Part shown: positions 1-42,891 of the stretch, piece after piece
How positions within the stretch are numbered: the stretch's first letter is position 1
How the letters are laid out: each line of letters opens with the position of its first letter
IMG/VR virus record: IMGVR_UViG_3300029908_000054
Span: 1-42,891 of that record
Source: a virus
Strand: one strand, 5' to 3'
Length of the DNA: 42,891 bases
Made by a program: the position numbers and the translations under genes
The notes under the pieces: generated by a model
The model's input: only the letters and a program-made list of their open reading frames with translations
Databases searched by the model: none
What the model was told of the DNA's origin: nothing

Positions 1-435
1 ACTAATTTAATTGAAACTAATTTAATCGGGGCTAATTTAAATAATGCTAATTTATCTAAAGCTAATTTGTCAAAAACAGATTTATCTTATGTTAATTTAA
101 TTAATGCAGATTTATCTAGTGCTTGGTTAATTGAAGCAGATTTACACATGACTAATTTATGTCAAGCAAATTTAAAAATGGCAAAGTTAAATTACGCTGT
201 GTTATGGAAAGTAAATTGCATTAAAACAAATTTTATTAAAGCAAATCTATCAAATTCTATTTTATTTAAAGTTGATTTAACTGAAGCGGATTTAACTAAA
301 ACTAATTGCGCAAATGCAAGTTTTTATGATGTTAATTTAATTAATGCAAATTTAACTAAAACAAATTTATCTCAAATTAATTTATTTATTATTGATTTTT
401 ATAAAGATAAATTAAAAAATTTTAAAAAAGAATAA
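1..435 (+). CDS. Pentapeptide-repeat protein, 3' part (gene crosses the contig ends)
   Basis: This is the C-terminal part of a pentapeptide-repeat protein. The frame is open from base 1, and because bases 1-127 are repeated at 42765-42891 the true start is the ATG at 42636, giving 187 residues on the circle. The sequence is runs of five residues of the form A(D/N)LXX (for example NADLS, EADLH, KANLS), which fold as a right-handed quadrilateral beta-helix in known members. The last 20 residues are lysine-rich and leave the repeat pattern. Some members of the fold mimic DNA and bind gyrase (Qnr, MfpA), but nothing here proves that role. A small gene starts 4 bases after the stop. Confidence 0.9.
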   Translation, partial: TNLIETNLIGANLNNANLSKANLSKTDLSYVNLINADLSSAWLIEADLHMTNLCQANLKMAKLNYAVLWKVNCIKTNFIKANLSNSILFKVDLTEADLTKTNCANASFYDVNLINANLTKTNLSQINLFIIDFYKDKLKNFKKE

Positions 436-438
436 ATT

Positions 439-600
439 ATGAAAAAATATACAATAATAAACATTTTTAATCAATCTAAAGACATTTACGTAGATTGTAT
501 AGAGTTAGCTTTTGACATTGCTAGAATCTCAAACGTAAATATAATTGGTACAATTATATACGATCATTTTAACAAAAAATATTTTAAATGCGTTAATTAA
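439..600 (+). CDS. Small hypothetical protein (53 aa)
   Basis: An ATG directly downstream of the pentapeptide-repeat gene opens a 53-residue frame beginning MKKYTIINIF and ending KCVN. The upstream stretch AAAAAAGAATAAATT is a purine-rich ribosome-binding region like those before neighbouring genes. The product has no membrane segment and two cysteines. It is likely co-transcribed with the preceding gene. I do not recognise the family. The coding call rests on position, spacing and an uninterrupted frame. Confidence 0.55.
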   Translation: MKKYTIINIFNQSKDIYVDCIELAFDIARISNVNIIGTIIYDHFNKKYFKCVN

Positions 601-617
601 GAGGAGTAGTTATGAAA

Positions 618-638
618 ACATAAAACATAAAACATAAA
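618..638 (+). repeat. Three tandem ACATAAA units after a strong ribosome site
   Basis: Three perfect 7-bp units (ACATAAA) follow GAGGAG and an ATG at 612. The frame stops after three codons (ATG AAA ACA TAA). Either this is a tiny leader ORF or the remains of a gene start disrupted by repeat expansion. A unit length of 7 would shift the frame with each gain or loss. Confidence 0.5.
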
Positions 639-676
639 ATTTAAACTATTATAAATATTTAAAGGAATAAATAAAT

Positions 677-937
677 ATGAAAATTAATCAATACACAATT
701 AGTAAAGAACTAAAAAAAGAAGGAGTACAATATTATTTTAATTTTAAATGTACAATTGAAAATATTAATTTTACTTTTAAAATAATAAAATTAAAAGATG
801 AAATTGTTAATGTTTTTATGACAAATAAAATTAAAATATTAAATGCGTTAATGTTAAATAATAATGCGATAAATGAAAATAATCTTATTCATTTTGTCAT
901 TAATCAAATAAAAAATAATTTTAAATTGGAGATATAA
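677..937 (+). CDS. Hypothetical protein (86 aa)
   Basis: An 86-residue frame beginning MKINQYTISK, with AAAGGAATAAATAAAT before the ATG. It is rich in Asn, Ile and Lys, with alternating hydrophobic stretches but no long membrane segment. It ends one base before the start of the Cys-repeat gene, suggesting co-transcription and translational coupling. I do not recognise a family. Confidence 0.65.
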   Translation: MKINQYTISKELKKEGVQYYFNFKCTIENINFTFKIIKLKDEIVNVFMTNKIKILNALMLNNNAINENNLIHFVINQIKNNFKLEI

Positions 938-938
938 T

Positions 939-1268
939 ATGATAGAATTAAAAATATATAATAATTATGACGAGTTTTTAGCTGATGAAAATCGTAGCAA
1001 CGGTTGTACGCAAAAATGGCTTGATATAAATGAAATTACTTTAGAAGATGCTCAAAAATTAAATTGGCATAATAAAAATTGTTTTAATTGCATTAATTGT
1101 TATTCTTGCATTGATTGTGCAGAATGTAGCAATTGTTACGAATGTAATAATTGTAGTAATTGTACTGACTGTAAAGGTTGTAATATTTTATACGGGTGCA
1201 TTGATTGCGTTCAAACTCACAATGAAAAAAATATATGTCATTGCGTAGAAAACAATAAAATAGCTTAA
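939..1268 (+). CDS. Cysteine-every-third-residue repeat protein (109 aa)
   Basis: The N-terminal part (to about residue 45) is an ordinary acidic sequence. Residues about 48-90 carry an almost unbroken run in which every third residue is Cys, with Asn, Ser, Asp or Glu usually before it (CFNCINCYSCIDCAEC and onward); after a short gap (NILYG) there is one more CIDC. Such spacing could bind several metal ions like a metallothionein or rubredoxin-type knuckle array, or form a Cys-stacked solenoid. This is inference: I know of no named family I can assign. The stop is 4 bases before a strong inverted repeat, so it is the last gene of its operon. Confidence 0.75.
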   Translation: MIELKIYNNYDEFLADENRSNGCTQKWLDINEITLEDAQKLNWHNKNCFNCINCYSCIDCAECSNCYECNNCSNCTDCKGCNILYGCIDCVQTHNEKNICHCVENNKIA

Positions 1269-1272
1269 TAAA

Positions 1273-1306
1273 ACAATAGACCCTGTATAACAACAGGGTC
1301 TATTGT
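1273..1306. terminator. Strong hairpin, likely bidirectional terminator
   Basis: A perfect 14-bp inverted repeat (ACAATAGACCCTGT and its complement) with a 6-nt loop ATAACA, immediately after the Cys-repeat gene. On the minus strand the stem is followed by TTTATT; on the plus strand the U-run is poor. It closes the plus-strand operon and may also stop leftover minus-strand transcription. Confidence 0.7.
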
Positions 1307-1396
1307 AGGAATAATATGAATATGAAAAAATTAAATATAAAAATCAACAATATTAACTTAAAGTTCTGACAATATTATAACATAAAGGATAAAAAA

Positions 1397-1569
1397 ATGC
1401 AAAAAAATTAAATACTATTATAATTATATATATTTATATAGTTAAATTAATATTGTCAATTCCATTAACAATATTAATATTACCAATACTTCCAATTATT
1501 TATTTTAGTAATTTAAAATTGTGGTTGTCAATTAAAATATTTATTAATAAAAAAATTAAAAATAATTAA
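1397..1569 (+). pseudogene. Frameshifted small membrane protein
   Basis: ATAAAGGATAAAAAA precedes an ATG that reads only four codons (ATG CAA AAA AAT TAA) because of a run of seven A. Stepping back one base at that run (or adding one A) opens a frame to 1569: MQKKLNTIIIIYIYIVKL, then two hydrophobic stretches (LILSIPLTILILPILPIIYF) and a lysine-rich tail, typical of a small membrane peptide. It may be a real gene with an assembly or natural indel, or be expressed by -1 slippage on A AAA AAT. Below the length where chance can be excluded. Confidence 0.4.
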
Positions 1570-1668
1570 ATTAAAACTCAACCGTAACAAATGGTGGTTG
1601 TTTTAAAATTTTAATAATGATAAATTTGAAATTTTTTTAGAATACAACAATAAATTTAAAGGTTAAAA

Positions 1669-1823
1669 ATGTAACTATTTACGATTTTGTAATTAGTAAT
1701 AACTAGCAATCAATCACATAAATATTTATAACCAAAAATATTTTCTATTAAAAAATAAAAAAGTGTATTATCTCATAAAACACACTTGGATTTATTGTTA
1801 AATTAATGTGTAAATAGTTACAT
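1669..1823. repeat. 155-bp element bounded by 14-bp perfect inverted repeats
   Basis: ATGTAACTATTTAC at 1669-1682 is the exact reverse complement of 1810-1823. Between them there is no gene, but the minus-strand terminator at 1761-1787 lies inside. It could be a long-range RNA stem, a small MITE-like insertion or a protein-binding pair. No target-site duplication is obvious. Confidence 0.5.
1761..1787 (-). terminator. Terminator of the minus-strand replication operon
   Basis: AAGTGT/ACACTT arms extend to nine pairs with one A-C mismatch around a 9-nt loop. On the minus strand the stem runs straight into TTTTATTTTTT. It lies about 235 bp past the last gene of the leftward operon and is the best rho-independent terminator for it. 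Confidence 0.7.
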
Positions 1824-2022
1824 AACGTTATTATACTATGTTTAATATATTTTGTGGAATTTTTTTTAGATTATTTTTGGTGACATCTGAAGCACAACTC
1901 ATATCTCTTATGCACCTCAGACATCATATTTAAGTTACTTTATAATTAAGACATGTTTATTGTTTGTATCTTTTTAAGTAACTTTACTGTATTATATCAT
2001 AACATTATATATTTGTCAAATA
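1824..2022. other. Non-coding stretch with one hairpin
   Basis: No convincing gene. At 1881-1926 a hairpin has arms TGA-ca-TCTGA and TCAGA-ca-TCA around a 26-nt loop, with a symmetrical 2x2 internal loop. Near-copies TAAGTTACTTTA and TAAGTAACTTTA lie at about 1931 and 1976. This is the 3' untranslated region of the minus-strand operon. Confidence 0.4.
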
Positions 2023-2670
2023 TTATGAATTATTTAATTTTTTTAATACACTATAACATTGTAATAATTTATTTTCTGAATTAATTATAAAATCTTTTTT
2101 TGTTTTATCAAACAGTAATTTTTTTTCAACATCAGCAAGTATTTTACAGCAAGCTGTGTCAGTAATTATTTTGTAAGAAGCTATTTCTTCTTTAATTTTA
2201 TATATAGTTTCTTCAATTTCTTGAATATTTTTTAAAAAATAATTTTTTCCAATTTTTTTAAGTAAAAAATAATTATCAAGAGTACAATTGTTTTGCTCTA
2301 AATCAAACACATGAATAATTGGGTTATTATCTTTAATAAATTCTTTATGTTTTAATTCTAAGTTAAAAGTATTATTTAAAAATAAAGAAGTGTTTTTTTT
2401 AAATTGAATTGTATCTAAAAAAAACTTTTGTTCTTCTTCTTTAAAATTTGAAGCTATATTAAAACAAATTTCTACAGCATTTTCTAAAGTTTTTTCTTTA
2501 TTTCCCCAAAATTTTTCAAACGCTATTTTTATATCTTTAGCTTTATGCGTTATTCCAAATTTATCTGTTATGCCAAAAACCCAAAAAAATTTTATATTTT
2601 TGAATGCTTTGTCAGCTGTAGAATTATTAATAATTGCATTAAAATGATTAAATGAAACTTTCAAAGACAT
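2023..2670 (-). CDS. Hypothetical protein at the end of the replication operon (215 aa)
   Basis: A 215-residue soluble protein rich in Phe, Lys and Asn, beginning MSLKVSFNHF. AAGGATAAAC before the ATG is a good ribosome site. The C-terminal third (about 145-200) is predicted by eye to be helical with heptad-like spacing. It lies 172 bp downstream of the helicase-loader gene on the same strand, with an inverted repeat in the gap. I recognise no catalytic motif. Its context suggests an accessory replication or early host-interaction role, but that is inference only. Confidence 0.7.
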   Translation of the reverse strand: MSLKVSFNHFNAIINNSTADKAFKNIKFFWVFGITDKFGITHKAKDIKIAFEKFWGNKEKTLENAVEICFNIASNFKEEEQKFFLDTIQFKKNTSLFLNNTFNLELKHKEFIKDNNPIIHVFDLEQNNCTLDNYFLLKKIGKNYFLKNIQEIEETIYKIKEEIASYKIITDTACCKILADVEKKLLFDKTKKDFIINSENKLLQCYSVLKKLNNS

Positions 2671-2716
2671 GTTTATCCTTCATTATATTTTTTTTTAAAT
2701 AGGTTTAATTGGTTAA

Positions 2717-2781
2717 ACTAATACAAATTTATAATATTACTATTTTTAATTAATTATAACGTTATTTTAACTTGTATTAGT
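2717..2781. repeat. Inverted repeat ACTAATACAA in the 172-bp gap between operon genes
   Basis: ACTAATACAA (2717-2726) and TTGTATTAGT (2772-2781) are perfect 10-bp arms 45 bp apart, upstream of the 215-aa gene. Between them lies ATAACGTTAT, a palindrome also seen near 1823 and next to the early minus promoter at 5305. They may be regulator-binding sites; no strong promoter is visible in this gap. Confidence 0.35.
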
Positions 2782-2842
2782 GATTCTATGTTTTTTATTT
2801 TAAAATCAAACGTAGGCACCTTAAAATCAATTTAAATACTAT

Positions 2843-3556
2843 TTATTTCTTACTTCCACATTTGGTAATACGATAATCATCCCAATCTGTATTCAACATT
2901 AAAATATCATTTTGTTTAAATCTTGATAACAATGATGTTGATATTTTACTTCTAAACTCAGTAGCGGTTAAATTTGTAACCACCATAGTCCACTTATTAC
3001 GTCTTGTGCGCTCATCAATTACCATGTAAAGAATACCACCAGTATAATCGCTATCTTGAATACCAAACTCATCAATTACTAAAAAATCGCAACGAATTAA
3101 ATAATTATAAATATCTTCATGTTTTATATATGTGCGATTAAGATTATAAAATAATATGTGGAATGCTGTCATATTATTTTGCAATGCTTGATTAATTAAC
3201 GCATAACCCATGTGAGTTTTACCGTTTCCAGTATTTCCGCACGCTAATATATTTTTATCATATTTATAAGACAATACTTTATTTTTAAAATCAATAGCTT
3301 TATTATTAGTAGGAACGTAATTATCGAAAGTACTATCCTTAGCTACAATATCTTCGTCTATATTAGCTTTTTTTTGTTTTTGTGCAAATATTTTACGACT
3401 ATTCTCAATCTCTTCTAATACTTCTTGCTCAATTTTGCATTTATAACAAGTTTTAGATGTGTTTTTTTCATCAATTCCGTGCTTTTCACACTCAAACAAT
3501 TTCAAAGAATATTTAATTTTATTAAATGCATCAATTAAATTTTGTGATACTTCCAT
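2843..3556 (-). CDS. DnaC-like helicase loader ATPase
   Basis: A 237-residue AAA+ ATPase of the DnaC/IstB type that loads the host replicative helicase onto phage DNA. An N-terminal zinc-binding motif is visible (C23, H26, C37, C40). The Walker A loop GNTGNGKT is at about 106-113 and Walker B is FLVIDEFG at about 155-162. VVTNL (sensor I) and a downstream SRF arginine (arginine-finger region) follow. Length is near that of E. coli DnaC (245). It starts one base after the stop of the initiator gene, the usual initiator-then-loader order in phage replication modules, with GAAGGGACA as ribosome site. Confidence 0.9.
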   Translation of the reverse strand: MEVSQNLIDAFNKIKYSLKLFECEKHGIDEKNTSKTCYKCKIEQEVLEEIENSRKIFAQKQKKANIDEDIVAKDSTFDNYVPTNNKAIDFKNKVLSYKYDKNILACGNTGNGKTHMGYALINQALQNNMTAFHILFYNLNRTYIKHEDIYNYLIRCDFLVIDEFGIQDSDYTGGILYMVIDERTRRNKWTMVVTNLTATEFRSKISTSLLSRFKQNDILMLNTDWDDYRITKCGSKK

Positions 3557-3557
3557 T

Positions 3558-4358
3558 TTATAATGTCCCTTCGTAAATTTTATTTGTTAAATCGAACAAT
3601 TGCTCTTGAGTCGTCGGAGAATTATGTATTTGTTTACTAAACATAAATGTTTCAATGTCACGTTTAAAATATGATAATTTAAGTTGCTGTCCAGTTTTGA
3701 TAACAAATGGATGATTACAAAAATTGCTGTATGCCTCTTTTAATTGATCTATCTCGTAACCTAAAGCTAAAATATTATTAATGTCTTTTTTACGATCAAG
3801 TGTCAACTGTATTTTAGTATTAGATACTTGTTTAATATGTTCAAATAATATATTTAAATTTTTACATTCTAAAAGTTTATTATTAGATGTTTTTAAATTA
3901 GTATGTTTATTATTAGTTATATTAGGATTGGTGGAATCCACCAAACAAGATTGGTTATTATAACCAATTGATTGGTTAAATTCACCAATCGATATATCCA
4001 AATTATCACAAATCGAATTGTCAATTTTAGTGGTATCGAATTGGCATAATTCTAAACCCTGTAACGTCAACGCATACCACTTGGTATGATCGTATTTTGA
4101 AGCATTATAATTACCAGTTGTTAATATACCAGCTTTAACTAATGTGTCTAATGCGCGTCGTAATTTATTTTCACTAATGTACGAAAATAACTTTTGCCAA
4201 GCAGAACGACTATTGTACATCCAATATAATCCATCATAAAAATGCTCGTTGTTGGCTATGTACTTTTGCGTCCAAAAAGATATATTTTGCAATAGAATAG
4301 CCTCTTCTATGCCGTATTGAACAGCTATATTTATATTAAAATAATGTATATTATTCAT
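3558..4358 (-). CDS. Replication initiator / replisome organiser (winged-helix)
   Basis: A 266-residue protein whose first 120 residues (INIAVQYGIEEAILLQNISFWTQ, LFSYISENKLRRALDTLVKAGILTTGNYN; quoted in parts) have the pattern of the winged-helix domain at the N-terminus of phage replisome organisers (lambda O/DnaD-like proteins). A polar linker of about 60 residues follows, then a helical C-terminal part (about 175-245) that probably contacts the helicase loader encoded next. The start is chosen by GGAGAAAAACC before the ATG. The start overlaps the stop of a 15-codon leader ORF and lies downstream of an attenuator-like RNA, so expression is probably controlled at transcription elongation and by coupling. 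Confidence 0.8.
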   Translation of the reverse strand: MNNIHYFNINIAVQYGIEEAILLQNISFWTQKYIANNEHFYDGLYWMYNSRSAWQKLFSYISENKLRRALDTLVKAGILTTGNYNASKYDHTKWYALTLQGLELCQFDTTKIDNSICDNLDISIGEFNQSIGYNNQSCLVDSTNPNITNNKHTNLKTSNNKLLECKNLNILFEHIKQVSNTKIQLTLDRKKDINNILALGYEIDQLKEAYSNFCNHPFVIKTGQQLKLSYFKRDIETFMFSKQIHNSPTTQEQLFDLTNKIYEGTL

Positions 4359-4398
4359 GGTTTTTCTCCATATTTAATGTTTTTTTTAATTGTTTCAT
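4351..4398 (-). CDS. 15-residue leader peptide overlapping the initiator start
   Basis: Just after the terminator-like hairpin, TTTGGAGATTGAAG precedes an ATG that opens MKQLKKTLNMEKNHE and stops within the first codons of the initiator gene (ATGAATAA overlap). The length and overlap suggest translational coupling rather than a functional peptide. No biased run of one amino acid is present, so classical amino-acid attenuation is unlikely. Confidence 0.4.
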   Translation of the reverse strand: MKQLKKTLNMEKNHE

Positions 4399-4410
4399 CT
4401 TCAATCTCCA

Positions 4411-4495
4411 AATAAAAAACCCGTATAACAATGAGTGACGGTCATCGTAAATACGGGGGTGAAGTTAAAAATAACTTCATATAATTCTCCGTCAC
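4411..4495 (-). promoter_or_regulatory. Attenuator-like pseudoknot/terminator before the initiator gene
   Basis: Read on the minus strand: arm B GTGACGG (4495-4489); hairpin TGAAGTTA/TAACTTCA (4479-4460); terminator arm A CCCGTAT (4457-4451); arm B' CCGTCAC (4441-4435) inside the terminator loop; arm A' ATACGGG (4426-4420); then TTTTTTATT. B-B' and A-A' interleave, so the two stems form a pseudoknot or compete. A-A' plus the U-run is a textbook intrinsic terminator, so B-B' could act as antiterminator. The element sits between the 104-aa gene and the initiator. The late-operon leader at 40792-40869 has the same layout with different bases. Confidence 0.7.
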
Positions 4496-4541
4496 AGAAA
4501 ATTATGAAATTATTTCATATAACATTATATTATAAATTTAT

Positions 4542-4856
4542 TTAATATTCTTCTAAATATTCTTTTACAGCAGATTCAAAATGATTTTGGGCTATTTTAT
4601 ATAAATTATTTATATCGGTATCAGTATTTAATAAATCAATTACCCAAAAATAATCGTCATTACTTCTTGCAAATACCCAATACAACTTATATTCGTGATT
4701 GTTTTTTTCAATATGATAAACAGCACCGTAAATTCCATCTGCTACAATATCACCAATTTTATATGATTTTTCGTATATAAAAAAATCAATTTCGTTATAA
4801 AATTTATTTATATATTTTTGATCAACAATACGCCAATTCAATTGTTTAATTTTCAT
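4542..4856 (-). CDS. Hypothetical early protein (104 aa)
   Basis: A 104-residue protein, MKIKQLNWRI onwards, rich in aromatic residues and acidic in its second half (DDYFWVIDLLNTDTD). AAAGGTAAATT precedes the ATG. It overlaps the end of the upstream 75-aa gene by 11 bases, indicating an operon. No membrane segment. I do not recognise the family. Confidence 0.7.
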   Translation of the reverse strand: MKIKQLNWRIVDQKYINKFYNEIDFFIYEKSYKIGDIVADGIYGAVYHIEKNNHEYKLYWVFARSNDDYFWVIDLLNTDTDINNLYKIAQNHFESAVKEYLEEY

Positions 4857-5073
4857 AATTTACCTTTATTTTGCTTAAATATTCTTTTTGTTTTTCAATA
4901 GATCTTTTATTTTGCTTATTCTTTTCGCATTCATCACACTCCTTTATATAAATTTTGCCACTAGGAAGAATAAACGATTGTTGCACAAAACTTTTATAAT
5001 GAACTACACAATAACTTTGTTTTTCTTCTAGCGGTTCAAAATTAAAAATAGCTATTTTGTTTTTAAGTTTCAT
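4846..5073 (-). CDS. Small protein with paired cysteines (75 aa)
   Basis: A 75-residue basic protein containing C-V-V-H and, about 29 residues later, C-D-E-C, spacing that could hold a zinc ion (C, H, C, C). I chose the ATG at 5073 over the upstream TTG at 5079; both lie inside the end of the preceding gene (11-17 base overlap). It is the second gene of the early minus operon. Function unknown; a small zinc-binding regulator or inhibitor is possible. Confidence 0.6.
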   Translation of the reverse strand: MKLKNKIAIFNFEPLEEKQSYCVVHYKSFVQQSFILPSGKIYIKECDECEKNKQNKRSIEKQKEYLSKIKVNYEN

Positions 5074-5263
5074 TTTCAATTATTTTTTTTAATTCTTGAT
5101 ATTTATGATTATTTTCAACCAAAATTTCAATAACATTACTATGATTACGAACGTTAAATAAAAACTTTAAATCTTTTAAATTTTTAACTACATTTTTATT
5201 AACTCTAACTTCACTGGTTGATTCAGCTAATTTTTTTTTATATTTACGACGTGCTTCATTCAT
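5063..5263 (-). CDS. Ribbon-helix-helix-like small DNA-binding protein (66 aa)
   Basis: First gene of the early minus operon. After a basic N-terminus (EARRKYKKKLAES) the sequence EVRVNKNVVKNLKDLKFL then NVRNHSNVIEILVEN has the layout of a ribbon-helix-helix fold: a short beta strand with alternating residues, helix, turn, second helix. Such proteins (Arc, CopG, MetJ) bind operator DNA as dimers. It lies next to the divergent promoters at 5305-5442, so it is a good candidate regulator of one or both. The assignment is by pattern, not by search. Confidence 0.6.
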   Translation of the reverse strand: MNEARRKYKKKLAESTSEVRVNKNVVKNLKDLKFLFNVRNHSNVIEILVENNHKYQELKKIIENET

Positions 5264-5304
5264 ATTTTTTACCTTTATAACAGTATAATTTAATTTATAA
5301 CGTT

Positions 5305-5333
5305 ATTATATAATACCCCCGTTAAAAAGTCAA
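5305..5333 (-). promoter_or_regulatory. Early minus-strand promoter
   Basis: On the minus strand TTGACT, a 17-bp spacer containing CGGGGGTAT, then TATAAT followed by AACGTTATAA. It reads toward the ribbon-helix-helix gene 42 bp away. The GGGGTAT block resembles the core found in the four plus-strand promoters. Confidence 0.8.
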
Positions 5334-5412
5334 ATATATTTATTTTATTAAAATATAATAAATAATTAAAACAATAATATAATAGAAATATAAAAAATAA
5401 ATTAAAATATAT

Positions 5413-5442
5413 TTGACATAATCACCCAGTGTATATTATAAT
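5413..5442 (+). promoter_or_regulatory. Early plus-strand promoter with CACCCAGTGTAT core
   Basis: TTGACA, an 18-bp spacer holding CACCCAGTGTATAT, then TATAAT. It is divergent from the promoter at 5305-5333, with 79 bp between their -35 boxes. It drives the zinc-ribbon, RecE-like and RecT-like genes and probably everything to 9889. Confidence 0.85.
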
Positions 5443-5473
5443 ATCGTTAATAAATAAAAAAAGGAATACAATT

Positions 5474-7303
<1,830 letters not shown>

Positions 7304-7330
7304 TTAACAAATAAATATAAGGAATAAATA

Positions 7331-7669
7331 ATGAGTAAAGATTATAATTGTCCGTATTGTGAAAAACCATATGAATATGATACGTGTGACGGATTACCTG
7401 ATGAAAATGATGGAGAATGGGTAGAGTGTATATGTAATAAATTATTTTACATTACTTGTGAAGTGTCATATGCTTTTTATTCATATAAACCTAATGTCGT
7501 ATATCATAATTTAACTAAAAAATCATATTTAACTACTGATAATAAAGTAGGCTCTACCAAGAATAAATTTGTTAATAATAATTTTATATCTAAAAAAGTT
7601 TATTCAATTAATGAATATCCGTGGTATTTAAACTTTAATGAATGTAATTTTATGGGAGAAGATAATTAA
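7331..7669 (+). CDS. Zinc-ribbon-containing small protein (112 aa)
   Basis: A 112-residue protein starting MSKDYNCPYCEKPYEYDTC with a second pair at about CICNKLF, so CPYC and CxC could bind one zinc. The rest is polar and Asn/Lys/Tyr-rich with no other motif. AAGGAATAA precedes the ATG. It follows the RecT-like gene in the same operon. Function unknown; small zinc-ribbon proteins in such modules often modulate transcription or recombination. Confidence 0.7.
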   Translation: MSKDYNCPYCEKPYEYDTCDGLPDENDGEWVECICNKLFYITCEVSYAFYSYKPNVVYHNLTKKSYLTTDNKVGSTKNKFVNNNFISKKVYSINEYPWYLNFNECNFMGEDN

Positions 7670-7726
7670 TAATGAATAACTTAAAACAAAAAAATTTTAT
7701 GCAATTTATTATAAAAGGAATAAAAA

Positions 7727-7930
7727 ATGAGTAACAAAATCACACGTAAAGAAATTCAACTTGCTTATAAATGCGGGCACAAAGACTTTCATAAATTAGA
7801 TTTGTCAGGGTTGGATTTGTCTGATTTAGATTTGTCTGGATTAAATTTGTCAGGGGCGGATTTATCTAAAGCGGATTTATCTAAAGCGAATTTAGCTGGA
7901 GCGAATTTAAGTGGGGCTAAATTTAATTGA
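7727..7930 (+). CDS. Short pentapeptide-repeat protein (67 aa)
   Basis: The shortest of six paralogues. It has the common N-terminus MSNKITRKEIQLAYKCGH followed by LDLSGLDLS repeats and seven or so A(D/N)LXX units, ending GAKFN. The ribosome site is AAAAGGAATAAAA. Its last 25 bases and the first bases of the following spacer recur at the end of the next gene, which indicates tandem duplication. A 67-residue beta-helix would have only two or three coils, so it may act as a dimer or be a shortened copy. Confidence 0.85.
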   Translation: MSNKITRKEIQLAYKCGHKDFHKLDLSGLDLSDLDLSGLNLSGADLSKADLSKANLAGANLSGAKFN

Positions 7931-7955
7931 CAATTTATTAAAAAAGGAATAAAAC

Positions 7956-8399
7956 ATGAGTAACAAAATTACTCGTGATGAGATCAAATTAGCATATGAA
8001 TGCGGACATAGAGATTTTATTAAACTAGATTTGTCAGGGTTGGATTTGTCAGAATTAAATTTGGCTGGGGCGAATTTAATTAGAACAAATTTGTCAAAAA
8101 CATATTTATATAAAGTTAATTTGAAATGGTCTTATTTATCTGGAGCACATTTATCAAAAACCAATTTAAAAAAAGCAAATTTAGTTGGCGCGGATTTATC
8201 TTTTGCAATTTTATCTGAGGCGGATTTAATTGAAACGAATTTATTTGAGGCTAATTTAGCTTTTGCAAATTTATATAAAGCTAATTTATCTGGTGTGAAT
8301 TTAACTGGTGTGGTTTTAGCTGGGGCAAATTTATCTAAAGCTAATTTATCTGGGGCAAATTTAGTTGGCGCGGATTTAACTGGAGCTAAATTTAATTGA
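7956..8399 (+). CDS. Pentapeptide-repeat protein (147 aa)
   Basis: A paralogue with the shared N-terminus MSNKITRDEIKLAYECGH, then [14 protein letters not shown] and about 22 pentapeptide units of A(N/D)LXX, which should form a complete right-handed beta-helix. It lies 25 bp after the 67-aa copy. The two genes end with the same GAKFN and the same 3' DNA. The conserved charged N-terminal 25 residues outside the repeats are a family signature that could be the functional or partner-binding part. Confidence 0.9.
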   Translation: MSNKITRDEIKLAYECGHRDFIKLDLSGLDLSELNLAGANLIRTNLSKTYLYKVNLKWSYLSGAHLSKTNLKKANLVGADLSFAILSEADLIETNLFEANLAFANLYKANLSGVNLTGVVLAGANLSKANLSGANLVGADLTGAKFN

Positions 8400-8442
8400 C
8401 AATTTATTATTTTTTTAACAAATTTATTAAAGGTGATACAAC

Positions 8443-8673
8443 ATGTATAAATTAAATAAATTCGGAGAAAGTTTTAAAAAACAACTTAATCACGAAGAAC
8501 AAATTAAATTTAATAACGGAATTAAATTATTTAATACGCGTACAATTATTACTGAAAATAATTATATTAATTTTTTAAAAAATAATCGGTTAGCTAAATT
8601 TGGTATAACAGAAAACGGAACACGTGTTTATTCGTTATCTATTGAGTACTTTAATTGGGAAGATGATGTTTAA
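8443..8673 (+). CDS. Hypothetical protein (76 aa)
   Basis: A 76-residue protein MYKLNKFGESFKKQL onwards, polar, with a C-terminus rich in aromatic and acidic residues (SIEYFNWEDDV). AAAGGTGATACAAC precedes the ATG. Its end overlaps the inner-spanin start (ATGATG within its last codons), indicating translational coupling. I do not recognise it; the position before spanins is sometimes that of a holin or antiholin, but there is no membrane segment here. Confidence 0.65.
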   Translation: MYKLNKFGESFKKQLNHEEQIKFNNGIKLFNTRTIITENNYINFLKNNRLAKFGITENGTRVYSLSIEYFNWEDDV

Positions 8674-8983
8674 TAAAATATATTTTATGAGTGCTGTATT
8701 ATTAATTATAGCACTTTATACAACTTTTGTATGGCATATAGCTTCTAATCATACAGAAGCTCGTTATACAAAAAATACGATTAAACAAATGGCGATTAAT
8801 ATTAATAATCAGCAAGATATGTTAAATTTTATGAACCCTTTAGAAAATATGATTAATAATTATAATAAAAACATTAATAATAATTTTGAATCACAACAAA
8901 AAATTGTTAATTTAACAATTATAAATGATGATTTTATTCAATTAATTAACAAAGAATGGGGGATAGACAATGTTAGATTTTAA
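8666..8983 (+). CDS. Inner-membrane spanin (Rz-like)
   Basis: A 105-residue type II membrane protein: residues about 5-24 (IYFMSAVLLIIALYTTFVW) form one N-terminal transmembrane helix, and the rest is a polar, helical periplasmic domain. Its last 14 bases overlap the next gene, which encodes a lipoprotein. This arrangement is the two-component spanin pair (Rz/Rz1) that fuses inner and outer membranes at the last step of lysis. I chose the second ATG (8666), spaced from GGGAAG; 8663 is possible. The call depends on topology and the neighbour, as spanins diverge too far to recognise by sequence. Confidence 0.75.
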   Translation: MFNKIYFMSAVLLIIALYTTFVWHIASNHTEARYTKNTIKQMAININNQQDMLNFMNPLENMINNYNKNINNNFESQQKIVNLTIINDDFIQLINKEWGIDNVRF

Positions 8984-9251
8984 ATCTGCTATTACTTTGA
9001 CAATTATTATAATTATATGTTTATTATTTATAAATGGTTGTTCATCAATTCAATTTGTGGATAAACCGGTTATGCCGTATTTTTCTGCAACTTTATTACA
9101 AGAATGTAAACCAATGACATATTTAAAAAAAACTGATAATACACTGGGTAAAATTATGTTAATAACAGTTGAAAATGCTAACAAATATCATGAATGCGAA
9201 TTATTAAATCACGCTAAAAATGTAATAATATTAAAAGGTTATAAAAAATGA
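8970..9251 (+). CDS. Outer-membrane spanin lipoprotein (Rz1-like)
   Basis: A 93-residue precursor with a hydrophobic signal ([11 protein letters not shown]) and a lipobox INGC placing the lipidated Cys at position 24. The mature part begins [15 protein letters not shown], the Ser/Pro/Val-rich start typical of Rz1-type outer-membrane spanins, and has two further cysteines. It overlaps the inner-spanin gene by 14 bases and the following pentapeptide-repeat gene by 4. It would sit in the outer membrane and bind the inner spanin across the periplasm, which requires a Gram-negative host. Confidence 0.8.
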
Positions 9252-9517
9252 GTAACAAAATCACACGTGAAGAACTTATGTTAGCGTATGAATGCGGACA
9301 CAAAGACTTTAATAAATTAGATTTGTCAAGATTGGATTTGTCAGAATTAAATTTAATTGAAGCTAATTTAGCTGGAGCGAATTTATCTAAAGCGAATTTA
9401 TCTGGAGCTATTTTATTTGGGGCGAATTTAGTTGGTACGGATTTAGCTGGGGCAAATTTATCTAAAGCATATTTATTTAGGACAAATTTAACTAAAACTA
9501 TTTTTTCTGGAAAGTAA
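9248..9517 (+). CDS. Pentapeptide-repeat protein (89 aa)
   Basis: A paralogue with N-terminus [18 protein letters not shown] then about 13 A(N/D)LXX units, ending TIFSGK. Its start overlaps the stop of the outer-spanin gene (ATGA). Bases 9362-9445 are identical, save one, to 10264-10347 in the next paralogue, pointing to recent duplication or gene conversion. Placed between a spanin and a nuclease gene in the same operon. Confidence 0.88.
9362..9445 (+). repeat. 84-bp near-identical repeat, copy 1
   Basis: Differs from 10264-10347 by one base (GCTGGA versus GCTGGG). It encodes part of two pentapeptide-repeat proteins. Direct repeats like this can recombine and delete the segment between them. 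Confidence 0.9.
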
Positions 9518-9523
9518 AATTAA

Positions 9524-9889
9524 ATTAAAAAAGTATATGAATATCAAGAACAAAAAGCTTTGATACAATGGGCTAATCATTATAGCAAAATTATACCTGA
9601 ATTAGATTTATTAAACGCTTCTATGAACGGGGTTAAATTAACTAATGCGTTAGCCGGTAAAAGAGCAAAAGAATTAGGCATGAAAGCTGGATATCCAGAT
9701 TTATTTTTACCAGTGGCTAAACAAAACAAACATGGGTTATTTATAGAATTAAAAACTAAAACTGGTAAATTACAAATTAATCAAAAAGAATGGTTAAATA
9801 AGTTAAATGAACAGGGGTATATGGCTATTGTTTGCTATGGCCAAGATTCAGCGCGTAAAGAAATACTTAAATATTTGGGTTATACATAA
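9524..9889 (+). CDS. VRR-NUC domain nuclease
   Basis: About 121 residues forming a stand-alone VRR-NUC (virus-type replication-repair nuclease) domain of the PD-(D/E)XK fold. Visible are the N-terminal Glu helix (YEYQEQKALIQWAN), the loop GMKAGYPDLFL (catalytic Asp), FIELKTKTGK (E-x-K), and the QKEWLNKLNEQGY helix. Phage members cut branched DNA such as Holliday junctions. The only in-frame ATG/GTG/TTG near the domain start is a TTG at 9560, which would lose the conserved YEYQEQ helix; an ATT at 9524, spaced from GGAAAG, keeps it. Start therefore uncertain. Confidence 0.8.
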   Translation: MKKVYEYQEQKALIQWANHYSKIIPELDLLNASMNGVKLTNALAGKRAKELGMKAGYPDLFLPVAKQNKHGLFIELKTKTGKLQINQKEWLNKLNEQGYMAIVCYGQDSARKEILKYLGYT

Positions 9890-9895
9890 AATAAT

Positions 9896-9925
9896 TTGAC
9901 ATAATATACCCCAGTGTATTATAAT
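9896..9925 (+). promoter_or_regulatory. Plus-strand promoter with ATACCCCAGTGTAT core
   Basis: TTGACA, an 18-bp spacer containing ATACCCCAGTGTAT, then TATAAT. The spacer core is the exact reverse complement of the one at 42121-42150, yet both boxes are kept. It drives the pentapeptide-repeat gene at 9985 and probably the outer-membrane protein. Confidence 0.88.
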
Positions 9926-9984
9926 ATTGTCAGTGTTAAATTTTATTTAACATTGTTATTTTTAATATTTAAAAAGGATAAATT

Positions 9985-10389
9985 ATAAGTAATAAAATTA
10001 CACGTGAAGAACTTATGTTAGCGTATGAATGCGGGCACAAAGACTTTCATAAATTAGATTTGTCAGGTTTGGATTTGTCAGGATTAAATTTGTCTGGAAT
10101 TGGTTTATCTGAAGCGAATTTCATTGAAACTAATTTATATGGGGCAAATTTGTATGGAACAAATTTAGCTGGGGCGCAGTTAGATGGTGTTGATTTGTCA
10201 GGATTAAATTTGTCTGAAACGTATTTATTTGAGGCAAAATTATATCACGCTAATTTAGTTAAGGCTAATTTAGCTGGGGCGAATTTATCTAAAGCGAATT
10301 TATCTGGAGCTATTTTATTTGGGGCGAATTTAGTTGGTACGGATTTATTTGAAGCTATTTTAAAAAATACCATATTTGCAACTAATTAA
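9985..10389 (+). CDS. Pentapeptide-repeat protein with an ATA in place of the start codon
   Basis: A paralogue of 134 residues if read from position 9985. The shared N-terminus is present as (ATA)[17 protein letters not shown], with AAAAAGGATAAATT at the right distance, but the expected ATG is ATA. The first true ATG is ten codons later (10015) and would drop the conserved SNKITREEL, giving 124 residues. About 20 repeats follow. Either ATA is used as a weak start, the gene is poorly expressed, or there is an error or mutation at one base. Confidence 0.8.
   Translation: MSNKITREELMLAYECGHKDFHKLDLSGLDLSGLNLSGIGLSEANFIETNLYGANLYGTNLAGAQLDGVDLSGLNLSETYLFEAKLYHANLVKANLAGANLSKANLSGAILFGANLVGTDLFEAILKNTIFATN
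10264..10347 (+). repeat. 84-bp near-identical repeat, copy 2
   Basis: Second copy of the segment at 9362-9445, one mismatch in 84 bases. Lies within the pentapeptide-repeat gene at 9985-10389. Confidence 0.9.
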
Positions 10390-10430
10390 AATTAAAACTA
10401 AAACTAAATTTAAAAAGGAATAAATAAATT

Positions 10431-10982
10431 ATGAAAAAATTATTATTAACTACTTTAATTGCTAGTGGAACATTATGTCACGGTTTAGGAGTTGATGTAG
10501 GTATTGGTACAACTGGTTATGGTTTGGGAGTTACATTACCGATTGGGACATCTGATTTTAGCGTTAAATTAGGTGCTAGTCACATTCAATTTGACACAAA
10601 TGCAATTGATAATCACAATTTAGCAGTAAAATTGTTAACAGCGGATTTATTATTAGATTATAAACTTTTTGGAGGATTATCTGTAAATGCAGGTACATAT
10701 TACATTGATGGTGATGAAAAATTTACCCATCTTACTGTTTTAAAACAAGGCCAAAGCATTACTGATAATCACACATCATTTAGCGGGTTTCAACCTTACG
10801 CTGGTTTAAGTTATAAAGCTAATTTATATAAAGGTTGGTATATTGATACTGATTTGGGGGCTACAATGTTTCAAGGTAATAATGATATGATGAAAGTTAG
10901 CAGATATGGTGTTCAAGAAGAGAATACAGTATTTTCTAGTATTTATCCTGTTATGAAAGTTAATGTAGGTTTTGAGTTTTAA
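10431..10982 (+). CDS. Secreted outer-membrane beta-barrel protein (183 aa)
   Basis: A signal peptide is clear (MKKLLLTTLIASGTLCHG, cleavage near 18-20). The mature part has alternating hydrophobic strands rich in Gly and Tyr (for example YGLGVTLPIG, LSVNAGTYYIDG, FQPYAGLSYKANL, WYIDTDLGATMF) and ends VNVGFEF, with the terminal Phe that the Bam machinery reads as an outer-membrane signal. The size fits an eight-stranded barrel. It is flanked by its own terminator. Phage-encoded barrels can block superinfection or change surface properties of the host. No specific family recognised. Confidence 0.8.
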   Translation: MKKLLLTTLIASGTLCHGLGVDVGIGTTGYGLGVTLPIGTSDFSVKLGASHIQFDTNAIDNHNLAVKLLTADLLLDYKLFGGLSVNAGTYYIDGDEKFTHLTVLKQGQSITDNHTSFSGFQPYAGLSYKANLYKGWYIDTDLGATMFQGNNDMMKVSRYGVQEENTVFSSIYPVMKVNVGFEF

Positions 10983-10994
10983 TATAAATTAAAT

Positions 10995-11019
10995 AACAGT
11001 CCGATTATTTCGGACTGTT
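10995..11019 (+). terminator. Terminator after the outer-membrane protein gene
   Basis: AACAGTCCG / CGGACTGTT, nine perfect pairs with a 7-nt loop, followed by TAATATTT. It separates the outer-membrane protein from the lysozyme gene 23 bp further on; the U-run is imperfect, so some readthrough is likely. Confidence 0.8.
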
Positions 11020-11041
11020 TAATATTTAAAAGGTAATAATA

Positions 11042-11506
11042 ATGATTGAAATATTTAAACTTGATCAAAATGGTTTTGATATGACGGCTTTTCATGAAGG
11101 GTGTAAATTAAAACCTTACCCTGATAGTAAATGTATTCCAACTATTGGAATTGGTACAACTATATATCCTAATGGAAAATTAGTATCATTAACAGATTTA
11201 GAAATAACATTGTCTCAAGCATATGAATTTTTTAATTATTATTTAGAAAAAAATATATATCCATGGTTTGAGAAAAATCTTAAATGGCAACCAACACAAA
11301 ACGAATTTAATGCGTTAATTGATTTTTTATACAATACTGGCGTTGGTAAAAAATTTAATAGCTATGTACATACAAAAGAAGCTATTATTAATGGAAACAA
11401 AGATATAATAATTGCGGGAATGTTATCAATTGATTCAATTTTATTACATAAACGTAGACAAAATGAAGTATCCATGTTTAAAAATGGTACATGGATAAAA
11501 TGGTAA
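11042..11506 (+). CDS. Endolysin, GH24 (T4-type) lysozyme
   Basis: A 154-residue muramidase that cuts the glycan strands of peptidoglycan. The E-8aa-D-5aa-T catalytic triad of the family is intact: Glu19 in FHEGCKLKPYPDS, Asp28 and Thr34 in PTIGIGTT. There is no signal or SAR segment at the N-terminus, so it needs a holin to leave the cytoplasm. AAAAGGTAATAATA precedes the ATG. It is the last plus-strand gene, facing the late operon end across a terminator, and is separated from the candidate holins, which are on the minus strand. Confidence 0.92.
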   Translation: MIEIFKLDQNGFDMTAFHEGCKLKPYPDSKCIPTIGIGTTIYPNGKLVSLTDLEITLSQAYEFFNYYLEKNIYPWFEKNLKWQPTQNEFNALIDFLYNTGVGKKFNSYVHTKEAIINGNKDIIIAGMLSIDSILLHKRRQNEVSMFKNGTWIKW

Positions 11507-11507
11507 T

Positions 11508-11535
11508 AATATAACCCTATTTATAGGGTTATATT
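11508..11535. terminator. Bidirectional terminator between convergent operons
   Basis: AATATAACCCTAT and its exact complement ATAGGGTTATATT separated by two bases (in practice a stem with TTTA loop). It lies just past the lysozyme stop and 60 bp from the last gene of the late operon, so it can end both transcripts. Confidence 0.8.
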
Positions 11536-11595
11536 AAATGAAGTAATAAAATAATAATTATAATTAACAAAAAAATGATTAATTTATAATAAAAA

Positions 11596-12528
11596 TTATC
11601 CGCCTTTTTTAGCTTCGCAAATAGCTAATTTTAATTTAATATCAGAAAGTTCAGCTCTAGTACGTTCATCATCAAGTTTAAGAACAAGGGCATTTGTTTG
11701 ATTAGTTTTTTCTACAATTAAAGTGTTTTGAGTAAGAACTAATTTTTCATTTTCGCAACAACATTCTGCCATTTTAGCCAATAGTATTGAATTATTTTTA
11801 GCCATTTCTAATTCTAAAGCACATTTATTTTGCATAGCCAATAAATCACTAGAAGCTTTATTTTGTGCCGCCAAAAGTTCTAATGATGCTTTTGTATAAG
11901 AAATTTCTTTTTGAACAGCACAAAAACCTGAAGCCATACTTGTTTGACTTTGAGCTGATAAAGTTGCATTTTGTAAAGCAACAGCAGAAGCGTTAACTGT
12001 AGCGTTGATAATGCCGTCTTTATAACCAATCGTTTGACCTAGTAAAACATTTGCAGTATTGGTTGCGTCGCGTTGAGCACTTTCTGATGCTTGATATGAA
12101 CTTTGCATTGCAAGTCTAGAAAACCCATCAGAAGTTGCACTAATAACGTTAGCTGTGTTGTCTTTGCCGTCTAATGCAACAGCAGTAAATCCATCAGTGC
12201 TAGATTTTATAATTGTACCTGTATCTACAGCATTTTGCACTAAAATATCTTTAGTTCCAGTCGATGTAGCAGTATAATTATTTTGAGCACCATTTAAACT
12301 TTGTTCAGCAAAATATCGAGCTTGATCAGAACTATCTTTATGTGTTGCAGAAATAGCACCTAATTCTTGAAACCCAAATTGTTCAACAGTATCACGGTTT
12401 TGAGCACCATTTGTGTTAGTTGTGTCCATGTTGGATAAGCCTAAACGTTCTACTTGTCCTGACGTTGCACAATCTTTTTTATTAAACATGTGGTTAGATA
12501 CATTATCACTTATTGTGTTCATGTTCAT
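11596..12528 (-). CDS. Ala/Ser/Thr/Asn-rich structural-type protein with C-terminal coiled coil (310 aa)
   Basis: The last gene of the late operon. Residues 40-200 are degenerate repeats rich in Ala, Thr, Asn and Gly (for example AVDTGTIIKSSTDGFTAVAL, DGKDNTANVISATSDGF), followed by a helical, Met/Leu/Asn-rich region and a C-terminal coiled coil (about 255-305). A CCC triplet (MAECCCENEKL) stands at about 248. Low-complexity repeats plus coiled coil suit a virion or fibre-associated protein. The gene is preceded by a structured, pseudoknot-capable leader. I cannot name a family. Confidence 0.7.
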   Translation of the reverse strand: MNMNTISDNVSNHMFNKKDCATSGQVERLGLSNMDTTNTNGAQNRDTVEQFGFQELGAISATHKDSSDQARYFAEQSLNGAQNNYTATSTGTKDILVQNAVDTGTIIKSSTDGFTAVALDGKDNTANVISATSDGFSRLAMQSSYQASESAQRDATNTANVLLGQTIGYKDGIINATVNASAVALQNATLSAQSQTSMASGFCAVQKEISYTKASLELLAAQNKASSDLLAMQNKCALELEMAKNNSILLAKMAECCCENEKLVLTQNTLIVEKTNQTNALVLKLDDERTRAELSDIKLKLAICEAKKGG

Positions 12529-12555
12529 GAATATACTTTCATAAAATATATTCTA

Positions 12556-12640
12556 GCCTTGATAGAATTGAAAACAGCCCCTCGAATGGTGTAAACGTCA
12601 GCAAGGCATAGACTTTTCGGGAATGACCCTATTTACACCA
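12556..12640 (-). promoter_or_regulatory. Pseudoknot-capable leader RNA of the 310-aa gene
   Basis: Minus strand: TGGTGTAAA (12640-12632) pairs with TTTACACCA (12595-12587). Inside it GGGTCATTCCC makes a small hairpin and GCCTTG (12607-12602) is complementary to CAAGGC (12561-12556) downstream of the outer stem. Order B-hairpin-A-B'-A' is the same as in the two attenuator leaders but no U-run follows. A' also lies in a competing hairpin (TTCTA/TAGAA). The gene starts 28 nt further on, so translational control is plausible. Confidence 0.55.
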
Positions 12641-12655
12641 ATTCAGTTTTATTAA

Positions 12656-12928
12656 TTATTTACTTTTAAACCAATTTATAATGCATTTAATTAAATAACC
12701 AACAGCTCCAGTGGCACCCAACGCAATTGCATGAGTGAATGATGGATCATTTGTTATAGAATTAATAATTTTTGCAAAAACGTTCATAAATAAATATCTG
12801 ACAAATTCATCAGTTTGGTTACCATGAAATATTTCAAAAAAACAAGTTGCAAAAACGCAAAGCCAAATTATTCTATGTATTTTATTATCCCATTGGGTTT
12901 TTATTAAATTTTTAATATCAAGCCACAT
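12656..12928 (-). CDS. Two-helix membrane protein, holin candidate (90 aa)
   Basis: A 90-residue protein with hydrophobic segments IIWLCVFATCFFEIF (about 21-35) and AIALGATGAVGYLIKCII (about 64-82) and a basic C-terminus (NWFKSK), the layout of a class II-like holin. The start at 12928 (MWLDIKN) overlaps the stop of the upstream gene and is preceded by GAGAAAG; an upstream ATG at 12952 would add eight basic residues. It sits at the end of the late operon with other membrane proteins, whereas the lysozyme and spanins are on the opposite strand. Confidence 0.6.
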   Translation of the reverse strand: MWLDIKNLIKTQWDNKIHRIIWLCVFATCFFEIFHGNQTDEFVRYLFMNVFAKIINSITNDPSFTHAIALGATGAVGYLIKCIINWFKSK

Positions 12929-13148
12929 TTTTAACTTTCTCAATAACTTCATTTAATTTTTTTTGCATTTCTTCTAATTTAAATTCAGTTTTTGTTACAA
13001 TTAATTTTATTTCTGATAATTTATCTAATATTTGTTTATCAGTTTCATCAGATCTATCGTGTCTTTTTATTAAATAACTTACTATTGCAATAAAAATTGT
13101 TATCAACAATGATAAAATTGTTCCCATTTGTAAACTTACTATTTGCAT
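12918..13148 (-). CDS. Membrane-anchored coiled-coil protein (76 aa)
   Basis: One N-terminal membrane helix (MGTILSLLITIFIAIVSYLI) followed by a charged amphipathic helix from about 30 to 75 (ILDKLSEIKLIVTKTEFKL). The layout resembles XhlA-type haemolysin/holin accessories or an inner-membrane lysis protein. AGGTGGTATA before the ATG is a good ribosome site. Overlaps the 90-aa holin candidate. A second spanin-like role is possible but no lipoprotein partner is adjacent. Confidence 0.6.
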   Translation of the reverse strand: MQIVSLQMGTILSLLITIFIAIVSYLIKRHDRSDETDKQILDKLSEIKLIVTKTEFKLEEMQKKLNEVIEKVKNVA

Positions 13149-13161
13149 TATACCACCTATT

Positions 13162-13575
13162 TTATTTTAAATTAATATTTACAGTTGGGCATAATATTTT
13201 ATTGTCACTTGTCATGCAACAAAAACGCCACATGACAGTATAATACGATAAAATATAACAATCTAATAAAAAATAAGCAAAATTTACAACAGTAAAATCT
13301 TTTATAAATAAATTTGTCATTTCAATTAAGCAATAAGCATTTGCAATAAACAAAGCAATTGATGCCCCAACAAAATAACTAGGTTTTTTGGTTGAAAACA
13401 TTAATAAAGCTATTGTAAACCCGAGATACATTATTGAATACATTGCTATAAAAAAACTTATTGGGTTTTGCAACCAATCCACGCTTGTTTGATTTGATAT
13501 AGCCAAAAACACCCACCTTAAACACCCGTACCAACTTAACATTATAAGTGTATTAATTTTTAAATATTTAACCAA
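13162..13575 (-). CDS. Four-helix membrane protein (137 aa)
   Basis: Residues about 8-26, 38-60, 68-85 and 98-118 are hydrophobic segments, so a polytopic inner-membrane protein with about four helices is expected. The start is TTG at 13575, supported by AAAGGAG six bases upstream inside the end of the preceding gene, and it overlaps that gene by 8 bases. No family recognised. Options are a holin, an antiholin or a superinfection-exclusion protein. Confidence 0.6.
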   Translation of the reverse strand: MVKYLKINTLIMLSWYGCLRWVFLAISNQTSVDWLQNPISFFIAMYSIMYLGFTIALLMFSTKKPSYFVGASIALFIANAYCLIEMTNLFIKDFTVVNFAYFLLDCYILSYYTVMWRFCCMTSDNKILCPTVNINLK

Positions 13576-13747
13576 TTTTTTCTCCTTTTGGTTGATTAAT
13601 TGAAAATTCTTTGTCTTTATTTTTATAAAATATTCCTCGTGTTAAAAATATAAATAAAGAAGCCGGAATTGTAAATATAGTAGTAAATAATACTATTATA
13701 TTTATTGTTGTTAAGTGTAATTTATTTAAAATTATACTGAAGTCCAT
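13568..13747 (-). CDS. Small membrane protein (59 aa)
   Basis: Begins MDFSIILNKLHLTTINII with one or two adjoining hydrophobic segments (IIVLFTTIFTIPASLFIFL) and a charged tail ending KGEKIG. AAAAAAGG seven bases before the ATG at 13747 selects this start over upstream codons. Lies between the long fibre gene and the four-helix membrane protein. Function unknown; a small holin or antiholin is possible. Confidence 0.55.
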   Translation of the reverse strand: MDFSIILNKLHLTTINIIVLFTTIFTIPASLFIFLTRGIFYKNKDKEFSINQPKGEKIG

Positions 13748-13760
13748 ATTATAACCTTTT

Positions 13761-16394
13761 TTAATCATATATATTTGTCGCATAAAATGTGCCAGAAAAT
13801 ACCAACGCTCCAGAAGTAATTGTACCAGTAGTTTGCGGGTTAATTTGACTAGTGTAAGAACAATTACCTTGACTTACTTGATCGTGCATTTGTGAAAAAA
13901 TACCAAAATCGGTATTAAACGGTATTCCGGTAATACTTGATGTATTTAAAATTGCGGACACAGAACCACCAGATGCTGGAACAACTTTTATAATCATATA
14001 AATTAAATGACCAACTTGAGTATATAACCCTGTAACCGTAGGAGTACCGCTATTTGTCCAACTAATTAAATCTGGGGTAAATGTACCAGTGCTTGAAGTT
14101 TCCATAGAAGTTGGTGCTACCCAAAGCGAGACGTTCCACATCAATGTAACTTCAGAATTTGGTGCTAAAGTAATAATTCCAAAATTATTTGTTGGATCTC
14201 TTTTAATCTGTAAACTATTTGTGCTTTCAAAACTATTAATAATTCTAAATTGTTGACCTGTGGTAGGTGTTGCTCCAGAAATTGTTGTGTAAAGAATTGC
14301 ACCTGTAGCTGTAACATAAAAATTTTGTGTTACAGCATCACCAAAACCTAACGTATACGATTGGTTTGTTGTGTTTAAAGTGACTAAAGATATATTGTCA
14401 TTATCTAAATGACTTATTTGCCAAGGATACGCAGCATCATCAGTTTTAGTAAGTAGGACATATTGATTTTCTGTAACATGCGCTAATAACGTTGAACCAT
14501 TGTTTATTACTAAATTTCCACCCGCTAAAACTTTTACGTAACAATACCACCCCACAAAAAAATCATCAGTATTTAACGTTAATACATTATTTATTTCACT
14601 AAAAGATATTTGAGTTTGATAATCTCCTATTTCTGCAACATAAGTTGTTGAGCCACCAGTTTGAATATTATTGTTGTTCCCCCCAAAACTTATTTGAGCA
14701 GATGTTGCACCATTTGCAAACACAATCTTTGGATAATTAGAACAATTTAAAAATAGTACATTAACATTAGTACCGTTAATTGTCATTGTTCTAGTTGAAC
14801 CGCTAAAAACTACTGTTTGATATGTTTCTGTAATGTTAATTGTTTGTTTAGCGTATCCATTTGAAAAATAATCAATATTTCCTGTAATATTCATATTTTC
14901 ATAATTATTGCCTGTTTGAATTCCTACATTTGAACTTTCTTCATTTGTATAAGTAATATCATTAAATGCTCCGTTAACAAAATAACCGCCGTAAATGTTG
15001 TCGTTATAATTATTTATTATTAAATTATTCCAATAAATATTAAAAATTGCTAACGTTGCAACAGGATTATTATTATTATCATTAATTGTTAAATTACCAG
15101 CAACGTTAGAATCACCAATACCAATTAAATTATTAGATCTTGATTCATCTATTAACAAATCACCATAACCTACTAAATCTTTAGGGTAAAGATATACCGT
15201 TGAACATATTATTCCTTTTGTCGCATCCCATGCTTTTTGAACGGTTGCAAAAGTTAAAGATTGACTACCAACTTGCGCAGAATCATCTTCCCCTTGACCT
15301 GTTACATAAGCAACATTAGAAATATTATTATAAGTAAATATATCCCATTCCCCATTTGATGTGCTATTATCTTTTAAACAACATCTAGCATAACCATTTG
15401 TATATAATTGAACTAATTGATTAGAACCATCGTTAATAATTATTGAATCTAAACCGATGTATGATATAAAATAAACTGCACCAACCGGAAGAGTTGTAGC
15501 ATCAGGTAATGTAACAACCTGTACCGGCTCACCTGTACAAGTTAAAGATTGAGGGCTAGAATTGGTTAATCTGGTTACTCCTCCAGTACTGGATATAAAA
15601 CCATGCCCTGTAAACATATTGTTAACACCACTGTTATTGTTAACATCTCTACGCATAACAGTGTTGGGTAAAGACGTACTAGATATAATTTTATCTGTAG
15701 GAACTGGATTGCCAGACCAATTACCTTGTGGTTGAGACACGTCATTTAATGTTAATGTTAATATTTCATAACCTACGGGAATTTGCGAAGAAATTAATGT
15801 GCCTGTGGAGTCTTTAATTGACACTGGATACCCAGCATCTTCTGTAATAGTAATTTGATATCCAACTGTTAAATTGTTTGTTATTACATCTGGTAATTGA
15901 ATTTCAGTAGTTGTTAAAACTCCTGCTGTTCCAGATATTCTAATTTCATTATATAAATTAGCACCAATATTTAAATTTGACAAAGGAGCCAATAAATAAA
16001 ATTTTGGAACCCCTTGCAATGGTGCATTTATCCATGTGCCTGCTGGTGTCGTAATATTGTTACAAACAACAAAAACTATTTGATTTGGAATTAAAGTTAA
16101 TAAATTACCCAATATAAAATTTTGTATAACTACATTACCAGTTGAATTATTAATTATAATAAATGAATAACCTACTGGAAGTGTTGTAGCATCAGGTAAT
16201 GTAATTGTTTCATTTAATGTACCAGTTATAATTAAACCTTGTTTACTATTAATTGTTAACGGTGTTATATCTTCGTTTGACGGAACAAAATTAAAATATT
16301 GAATTAAAGCATTAATTGTTGTATTTGTTGTATTTAATTGTGCTCCAGTTGGAATCACATATTGATTTAAATTTGCAGGAAGTAAATTTGACAT
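13761..16394 (-). CDS. Long tail fibre / receptor-binding protein (877 aa)
   Basis: The second longest structural product, Asn/Thr/Gly-rich with many short beta-strand repeats. Several copies of a block with LPDATTLPVGYSFIIINNS-type sequence (residues about 65-95, 160-195 and 290-330) suggest duplicated beta-sandwich or beta-helix modules typical of trimeric fibres. The C-terminal region (about 770-877) is different and probably holds the receptor-binding head. It starts with AAAGGATTAAAAT before the ATG and follows a second fibre gene. Adsorption to the host surface is the expected role. Confidence 0.75.
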   Translation of the reverse strand: MSNLLPANLNQYVIPTGAQLNTTNTTINALIQYFNFVPSNEDITPLTINSKQGLIITGTLNETITLPDATTLPVGYSFIIINNSTGNVVIQNFILGNLLTLIPNQIVFVVCNNITTPAGTWINAPLQGVPKFYLLAPLSNLNIGANLYNEIRISGTAGVLTTTEIQLPDVITNNLTVGYQITITEDAGYPVSIKDSTGTLISSQIPVGYEILTLTLNDVSQPQGNWSGNPVPTDKIISSTSLPNTVMRRDVNNNSGVNNMFTGHGFISSTGGVTRLTNSSPQSLTCTGEPVQVVTLPDATTLPVGAVYFISYIGLDSIIINDGSNQLVQLYTNGYARCCLKDNSTSNGEWDIFTYNNISNVAYVTGQGEDDSAQVGSQSLTFATVQKAWDATKGIICSTVYLYPKDLVGYGDLLIDESRSNNLIGIGDSNVAGNLTINDNNNNPVATLAIFNIYWNNLIINNYNDNIYGGYFVNGAFNDITYTNEESSNVGIQTGNNYENMNITGNIDYFSNGYAKQTINITETYQTVVFSGSTRTMTINGTNVNVLFLNCSNYPKIVFANGATSAQISFGGNNNNIQTGGSTTYVAEIGDYQTQISFSEINNVLTLNTDDFFVGWYCYVKVLAGGNLVINNGSTLLAHVTENQYVLLTKTDDAAYPWQISHLDNDNISLVTLNTTNQSYTLGFGDAVTQNFYVTATGAILYTTISGATPTTGQQFRIINSFESTNSLQIKRDPTNNFGIITLAPNSEVTLMWNVSLWVAPTSMETSSTGTFTPDLISWTNSGTPTVTGLYTQVGHLIYMIIKVVPASGGSVSAILNTSSITGIPFNTDFGIFSQMHDQVSQGNCSYTSQINPQTTGTITSGALVFSGTFYATNIYD

Positions 16395-16408
16395 ATTTTA
16401 ATCCTTTA

Positions 16409-18019
16409 TTAATTGATTGTAAAATTATATAATTTGCTGTCAGATCCAAACAATAGACCCGCACTACCAGAGCTTGCTCCTTGCTTAGCTAATGTAATAC
16501 CAGCTGGTCTTGTGTCGATTGCGGGTACGTTCTGTACGCTATCTTGAATTGTCGGGAATTGAGTATTATCATAAGGAATGTTATATAATTTACCATCATC
16601 ACCAATTAATAACCCTAAATCCCCCGTGGTTGCTGTTTGAGATAAAACTAACATACCTGTAGTAGGATACACACCACCAATTGCGTTAACATATAAATAT
16701 TGTTGTGTTTGAGTTACAGGTGTTGGTTGTTGCAAAGACACAATAAATGCTGATCCTGAATTCCCAAGCAAAAATCCTGACCATAATGGATTTGCAATTA
16801 ATAAAATCCCATTGTCTGAATATGCTGGTGAAGTTACAGTGTAAGCTGTTACGTTAGCAGTAGGAGGTGGCGTTGAATTTAATAATTCAGATAAAATAGC
16901 CCAATTTGTTGAAGTTGGGAATACAGTTAAACAATCTAATGCGTTTAATGTAATTGATGTTTTACCGTCTATTAAACTACTATCTGATGTTGTAACAATT
17001 GTACCACCTCTTCCACCATCTTTTATTACTACTGGCGTAGAATCTGTAACACCCGATATCGCGTATAAACTAATTGTTAAATCAATAGCTTGAGTTATAA
17101 TAACTGTATCTGTAGTTAACACATTGTAATTTGTTGTTGGATATTTTGGTATTCCCAAATTCCATTGTGTCAATGGTTCTATATTATTTAATTGTCCTTG
17201 CACTTTTTCAAATGCAGTATTTATTGAATCATTTGCTAATACTGATGAATTAATTGGAATAAATGAACCACCTATTGTTGTCAATGAGGAATCAATTGCA
17301 GGAATTTGACCTGAAGAATTAAGTTGTACTAATTGACTATTGCCATTAAATGTATTACCTTGTTTTGTCACATCAGTTGAAAGTCTAGCATCTGCTAATG
17401 TACCTGAACTAATATTATCTGCATTAGTAGTATCAGTAGTCGCACTTGGAGCTAAACCACTTACTTGACCAGCACTAACTTGTGCATAAATAATATTACC
17501 ATTTATATCAACGCCATTGGAAAATTGATTAGTCGGAGCAGTTACAGTTTTTAACGTTAAATTATTACCTGTTTTAGTTAAACCACCTGTTACAGTTACA
17601 TTACCTGTTGCACTGCTAGCAAAGCCCAAAGATGTTGTGTCTAAAATACCGCCTGTTGTAGCGTTTGATGTCCAAGATGTGCCAGTTTGAGACCCCAAAG
17701 ATACGGACACTAATAAACCTACGTATGCATTCCACGTATTAAAGCTTGCCAAATAAGTTAATGGATTATTAGCCCCGTTAAATAAATAAAGGCCATTATT
17801 TGGGTTGCCATTCCCAGTATCTGGAGTTTGATTTTTAACTAAAATGGTGTTACCATCTATAAGAGTTATAGTATCAATAATTGCAGGAGCTGACGCAATA
17901 TCAATGTTAGTTGTGGTTGCAACTGTAACAGCAAAAGTATTACTAGATGAACCGCTTCCATTTGTTCCACCTATACCTTGAACATAATTAATTGAACCAT
18001 TATATTGACCTGTAGTCAT
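16409..18019 (-). CDS. Tail fibre protein (536 aa)
   Basis: Contains the module VATTTNIDIASAPAIIDTIT, DGNTILVKNQTPDTGNG and NNGLYLFNGA (residues about 30-95) commonly found near the start of phage tail fibres, followed by Gly/Thr/Asn-rich repeats and a C-terminal half with repeated TPPPTANVTAYT and LLIGDDGKLYNI-type strands (GLLIGDDGKLY and GLLFGSDSKLY are two copies). GAGGTTAATT precedes the ATG. It precedes the 877-aa fibre, so the two probably act in series or as alternative adhesins at the baseplate. Confidence 0.8.
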   Translation of the reverse strand: MTTGQYNGSINYVQGIGGTNGSGSSSNTFAVTVATTTNIDIASAPAIIDTITLIDGNTILVKNQTPDTGNGNPNNGLYLFNGANNPLTYLASFNTWNAYVGLLVSVSLGSQTGTSWTSNATTGGILDTTSLGFASSATGNVTVTGGLTKTGNNLTLKTVTAPTNQFSNGVDINGNIIYAQVSAGQVSGLAPSATTDTTNADNISSGTLADARLSTDVTKQGNTFNGNSQLVQLNSSGQIPAIDSSLTTIGGSFIPINSSVLANDSINTAFEKVQGQLNNIEPLTQWNLGIPKYPTTNYNVLTTDTVIITQAIDLTISLYAISGVTDSTPVVIKDGGRGGTIVTTSDSSLIDGKTSITLNALDCLTVFPTSTNWAILSELLNSTPPPTANVTAYTVTSPAYSDNGILLIANPLWSGFLLGNSGSAFIVSLQQPTPVTQTQQYLYVNAIGGVYPTTGMLVLSQTATTGDLGLLIGDDGKLYNIPYDNTQFPTIQDSVQNVPAIDTRPAGITLAKQGASSGSAGLLFGSDSKLYNFTIN

Positions 18020-18028
18020 AATTAACCT

Positions 18029-18421
18029 CTATATTCTATCTAAAAGAACATTTATATAATTACAATTAACAATTGAAGTTGCAATAAAGTTTATATGATC
18101 CACAACTCCAGTCCATTGAAATGTACACGTGTCTGAAATATCAATAACATTTCCCGATGTAACAGAAACAGGATAAGGTGAAAATTTACTAGGAAATAAA
18201 TTAAAGGTTAACATACCGCTTAAACCATTTGTAACAACAGTTGTTTCATCGGGAACGTATAAGCCATTAGACTCTTTAATAATACTATTAAAAAATTCTA
18301 ATGAAGCTTGACAAGAATAAAGAGTACTACCAGATTCACCAGTAATAGGACTAGACCATATCAATGGCGGTCTAGGGTTCATATAATTACCATTTTTATC
18401 AATTAATAAATTAATTCTCAT
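18029..18421 (-). CDS. Hypothetical tail-module protein (130 aa)
   Basis: A 130-residue beta-rich protein beginning MRINLLIDKNGNYMNPRPPL; the repeated hydrophobic/polar alternation and length suggest a small baseplate or fibre-attachment protein. It is tightly packed between the 173-aa gene and the fibre gene (2 and 9 bp gaps). No family recognised. Confidence 0.65.
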   Translation of the reverse strand: MRINLLIDKNGNYMNPRPPLIWSSPITGESGSTLYSCQASLEFFNSIIKESNGLYVPDETTVVTNGLSGMLTFNLFPSKFSPYPVSVTSGNVIDISDTCTFQWTGVVDHINFIATSIVNCNYINVLLDRI

Positions 18422-18423
18422 AA

Positions 18424-18945
18424 TTAACCTCTTGTTAAATTAAGTTGTGTATTTTGTAAAATATTATTAAAATCTCTTATTCCTGCATTTAATTTTACTT
18501 GTTGTTGCCATGTATTTAAATTAATATTATTTAAAAATAATACATTTGTCATACTCATGTTAAAAGGTACATAATAAATTAAAATATTATTAAATTGAGA
18601 TTCAAGTAACGACAAAGCAAAACCGTTTAATTGAGAAATACTAATATTTAAAGTGTTTTGAATTTGTTCATAAAATAAATTTGTTTGAATAATTGGTAAA
18701 TTTGTAATATATTTAATTAAATCATTACATAAATTTATATAAGCTTGCATTTGTGCATTAACTTGACCTGTTGTTAAAAAAGTTAAATATTGAGAACTAG
18801 GTAATAATAAATTATAATTAATGTCATAAGTTGTTAAATCATTATTAATAAAAGAATTTTGTAATATTTTTTGATAAAAAAATGCTAATATTGATTGATA
18901 TGTATCTAAAATTATAGTTAATGCATTAATAATATAATTATTCAT
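18424..18945 (-). CDS. Hypothetical tail-module protein (173 aa)
   Basis: A 173-residue, Asn/Leu/Ile/Gln-rich, mostly helical protein (MNNYIINALTIILDTYQSIL). Its start overlaps the stop of the DNA-circularisation-like gene by 4 bases, so the two are probably made together and may interact. No motif recognised. Confidence 0.65.
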   Translation of the reverse strand: MNNYIINALTIILDTYQSILAFFYQKILQNSFINNDLTTYDINYNLLLPSSQYLTFLTTGQVNAQMQAYINLCNDLIKYITNLPIIQTNLFYEQIQNTLNISISQLNGFALSLLESQFNNILIYYVPFNMSMTNVLFLNNINLNTWQQQVKLNAGIRDFNNILQNTQLNLTRG

Positions 18946-19679
18946 ATTCCAACCCCAGCTCCAATTTGTGTACCAATTACTTTAGCCGTTGATATTGTGC
19001 CAATTAAAGAAGTAATAGTATTTTGAATTCCTGTATACCACGTACTAATAATTTGAGTTGCGTTATTTTTAATTAAAGATGGTGACAAATGAGTTAAATC
19101 AGAAGTTAAAAAAGACGCTTCACACAAAACAAAATTTAATGAAGCATAATCATATGTAGTGCGACAATCGATAGGTAACACATTGTTAATTTTTCCATAA
19201 AATGGATGTTGCAAAGTTCCTAAACTACCAACGCTATTATCAAAAATATATTGTTGAAAATTACGTAAAGCTGTCAAATACATTGTGCCACAAAATATTA
19301 TTCTAAAAGTTATTTTTTGTGATCCAGTTCCCATATCTACAGGTTGATCATAATTAGCAAAAGGTATTTTATTTAACACATATTTACGATTAATACTTTC
19401 AATTATTCCCGTTGAAGTCATTTGTGTATTAAATAAATTTTGGTTTGGATCTGAAGTTACGCCTAATGCAGAACTAACCAAATTGTATGCATTTACGGCT
19501 CCACTAACATACTGAGCTAAAGGAACATTAAAATTACCTAAATTATTAACAATATTAAAAGATACAGTTTTTTTATTATCAGGTGTTGTATAAGTAGCAT
19601 CCAACATTTGCCAATTAAAAAGCCCAGTTAAATAAGCCAATTCATTAGCAGTATTAATAATCCCTAAAGTATTTGCCAT
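18942..19679 (-). CDS. DNA circularisation protein N-terminal-like tail protein
   Basis: A 245-residue protein matching, by eye, the family named after Mu gpN/gp43 and DNA circularisation protein (DNA_circ_N): an N-terminal beta strand region, then IPFANYDQPVDMGTGSQKIT, FRIIFCGTMYLTALRNFQQY and SLGTLQHPFYGKINNVLPID, corresponding to the family's D-P-x-x-D-x-G, G-x-x-Y and G-T-L-x-H-P-x-x-G motifs. In Mu-like tails the protein belongs to the tail/baseplate. I chose the ATG at 19679 rather than the TTG at 19703, which overlaps the previous gene. Its place after the baseplate genes differs from Mu. Confidence 0.75.
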   Translation of the reverse strand: MANTLGIINTANELAYLTGLFNWQMLDATYTTPDNKKTVSFNIVNNLGNFNVPLAQYVSGAVNAYNLVSSALGVTSDPNQNLFNTQMTSTGIIESINRKYVLNKIPFANYDQPVDMGTGSQKITFRIIFCGTMYLTALRNFQQYIFDNSVGSLGTLQHPFYGKINNVLPIDCRTTYDYASLNFVLCEASFLTSDLTHLSPSLIKNNATQIISTWYTGIQNTITSLIGTISTAKVIGTQIGAGVGI

Positions 19680-19681
19680 TT

Positions 19682-20623
19682 TTAAAATCCAGTATAAGAA
19701 CAACTAAATGAAACAGTATAAGTGCCTGTTGGAGCACCTGATGCTCCAAGAATTTGTACCGTAAAAGCTGGATTAGTCGGTGCTGTTATTATTCCAATTA
19801 TTCTGCCACCAGCTGGTTCATCAAATAAAGTAGCCGTTCCAATAACGTTGTTTTGAGTTAATACATTTGCTCTACCATTTGTCAATGCGAAAATAGTAGG
19901 CAAAGCTACACCACCTGAACCGTTAGTTAAAACTATAGATGCTGTTCCCGACATATTAATAGCTTTAAATCCGCCGGTTCCAAAAGATGTAATATTAGAT
20001 GTAATATTAGTGGATCCACCATCAGTAAAATAAAAAGAAGTAGTTGCGTTTTGTAATGCAGAAACTTCACTATTTAATGTATTTACTTGACCATTTAATG
20101 TACTTACTTGATTTTGTAATGTACTTACTTGATTTTGTAATGTACTTACTTCACTATTTAATGTAGTTATATCTGTTTTAATCCATATTTTCCCATAAGA
20201 ACTAATTGCCCCATTAGTAATCTGACATATTATTACATCTGTAACTAATGGTTCTGAAATAATAAATACATATGTGGTTGGAAATGAATAATTAGTCGCA
20301 TTTGGAGTATTTGGAGATATAGAATATCTTGCTACAATATAACCGTTTCCAACGGTTGCAACCGTTGAACCTATCGCATTGCCAAAAATTGCTGTATTAA
20401 ATGGTAAAAAAGAATATGTAGTTGGGGAAAATGCAAATGCACCATCTGGAACCGTAACATTACCAGCCCCATCAATAGTTACATTACCATCCAAATGTAA
20501 TATAATTGGAACATATTCTTGAGTTAATTCTTGAAAACGTAAATAAAAATCATTACTAAGGTTTGTCATTTGTTCTGCTGTTACTGATTGACCTTGTGTC
20601 CATGTTGATTGGTTGTTATCCAT
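19682..20623 (-). CDS. Tail fibre-like protein with heptad coiled coil (313 aa)
   Basis: The N-terminal 150 residues are beta-rich. Residues about 155-190 are a regular coiled coil of five seven-residue units (STLQNQV, STLNGQV, NTLNSEV and similar), encoded by 21-bp tandem DNA repeats, that would trimerise the protein. The C-terminal 120 residues are Gly/Thr/Asn-rich and beta, ending VSFSCSYTGF. It has the build of a short fibre or spike. AAGGTAATTTAAATTT precedes the ATG. Confidence 0.75.
   Translation of the reverse strand: MDNNQSTWTQGQSVTAEQMTNLSNDFYLRFQELTQEYVPIILHLDGNVTIDGAGNVTVPDGAFAFSPTTYSFLPFNTAIFGNAIGSTVATVGNGYIVARYSISPNTPNATNYSFPTTYVFIISEPLVTDVIICQITNGAISSYGKIWIKTDITTLNSEVSTLQNQVSTLQNQVSTLNGQVNTLNSEVSALQNATTSFYFTDGGSTNITSNITSFGTGGFKAINMSGTASIVLTNGSGGVALPTIFALTNGRANVLTQNNVIGTATLFDEPAGGRIIGIITAPTNPAFTVQILGASGAPTGTYTVSFSCSYTGF
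20059..20163 (-). repeat. Five 21-bp tandem units coding coiled-coil heptads
   Basis: Five consecutive 21-bp units; two (20101-20121 and 20122-20142) are identical and the others differ at a few bases. Each encodes one heptad. Unit gain or loss would change coiled-coil length without breaking the frame. Confidence 0.85.
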
Positions 20624-20653
20624 AAATTTAAATTACCTTAAAATTAAAAAATA

Positions 20654-21655
20654 TTATTTTGTGTACCCTAAAATATTTAGAGGGTATTCTTCATCACCTA
20701 AATATTGTAAACATCTGTTATAAATTAAACGTGGATCATTTGGATATGTAGCACCTATTAAAGTAAACCCATTATCTGTAGGTTCATCATTAAAAAATTG
20801 AACAATATTTCCTACATCTGCTCTACTCATTCTAATTATTAAATTTTGAATTTCTTGTTTAAATTCTAACAAAAAACTATCAGAATTAAATATGTTCCAT
20901 ATTAAATTCTGAATTGCAAAAAGATTGTCCGGTGCTAAAATAGCAGTACTATCTAATTCAGTTTTACCATTAATACCCAATTCCCAATAGTTGTCTAATG
21001 GATCTATATTATCATTAATATAAATTGCGCATACTACGCCTAATCTATAATAAATATATTTACTAATAAATAATTCTAAATCATATACATTTAATGCTAC
21101 GTTGTTTATAGATGCTAATAAATTAAATAATTGGGGCAAATACATACTGTTGCTCAATAATCCAATAGTTCCATTGTATTGAAATTCTAATTGGGTAGAA
21201 TAATCATTACTATAAACTTGATTTTGCACAAAAAAATATTTTTGATAATAATCGTCGAGCATATTTGCTTTTGCTTGTGATATTTGACCTATTAAAGTAT
21301 TGGGATTAATATCGTTAAAAATTCCTTTAGGAATTTTTTGTACAAATTTAATATAATTATTTGGTAAACTTTGTGAATAAATTGCTTTAGAATAAAATAT
21401 TGTAAAATATGTAACTGTTGATATTACTGATGTTACACCAATTGCAATTGGTAAATTGTCTAATGCAATAAATATTCCAGAATTATTAATTTGAACATTG
21501 CCGTATAAAACATTGCAATTAATAATTGTAGCTTTATGCAAAGAATTATCACCATCTATAGCATTATTATATATAACAGTAACATATATTTGATATGCTG
21601 ATCCGATTACTGGTAATACATTGTTTAATGATGCTTGAATTTGATCATAAATCAT
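20654..21655 (-). CDS. Baseplate/tail protein downstream of baseplate J (333 aa)
   Basis: A 333-residue protein following the baseplate J gene by one base, the place occupied in Mu-like phages by gp48. The N-terminal 100 residues are beta-rich and the rest mainly helical (QISQAKANMLDDYYQKYFFV, quoted once). No diagnostic motif is visible, so the baseplate role rests on position. The start ATG lies within AATTTAAAATG immediately after the J stop. Confidence 0.6.
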   Translation of the reverse strand: MIYDQIQASLNNVLPVIGSAYQIYVTVIYNNAIDGDNSLHKATIINCNVLYGNVQINNSGIFIALDNLPIAIGVTSVISTVTYFTIFYSKAIYSQSLPNNYIKFVQKIPKGIFNDINPNTLIGQISQAKANMLDDYYQKYFFVQNQVYSNDYSTQLEFQYNGTIGLLSNSMYLPQLFNLLASINNVALNVYDLELFISKYIYYRLGVVCAIYINDNIDPLDNYWELGINGKTELDSTAILAPDNLFAIQNLIWNIFNSDSFLLEFKQEIQNLIIRMSRADVGNIVQFFNDEPTDNGFTLIGATYPNDPRLIYNRCLQYLGDEEYPLNILGYTK

Positions 21656-21656
21656 T

Positions 21657-22922
21657 TTAAATTACACTAATTAAAATATTATCATACGATTGTATGTCAT
21701 AAGTATATTCAATATAAGTTGTGCTTGCATTTTGAGAAGGGACTTGTATGTCTCCATCTTCAACAATTAAATTAATTAAAACTTGTGCCAAAGAACCATT
21801 AGGAGAATTTAATTGATTACTGACGCTTGTTATTAAGCTATCAACTGTAATATATCTATTTGGAGGTACATTATTCCCTATCGCTGTTGCTCCATAAGGT
21901 TGGTTACAAATTGCTAATCTAATTTGTCTTTTTATTAATTGTTCAACGGTATATGTTTGAGTTACAGGATTACCATTTACATCTTGACTATCCACTTCAA
22001 TTGTCGTAGTTAAAGAATAACCATCTGCTAAAGATACAGTGACATTTAATGTATTAATAATATATGTATTATTAGGGTAAATGTTTACTGGTTGACCTAC
22101 TAAGCGTAAATTTTGAATATATGTATTAACAATATTTATAATATCTAAACTTGCTGTACGGTTATAAGTTATAAAAGAACCATTTATTAATCCTTGATCT
22201 AGCTGATATTGAGTTATTGAATTACCAACTAATGGAAATACTCCTAATATGCCAACCATTGATTGTGTAATAAAAGATGGTAAAACAATACAACTTGTAA
22301 CTTGTGAATCGGCTTTTAATGCGTAATTAAAATAATCTGTTTGCCTTGAACCCGCTTCAGGTGTTCTTATGTCTGTTAAAATACGAGTTATACAACTAAT
22401 ATCATTTTCTTCATTTTGGCCAATTTGACAAGAATTAACAATAGCGGTATAAGTTGAACTTGCATCTATTAACGTAGCACCATTAGGTTCATAAATTGCA
22501 TTACCGGCAATTAATGCATAAAGTACTATATTTACGTCTAAAGCAGTTACAGTTTGAGTTTGTAATGTTTGATATTGATTACCCGTAACAGAATCTGTAA
22601 ATACGGTATTAATTGGAATTGTATAAGGGTAATTAGTAGGTAAAGTAACATACGCTAAAACTGAACCATATGTAATTCCTCCTCTAGCAGGTAACCCTCT
22701 AGAATATAGCCATTGATCTACTTGATCGCCAACTGCGTATTGAGGATATATAGAATTTTGCACTGTTTGCAAATTCATATATAAATCTAAAAGAATTGAT
22801 GCCATTGCACCAGCATCAATAGTCCAAAACGTATTTTTATTATTTATATTTATATTACTATTTTGAGCTTGTAAATAATTTAAATATTTATTAAATAATA
22901 AATTTATTGTTATTTCATTCAT
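21657..22922 (-). CDS. Baseplate J-like wedge protein
   Basis: A 421-residue protein with baseplate J (Mu gp47) character: the N-terminal region about 55-85 (QYAVGDQVDQWLYSRGLPAR) gives the family's G-x-x-L/V-D-x-x-x-x-x-x-G-L-x-R motif, and region 90-135 (VTLPTNYPYTIPINTVFTDS, YQTLQTQTV) the 'P-x-G-T-x-F-x-x-x-x-G-x-x-Y-x-T' equivalent. RTPEAGSRQTDYFNYALKAD (about 190-210) matches the P-x-x-G-x-x-x-D-Y-x-x-W segment. It forms the wedges around the tail hub. I prefer the ATG at 22922; GTG at 22943 is possible. Confidence 0.8.
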   Translation of the reverse strand: MNEITINLLFNKYLNYLQAQNSNININNKNTFWTIDAGAMASILLDLYMNLQTVQNSIYPQYAVGDQVDQWLYSRGLPARGGITYGSVLAYVTLPTNYPYTIPINTVFTDSVTGNQYQTLQTQTVTALDVNIVLYALIAGNAIYEPNGATLIDASSTYTAIVNSCQIGQNEENDISCITRILTDIRTPEAGSRQTDYFNYALKADSQVTSCIVLPSFITQSMVGILGVFPLVGNSITQYQLDQGLINGSFITYNRTASLDIINIVNTYIQNLRLVGQPVNIYPNNTYIINTLNVTVSLADGYSLTTTIEVDSQDVNGNPVTQTYTVEQLIKRQIRLAICNQPYGATAIGNNVPPNRYITVDSLITSVSNQLNSPNGSLAQVLINLIVEDGDIQVPSQNASTTYIEYTYDIQSYDNILISVI

Positions 22923-22964
22923 GTTTTTATCCATTTGCTTCACAGCAAATTAATATTGTTAATT

Positions 22965-23342
22965 TTATAGATTAATTTGAGAATTATCCCACGTTAAACT
23001 AACAGGCGTACCTACCGCATCAATAGCACTAATTTTTATTGCTACAACGTTTTGTGTAACAAATTGTACTGATACTTTTAAATCTGTTATTACATTATCA
23101 GTTATTAATATTTGTAATGCTCTAGTTATAATGCTTACAATTTCTACTGAAGTAAATCCTCCTTTTGGTATAGATTGAAAATATGGAATTAAACCACTAG
23201 CAATAACATAATTATATATACAATTATAAGCTGTTATGGTAACTGGCATTTGAGTTTGTATATCGGGTGCAAACAATAAATTACCATTACCTGTCATCAT
23301 TAATTGACCATTTTGAATTATTGGAGATGTATTAGGTAACAT
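22965..23342 (-). CDS. Baseplate wedge protein, gp46/gp25-like
   Basis: A 125-residue protein just upstream of the baseplate J gene in transcription order, the place of Mu gp46 (related to T4 gp25). The middle region (ITRALQILITDNVITDLKVS) and the alternating C-terminal strands fit that fold, but the family's characteristic L-x-T-x-x-G-E motif is not obvious. Role inferred mainly from synteny. Confidence 0.55.
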   Translation of the reverse strand: MLPNTSPIIQNGQLMMTGNGNLLFAPDIQTQMPVTITAYNCIYNYVIASGLIPYFQSIPKGGFTSVEIVSIITRALQILITDNVITDLKVSVQFVTQNVVAIKISAIDAVGTPVSLTWDNSQINL

Positions 23343-23402
23343 TTTATATCTTTAAATATTGTGTACGTATATTTTATCATATTTTTAAACATAAGAGAAT
23401 AA

Positions 23403-24773
23403 TTATTTCCAAACCCCTGTAATTGATCCTAAAGGACAAATGTTTAATGTTGCAAAAGCACCTTTATTACTATAATTTCTATTATAAGTAGCTATAATTC
23501 CAGCCCCAAGTTCTGAATTAGGCACATTAATTATTGTACCCAAAATAAATTGTAAATTATCTTGATTTATATTAGGGTCATCCAGTGAAATAGTGCACTC
23601 TAAAGATATATACCCAGTTAATGCTTGTGCCATTTCTTTTGCTGTTAATAAATTTTGATACGCAGATATTTCATCATTTATAGCCCCGCTAGGAGTTGAT
23701 GACAAAATATATGGATTATTATTATAAGTAAGATATTTATTAAAAATTGATGCAGTTGTAGCATTAGTAACAATATTTGTATTAATTGGGGTATGAGATA
23801 TTATCCCAGTGAACCATCCTGTTTTAACTAATTGTTGGATTCTATTAAAATACAAAGGATTAGGGTAATAATTAGTTAAAAGTTGATTAACATTTGCACC
23901 TATGCTTAAATTAGAAGATAAAATAGAATAATTATTAATTACTGATGGAGTGCTTGCAATGTTATCATTTTCAGTGTATTGTAAAACACTTGCATAATTT
24001 TCAAAATTTGTATTATTTGTTATATCTATAGAAAAAGGGCATGGAAATGTATTTACAGATAATAATCTAGTTAATATAGTGCCATCTTCTTTTTGATAAA
24101 ATACAGTATTTGTATAATCTATACTTGAACGAAATACAGAATCTCTAGAAATACCAGCATCTGCCATTAAAAATACATTTGTTGGTAAATCTAACCCTAC
24201 AATTGTTTTATTAAAAAAAGTATTTAAATCTGTATTTGTTACCATATAATTAATAAAATCTTGGGTGTTTACAATTTGAGCTATTCCACTTGCAAATAAA
24301 GCTGGAATTGAAGTATTTAATGCTTTGCTAATTTGCGTAGCTTGATTAGCATCTAGAACAAATGGTGTTATAGTAAATTGATATATGCTTGGAGCTAAAG
24401 TAATAATTACATACATTCCGCCTTGATTTTCATTTTCCACAGATAATAAATTATATGAACAACTTAATAAAACACCTTGAAATATGGTTTTACCATTATC
24501 TCTTACTTCAATATATTGCCCTGAACGCAAAGCATTTTTTATTGTTTTTGATTCATTCATAGATAATACCAAAGTACTTGTAATACTTGAAGATTGTACA
24601 GAATAATTTAAATCTAAACTAATAAATTGATAAATTGAACTTACATCAAGATTGCCATTACCTTGCAAATCAAGTGGTAATGATAATGTATTTAATGTAT
24701 TTAATGAACTAAATTCATAAAAATTATCTGTACTATTTACTCTGGGATAAATTTTTATTGCCAAATTACGCAT
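23403..24773 (-). CDS. Baseplate hub protein (Mu gp44 / gpD-like)
   Basis: A 456-residue protein downstream of the tape measure and transglycosylase genes and upstream of the baseplate wedge genes, where Mu P (gp44) lies. N-terminal strands with IEVRDNGKTIFQGVLLSCSY (about 80-100) resemble the first beta-barrel domain of gp27-like hub proteins, and ISLECTISLDDPNINQDNLQ then GTIINVP (about 395-425) the distal domain with the 'L-x-P-G-x-x-V' pattern. It would form the trimeric ring that joins tube and spike. Confidence is moderate. Confidence 0.65.
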   Translation of the reverse strand: MRNLAIKIYPRVNSTDNFYEFSSLNTLNTLSLPLDLQGNGNLDVSSIYQFISLDLNYSVQSSSITSTLVLSMNESKTIKNALRSGQYIEVRDNGKTIFQGVLLSCSYNLLSVENENQGGMYVIITLAPSIYQFTITPFVLDANQATQISKALNTSIPALFASGIAQIVNTQDFINYMVTNTDLNTFFNKTIVGLDLPTNVFLMADAGISRDSVFRSSIDYTNTVFYQKEDGTILTRLLSVNTFPCPFSIDITNNTNFENYASVLQYTENDNIASTPSVINNYSILSSNLSIGANVNQLLTNYYPNPLYFNRIQQLVKTGWFTGIISHTPINTNIVTNATTASIFNKYLTYNNNPYILSSTPSGAINDEISAYQNLLTAKEMAQALTGYISLECTISLDDPNINQDNLQFILGTIINVPNSELGAGIIATYNRNYSNKGAFATLNICPLGSITGVWK

Positions 24774-24801
24774 TATTAACCTTTTTTGTTTACGTGTCTA
24801 T

Positions 24802-25197
24802 TTATTCTTTAAAATTTTTTATATAATTTTGAGTTATTATAGGCATATTTCTTTGCCCTAATTTAACTTTTTGCAAAGCAGTAGCTCCCATATTATAAGC
24901 TGATAACGCATCTTTCCAATTTCCAAATCTTTGATAATTTTCTTTTAAATATTTTGCTCCAATACGCATGTTTTGTTTCCAATATTTAGGTTTACTAGCT
25001 TCTGCATAAGGTAAATTACTGTATTTTTTCCACACAACCCTACTTATTTGACTTATACCAGCAGAATAATTGCTATTATTCATACCAACGTATGGGTTTC
25101 CTCTGCTTTCATTATATATCAATCTTTCTAATGCATTTCTATTCACCCTTTCTTCTGACGCAATCTGACTTATGGCATTTTCTACAGATTGCGCCAT
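24802..25197 (-). CDS. Lytic transglycosylase (SLT domain), virion-associated
   Basis: A 131-residue enzyme with the goose-lysozyme/SLT fold: catalytic Glu30 in IYNESRGNP, then SAGISQIS (G-x-x-Q motif) and LSAYNMGATAL (A-Y-N-x-G motif). It cleaves peptidoglycan with 1,6-anhydro product formation. Its start overlaps the tape-measure stop (TAATG), and such domains are often the C-terminus of the tape measure; here it is a separate protein, probably carried in the tail to open the host wall during DNA entry. Confidence 0.9.
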   Translation of the reverse strand: MAQSVENAISQIASEERVNRNALERLIYNESRGNPYVGMNNSNYSAGISQISRVVWKKYSNLPYAEASKPKYWKQNMRIGAKYLKENYQRFGNWKDALSAYNMGATALQKVKLGQRNMPIITQNYIKNFKE

Positions 25198-26840
25198 TAT
25201 TTTGGGGATGTCATCGCTGGCATATTTGAGGCGGAATAAGCACTAGGAGCTGACCATTGAGCCGAAGATCTTCCGTCTTGCATAGCTTTATCTAAATCTA
25301 AACCTTTTACATTAGATGCATTAATCGTTACATTAGTAGCTGTTACATCCATTCCAGATATTGTAGCTGCTAATTTTTGCATAGGGGATAATTCAGCTTC
25401 ATTTTTTAAATCTTTAGTTTCTGCTAATCTAATTCTAGGTTGTAACCATCCTTGTATCATTTGCGGACTAAATCCTATGGCATTTAATACTGTTAATATA
25501 TTACCATAATTTTTCCCAGACTTATAATCACGTAATTCTTTTTGTAATTCTTTACGTGATTCCATGCTTCCAGTAAATTCTCCAGAATTTAAAGTTTTAT
25601 TAATATCAATTCCGTACCTATTTCCAATAACTTTATTTGCATAAAATTGACTAGGTGCTTGATTCATGTATTGATTAATGCCTTGCATGATACTGGGATT
25701 ATATTGACTTTGAAATGCAATTTTGTTAGCTTCATTTGAACTTTTACCTAATGACATTAAATTTAATGAATTTTGCATAGTATTTAAATCAAAAGCATTA
25801 CCAAATTTTATTCTAGCTTTTATTAAATCTTCAGAAAATTTTTGTAGATTTTTTCCAGTTAATGCTTGATATTGTGTTGATTGAACAGTTAATTTACTAA
25901 AATCGTTTATATCAAAACCAGCTTTTATAAAATTTTGAGCCGTTTGGTTTAAATCACCAGTTTTATTTTTATTTAAAGGACTATTTTGTAAAAATGGTAC
26001 TATATTACTAAGTATTGCATTATAATTCTGAGAATTACCGTACATACCTTTAAAACGTTGAGAAATAGGTGCGTATACATTTGCCCCACCAGTTATGTCT
26101 GAACTTGCTATATTGCTTAATTGGGTACTAACACCAAACCTAGAAAACCCTGTAGTATATTCGCTTTGAGATGCTAATAAATTTTGTTGAGATATAGCCT
26201 TTTTACGTAACATATCGCGTTCAGTATCTTGATTAAAATATTTTGCTGATAAATAGTCTCCTACACCAGCACCAGCTACAGCACCAGCTGTCATACCTTT
26301 TAAACCAAAACGAATACCTAATAATGCACCTAAACCTCCGCCCACACTTTGTGCAATTGTAGAATTTTGACTTGTTTGCCTTTGTCGTTCAATATCAAAA
26401 AAATTACCTAAAGAATTTGTAGCAACTTGATTAGCATTACCAAGTATAGTTGCGCCTATTAAACCACCTTGAGCGGTTGCCCGACTCATTATAGCTTGTG
26501 CTTCATTATTTAATAAACGTAACGCAGTTATCCCAACCGTACCAATTACAGTACTAGTTAATGTTTCAAGATTACGTTTAGATGTTTGTTTAAAATTTTC
26601 ATTAAATTCATTAATTGCATTATTAAAACCATCTCCAACATTTTTAAATGTATTTCGTTTAGGTTGATCATAGATTGTTTTTCCTAAATTTTCAGTTTTA
26701 ACAGCATTAATAGAATTAGATAATTTATCAATTGTTGCATTTAATTTATTTAAAATAGAAATAAAAAAATTATTAGAAGAATCTCCTCCATTAAAAGAAG
26801 ATCCCCCAACAAAATTCACATTAACATTATGATCAGCCAT
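25197..26840 (-). CDS. Tail tape measure protein
   Basis: A 547-residue mainly helical protein with a Gly/Ala-rich hydrophobic stretch at about 150-200 (SVGGGLGALLGIRFGLKGMT then AGAVAGAGVGDYLS) of the kind that crosses membranes during ejection, and Gln/Asn-rich helices around it. It lies downstream of the frameshifted chaperone gene and upstream of the transglycosylase, the standard order. At about 1.5 Angstrom per residue it predicts a tail near 80 nm (a rule-of-thumb estimate). The start overlaps the stop of the frameshift product. Confidence 0.85.
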   Translation of the reverse strand: MADHNVNVNFVGGSSFNGGDSSNNFFISILNKLNATIDKLSNSINAVKTENLGKTIYDQPKRNTFKNVGDGFNNAINEFNENFKQTSKRNLETLTSTVIGTVGITALRLLNNEAQAIMSRATAQGGLIGATILGNANQVATNSLGNFFDIERQRQTSQNSTIAQSVGGGLGALLGIRFGLKGMTAGAVAGAGVGDYLSAKYFNQDTERDMLRKKAISQQNLLASQSEYTTGFSRFGVSTQLSNIASSDITGGANVYAPISQRFKGMYGNSQNYNAILSNIVPFLQNSPLNKNKTGDLNQTAQNFIKAGFDINDFSKLTVQSTQYQALTGKNLQKFSEDLIKARIKFGNAFDLNTMQNSLNLMSLGKSSNEANKIAFQSQYNPSIMQGINQYMNQAPSQFYANKVIGNRYGIDINKTLNSGEFTGSMESRKELQKELRDYKSGKNYGNILTVLNAIGFSPQMIQGWLQPRIRLAETKDLKNEAELSPMQKLAATISGMDVTATNVTINASNVKGLDLDKAMQDGRSSAQWSAPSAYSASNMPAMTSPK

Positions 26841-27515
26841 TTACTTGCTCTAATTCAAATTTAATTTTTTTAATTAATAATTCTAAGAATTCGTATTGTT
26901 CAAGTCTGATTTTAACATCTTTTCCAATTGATTGCAATAATTGAGAATATAAGACATCGTTGGTAATAATTTTGCTCGCTCTAATTCCTTCAAAACTTCG
27001 GGCTTTTTTTTTGCAATATTATAAATGTTTTCCATTTCTTCATTAGTTAAATCAGTAGGTCTAGCAGTTGCCATATCAGAAAAATAACACCATTCTTTGT
27101 ACAAATCTAATAATATTTCATAAGGAATTAATTTTAAATCTTCTTCATTAAAAATTGCTTTACCTTCTGTTTTAAACGGTGAAGGCGTCAATACTTGAGC
27201 AAGAGTTTTAACCACAATTTGAAAATTATGATAAAAATCATCAAATATTTCATGTTTTTTACATTCTTTATTTGCAAATGTTTTAATATGAATTTCTTCT
27301 TCAGCAGTTAATAAACGCATCGTCCAATCTATGCCGTATTTTTTAATAGTTATATTAGTGTGAGCACCAATGGTAATATTATCTAACATAGCATTATATT
27401 GTGCTAATGCATTAAATTTTGTGCCACTAGAATTTTCTATTAATTTATCTTTTTGTGGGGCAATTGGTGTATTTTTAATTGCATTAACTGTAGAAATAAT
27501 TTCTTCTTTGTTCAT
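26833..27515 (-). CDS. Tail assembly chaperone, -1 frameshift product (gpGT type)
   Basis: A -1 slip on A AAA AAG at 27009-27003 moves the ribosome from the 210-aa frame into a second frame, open for 56 codons to TGA at 26835-26833, exactly overlapping the tape-measure ATG. The product would be 227 residues: 171 shared, then ARSFEGIRASKIITND and later LEQYEFLELLIKKIKFELEQ. This reproduces the lambda gpG/gpGT arrangement, in which the extended form recruits tape measure and tube subunits. Confidence 0.75.
26883..27515 (-). CDS. Tail assembly chaperone, unshifted form
   Basis: A 210-residue soluble protein, MNKEEIISTVNAIKN onwards, encoded immediately before the tape measure. The central region (WTMRLLTAEEEIHIKTFANK) and helical C-terminus fit small tail chaperones that coat the tape measure before tube polymerisation. 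It carries the slippery site at codons 169-171 (GCA AAA AAA AAG), leading to the longer product described separately. Overlaps the 239-aa gene by one base. Confidence 0.75.
   Translation of the reverse strand: MNKEEIISTVNAIKNTPIAPQKDKLIENSSGTKFNALAQYNAMLDNITIGAHTNITIKKYGIDWTMRLLTAEEEIHIKTFANKECKKHEIFDDFYHNFQIVVKTLAQVLTPSPFKTEGKAIFNEEDLKLIPYEILLDLYKEWCYFSDMATARPTDLTNEEMENIYNIAKKKPEVLKELERAKLLPTMSYILNYCNQLEKMLKSDLNNTNS
27003..27009 (-). promoter_or_regulatory. Slippery heptamer A AAA AAG
   Basis: In the zero frame the minus strand reads GCA AAA AAA AAG CCC; A AAA AAG is the classical -1 slippery heptamer used in E. coli dnaX. Nine consecutive A are present. The -1 frame is open to the tape-measure start. 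Confidence 0.8.
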
Positions 27516-28234
27516 TAATTAGCCTCTACTATAAGTACACTATCATTATTTAAAGTAACAGTCCCAGTTAAAGAACTAACAGTTATAGCTATTGTTGGCG
27601 ATAACGTGCTAGTAGATTGAACCAATCCAGTTAAAATATAATAACCATTAGTAATTGATGCACCAACTGATATACTTTGTGCACCTAAAATTGTAGCGTT
27701 TGTAGCTGTAACAGTAAAAGTAGCACCAGAAGTTACGGCTGTTGTTATATCTAAAATTGCTGTTACTTTTATTATTTTATTTAAAGGAATAGCGACATTA
27801 TTAGCCCCTACCGTTATATTACTTGATAAAGCACTAGTTACTCCAGCCAAACTTATTGCACCATCTGTTAAACTTCCATTAATTCCTTTAATATAACCGT
27901 ACGTTTGATACGAAAGGTTTTGAAATGCTTGTAATACTGTGCTTAATGCAGTAGGAGTACCGGATGTAGCAGTAAATCCAGTTAATTGTGTAGACAATAC
28001 ATCTCCTCCACTTTCTGATGTAGCAAGTAATGTCCATGCTGTGTCTGTACTAGGGATTGTTCCCAAAGTTGGTTGTACGTTTCCAAAAGCGGCATATAAT
28101 GAACCATTGTATGTAACAGTAGGGCAAGATACATAGGTTAATCCAATGCCTGCAGCACCTGTATTATAAATAATTTTATATTGGGTGGTATTATTCCAAG
28201 CACCCTGAGATGATAATAAATTTAAAATTGACAT
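27515..28234 (-). CDS. Tail protein with carbohydrate-binding-like N-terminus (239 aa)
   Basis: The N-terminal 70 residues (WNNTTQYKIIYNT, VTYNGSLYAAF, GTIPSTDTAWTLL) follow the W-x-x-x-x-x-Y ... V-x-Y-x-G-x-x-Y-x-A ... P-x-x-x-x-x-W pattern of small CBM5/12-like or fibre-attached modules. The rest is Thr/Ser/Ala-rich and beta, as in tail decoration or fibre domains. It sits between the tube and the chaperone gene, an unusual place for an adhesin. A decoration on the tube or baseplate is possible. Confidence 0.6.
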   Translation of the reverse strand: MSILNLLSSQGAWNNTTQYKIIYNTGAAGIGLTYVSCPTVTYNGSLYAAFGNVQPTLGTIPSTDTAWTLLATSESGGDVLSTQLTGFTATSGTPTALSTVLQAFQNLSYQTYGYIKGINGSLTDGAISLAGVTSALSSNITVGANNVAIPLNKIIKVTAILDITTAVTSGATFTVTATNATILGAQSISVGASITNGYYILTGLVQSTSTLSPTIAITVSSLTGTVTLNNDSVLIVEAN

Positions 28235-28249
28235 TTTATAATCCTTTTG

Positions 28250-28666
28250 TTATGTGTTAGAAGAATCAAGTGCTACAAAACTGTTATCACGAGTCATTAC
28301 TTCACCTTCATTAGGTGCTGAAACTGATGCACCAGTAACCCCTATTCCAGTTAAAGTAAAACTGGGGGCAGTAGGTACACCAGTTGCTAATGTTATTGGT
28401 ATAACTGTTAAAACCGTATTTGGATTAGCAATTGTAAAAGTTCTCCAGTTAATATATTCAGATTGAATGGGTAAAAATTCAGTCCAATTAAAAGAAATAC
28501 TTTTATTTCCAATTGTTAATCCTGCAGATACACCATTTGGAGTTTGACTTGGTTGAATTCGAGTGTTATAAGTTACTTGCATACTAAAATTTCTAATTGT
28601 ACCTAATGGTAAATAAGGTATTCCATCTACTAAAATTGCAACTCTATCATAAAAATATTGTGCCAT
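28250..28666 (-). CDS. Tail tube protein
   Basis: A 138-residue beta-rich protein directly downstream of the sheath gene, the position of Mu gpM and of tube genes in most contractile tails. DRVAILVDGIPYLPLGTIRN at the start and the strand pattern in the rest fit the two-sheet tube fold. It would polymerise as hexamer rings inside the sheath. Start ATG preceded by GGAGAAATAAC. Confidence 0.75.
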   Translation of the reverse strand: MAQYFYDRVAILVDGIPYLPLGTIRNFSMQVTYNTRIQPSQTPNGVSAGLTIGNKSISFNWTEFLPIQSEYINWRTFTIANPNTVLTVIPITLATGVPTAPSFTLTGIGVTGASVSAPNEGEVMTRDNSFVALDSSNT

Positions 28667-28678
28667 GTTATTTCTCCT

Positions 28679-30562
28679 TTACGCTGTTGTATTAGTAAAT
28701 TGATAAATTGAACTAAATACAAGTATGTTAATTGAAGCTCCATTTAATTGAGCAATCATTTGACTTGGTACAGTTGCGTTAACCTGATTTGGATTAACTG
28801 TATCTTGTGTTACAGTAACTAAATTTTCATATAAAGCCACATTTTTTACTACATTTAAATTTTGTAATGAATATAATATAGAAATAATACCATTTCTAAA
28901 TTGCAATAAAAATTGTGGAGATATTAAAGCAGACCCTTGATTATTTGGCAATACACTAATTGTTTTATAAAGTTGAGCAACGTTATATTTTACTGAACGT
29001 ACACAATCCCAAATATGGGTATATCTAAATTCTACATCTGGCACTGTTGTATTTGGTAAAGTTATCATTGTAGTATTTGATTGTAAAAATTGAACTACAT
29101 TATTTGAATTAGGAGCCAAAGGTAACAACCCTTGCATTATTGCTAGTTGACCAGTTCCTGTTGGATCAAACGTATAGCTTGTAGTATTACTAATGCTTGA
29201 AACTGGTAAATGATTAATAACGCTATTCATTAAAGAAGGATACGGTGCATCTCCATTAGCTAACATATATGCAATTGCAGAAGATACTCTGCCAGAGCCT
29301 ACTGTATTTGAATCATTATCATATGGAATATCTCCAAATTTTTGTACATACGGATACGTAGGTATAATATATTCAAAATTATTTGGTGAACCTATTGCTC
29401 CAACTTGAGATGGTAATAATGTAATGTTCCCAGCAATACCATATGTTAAATAATGATTATTTAACACTTGATTTGCATCGTTTAATATGTTAATACCGTT
29501 ATAAAAATCAGCATATTTTGTAGTTACATCTGTTGGTGCATTAATTGGAAATTGTTGAACTGCGCCATATAAATCAATATTATTTAAAAATTGAAATACA
29601 TTTTGCGTAGGGTCTAATTCTACAACTATTGTATTGCCAGTTGTTGTAACAAAAGTTCCTGTTACATTTGTTACCAAAATAGTTACGATACCACCAGAAC
29701 TATTTGGAGATATAATAAATCCACCAAATGTACCAGTTGCATTGCTGGTGGTTTGCGTTACATTTGTTGTTCCCAAAGCAGTAGTAGGTAAATAACCAAA
29801 ATTAATTAAACTAGATAATGTTGTATATGTATAATTCAATGATACTGAATCATCAGGGTTTATTACGACACTATTTGGTACTGCTAAATCTTTTGGGGAT
29901 GAAGAAGGACTAATTGTATTATCTTCGTCACTTAATATTGATATAAGTGCTGTTGGTGCACCATTTGGGGAAGAATAAGCAGATAAAGCTGATTCATAAA
30001 AATCCCACACCATTAATGCAATTGGGTCTGAGTTGTTAGGATCTGGATATTGAACATTATCAACACCAACTAATGTCATAGATGTACCAGAATTAGCAGA
30101 TGTTACATAAGCAACTACTCCTTGTATTTGAAGAGTGGCAACTCCAGAAATAATATTTGCAATTTGTACTGTACCGTTTACAGATCCTTGCGTTAAAGTA
30201 CCAGATAATGCAAAATTTGTTAATTTGTTAAAACCATATGGAATTGTAGACCATGTTAATACCGTATTACCAGATATTGTACTAACTGTAGTTGGGGCTG
30301 GTAATGATAATGTAAAATCAAAACCTAATTGATATTGTATTCCATAATTTGCTAAATATTGTAATGCTGATAACCCATTAGAAAATCCAGGCAATTGTAT
30401 TGGAACATAATAATTAGGTTGCGTAAACCCATTTTTTGTTAAATATAATGTTCCGTTAGTTTTTCGTTGCCCGATTAATAATACTTGTTTAGTAGTATTC
30501 CCCGCTGTTTGAGGGGGTATTAGTTGTGTATTTATATTTAAATACGGCACAAAAGTTGTCAA
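28679..30562 (-). CDS. Contractile tail sheath protein
   Basis: A 627-residue protein whose C-terminal region (about 500-627) shows sheath features: VEFRYTHIWDCVRSVKYNVA, then FLLQFRNGIISILYSLQNLN and a final beta region ending IYQFTNTTA. The N-terminus PYLNINTQLIPPQTAGNTTK then VLLIGQR resembles Mu gpL sheath starts (I-P-x-x-x-R-x-P/G ... x-x-x-L-x-I-G). Insertion domains rich in Thr/Asn lie in the middle (about 100-350). It makes the phage a myovirus. Its contraction drives the tube through the envelope. Confidence 0.88.
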   Translation of the reverse strand: MTTFVPYLNINTQLIPPQTAGNTTKQVLLIGQRKTNGTLYLTKNGFTQPNYYVPIQLPGFSNGLSALQYLANYGIQYQLGFDFTLSLPAPTTVSTISGNTVLTWSTIPYGFNKLTNFALSGTLTQGSVNGTVQIANIISGVATLQIQGVVAYVTSANSGTSMTLVGVDNVQYPDPNNSDPIALMVWDFYESALSAYSSPNGAPTALISILSDEDNTISPSSSPKDLAVPNSVVINPDDSVSLNYTYTTLSSLINFGYLPTTALGTTNVTQTTSNATGTFGGFIISPNSSGGIVTILVTNVTGTFVTTTGNTIVVELDPTQNVFQFLNNIDLYGAVQQFPINAPTDVTTKYADFYNGINILNDANQVLNNHYLTYGIAGNITLLPSQVGAIGSPNNFEYIIPTYPYVQKFGDIPYDNDSNTVGSGRVSSAIAYMLANGDAPYPSLMNSVINHLPVSSISNTTSYTFDPTGTGQLAIMQGLLPLAPNSNNVVQFLQSNTTMITLPNTTVPDVEFRYTHIWDCVRSVKYNVAQLYKTISVLPNNQGSALISPQFLLQFRNGIISILYSLQNLNVVKNVALYENLVTVTQDTVNPNQVNATVPSQMIAQLNGASINILVFSSIYQFTNTTA

Positions 30563-30574
30563 TTTAAATTCTCC

Positions 30575-31174
30575 TTAAACGGTTATAACGACTTCTTGTT
30601 CATCGTTTAATATTTGATTTTGCAATAATAAATTTTGTACAGCTATATATATTTTTTCATCTGGACTAGTAATATCATAACCTTTTAATTGTAATTCTTT
30701 TTGATACGCTAATAAATCTACTTTATAGTCTAAAGTTATTTCTACCAATGATTCTTTAGCATATACTCTAGAATAATTTGCGTTGCATTTTTTCCCAATC
30801 CAAAATAATCCGGGCATTAATGTTTGTGCATATTGACTAAATTGTTGATTAAGATTAATTAATTGTATTAAATTTGCTATTTGTATAACGTTTTGAGCCA
30901 AATCAATACGTTGTTGTTGTAAACTAAACCTAAGTTGTAGTACTACTTCACCGTCTTGTGAATAAGCAAAACTATTTTTATTACTCCACAAAGGCAAACA
31001 CATTACAGAAGGTCTTTGTTTAGATGCTAAATCGTCTTTATTATAAGCATATTGGGCAGAGCCAAAAACTTTCTTAGTCCAAACATTGTTATTAATAAGA
31101 TAATCTATAATTGCAAAACATATTTGATTATCAATGCCTTGAACCAGAGGTAACGCTTGTGTAAACGATGTCAT
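30575..31174 (-). CDS. Tail terminator / gp37-like protein (199 aa)
   Basis: A 199-residue protein upstream of the sheath gene and overlapping the tail-completion gene by 4 bases, the place of Mu gp37/gp38 (DUF1834-like). SAQYAYNKDDLASKQRPSVM and GEVVLQLRFSLQQQRI in the first half and RVYAKESLVEITLDYKVDLL in the second alternate strands and helices as expected. Role assigned from gene order. Confidence 0.55.
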   Translation of the reverse strand: MTSFTQALPLVQGIDNQICFAIIDYLINNNVWTKKVFGSAQYAYNKDDLASKQRPSVMCLPLWSNKNSFAYSQDGEVVLQLRFSLQQQRIDLAQNVIQIANLIQLINLNQQFSQYAQTLMPGLFWIGKKCNANYSRVYAKESLVEITLDYKVDLLAYQKELQLKGYDITSPDEKIYIAVQNLLLQNQILNDEQEVVITV

Positions 31175-31647
31175 GAATATTTCTTTTTTAAATCATTAAC
31201 TAAATTATTAACAATTGTATCCACATCAAAATCAGTAATATCTTTAAATTTTCTTGCGGGGATATCCAAAGGTCTTATATAATTACCTCTTTTACTTACA
31301 TAATCACCACCCTTGTGTTTTGTTTCTAATATATCGTATTTTTTATCAGTAAAATTTTCTTTTTTAGGAATTGTTAATTTTAATGTGTTTTTATTTATTT
31401 TAGGTTGTAAATCCCAATTTTTTGTAGTAATTAATTGTTTTTTTAAATTACCACTATCTACTAAAGGTTCATTTCGACCTTTATCTTGTTGTACGCCTTT
31501 TCTTGGATTTATACCATTATATCCGTGATCAATATATGGATCATTATCTTCCCATTTTTCATGATTATTTATTTCACCTTGATTTTCAAATCTTTTTTTG
31601 TAAAATTCAGCTATTAATTTTTGTAAATCTTCTTCACAAAATTGCAT
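31171..31647 (-). CDS. Tail completion protein (virion morphogenesis, gpS/gpG-like)
   Basis: A 158-residue basic protein with family landmarks: PLVDSGNLKKQLITTK (L-x-D-S-G-x-L), an intermediate region of alternating charges, and PLDIPARKFKDIT (I-P-x-R-x-F/I) near the C-terminus. These match tail completion proteins of the P2 gpS/Mu gpG type that sit at the head-tail joint. It lies between the spike-like gene and the terminator-like gene. Confidence 0.75.
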   Translation of the reverse strand: MQFCEEDLQKLIAEFYKKRFENQGEINNHEKWEDNDPYIDHGYNGINPRKGVQQDKGRNEPLVDSGNLKKQLITTKNWDLQPKINKNTLKLTIPKKENFTDKKYDILETKHKGGDYVSKRGNYIRPLDIPARKFKDITDFDVDTIVNNLVNDLKKKYS

Positions 31648-31678
31648 TATGCTTTGTATAATATTAATTTTATATCTT

Positions 31679-32308
31679 TCAATATGGAGAATAATTATTT
31701 CCAGCTAAATTTTCATTATTATTTAATCTTGGTATATCATTTTGTACATTAGTATCGCTTGGCGGTGGTGTAAATGTAATTGTGGAAGTACCTGTATTAC
31801 CATTTGGCGCAGTTCCACCAGTATGAATATGTGTATTAAATATAGTTTCATTATTTTGCAAATATGTAATTATTTGTATAAGTAAATTAGCCATATCTAA
31901 TAAAATATGATTAGTAGTCTGCCCCATCATTTCATTTTCTTTATTATTAGTATGACCTTTTTGTATCCAAACTCCATTAGCATCTCTAATTTGATACCAA
32001 TAATAAGTAACAATATTATTGTTAATAGAAGCACTATAATTAGTTGATGAACCAGCAGTTGTAATAAAATTAGGGTCTATTATCTGGTTATTATACCCTG
32101 TCACTATTACATTTGTCATTGATTGTTTTTCTACATTAACAATTTGACCATTAATAGGCACAGAATAATGACCCCAATCATTATATTGTTCACATTGTAA
32201 ATTTGTATAACCAGCACTTGTTGAAGTTGTTAAATTAACTTTAACTCTACCGTCTGCGTTGTTTCCAATGTTATTTTGAAATGCTGTGCTCATTATTGCT
32301 TGAGTCAT
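31679..32308 (-). CDS. Baseplate spike protein (gpV/gp45-like) with HxH motif
   Basis: A 209-residue protein. The first 75 residues look like an OB-fold (GRVKVNLTTSTSAGYTNLQC), and the C-terminal part has NTHIHTGGTAPNGNTG, the H-x-H-x-G-G ... G-x-T-G segment that in P2 gpV and Mu gp45 forms the iron-binding spike apex. It pierces the outer membrane when the sheath contracts. Its gene lies between portal and tail completion, far from other baseplate genes, which is unusual. It ends one base into the portal stop region. Confidence 0.75.
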   Translation of the reverse strand: MTQAIMSTAFQNNIGNNADGRVKVNLTTSTSAGYTNLQCEQYNDWGHYSVPINGQIVNVEKQSMTNVIVTGYNNQIIDPNFITTAGSSTNYSASINNNIVTYYWYQIRDANGVWIQKGHTNNKENEMMGQTTNHILLDMANLLIQIITYLQNNETIFNTHIHTGGTAPNGNTGTSTITFTPPPSDTNVQNDIPRLNNNENLAGNNYSPY

Positions 32309-33828
32309 TAAAAATTTTTAACCCTATTCATATTTGCGTTAATACCATTGTTGGTAGGTTTAATTAATTCAGGATTTTTTATTAAATTATCAATAGACTC
32401 TACTGAATCCATTGATAAATCCAACATTTCCATAATTGCTTCAGGTTTTAATTTAATTCCTTCAAATCTTAATGAATTTATTTTATCTAAATTTAACGCA
32501 ATATCTTCGGAAACATCTTCAGATTTTATAAATGATCCAAAATCATGTTGTTCATTAAAGTTAGTTTGCAATAACGGTTTAACTAATTGTCGAATTAAAC
32601 AACTTTTTATTTGACTTGCAATACTTGTAACATTTCTACCCAACAAATCTTTTTGAGTTTGACCTAATGAATAACTACCTTTATCTGATAATCCCGCCAA
32701 TTCACTAGGATAAAGCACACCGGTTAACATCATTGCATCATAATATTTATTTAAATTAACATAGTGATCAACATTTACGGAAGTATTTAATTTATCAATC
32801 CAAACACTTTCGTTTAATTTTCCCTGCATTAACAAATAGTTAGCTCCGCCTGGAGTATTTAAATTATCTAACGCACCAGCTATATCATTCATTACATTTA
32901 CACCAGAAAAAGTATTAGCTTGGTTTGGGTCTACGATAATTACAGGTATAGGAGTAGCTGTTGCATTCGCAGCATTGCGTGTAATTCTGTTTAATTCTGT
33001 TTTTGCAATATAATAATCGTAAATAGCTCTTAAAATACTTCTGCCATATGGAGAAGTTAAACCATCAAGGCCTTTGTAAACAAAATGTACACATTTATCT
33101 TTTGGTATTACAACTGTTCCAATTGGTTGTGCCCATACAGTACGCCATGGATAATCAAAATCACCTTTTGAAGCATAAGGATTTGGAACTTGTAATCCAT
33201 TAGACGTAATTTGGTTAAATGCCAATAAATTTCCGTAACCTGTCCATAAATTATTAAAATAATATTGTATAATTCCATCGTCTTTAAGATGACCTTGGCT
33301 GTCAACTCTATATATTATAGATTGTGCAGGGCGAGGCTCTATATCTCGAACTATGGTATACCTACCATCTGTATCATAACGTTTTTCACCAACAGAAAAT
33401 CCAGCCCATATCCCAGTAAAAATATCTGCTATTATTTCATCTTTAAAACTTTTATCCATATTTTGTAACATATCATTAATAAAATCTTGATATTTTTTAT
33501 TATTATGGGCATATGTAGATATTTCATTTTTAATTAAATTTAATAAAATAGTTAAACCTGTAGCAACAACAGGTTGTGTATATACTATTTTTTGAAATTC
33601 AGAAATACTTACACTAGATGGATTAGTAATTAAATCAGAAAATAAATTAAATTGATATGGATTGCTTGTACCACTTATGTTTTTTATACCATCATTTACT
33701 ATTAAATTTTGATTCATTCCTTGAAATTCATCAATTACTGATGATATTTCAAATCTAGGTTTAGCTTTATGTATAGATACTGTTTTTTTACTTTTATTTA
33801 TTAATAAATTACGGGGTGTTTTAGCCAT
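32308..33828 (-). CDS. Portal protein (DUF935/Mu gp29-like)
   Basis: A 506-residue protein from the ATG at 33828, which overlaps the upstream stop (TAATG) and has GGAAGAGGC before it; a TTG eight codons upstream is less likely. Family-type segments: FDYPWRTVWAQPIGTVVIPK, CVHFVYKGLDGLTSPYGRSI (the H-F-x-x-x-x-x-x-x-x-P-Y-G-x-S-x-L motif) and the long helix that follows (LRAIYDYYIAKTELNRITRN). It forms the dodecameric ring through which DNA enters and leaves the capsid. It lies after the capsid and adaptor genes rather than before them. Confidence 0.8.
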   Translation of the reverse strand: MAKTPRNLLINKSKKTVSIHKAKPRFEISSVIDEFQGMNQNLIVNDGIKNISGTSNPYQFNLFSDLITNPSSVSISEFQKIVYTQPVVATGLTILLNLIKNEISTYAHNNKKYQDFINDMLQNMDKSFKDEIIADIFTGIWAGFSVGEKRYDTDGRYTIVRDIEPRPAQSIIYRVDSQGHLKDDGIIQYYFNNLWTGYGNLLAFNQITSNGLQVPNPYASKGDFDYPWRTVWAQPIGTVVIPKDKCVHFVYKGLDGLTSPYGRSILRAIYDYYIAKTELNRITRNAANATATPIPVIIVDPNQANTFSGVNVMNDIAGALDNLNTPGGANYLLMQGKLNESVWIDKLNTSVNVDHYVNLNKYYDAMMLTGVLYPSELAGLSDKGSYSLGQTQKDLLGRNVTSIASQIKSCLIRQLVKPLLQTNFNEQHDFGSFIKSEDVSEDIALNLDKINSLRFEGIKLKPEAIMEMLDLSMDSVESIDNLIKNPELIKPTNNGINANMNRVKNF

Positions 33829-34418
33829 TAGAAGCCTCTTCCAGAAATCCAAGGGAATAATCCCGAATAATTATTTTGTGCATTAGTCATTTGTCCATTA
33901 GTGTAGTTATTACTTTGTCCAATTGAACCAGTAACAGCATATTGTGCTGGAGTTCTTGGTATTCCCGCATTTAATGTTTTTAATCCAATTAATTGATAAC
34001 GATAAGCCCCGTTTGGTAATTTATCCATTAATCTGTTTAAATATTTACTATACTCTAATCCGTAATAATCAACAAAATCATCTAATACACGTTTCATATC
34101 TGTGTTGCGTTCAATAAAAGCACGTATTAATTGCAATGATGCTTGGTATACAAACATATTATAAATAAAAGAATAAGATTGTGCAGGTAATGTAGTCCAT
34201 AACCCATTAGTTGTTGTAATTAATGTAGGAACGGTTACATAATAGGGAGACAAATCTTCTAATACAATACCTTCAGCAGAAGCAATTAATTGATTTGCTT
34301 CTACCGTTGATATACCAGTACTATCAGTATCAGACACCAATACTTTATCTGTGCCAATTAATGGTTTTACATTATCGGTATAATCAATATAATTTGGTGT
34401 TGGTAATGGTGCTCCCAT
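33828..34418 (-). CDS. Head-tail adaptor / gp36-like protein (196 aa)
   Basis: A 196-residue protein between capsid and portal genes. A Pro-rich start (MGAPLPTPNYIDY), an internal helical bundle (about 85-135, FIYNMFVYQASLQLIRAFIE) and length are compatible with DUF1320-like (Mu gp36) or other head-completion proteins. Its stop overlaps the portal start. Assigned by position with moderate confidence. Confidence 0.55.
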   Translation of the reverse strand: MGAPLPTPNYIDYTDNVKPLIGTDKVLVSDTDSTGISTVEANQLIASAEGIVLEDLSPYYVTVPTLITTTNGLWTTLPAQSYSFIYNMFVYQASLQLIRAFIERNTDMKRVLDDFVDYYGLEYSKYLNRLMDKLPNGAYRYQLIGLKTLNAGIPRTPAQYAVTGSIGQSNNYTNGQMTNAQNNYSGLFPWISGRGF

Positions 34419-34429
34419 TAATTTACCTT

Positions 34430-35848
34430 TTAAACGTTATTATATAACCCAGTTAAAAAGAATTGTGCTTCAGGCATATATATTGCTGGAGCACCAGCCA
34501 AAGAAGCTACAACATCTATTCTATTAACAGTATCTGCATTATGTAAATTACGACTAAACACACCTGTAAACAATCCCATAGCAGGAGAATCCACATTAGG
34601 ATCAATTTCGTTATATGTTAAATGAAAAGCTCCATTTTGTCCGCCCATAGCCGTTAAATCTAACATAACATACATTTTACCGCGTGGCACAAAAAATTGT
34701 TGAGCTGAAGCTAAATTTGTTGCATCATTAGGAGTTGTTTGTGTAGTTCCATTTGAATTTTGTTGTACCCACACATCATCATCTGCTAATAACGGAAATT
34801 CAAAACTAGGTGCATAATATGCATTTAGCTCTTTTACCATATCACCTATTTGGACGGATAATTTTTTATTACCCAAAGAAGTACCCGCAGCCATCATTAA
34901 ATTAGTTACAGCTTTAACATTAGGATGATTCATCATTGCTTGTAGATCAGCACCATTACATACAATGCCTCTAATATATCTACGATATTTTAAAAATATT
35001 GGGTTATTTAAAATATTTGTAATAGCAATAAACGGAGTATAATAAGGATCAATAGAAGAATAAGTCACACTACCGTCTGCATTTAAAGTTCCCATAGATT
35101 CGTACATTGCAATATAATTACTTGATGGGATGTTACTATTAATAGCTGTGCCACCATAGATAAAAGAATTATTAAATAAAGCTTGATTTAATAAATATTT
35201 TTTACGTGTAATTGCTTGTACCACTAAATTTACTGTATTATATGCTAATAATTGACCTATACCGCGATCTGCTAATGTAATATTTCCACGTTGACGTGCA
35301 AACATAATGTCTTTACTACCTAACGAAGTTCTAGCACCCCAAAGACCAGGCTGATATTCTAAAACATAAGTGTCAAGAGGTCTAACGGTTGGTAAAGTTG
35401 AACTATCGCCACCAAATTCAGGTAAAATACCTGTATTTCCAACTATACGATCTAATACAACTTTATATTGTGGAACGGCTTTATCAGGGAATGCCATAGA
35501 TAATAACGTATCTTTTTCAATACTAGATCCGACTTCTTGCACAATCATATTTAAAGTACCAGCTGTCCAATTACCTAAAAATGGTGTGTTAGCATCATCA
35601 CTAGACAATTGAATACCTTCAATAGTTTTTTCACTAAATTCTAAACCTTCTGCAAGTTTTTGTAATTTATCAATTTTATTAGTTACATTACCATCTTTTA
35701 CAATTTTTGGTAAAGCTTCGCTAAAAGCTAAAGATTTTTCTGATATTTCATCAATTTGATTTTTAGCAACATGTTTATTCCAATTTGCATCCCATGATTG
35801 TTTAAAATTAAAAGGAATGTTGTTTATTTTATCTGTTTCGTAATTCAT
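34430..35848 (-). CDS. Major capsid protein
   Basis: A 472-residue protein in the capsid position, after the protease/scaffold and small head genes. The length is suitable for an HK97-fold subunit with an N-terminal delta or scaffold domain (residues 1-80, charged and helical: KLQKLAEGLEFSEKTIEGIQ). Central and C-terminal regions (GIVCNGADLQAMMNHPNVKA, KMYVMLDLTAMGGQNGAFHL) alternate strands and helices. It should be the most abundant virion protein. The exact family would need a profile search. Confidence 0.75.
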   Translation of the reverse strand: MNYETDKINNIPFNFKQSWDANWNKHVAKNQIDEISEKSLAFSEALPKIVKDGNVTNKIDKLQKLAEGLEFSEKTIEGIQLSSDDANTPFLGNWTAGTLNMIVQEVGSSIEKDTLLSMAFPDKAVPQYKVVLDRIVGNTGILPEFGGDSSTLPTVRPLDTYVLEYQPGLWGARTSLGSKDIMFARQRGNITLADRGIGQLLAYNTVNLVVQAITRKKYLLNQALFNNSFIYGGTAINSNIPSSNYIAMYESMGTLNADGSVTYSSIDPYYTPFIAITNILNNPIFLKYRRYIRGIVCNGADLQAMMNHPNVKAVTNLMMAAGTSLGNKKLSVQIGDMVKELNAYYAPSFEFPLLADDDVWVQQNSNGTTQTTPNDATNLASAQQFFVPRGKMYVMLDLTAMGGQNGAFHLTYNEIDPNVDSPAMGLFTGVFSRNLHNADTVNRIDVVASLAGAPAIYMPEAQFFLTGLYNNV

Positions 35849-35865
35849 TTTTTACCCTTTCTTTC

Positions 35866-36423
35866 TTAATAAGCAAAAAGAATTTCAGAGCTATTGCTTG
35901 AATTCTCGGCTTGAAATTGTTTAGTTAATACACCAGAAGTAGTTTTAATTGCTGTATTTACTAACGCTATATCTGTTGCTGGAGTACCAGATCCATATAA
36001 ATATTGTTGTCTAATTACCCATCCTTGTAATTGCGTAGCAACTTGAATAGTGCCACTATAAACAAACGGTTGATTTGTAACTGGATCTAACAATGGTAAC
36101 GGATTTTTTAAACCTAAATCACAAATTATCATACCGTTCCAAACCGCTTGACCTGTATCAGTACTTGCAGGATCAAAATTAATTAATGCACCGGCTGTTA
36201 AATTTGCAAAACGACCAGTACCATCACCAACAGCATTGGCTAACATTTGCCCATTAAAATAACCTAAAGTTAAATTTAAACTTGGTAATAATTGTTGGCT
36301 TGGATTTCCGCTAACGGTAGTAAATCCACCACCAATTATAATTGATGTACCTTGTTTAGTCCAAAGTATTACATTTTGTGTATTAGCATAAGATAATCTA
36401 TTGCCGTCAATAGGGTATTGCAT
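35866..36423 (-). CDS. Putative head decoration or minor head protein (185 aa)
   Basis: A 185-residue beta-rich, Gly/Asn/Thr-rich protein (MQYPIDGNRLSYANTQNVIL) immediately upstream of the capsid gene, the usual place of a head-decoration protein. No sequence motif recognised. Overlaps the 101-aa coiled-coil gene by one base, with GGAGAAAAAAT as ribosome site. Confidence 0.5.
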   Translation of the reverse strand: MQYPIDGNRLSYANTQNVILWTKQGTSIIIGGGFTTVSGNPSQQLLPSLNLTLGYFNGQMLANAVGDGTGRFANLTAGALINFDPASTDTGQAVWNGMIICDLGLKNPLPLLDPVTNQPFVYSGTIQVATQLQGWVIRQQYLYGSGTPATDIALVNTAIKTTSGVLTKQFQAENSSNSSEILFAY

Positions 36424-36728
36424 TATTTTTTCTCCTCTTTATTAGTGAAATGTTTTTCTGCCATTTCAAGAATTTTAGATACTGATTCTCCATGAGATTT
36501 TACAGTTTCTTCCAGTGTGCACATTCTTTGATGCATTTCTTTTGAGCTTTCAGCAAAATGTTTCCCAAATCTTTCACCAAATTTTTTTTCTTTTTTTTCC
36601 ATTTTACGTTTTTTAATTTCAGACATGTTTTTTTCTTCTTTTTTAATTATTTGTTTTTCTTCTTGACTTTCTTTTTCTGCAAATTGTAAAAGAATTTCAT
36701 CAACTTTTTGTTTTAAATTTTTACTCAT
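36423..36728 (-). CDS. Highly charged coiled-coil protein, scaffold-like (101 aa)
   Basis: 101 residues, about half Lys/Glu, with long helices (VDEILLQFAEKESQEEKQII, EIKKRKMEKKEKKFGERFGK and MCTLEETVKSHGESVSKILE). Such proteins often serve as internal scaffold or are cut up by the head protease. It overlaps the 388-aa protease/scaffold gene by 4 bases. Confidence 0.55.
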   Translation of the reverse strand: MSKNLKQKVDEILLQFAEKESQEEKQIIKKEEKNMSEIKKRKMEKKEKKFGERFGKHFAESSKEMHQRMCTLEETVKSHGESVSKILEMAEKHFTNKEEKK

Positions 36729-37891
36729 TCTGAATATTCTCCTAATTGAATGGTTAAATTGTTAATTTGTTTTTGCAATTGAATTTGCTGATCTAAATAT
36801 TCAGATAAATATTTATCTTCATATTGTTTTACTTCTAAATTATTACCTAATTCAATAGCTATATAATTTTTTACTATTTCGGGTGAGTATTCTGATAATT
36901 TTAAAATATGAAGTAATTCTTTGTTCCGAGCTTCTTCAAAAGAATGATTTTGCATAATCATTTCTACATCTTGTGTAGATAATTTTTTGTTTTCTTTTTT
37001 ATTAGTAGTAGAAGCTGTTTTTTTAAATTTATCTATAGTTTCTTGAATAATTGATTCAGACATATCTATTTTTTTAGGTTGTTTAAATGTGCCGTACATA
37101 ATGCCCAAATTAACTTTGGGCATTGATTTCTCCATTAATTGAAGAGTTGCAGTATCTTGAATAATTAAATCGTCATATTTCCAAGGTTCTATACCACCAT
37201 TTTTAATCATTTTTGCTAAAATTATATGATTTGGTATAATTTTTTGTGATAATTCTTTTTCTTGTAATTGCAAATTATGCATTTGTTCTTGTAATTGAAC
37301 CAATTTTTTATTAATTTTTTTGGGTTTATTTTCTGAAATATTTTCTACAATAGAATGTTCTGACATTTCAAAACCACCATGAGCTAATGCTTCATTAACA
37401 ACTAAACTAACTTCTTTAATACTACCGTCACCACGCGTACCTATTGATGTATTTCTTAATAGATCATTTTCTATACGTTGTTTAGCTTCAGGATCTTTAA
37501 TAACGGCAAGACCTTTTAACGATAATTTATTTTCTACTATTTCTGTATATAAATAACCGCGAATGTGCCCTACAATATTATCTACATTGTCAGTATCATG
37601 ATTTTTAATAATGGGAATAGCTTCTACTTCTTCAGTAGATTTATTCCACCACGATTTTGCTTTGGCAAATATATTATTTTGACGTTTTTTTATCCAATTA
37701 TTAGTAGCTTTTAACGTATGATTAATAAAATCAGAGTTTATATCAACTTCTGTACCATTTTTATCATTAATTTTTCCAGCTTCGTATAGCAATAAAATAG
37801 GAACATGCAAATCATGGGTTGCAAATTTTCCATATTTTAACATGTGTTCTTGTGATATTTCTCGATCATGTTTTACATAATTAGCAGTCAT
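36725..37891 (-). CDS. Putative prohead protease fused to scaffold-like region (388 aa)
   Basis: First head gene after the large terminase. The N-terminal half (about 1-175) resembles phage maturation proteases: strand and loop around His98 (PIIKNHDTDN), GHIRGYLYTE, and RNTSIGTRGD with Ser149, followed by the strand EVSLV, giving a plausible His/Ser catalytic pair. The remainder is long charged helices (KINKKLVQLQEQMHNLQLQE and so on), like a scaffold domain removed on maturation. Family not certain. It has its own upstream promoter at 37959-37987. Confidence 0.6.
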   Translation of the reverse strand: MTANYVKHDREISQEHMLKYGKFATHDLHVPILLLYEAGKINDKNGTEVDINSDFINHTLKATNNWIKKRQNNIFAKAKSWWNKSTEEVEAIPIIKNHDTDNVDNIVGHIRGYLYTEIVENKLSLKGLAVIKDPEAKQRIENDLLRNTSIGTRGDGSIKEVSLVVNEALAHGGFEMSEHSIVENISENKPKKINKKLVQLQEQMHNLQLQEKELSQKIIPNHIILAKMIKNGGIEPWKYDDLIIQDTATLQLMEKSMPKVNLGIMYGTFKQPKKIDMSESIIQETIDKFKKTASTTNKKENKKLSTQDVEMIMQNHSFEEARNKELLHILKLSEYSPEIVKNYIAIELGNNLEVKQYEDKYLSEYLDQQIQLQKQINNLTIQLGEYSE

Positions 37892-37958
37892 ATTTATCCA
37901 GCCGACATCACGTCATCTTAATTTTTAAGTATTTGAAAATTAATTAATTTTCTCAGTT

Positions 37959-37987
37959 ATTATATCAAATATTATACAAAATATCAA
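37959..37987 (-). promoter_or_regulatory. Minus-strand promoter for head genes
   Basis: Minus strand TTGATA, 17-bp spacer, TATAAT, reading toward the protease/capsid genes. The -35 box overlaps the second copy of the direct repeat at 37962-38001, so a protein bound there would block or alter this promoter. Confidence 0.7.
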
Positions 37988-38001
37988 ATACATTATACAA
38001 A
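37962..38001. repeat. Direct-repeat operator candidate between divergent promoters
   Basis: Two copies of a composite unit, ATATCAAAT then ATTATACAAA (37962-37980 and 37981-38001, the second with two extra bases between the halves). ATTATACAAAATA repeats 21 bp apart, two helical turns. A third partial copy (ATACATTATA) follows at 38005. Likely binding site of the regulator encoded at 38049. Confidence 0.55.
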
Positions 38002-38014
38002 ATAATACATTATA

Positions 38015-38023
38015 TGTTATAAT
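38015..38023 (+). promoter_or_regulatory. Extended -10 promoter for the AlpA-like gene
   Basis: TGTTATAAT (TGn-TATAAT) on the plus strand with a poor -35, 26 bp before the ATG and next to the direct repeats. Divergent from the head-gene promoter. Confidence 0.5.
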
Positions 38024-38048
38024 AATGCATAATAATGTGAGGTATTTT

Positions 38049-38222
38049 ATGCAATTAATTACAACAAATGAATTAAGTAAGTTACTTAAAATTAGTAAAC
38101 AAAAAATATATAAAATGGTTCAAAACAAAGAATTACCACCCCCAATTAAATTAACATTAAATAAAATTAATGGCAAATGGAGATGGTTGTTATTTGATAT
38201 TGAAAATTGGTTAAAAAATTAA
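38049..38222 (+). CDS. AlpA/excisionase-like helix-turn-helix protein (57 aa)
   Basis: A 57-residue MerR/AlpA-type winged helix: TTNELSKLLKISKQKIYKMV (helix-turn-helix), then NKELPPPIKL and a final WLLFDIENWLKN matching the family's G-x-x-P-x-P-x-x-L ... W-x-x-x-x-I-x-x-W-L ending. GTGAGGTATTTT before the ATG at 38049 decides the start over 38025. It is the only plus-strand gene within the 29-kb late operon, wedged between large terminase and head genes. With its own promoter and adjacent direct repeats it is probably a transcriptional regulator of its own gene and of the head promoter rather than an excisionase, as no integrase is seen. Confidence 0.75.
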   Translation: MQLITTNELSKLLKISKQKIYKMVQNKELPPPIKLTLNKINGKWRWLLFDIENWLKN

Positions 38223-38229
38223 AATATTA

Positions 38230-39666
38230 TTAATTATATAACCAACTTCCATGTTTTCGTTTAAAAGGTTCTAATTTTTTGTAAACTTCAATGCCACCAA
38301 TTTGGTTAATTTCACTACCAATTCCATAAGCTAAACAATCTACTTGATCATCATGAGGGGCGGTTTCATTTTCCATTAATACATGTTTTAAATCAGCTCT
38401 AAAACATTCGCATTCTTCAAAAAATTTATTAGCCCAGTTGGCATTTTCTGGTACTAATACAAATTGATTTTTAATTAAACCTAATCCATCGTTAAGTCGT
38501 TGAAATTTATCTTTGACTGGTTTTAATTCAAAAGTAGGTATACCTTTGCGTGATAATCTAGTTATTAAACTAAAACCTGTTGATCCTGTTTCTAAATTAA
38601 TACCTTTTGGCGTAAATACACAATTTTGACCAATTTTTAACGATTTCCAATAGTTCCATGTATCTACAGCTAATTGTTCTACATCTGGTTCTAACATTTT
38701 AACACGAACAACATCTATTAAATAAATAAAATTATCGTTAACTGCTTTAGCAAAAAACATTAATACACTATAATCACTAGATGTTTTAACCGTACTTGCA
38801 CCATCAAAAACAAAATAACTTTCTTTAAAAAATCCAGGTATTTGTAATTTTTCTTGAAGATTAAATCTAGAAAACATTGATCTATTTAATACTACGCCAT
38901 AATCCGTGTAAGAAATATTCCAGTTTCCTTCTAAAAGTTTAGCTCTTTCTACTTTATTTTGAGCTTCAAGATTAGAAAGATAATTTGGATCATTTTCCAT
39001 TAAAATTTTATTATCTTGTAATAACGCAGGAATAAACGTTACTGATTTTGGATTACCAAATGGCAATAATTCTTCTTTAGTGTTGCCCCACAATAATTTT
39101 CCATCTTTACGTATAAACCACCTTAACACACCACTGCGTTCAGGAATAGCATATCCTGTATCTGGGTCTATCCACCAATCTATAAACCGTCTAACCCAAC
39201 TATCTTTATCAGGATTGCAAGTTGCTCTAATATAAGGTTTTATACCGCATGTTGAACGATTGCGTGATAATAAATAAAAAAATTGATGTTCGCTAAAATG
39301 GGTTACTTCATCAAATCCCAGCAATGCAATTTGACTTCCCTGCCAATTATATACCGCATTATCATTTTCCAAATGAGCAAATTTTATATTAGCACCACTT
39401 TTAAAATTCCAATCCATGTATACTTCACGTGGAGTGCCATTCACATCAAAATATAAATTTTTTGATTCTTGCCACAAACCACCAGCGTTTCTTAATTCAA
39501 CAATTGAACGTCTAAAAAACACAGCATTGAATTTTGGTACGTCAATGTGATAAAGTGGTGTCATTAATAACCCAAAACTTTTACCACCACCTGCACCTCC
39601 ACCATAAAGCCCAATATCTGCTTCACTGCTTAAAAACTCCATTTGTTTTTCTGATGGAACTATCAT
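38230..39666 (-). CDS. terL: Terminase large subunit
   Basis: A 478-residue DNA-packaging motor. N-terminal ATPase: Walker A GGAGGGKS at about 23-30, Walker B LLGFDEV at about 113-119 with catalytic Glu, coupling motif ATCNPD. C-terminal RNase H-like nuclease: SYFVFDGASTVKTSSDYSVL (first Asp) and HDDQVDCLAYGI (last Asp pair). It pumps DNA into the prohead through the portal and cuts concatemers. It follows terS and a 131-aa gene in the late operon and is the safest marker for classifying this phage. Confidence 0.95.
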   Translation of the reverse strand: MIVPSEKQMEFLSSEADIGLYGGGAGGGKSFGLLMTPLYHIDVPKFNAVFFRRSIVELRNAGGLWQESKNLYFDVNGTPREVYMDWNFKSGANIKFAHLENDNAVYNWQGSQIALLGFDEVTHFSEHQFFYLLSRNRSTCGIKPYIRATCNPDKDSWVRRFIDWWIDPDTGYAIPERSGVLRWFIRKDGKLLWGNTKEELLPFGNPKSVTFIPALLQDNKILMENDPNYLSNLEAQNKVERAKLLEGNWNISYTDYGVVLNRSMFSRFNLQEKLQIPGFFKESYFVFDGASTVKTSSDYSVLMFFAKAVNDNFIYLIDVVRVKMLEPDVEQLAVDTWNYWKSLKIGQNCVFTPKGINLETGSTGFSLITRLSRKGIPTFELKPVKDKFQRLNDGLGLIKNQFVLVPENANWANKFFEECECFRADLKHVLMENETAPHDDQVDCLAYGIGSEINQIGGIEVYKKLEPFKRKHGSWLYN

Positions 39667-40062
39667 TTAAGAATTTCTATTAATTTTTGTCATTTCTTTG
39701 ATTAATTCAAACCGCTTAACTTTATGCATAGTAGATTGAAAATCTTTTACATAACCATGTTTTATAGCATCTTTCATATCAAATGGTATAAGTTGGCCAT
39801 TGTCAGAAACATATTTATCAATATAAACAGTAATATCAACAATATCATTTTTGTGATGTTCATAATACCAATCCGGAACTGCAATTTCATCCCCAATTTT
39901 AACAGTAACATAAGGATATTTGTTTCTAGATGAACTAAGTTTTTTAGCAAATTTTTCCCAATCTTCGTCTTCTAATTTTTCCATGTTTTCAACTTCCATT
40001 TTAAATTTTTCATCAGGTATGTTATGGAATTCTGTAACAACATTAAATTTAACTAATTTCAT
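39667..40062 (-). CDS. Hypothetical protein between terminase subunits (131 aa)
   Basis: A 131-residue acidic/basic mixed protein beginning MKLVKFNVVTEFHNIPDEKF. The middle (NKYPYVTVKIGDEIAVPDWY) is beta-rich and the end basic. It follows directly on the terS stop and ends one base before terL. No family recognised; a packaging accessory is possible from position alone. Confidence 0.65.
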   Translation of the reverse strand: MKLVKFNVVTEFHNIPDEKFKMEVENMEKLEDEDWEKFAKKLSSSRNKYPYVTVKIGDEIAVPDWYYEHHKNDIVDITVYIDKYVSDNGQLIPFDMKDAIKHGYVKDFQSTMHKVKRFELIKEMTKINRNS

Positions 40063-40608
40063 TTAACTTTCTTTCTTAAAACGTTTATTTTCTGGTAAAA
40101 AAAACTTAACTGGGTTTTCTTTTTCAACATTAACATTATTTTGTATGGCAGTAGTAACATTACCTAAACCATTTGCATTACCTATTTTATCAACAGATAA
40201 CCCTTGCATTTGTAACAACCTTACGGCTTCCATAGTTGTTACTTCTTTAGTTTTAGTTCTACTAATAGTATCTTTTAAAACAAAATTATGCAAATTTAAT
40301 GCACCTTTGTGTAAATTTGAAATATGTTTAGCAAGTTCAAAAGTTTCGTCAACTTCCTGTTTAATAGCGTTTCCGATCATATCAAGTTGGTCAGAAGTTG
40401 CCACCTGTTTCATCTTATGAATATCTTCTTTAATAACAGTAAGTTGTTTGGCAATTTCTAGGCTCCAACCATGCTTTTTAGCGTGATTCATGATGGTTGT
40501 ATGCGATATTCCGATGTCTTTGGCAATTTTTCGCACCGGTTCGCCGCTTTCATATCGTGTGCGTATTGTTAACCAATCGTTTTCTTTAAGTGTTCTGGCA
40601 ACTGTCAT
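40063..40608 (-). CDS. terS: Terminase small subunit
   Basis: A 181-residue protein with an N-terminal helix-turn-helix (YESGEPVRKIAKDIGISHTT then IMNHAKKHGW, residues about 19-48), typical of small terminases that recognise the pac/cos region, followed by a long helical oligomerisation part and a C-terminal segment ENPVKFFLPENKRFK of the kind that contacts the large subunit. AAAGAGAAG precedes the ATG. It is the first protein gene of the late operon, 102 bp after a tRNA. Confidence 0.85.
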   Translation of the reverse strand: MTVARTLKENDWLTIRTRYESGEPVRKIAKDIGISHTTIMNHAKKHGWSLEIAKQLTVIKEDIHKMKQVATSDQLDMIGNAIKQEVDETFELAKHISNLHKGALNLHNFVLKDTISRTKTKEVTTMEAVRLLQMQGLSVDKIGNANGLGNVTTAIQNNVNVEKENPVKFFLPENKRFKKES

Positions 40609-40710
40609 GGCAACTTCTCTTTAAATTTTGTTGTTTTTTAATTGTTTGTTTAATTTTTGATTTATTAAATATAATGCTAAAGATAAATTCATAAATTATT
40701 CTTTTTAAAA

Positions 40711-40786
<76 letters not shown>

Positions 40787-40791
40787 ATACT

Positions 40792-40869
40792 AAAAAACAA
40801 AAACCCCGCTACAGTGAGAGAGGCGGGGTCTATAAAGTCATAAATGACTTATATGTTAACGTCTCTCAC
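40792..40869 (-). promoter_or_regulatory. Late-operon leader pseudoknot/terminator
   Basis: Minus strand: arm B GTGAGAGA (40869-40862); hairpin AAGTCA-TTTA-TGACTT (40850-40835); terminator arm A ACCCCGC (40829-40823); arm B' TCTCTCAC (40821-40814) inside the terminator loop; arm A' GCGGGGT (40809-40803), then TTTTGTTTTTT. The A-A' hairpin is a strong intrinsic terminator placed before the tRNA and the whole 29-kb late operon, so late transcription needs readthrough. B-B' interleaves with A-A'. Spacing B to A is 32 nt, against 31 in the replication leader. Confidence 0.75.
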
Positions 40870-40886
40870 CACGTTTAAATATTCTG

Positions 40887-40993
40887 GTATGTTAATAAAA
40901 AAGTTATATAAATAATAATCAACTTTGTTGGTGTGAGTGGTAATAGCTAAAACTTTAACATTATTTATAAAATACAATATTTTATTAACATAC
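40887..40993 (-). other. Structured 5' leader of the late transcript
   Basis: GTATGTTAATAAAA is repeated in perfect inverted form (40980-40993 and 40887-40900, 14 bp). Inside, ATTATTTATA and TATAAATAAT pair (10 bp), and CAAC-aaa-GTTG forms a small hairpin. The transcript from the promoter at 40997 would begin within or just before the first arm. There is no gene here. The structure could be a put-like antitermination RNA or protect the 5' end. Confidence 0.55.
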
Positions 40994-40996
40994 AAT

Positions 40997-41025
40997 ATTA
41001 TACATTATTTGTTGTCAAATGTCAA
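40997..41025 (-). promoter_or_regulatory. Late promoter, consensus
   Basis: Minus strand TTGACA, 17-bp spacer, TATAAT: both boxes match the sigma-70 consensus exactly. It reads to the structured leader, the terminator, the tRNA-Phe and terS, so it is the probable main late promoter, with regulation downstream by antitermination. Confidence 0.85.
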
Positions 41026-41042
41026 ATTATTTTTAATTTGTT

Positions 41043-41217
41043 AAATAAAAAATCCGGATTTACTCTAAATATTGAAATCCGACTTTACATTGGAAAATAA
41101 ATATTTTGTAAAATCTCGTAGCACAAAACCTTGTTTTCAACAAGTTTATATTTTCAATAATAGCACCATGTTGGGTGGTAAGTCGTAATTTCCGACACAC
41201 CACATTTTTATTAAGCT
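41043..41217 (-). ncRNA. Predicted structured small RNA (about 175 nt)
   Basis: An extended -10 promoter (41225-41233) and an intrinsic terminator bracket a non-coding segment on the minus strand. It contains a compound hairpin at 41175-41203 (GTGGT and ACCAC, inner GTCG/CGAC), a hairpin AACAAG-ttc-CTTGTT family at 41130-41144, and a terminator CGGATTT/AAATCCG (41081-41055) followed by GATTTTTT. No ORF of note. The loop of the terminator (AATATTT) is complementary to an upstream AAATATT, a weak version of the B/B' pairing seen in the two leaders. Confidence 0.55.
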
Positions 41218-41224
41218 CATTGTT

Positions 41225-41233
41225 ATTATACCA
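41225..41233 (-). promoter_or_regulatory. Extended -10 promoter for the predicted small RNA
   Basis: TGGTATAAT on the minus strand (TGn-TATAAT) with no good -35. The same nonamer is in front of the HAD-like gene at 42012-42020. Confidence 0.5.
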
Positions 41234-41309
41234 TAATTATTAAAAAAATAACTTATTTATGTTAATTTATTTTAAATAAAGGTATACTTAAGTACAAATA
41301 TAACAGCTT

Positions 41310-41374
41310 TTGGGGGGACTGTCCCCCCCAAGCCCCTCCGCAAATTAGTTGAAATCGAAGGATCTCAACTAATT
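41310..41374. other. G+C-rich double-hairpin island
   Basis: Two hairpins in an AT-rich genome. First, TTGGGGGGA / TCCCCCCAA (41310-41318, 41322-41330) with a 3-nt CTG loop. Then GCCCCTCCGC. Second, AATTAGTTGA / TCAACTAATT (41343-41352, 41365-41374) continuing across one mismatch into ATC/GAT with a GAAG tetraloop. No gene. Possible roles are a replication or nicking origin, a packaging signal or an RNA terminator; the lack of a following U-run argues against the last. Confidence 0.6.
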
Positions 41375-41575
41375 GTACATATGGGGTATTTATGTTGATA
41401 TAAAGTGTGTTGTTATATAAAAAGTTTACAACGTTAGCGTCTATGTACATGCTTCTACGTCAGTAGAGCATTAATAGCTACGCTAGAATAGTAGTATATC
41501 ATGTTTAAAACACACGTTGTCAAGTGCTATTTTTTAACTTGTTGATTTTATTAATAACTATTTTTAAAAATAACA
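41375..41575. other. Non-coding stretch with cloverleaf-like pairing
   Basis: No convincing gene. TAGCGT and ACGCTA (about 41433 and 41479) can pair around an inner hairpin GCTTCTAC-gtca-GTAGAGC with one bulge. TTGACA (minus, 41523-41518) has possible -10 boxes at 17 or 19 bp but neither is good, so a minus promoter here is uncertain. The stretch separates the HAD-like gene from the G+C-rich island. Confidence 0.4.
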
Positions 41576-41971
41576 TCAATTATACCTTAAAGTTTTTATT
41601 TTAAACTCTTTTTTAACCATTTTTAATACTTTTTTGTTATTGTCTATCAAAAAACTGATATTTGCATTTTCACCATCTGCAAATTTTAAAATTCGTTTTA
41701 TTAAAACACGTTTCATATCAACATCATTGTTTTTAAATTGATTTACCATTTGAATTGAAGGATTAAATATTAATGCTTTTTTTTCTTTTGCATAAAAAAT
41801 ATCTGACAAATTATTAAATAATTCGTTTTCATTAAAATTACCATCTGCTGTATAAAAATATATAAAATAGTCTGTAGATAAAATATTTATAAGTTCTTTA
41901 ATATTTTTATTTACTTTACCTTTTTTATTTAATACAGTGTTGTGAATATCAAAAATTATTGCATTTGTCAT
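41576..41971 (-). CDS. HAD-superfamily-like protein (131 aa)
   Basis: A 131-residue protein with HAD phosphatase motifs: motif I FDIHNTV (nucleophile Asp8 but His at the position usually Asp, Thr12 kept), motif II FYTA, motif III Lys within KRVLIKRIL, motif IV FLIDNNKKV. This resembles the phosphatase halves of phage end-healing enzymes and stand-alone phage HADs. The D-x-H change at the general acid/base may lower or alter activity. The small size leaves almost no cap domain. It is transcribed leftward from 42012, away from the pentapeptide-repeat promoter. Confidence 0.7.
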   Translation of the reverse strand: MTNAIIFDIHNTVLNKKGKVNKNIKELINILSTDYFIYFYTADGNFNENELFNNLSDIFYAKEKKALIFNPSIQMVNQFKNNDVDMKRVLIKRILKFADGENANISFLIDNNKKVLKMVKKEFKIKTLRYN

Positions 41972-42011
41972 AGTGTTTCCTTTAAAATAAATTAATTAAA
42001 TATCTAACATT

Positions 42012-42035
42012 ATTATACCACAATACCTGTGTATT
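42012..42035 (-). promoter_or_regulatory. Promoter of the HAD-like gene with palindromic operator candidate
   Basis: TGGTATAAT (extended -10) on the minus strand at 42020-42012, next to AATAC-CTGT-GTATT (42022-42035), a palindrome close to the ATACCCCAGTGTAT core of the plus-strand promoters but two bases shorter. Confidence 0.5.
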
Positions 42036-42120
42036 TGTTTTATTTTTTAATTTATTTTAAAATAGTTACCAATTAATACAGTGATTTACAAATATATTAA
42101 AATAAATTAAATATTATTAA

Positions 42121-42150
42121 TTGACATAATACACTGGGGTATATTATAAT
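42121..42150 (+). promoter_or_regulatory. Plus-strand promoter with ATACACTGGGGTAT core
   Basis: TTGACA, an 18-bp spacer containing ATACACTGGGGTAT, then TATAAT, 33 bp before the pentapeptide-repeat ATG. Same design as 42573, 9896 and 5413. Confidence 0.88.
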
Positions 42151-42182
42151 ACCGTTAATTAAAAAATAAAAAGAAATAAAAA

Positions 42183-42533
42183 ATGAGTAACAAAATCACA
42201 CGTGAAGAAATTGAACTAGCATATGAATGCGGACACAGAAACTTTATTAAACTAGATTTGTCAGAGTTGGATTTGTCAGAGTTGGATTTGTCAGGGGCGG
42301 ATTTAGAAAAGGCTAATTTAACTGGGGCTAATTTATTTGCGGCGAATTTATCTGAAGCTAATTTAAAAAAAGCAAATTTATCTGATGCATATTTATTTGG
42401 GGCTAATTTATCTAGAGCTAATTTGTCAAAAGCAAATTTATCTGGGGCTAATTTATCTTGGGCAACTTTAATTGACGTAAATTTATCTAAAACTAATTTA
42501 AATAACGCTATTTTATATTGCACATCATTTTAA
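42183..42533 (+). CDS. Pentapeptide-repeat protein (116 aa)
   Basis: Begins with the family N-terminus [18 protein letters not shown], then KLDLSELDLSELDLSGADLE and about 17 repeats of A(N/D)LXX, closing with NAILYCTSF. It has its own promoter (42121) and is followed at 42573 by a second promoter of the same design for the next paralogue. AAAAGAAATAAAA is the ribosome region. The protein should fold as a right-handed beta-helix. Confidence 0.9.
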   Translation: MSNKITREEIELAYECGHRNFIKLDLSELDLSELDLSGADLEKANLTGANLFAANLSEANLKKANLSDAYLFGANLSRANLSKANLSGANLSWATLIDVNLSKTNLNNAILYCTSF

Positions 42534-42572
42534 AAAAAATAAAATATATTTAATATATTTTAATATTATTAA

Positions 42573-42602
42573 TTGACATGATGTACTGGGGTATATTATA
42601 AT
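42573..42602 (+). promoter_or_regulatory. Plus-strand promoter with GTACTGGGGTAT core
   Basis: TTGACA, an 18-bp spacer containing GTACTGGGGTATAT, then TATAAT, 34 bp before the ATG at 42636. It serves the pentapeptide-repeat gene that runs across the contig junction. Confidence 0.88.
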
Positions 42603-42635
42603 ATTGTTAGTTAAAAAAATAAAAGGGGATAAATT

Positions 42636-42891
42636 ATGAGTAACAAAATTACTCGTAAAGAAATCGAACTTGCTTATGCTTGCAAACACACAGATTTTAG
42701 TAAACTAGATTTGTCGAATTTGAATTTAGCAGGAATTGTTTTAATTGCAACAAACTTATCTTGCACTAATTTAATTGAAACTAATTTAATCGGGGCTAAT
42801 TTAAATAATGCTAATTTATCTAAAGCTAATTTGTCAAAAACAGATTTATCTTATGTTAATTTAATTAATGCAGATTTATCTAGTGCTTGGT
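42636..42891 (+). CDS. Pentapeptide-repeat protein, 5' part (continues at base 1)
   Basis: Start of the gene that finishes at 435. AAAGGGGATAAATT precedes the ATG. The N-terminus MSNKITRKEIELAYACKH diverges slightly from its paralogues (ACKHTDFSKLDLSNLNLAGI), after which regular repeats begin. The last 127 bases duplicate the window start, and position 42765 is in the same frame as base 1, so the parts join to 187 residues. Confidence 0.9.
   Translation, partial: MSNKITRKEIELAYACKHTDFSKLDLSNLNLAGIVLIATNLSCTNLIETNLIGANLNNANLSKANLSKTDLSYVNLINADLSSAW
42765..42891 (+). repeat. 127-bp terminal overlap identical to bases 1-127
   Basis: Bases 42765-42891 equal bases 1-127. An overlap of exactly 127, a common assembler k-mer size, and its position inside a coding sequence point to a circular contig (circularly permuted or terminally redundant phage DNA) rather than a defined terminal repeat. 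Unique length is 42764 bp. Confidence 0.85.

Follow-up and report, generated by a model that had tools for sequence, protein, structure and literature searches.

The DNA analyzed here, called the window below, is the whole of a virus record of 42,891 bases with 28% GC. It carries a direct terminal repeat of 127 bases, and for this reason the record very probably represents a complete genome. Among its genes are tail-sheath-like, baseplate-wedge, portal and terminase genes, together with RecE/RecT-like recombination genes, and the replication initiator is located at the left. A conserved 472-aa protein (34430-35848, minus strand), with 60-72% identity across four relatives, is probably the major capsid protein; neither PHROG nor the isolate phage genomes provided a match for it. 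Genes for several pentapeptide-repeat proteins, their DNA containing numerous internal repeats, are found at 7727-10389 and 42155-42533, and the region 10431-10982 showed a weak match, below the cut-off, to the Legionella major outer membrane protein family (E=8e-4).

Leaders of the replication and late operons

The replication initiation protein gene (3558-4358, minus strand; phrog_11233, E=8e-31), followed by a DnaC-like helicase loader (2843-3556), is preceded on its own strand by a structured leader. Between 4495 and 4420 we found an arm B, a hairpin, the terminator arm A, B', A' and a U-run, just as a sequence-only reading had described before the initiator. B (GUGACGG, 4489-4495) is the exact complement of B' (CCGUCAC, 4441-4435), and B' is the 7-nt apical loop of an intrinsic terminator hairpin (4420-4457) built by A (CCCGUAU, 4457-4451), A' (AUACGGG, 4426-4420) and an inner stem ACGAUGA/UCAUUGU, and followed by the U-run UUUUUUAUU (U6, 4411-4419). 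The arms claimed at first are real, but the element is longer than had been proposed, with a promoter-like site and an upstream hairpin, H1 (4515-4469), that has B in its loop. The arms of H1 are AAAUAAUUUCAUAAUUUUC (4515-4497) and GAGAAUUAUAUGAAGUUAUUU (4489-4469) and its 7-nt loop, UGUGACG (4496-4490), includes most of B; compared with random sites, the stem around B had a p value of 0.0025. The middle hairpin H2 (UGAAGUUAUUUUUAACUUCA, 4460-4479) overlaps with its 5' arm the outer 3' arm of H1, so that the full versions of both compete. Directly before H1 there is a sigma70-like promoter (4529-4557, minus strand), with -35 TTTAGA at 4557-4552, a 17-nt spacer and -10 TATAAT at 4534-4529, matching 10 of the 12 positions of the sigma70-like consensus. 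From the end of the terminator to the start codon of the initiator there are 62 nt, and no promoter-like site was seen in this interval on the minus strand. On the plus strand near the element two weak promoter-like sites (9/12) are found within 4504-4533.

The leader of the late operon (40870-40801, minus strand) has its parts in the same order. Behind a promoter-like site with a perfect 12/12 consensus match (TTGACA-17-TATAAT, 40997-41025, minus strand) come arm B (GGUGAGAGA, 40870-40862), lying in H1 (AACGU-GGUGAGAG-ACGUU, 40858-40875), then H2 (AAGUCAUUUAUGACUU, 40835-40850) and the terminator AGACCCCGC-CUCUCUCACUGUA-GCGGGGUUU (40801-40831), in which AGACCCCGC is A, GCGGGGUUU is A' and B' (UCUCUCAC, 40821-40814) is located in the loop. 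The arms of this H1 can be extended to 12 nt with two mismatches (AUAUUUAAACGU/ACGUUAACAUAU), but taken alone it is not significant (p=0.27). The long 5' part of this leader can, by direct reading, pair its 5' end GUAUGUUAAU with AUUAACAUAC just before H1. The first gene past the terminator, 15 nt away, is a tRNA-Phe(GAA) (40711-40786, minus strand), followed by the terminase-small-like and terminase large genes. The segment 41045-41265 (minus strand), immediately ahead of the late promoter, contains another promoter-like site and a sequence of ~180 nt ended by a terminator. It is a candidate phage small RNA, with a fold no better than that of shuffled sequences (z -1.26) and no Rfam match.

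The near-equal distance between B and A that had been noted for the two leaders was found again, with gaps of 31 nt in the early one and 30-32 nt in the late one. That their base sequences are unrelated holds for the elements as a whole, since their overall similarity was equaled by 399 of 5000 random windows, but not for the middle hairpins, where AAGUUAUUUUUAACUU and AAGUCAUUUAUGACUU match at 13 of 16 positions.

When both strands of the whole window were scanned for the B/A/B'/A'/U-run pattern, exactly two sites were returned, the early and the late leader. In 300 dinucleotide-preserving shuffles the strict pattern appeared 0.013 times per window and never twice in one window, so the shuffle control that had been named as able to overturn the idea did not reproduce it. 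An equally good B for the given terminator loop was found in 23 of 3000 random genomic 90-mers for the early leader and in 6 of 3000 for the late one.

Elements in related genomes

Using the portal protein we recovered relatives from IMG/VR with 58-69% identity, four of them as full-length contigs (G002, 3300038435_000067; G003, 3300034065_000046; G004, 3300035181_001114; G005, 3300045391_005803) with portal identities to the window of 58-65%. The five genomes have sizes between 42.9 and 50.7 kb, all with direct terminal repeats, and the non-coding share of each relative is only 5-7.5%. A profile search with the portals and the capsid protein added no genomes to those of the portal search, and no close relative of the window phage was found among the phage isolates and plasmids searched.

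The cleanest test is the scan of these four relatives with the pattern defined on the window, because they had no part in defining it. Five matches were obtained against 1.16 expected, all of them in leader gaps, and none of 150 shuffle rounds reached five. This recurrence supports, as far as it can be read from sequence, the proposal of a single RNA design gating two modules of the same phage. A second scanner, requiring H1, B:B' and the terminator, and with score thresholds set after the first relatives had been seen, gave nine elements in the five genomes at a score of at least 32 (0.05 expected per shuffle round) and five at a score of at least 36 (none in 100 shuffle rounds). A tenth element, G003 26306, has a weaker score but is well placed and was counted too. 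Two of the ten are the replication and late elements of the window; the eight contributed by the relatives, largely unrelated in sequence, are distributed as two in G002 (-40307 and -38642), two in G003 (+26306 and +29940), a single one in G004 (+41742) and three in G005 (-387, -42864 and -42400).

What is constant among the ten is the arrangement. B lies within the loop of H1 in all of them (Fisher p=3e-10 over the ten elements, with H1 individually not significant in two, the late leader of the window and G004), and B' is always confined to the terminator loop. The middle hairpin, considered at first a fixed part of the design, is not constant in the relatives; H1 takes that place. Between the end of B and the start of B' there are 37-47 nt in eight of the ten elements. 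In several of them B and B' are presented as exact apical loops of 6-7 nt, and for B', held by an inner stem, these include window early, the replication element of G002 and both of G003; in G003 26306, for example, AUUGUAG on a GUGC/GCAU stem faces CUACAAU on a CCAUUA/UAAUGG stem. Clear sequence homology was detected only between the late leaders of G002 and G004, and here the B:B' pairing shows a compensatory change, from GAAACGA/UCGUUUC to GAAACGG/CCGUUUC, beside which one flanking pair was lost in G004. In G005 (42280-43100, minus strand; L140 2280-3100) two late leaders are in tandem, with a common 5' module UAAUUAUAU..UCUCCAA..AUACUGUUAGCA and different H1 and terminator parts.

The position with respect to promoters and genes is also repeated. 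In every element at least five of the six bases of the -10 box agree with TATAAT, and in eight all six do. In seven its end is 25-33 nt before B, which places the beginning of H1 at about the first transcribed bases. In the remaining three (window late, G005 -42864 and G005 -42400) the leader is longer, 95-140 nt, and its 5' end can base-pair with a site immediately upstream of H1. Some 10-30 nt past the U-run there is a start codon in nine cases and a tRNA in one. This leaves no space for a further promoter, and the terminator must therefore be read through for expression of the initiator or the late genes. The genes behind the elements are replication initiators, replisome organisers, a helicase and the late operon; the leader of G005 -387 runs over the contig ends toward replication genes. 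All ten are, judging from their sequence, promoter-proximal terminators in a leader upstream of a gene, as in an intrinsic-terminator attenuator. That these were ordinary terminators of upstream operons with complementarity arisen by chance is very improbable: in the window an upstream operon, the one with the 104-aa gene, indeed stops shortly ahead of the early element, but the shuffle and real-genome controls, the constant place between promoter-like site and start codon and the early terminator-initiator interval devoid of a promoter all speak against it.

Outside this group the element was not encountered. No element scoring at least 31 was present in 20 other phage contigs (0.71 Mb), and a further 1.5 Mb, mostly GC-rich loci, gave by inspection only matches lacking the promoter-leader layout; the loop-upstream complements in the GC-rich loci were judged chance matches within coding DNA. 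Exact-sequence searches of IMG/VR with the early arms and with the shared middle hairpin returned only chance matches in coding DNA, and relatives collected by the replication initiator, the terminase or RecT did not have such a leader. A covariance model, which had been suggested as the way to extend the search, would come down to a hairpin plus a terminator, since the pairs that matter cross each other and the elements have unrelated sequences.

Predicted folding and a proposed choice between readthrough and termination

Growing transcripts were folded stepwise, taking the minimum free energy at each length with no kinetic simulation, and by means of ViennaRNA, which cannot score kissing contacts. 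For eight of the ten elements the predicted order was H1 (or an open start), then B:B', then the terminator together with H1. The B:B' stage is predicted to appear, with H1 open, once B' is out, and the switch to the terminator only within the last 1-9 nt of A'. An alternative fold excluding the terminator, such as an attenuator calls for, is thus predicted in these eight. The two G003 elements differ: their H1 persists, no nested B:B' is predicted, and a kissing contact would be the simpler picture for them. When the RNA is fully exposed, terminator plus H1 is the favored prediction for all ten.

The best reading of these data, which we consider reasonably probable, is that of a promoter-proximal, kinetic RNA attenuator, one copy before the replication operon and another before the late operon, in which B:B' controls readthrough. 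Its architecture, its statistical reality, its recurrence in the relatives and its placement between a promoter-like site and a gene are established at the sequence level; the steps that follow are our proposal. The transcript would start at or near H1, with B carried in the loop, and ~40 nt later an intrinsic terminator would follow with B' in its own loop. On leaving the RNA polymerase, B' would pair with B; H1 would be opened for this, giving a nested antiterminator, or the two loops would make a kissing contact. The spacings suggest that B' is free as the polymerase nears the U-run and that, at the point where the outcome is decided, B:B' is in competition with the closing of the terminator. 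If B:B' forms by then, closure of the terminator would be delayed or blocked and the polymerase would continue into the gene. If A' wins, the terminator would form, H1 would close again around B, and the RNA released would be a leader of ~100 nt (~190 nt from the late promoter). B:B' would in this way favor readthrough, with H1 holding B when the terminator wins, and the outcome might be set by polymerase speed, by a host or phage factor or by leader RNA acting in trans. The loop of H1 presenting B, the promoter directly before H1 and the possibility that B:B' is a kissing or transient antiterminator contact go beyond what the sequence-only reading had contained. No common small regulatory or antiterminator protein was found among the five genomes beyond virion-type genes and a VRR-NUC nuclease, an absence compatible with an RNA-only switch, though not proof of it.

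The same parts could act in the opposite sense. The exact 6-7-nt apical loops of B' on an inner stem (window early, the G002 replication element and both of G003) fit a contact compatible with a formed terminator, and B:B' could instead aid termination. B and B' would then kiss while the terminator is formed and stabilize it, and readthrough would need a factor or a competing RNA on one of the loops. That all ten elements keep B' within the terminator loop and B within the H1 loop, and that terminator plus H1 is predicted for every fully exposed RNA, agrees with this version as well. Several of the terminators, however, look strong unaided, with GC-rich stems and long U-runs, and the eight sets of prefixes that favor a nested B:B' excluding the terminator point the other way. 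We regard it as the less likely direction, although still worth serious consideration.

Another alternative would move the contact in trans, with the terminated leader, which has both loops, pairing with nascent leaders of other genome copies. Operon expression would then be tied to genome copy number, or a superinfecting relative would be blocked, in the manner of the antisense RNAs of pT181-type plasmids and of CI RNA in phage P4. Loops of this kind are well suited to start RNA-RNA pairing, and in pT181 and P4, too, the leader is found ahead of replication genes. Except for the homologous pair, there is hardly any cross-pairing among the B/B' sets of the ten elements, but random 7-mers would give equally low cross-pairing. 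Besides, since B and B' are complementary parts of a single RNA, they should meet much faster in cis, and we find the trans version unlikely.

The early leader also contains a short ORF of 12 codons, MKLFLTSPPYLR (4442-4480, minus strand), with an SD GGAG and a stop codon that abuts B'. A ribosome on it (4480-4442) would mask A and B', as in leader-peptide attenuation, and the ORF is direct from the sequence and has good SD spacing. Nevertheless, its SD lies in the H1 stem and an SD-led ORF is found in only one of the ten elements, the other SD-like match being a 5-codon ORF at the G004 promoter. As the nine other elements have no comparable ORF we treat it as incidental, and attenuation by a leader peptide as highly unlikely.

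Comparison with known systems

Searching all 4227 Rfam families, only the tRNA was found in the whole window at the gathering threshold, with weak matches near the elements far below it, in agreement with the earlier statement that no named class was recognized. Our literature searches did not find a description of such a leader element, and to our knowledge no known system has complementary loops on a terminator and on a hairpin that opens the same transcript. An attenuator is a known kind of regulation; it is the H1-loop/terminator-loop build that we have not found described.

The attenuators of pT181-type initiators, located in the replication-initiator leader, work by hairpin-loop kissing and by antiterminator/terminator alternatives (PMC3753616). 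The position in a replication-initiator leader, the proposed kissing of loops and the predicted antiterminator/terminator alternatives are shared with pT181 and pIP501. However, in the plasmids a separate antisense RNA supplies the partner of the loop, and the antiterminator sequence is part of a hairpin stem, whereas in the phage element the partner is the terminator loop of the same RNA, and pairing is with this loop and not with an arm. Pairing of the arm type was absent from the elements, except for a partial arm pairing in G005 -387. In the phage element no clear antisense promoter is seen, the plus-strand sites near the early leader being weak, and the late operon also has a copy. In the immunity of phage P4 the replication operon is silenced by premature termination, with pairing of complementary leader segments and a CI RNA (PMC4825925). 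In both cases RNA-RNA pairing of complementary leader segments would control early termination of a replication operon, but the P4 CI RNA is processed and acts on separate sites, while here the complement is within the terminator loop.

In lambda, the late promoter PR' is followed at once by a terminator (tR') that has to be passed, thanks to Q, a protein loaded at the DNA. The terminator right behind the late promoter is similar, but the phage element is an RNA structure and a Q-like gene was not identified. The put sites of HK022 are promoter-proximal structured RNAs that provide readthrough without a phage protein, processive on distant terminators and with their own conserved sequence. The phage element is likewise a promoter-proximal structured phage RNA, although its partner is the adjacent terminator and its sequence is free. 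ColE1 RNA I and RNA II have fully complementary 7-nt hairpin loops that control the replication primer by an intermolecular contact; the loops are alike, but ColE1 has no terminator switch.

Proteins such as N, Q or sigma factors usually set the timing of phage modules. In this uncultured group of contractile-tailed phages the replication and late operons are apparently gated by RNA, with the pairing kept and the sequence free. A more tentative idea, possible but more doubtful than the attenuator itself, is that they represent a class of sequence-independent phage RNA switches, with complementary loops by which a 5' hairpin and its neighboring terminator recognize each other, giving orthogonal timing to each operon with the host RNA polymerase alone. 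If so, such a class would escape sequence-based RNA searches. Its absence from lists of RNA families is explained by the free base sequence, only the pairing being kept, and similar elements may be overlooked elsewhere. The design also offers a compact programmable attenuator, in which any 7-nt loop pair could be used.

A different arrangement was observed in four other phage contigs with ~40% GC. They contain terminators with the loop UCGGGUU (L154, 12454-12436, minus strand; L155, 4356-4374, plus strand; L158, 10906-10888, minus strand; L164, 8561-8541, minus strand) and ACCCGA, the complement of the loop, 8-13 nt upstream. The stem varies while the pairing is kept, and we consider this a second, different case of a complement between a terminator loop and its upstream sequence.
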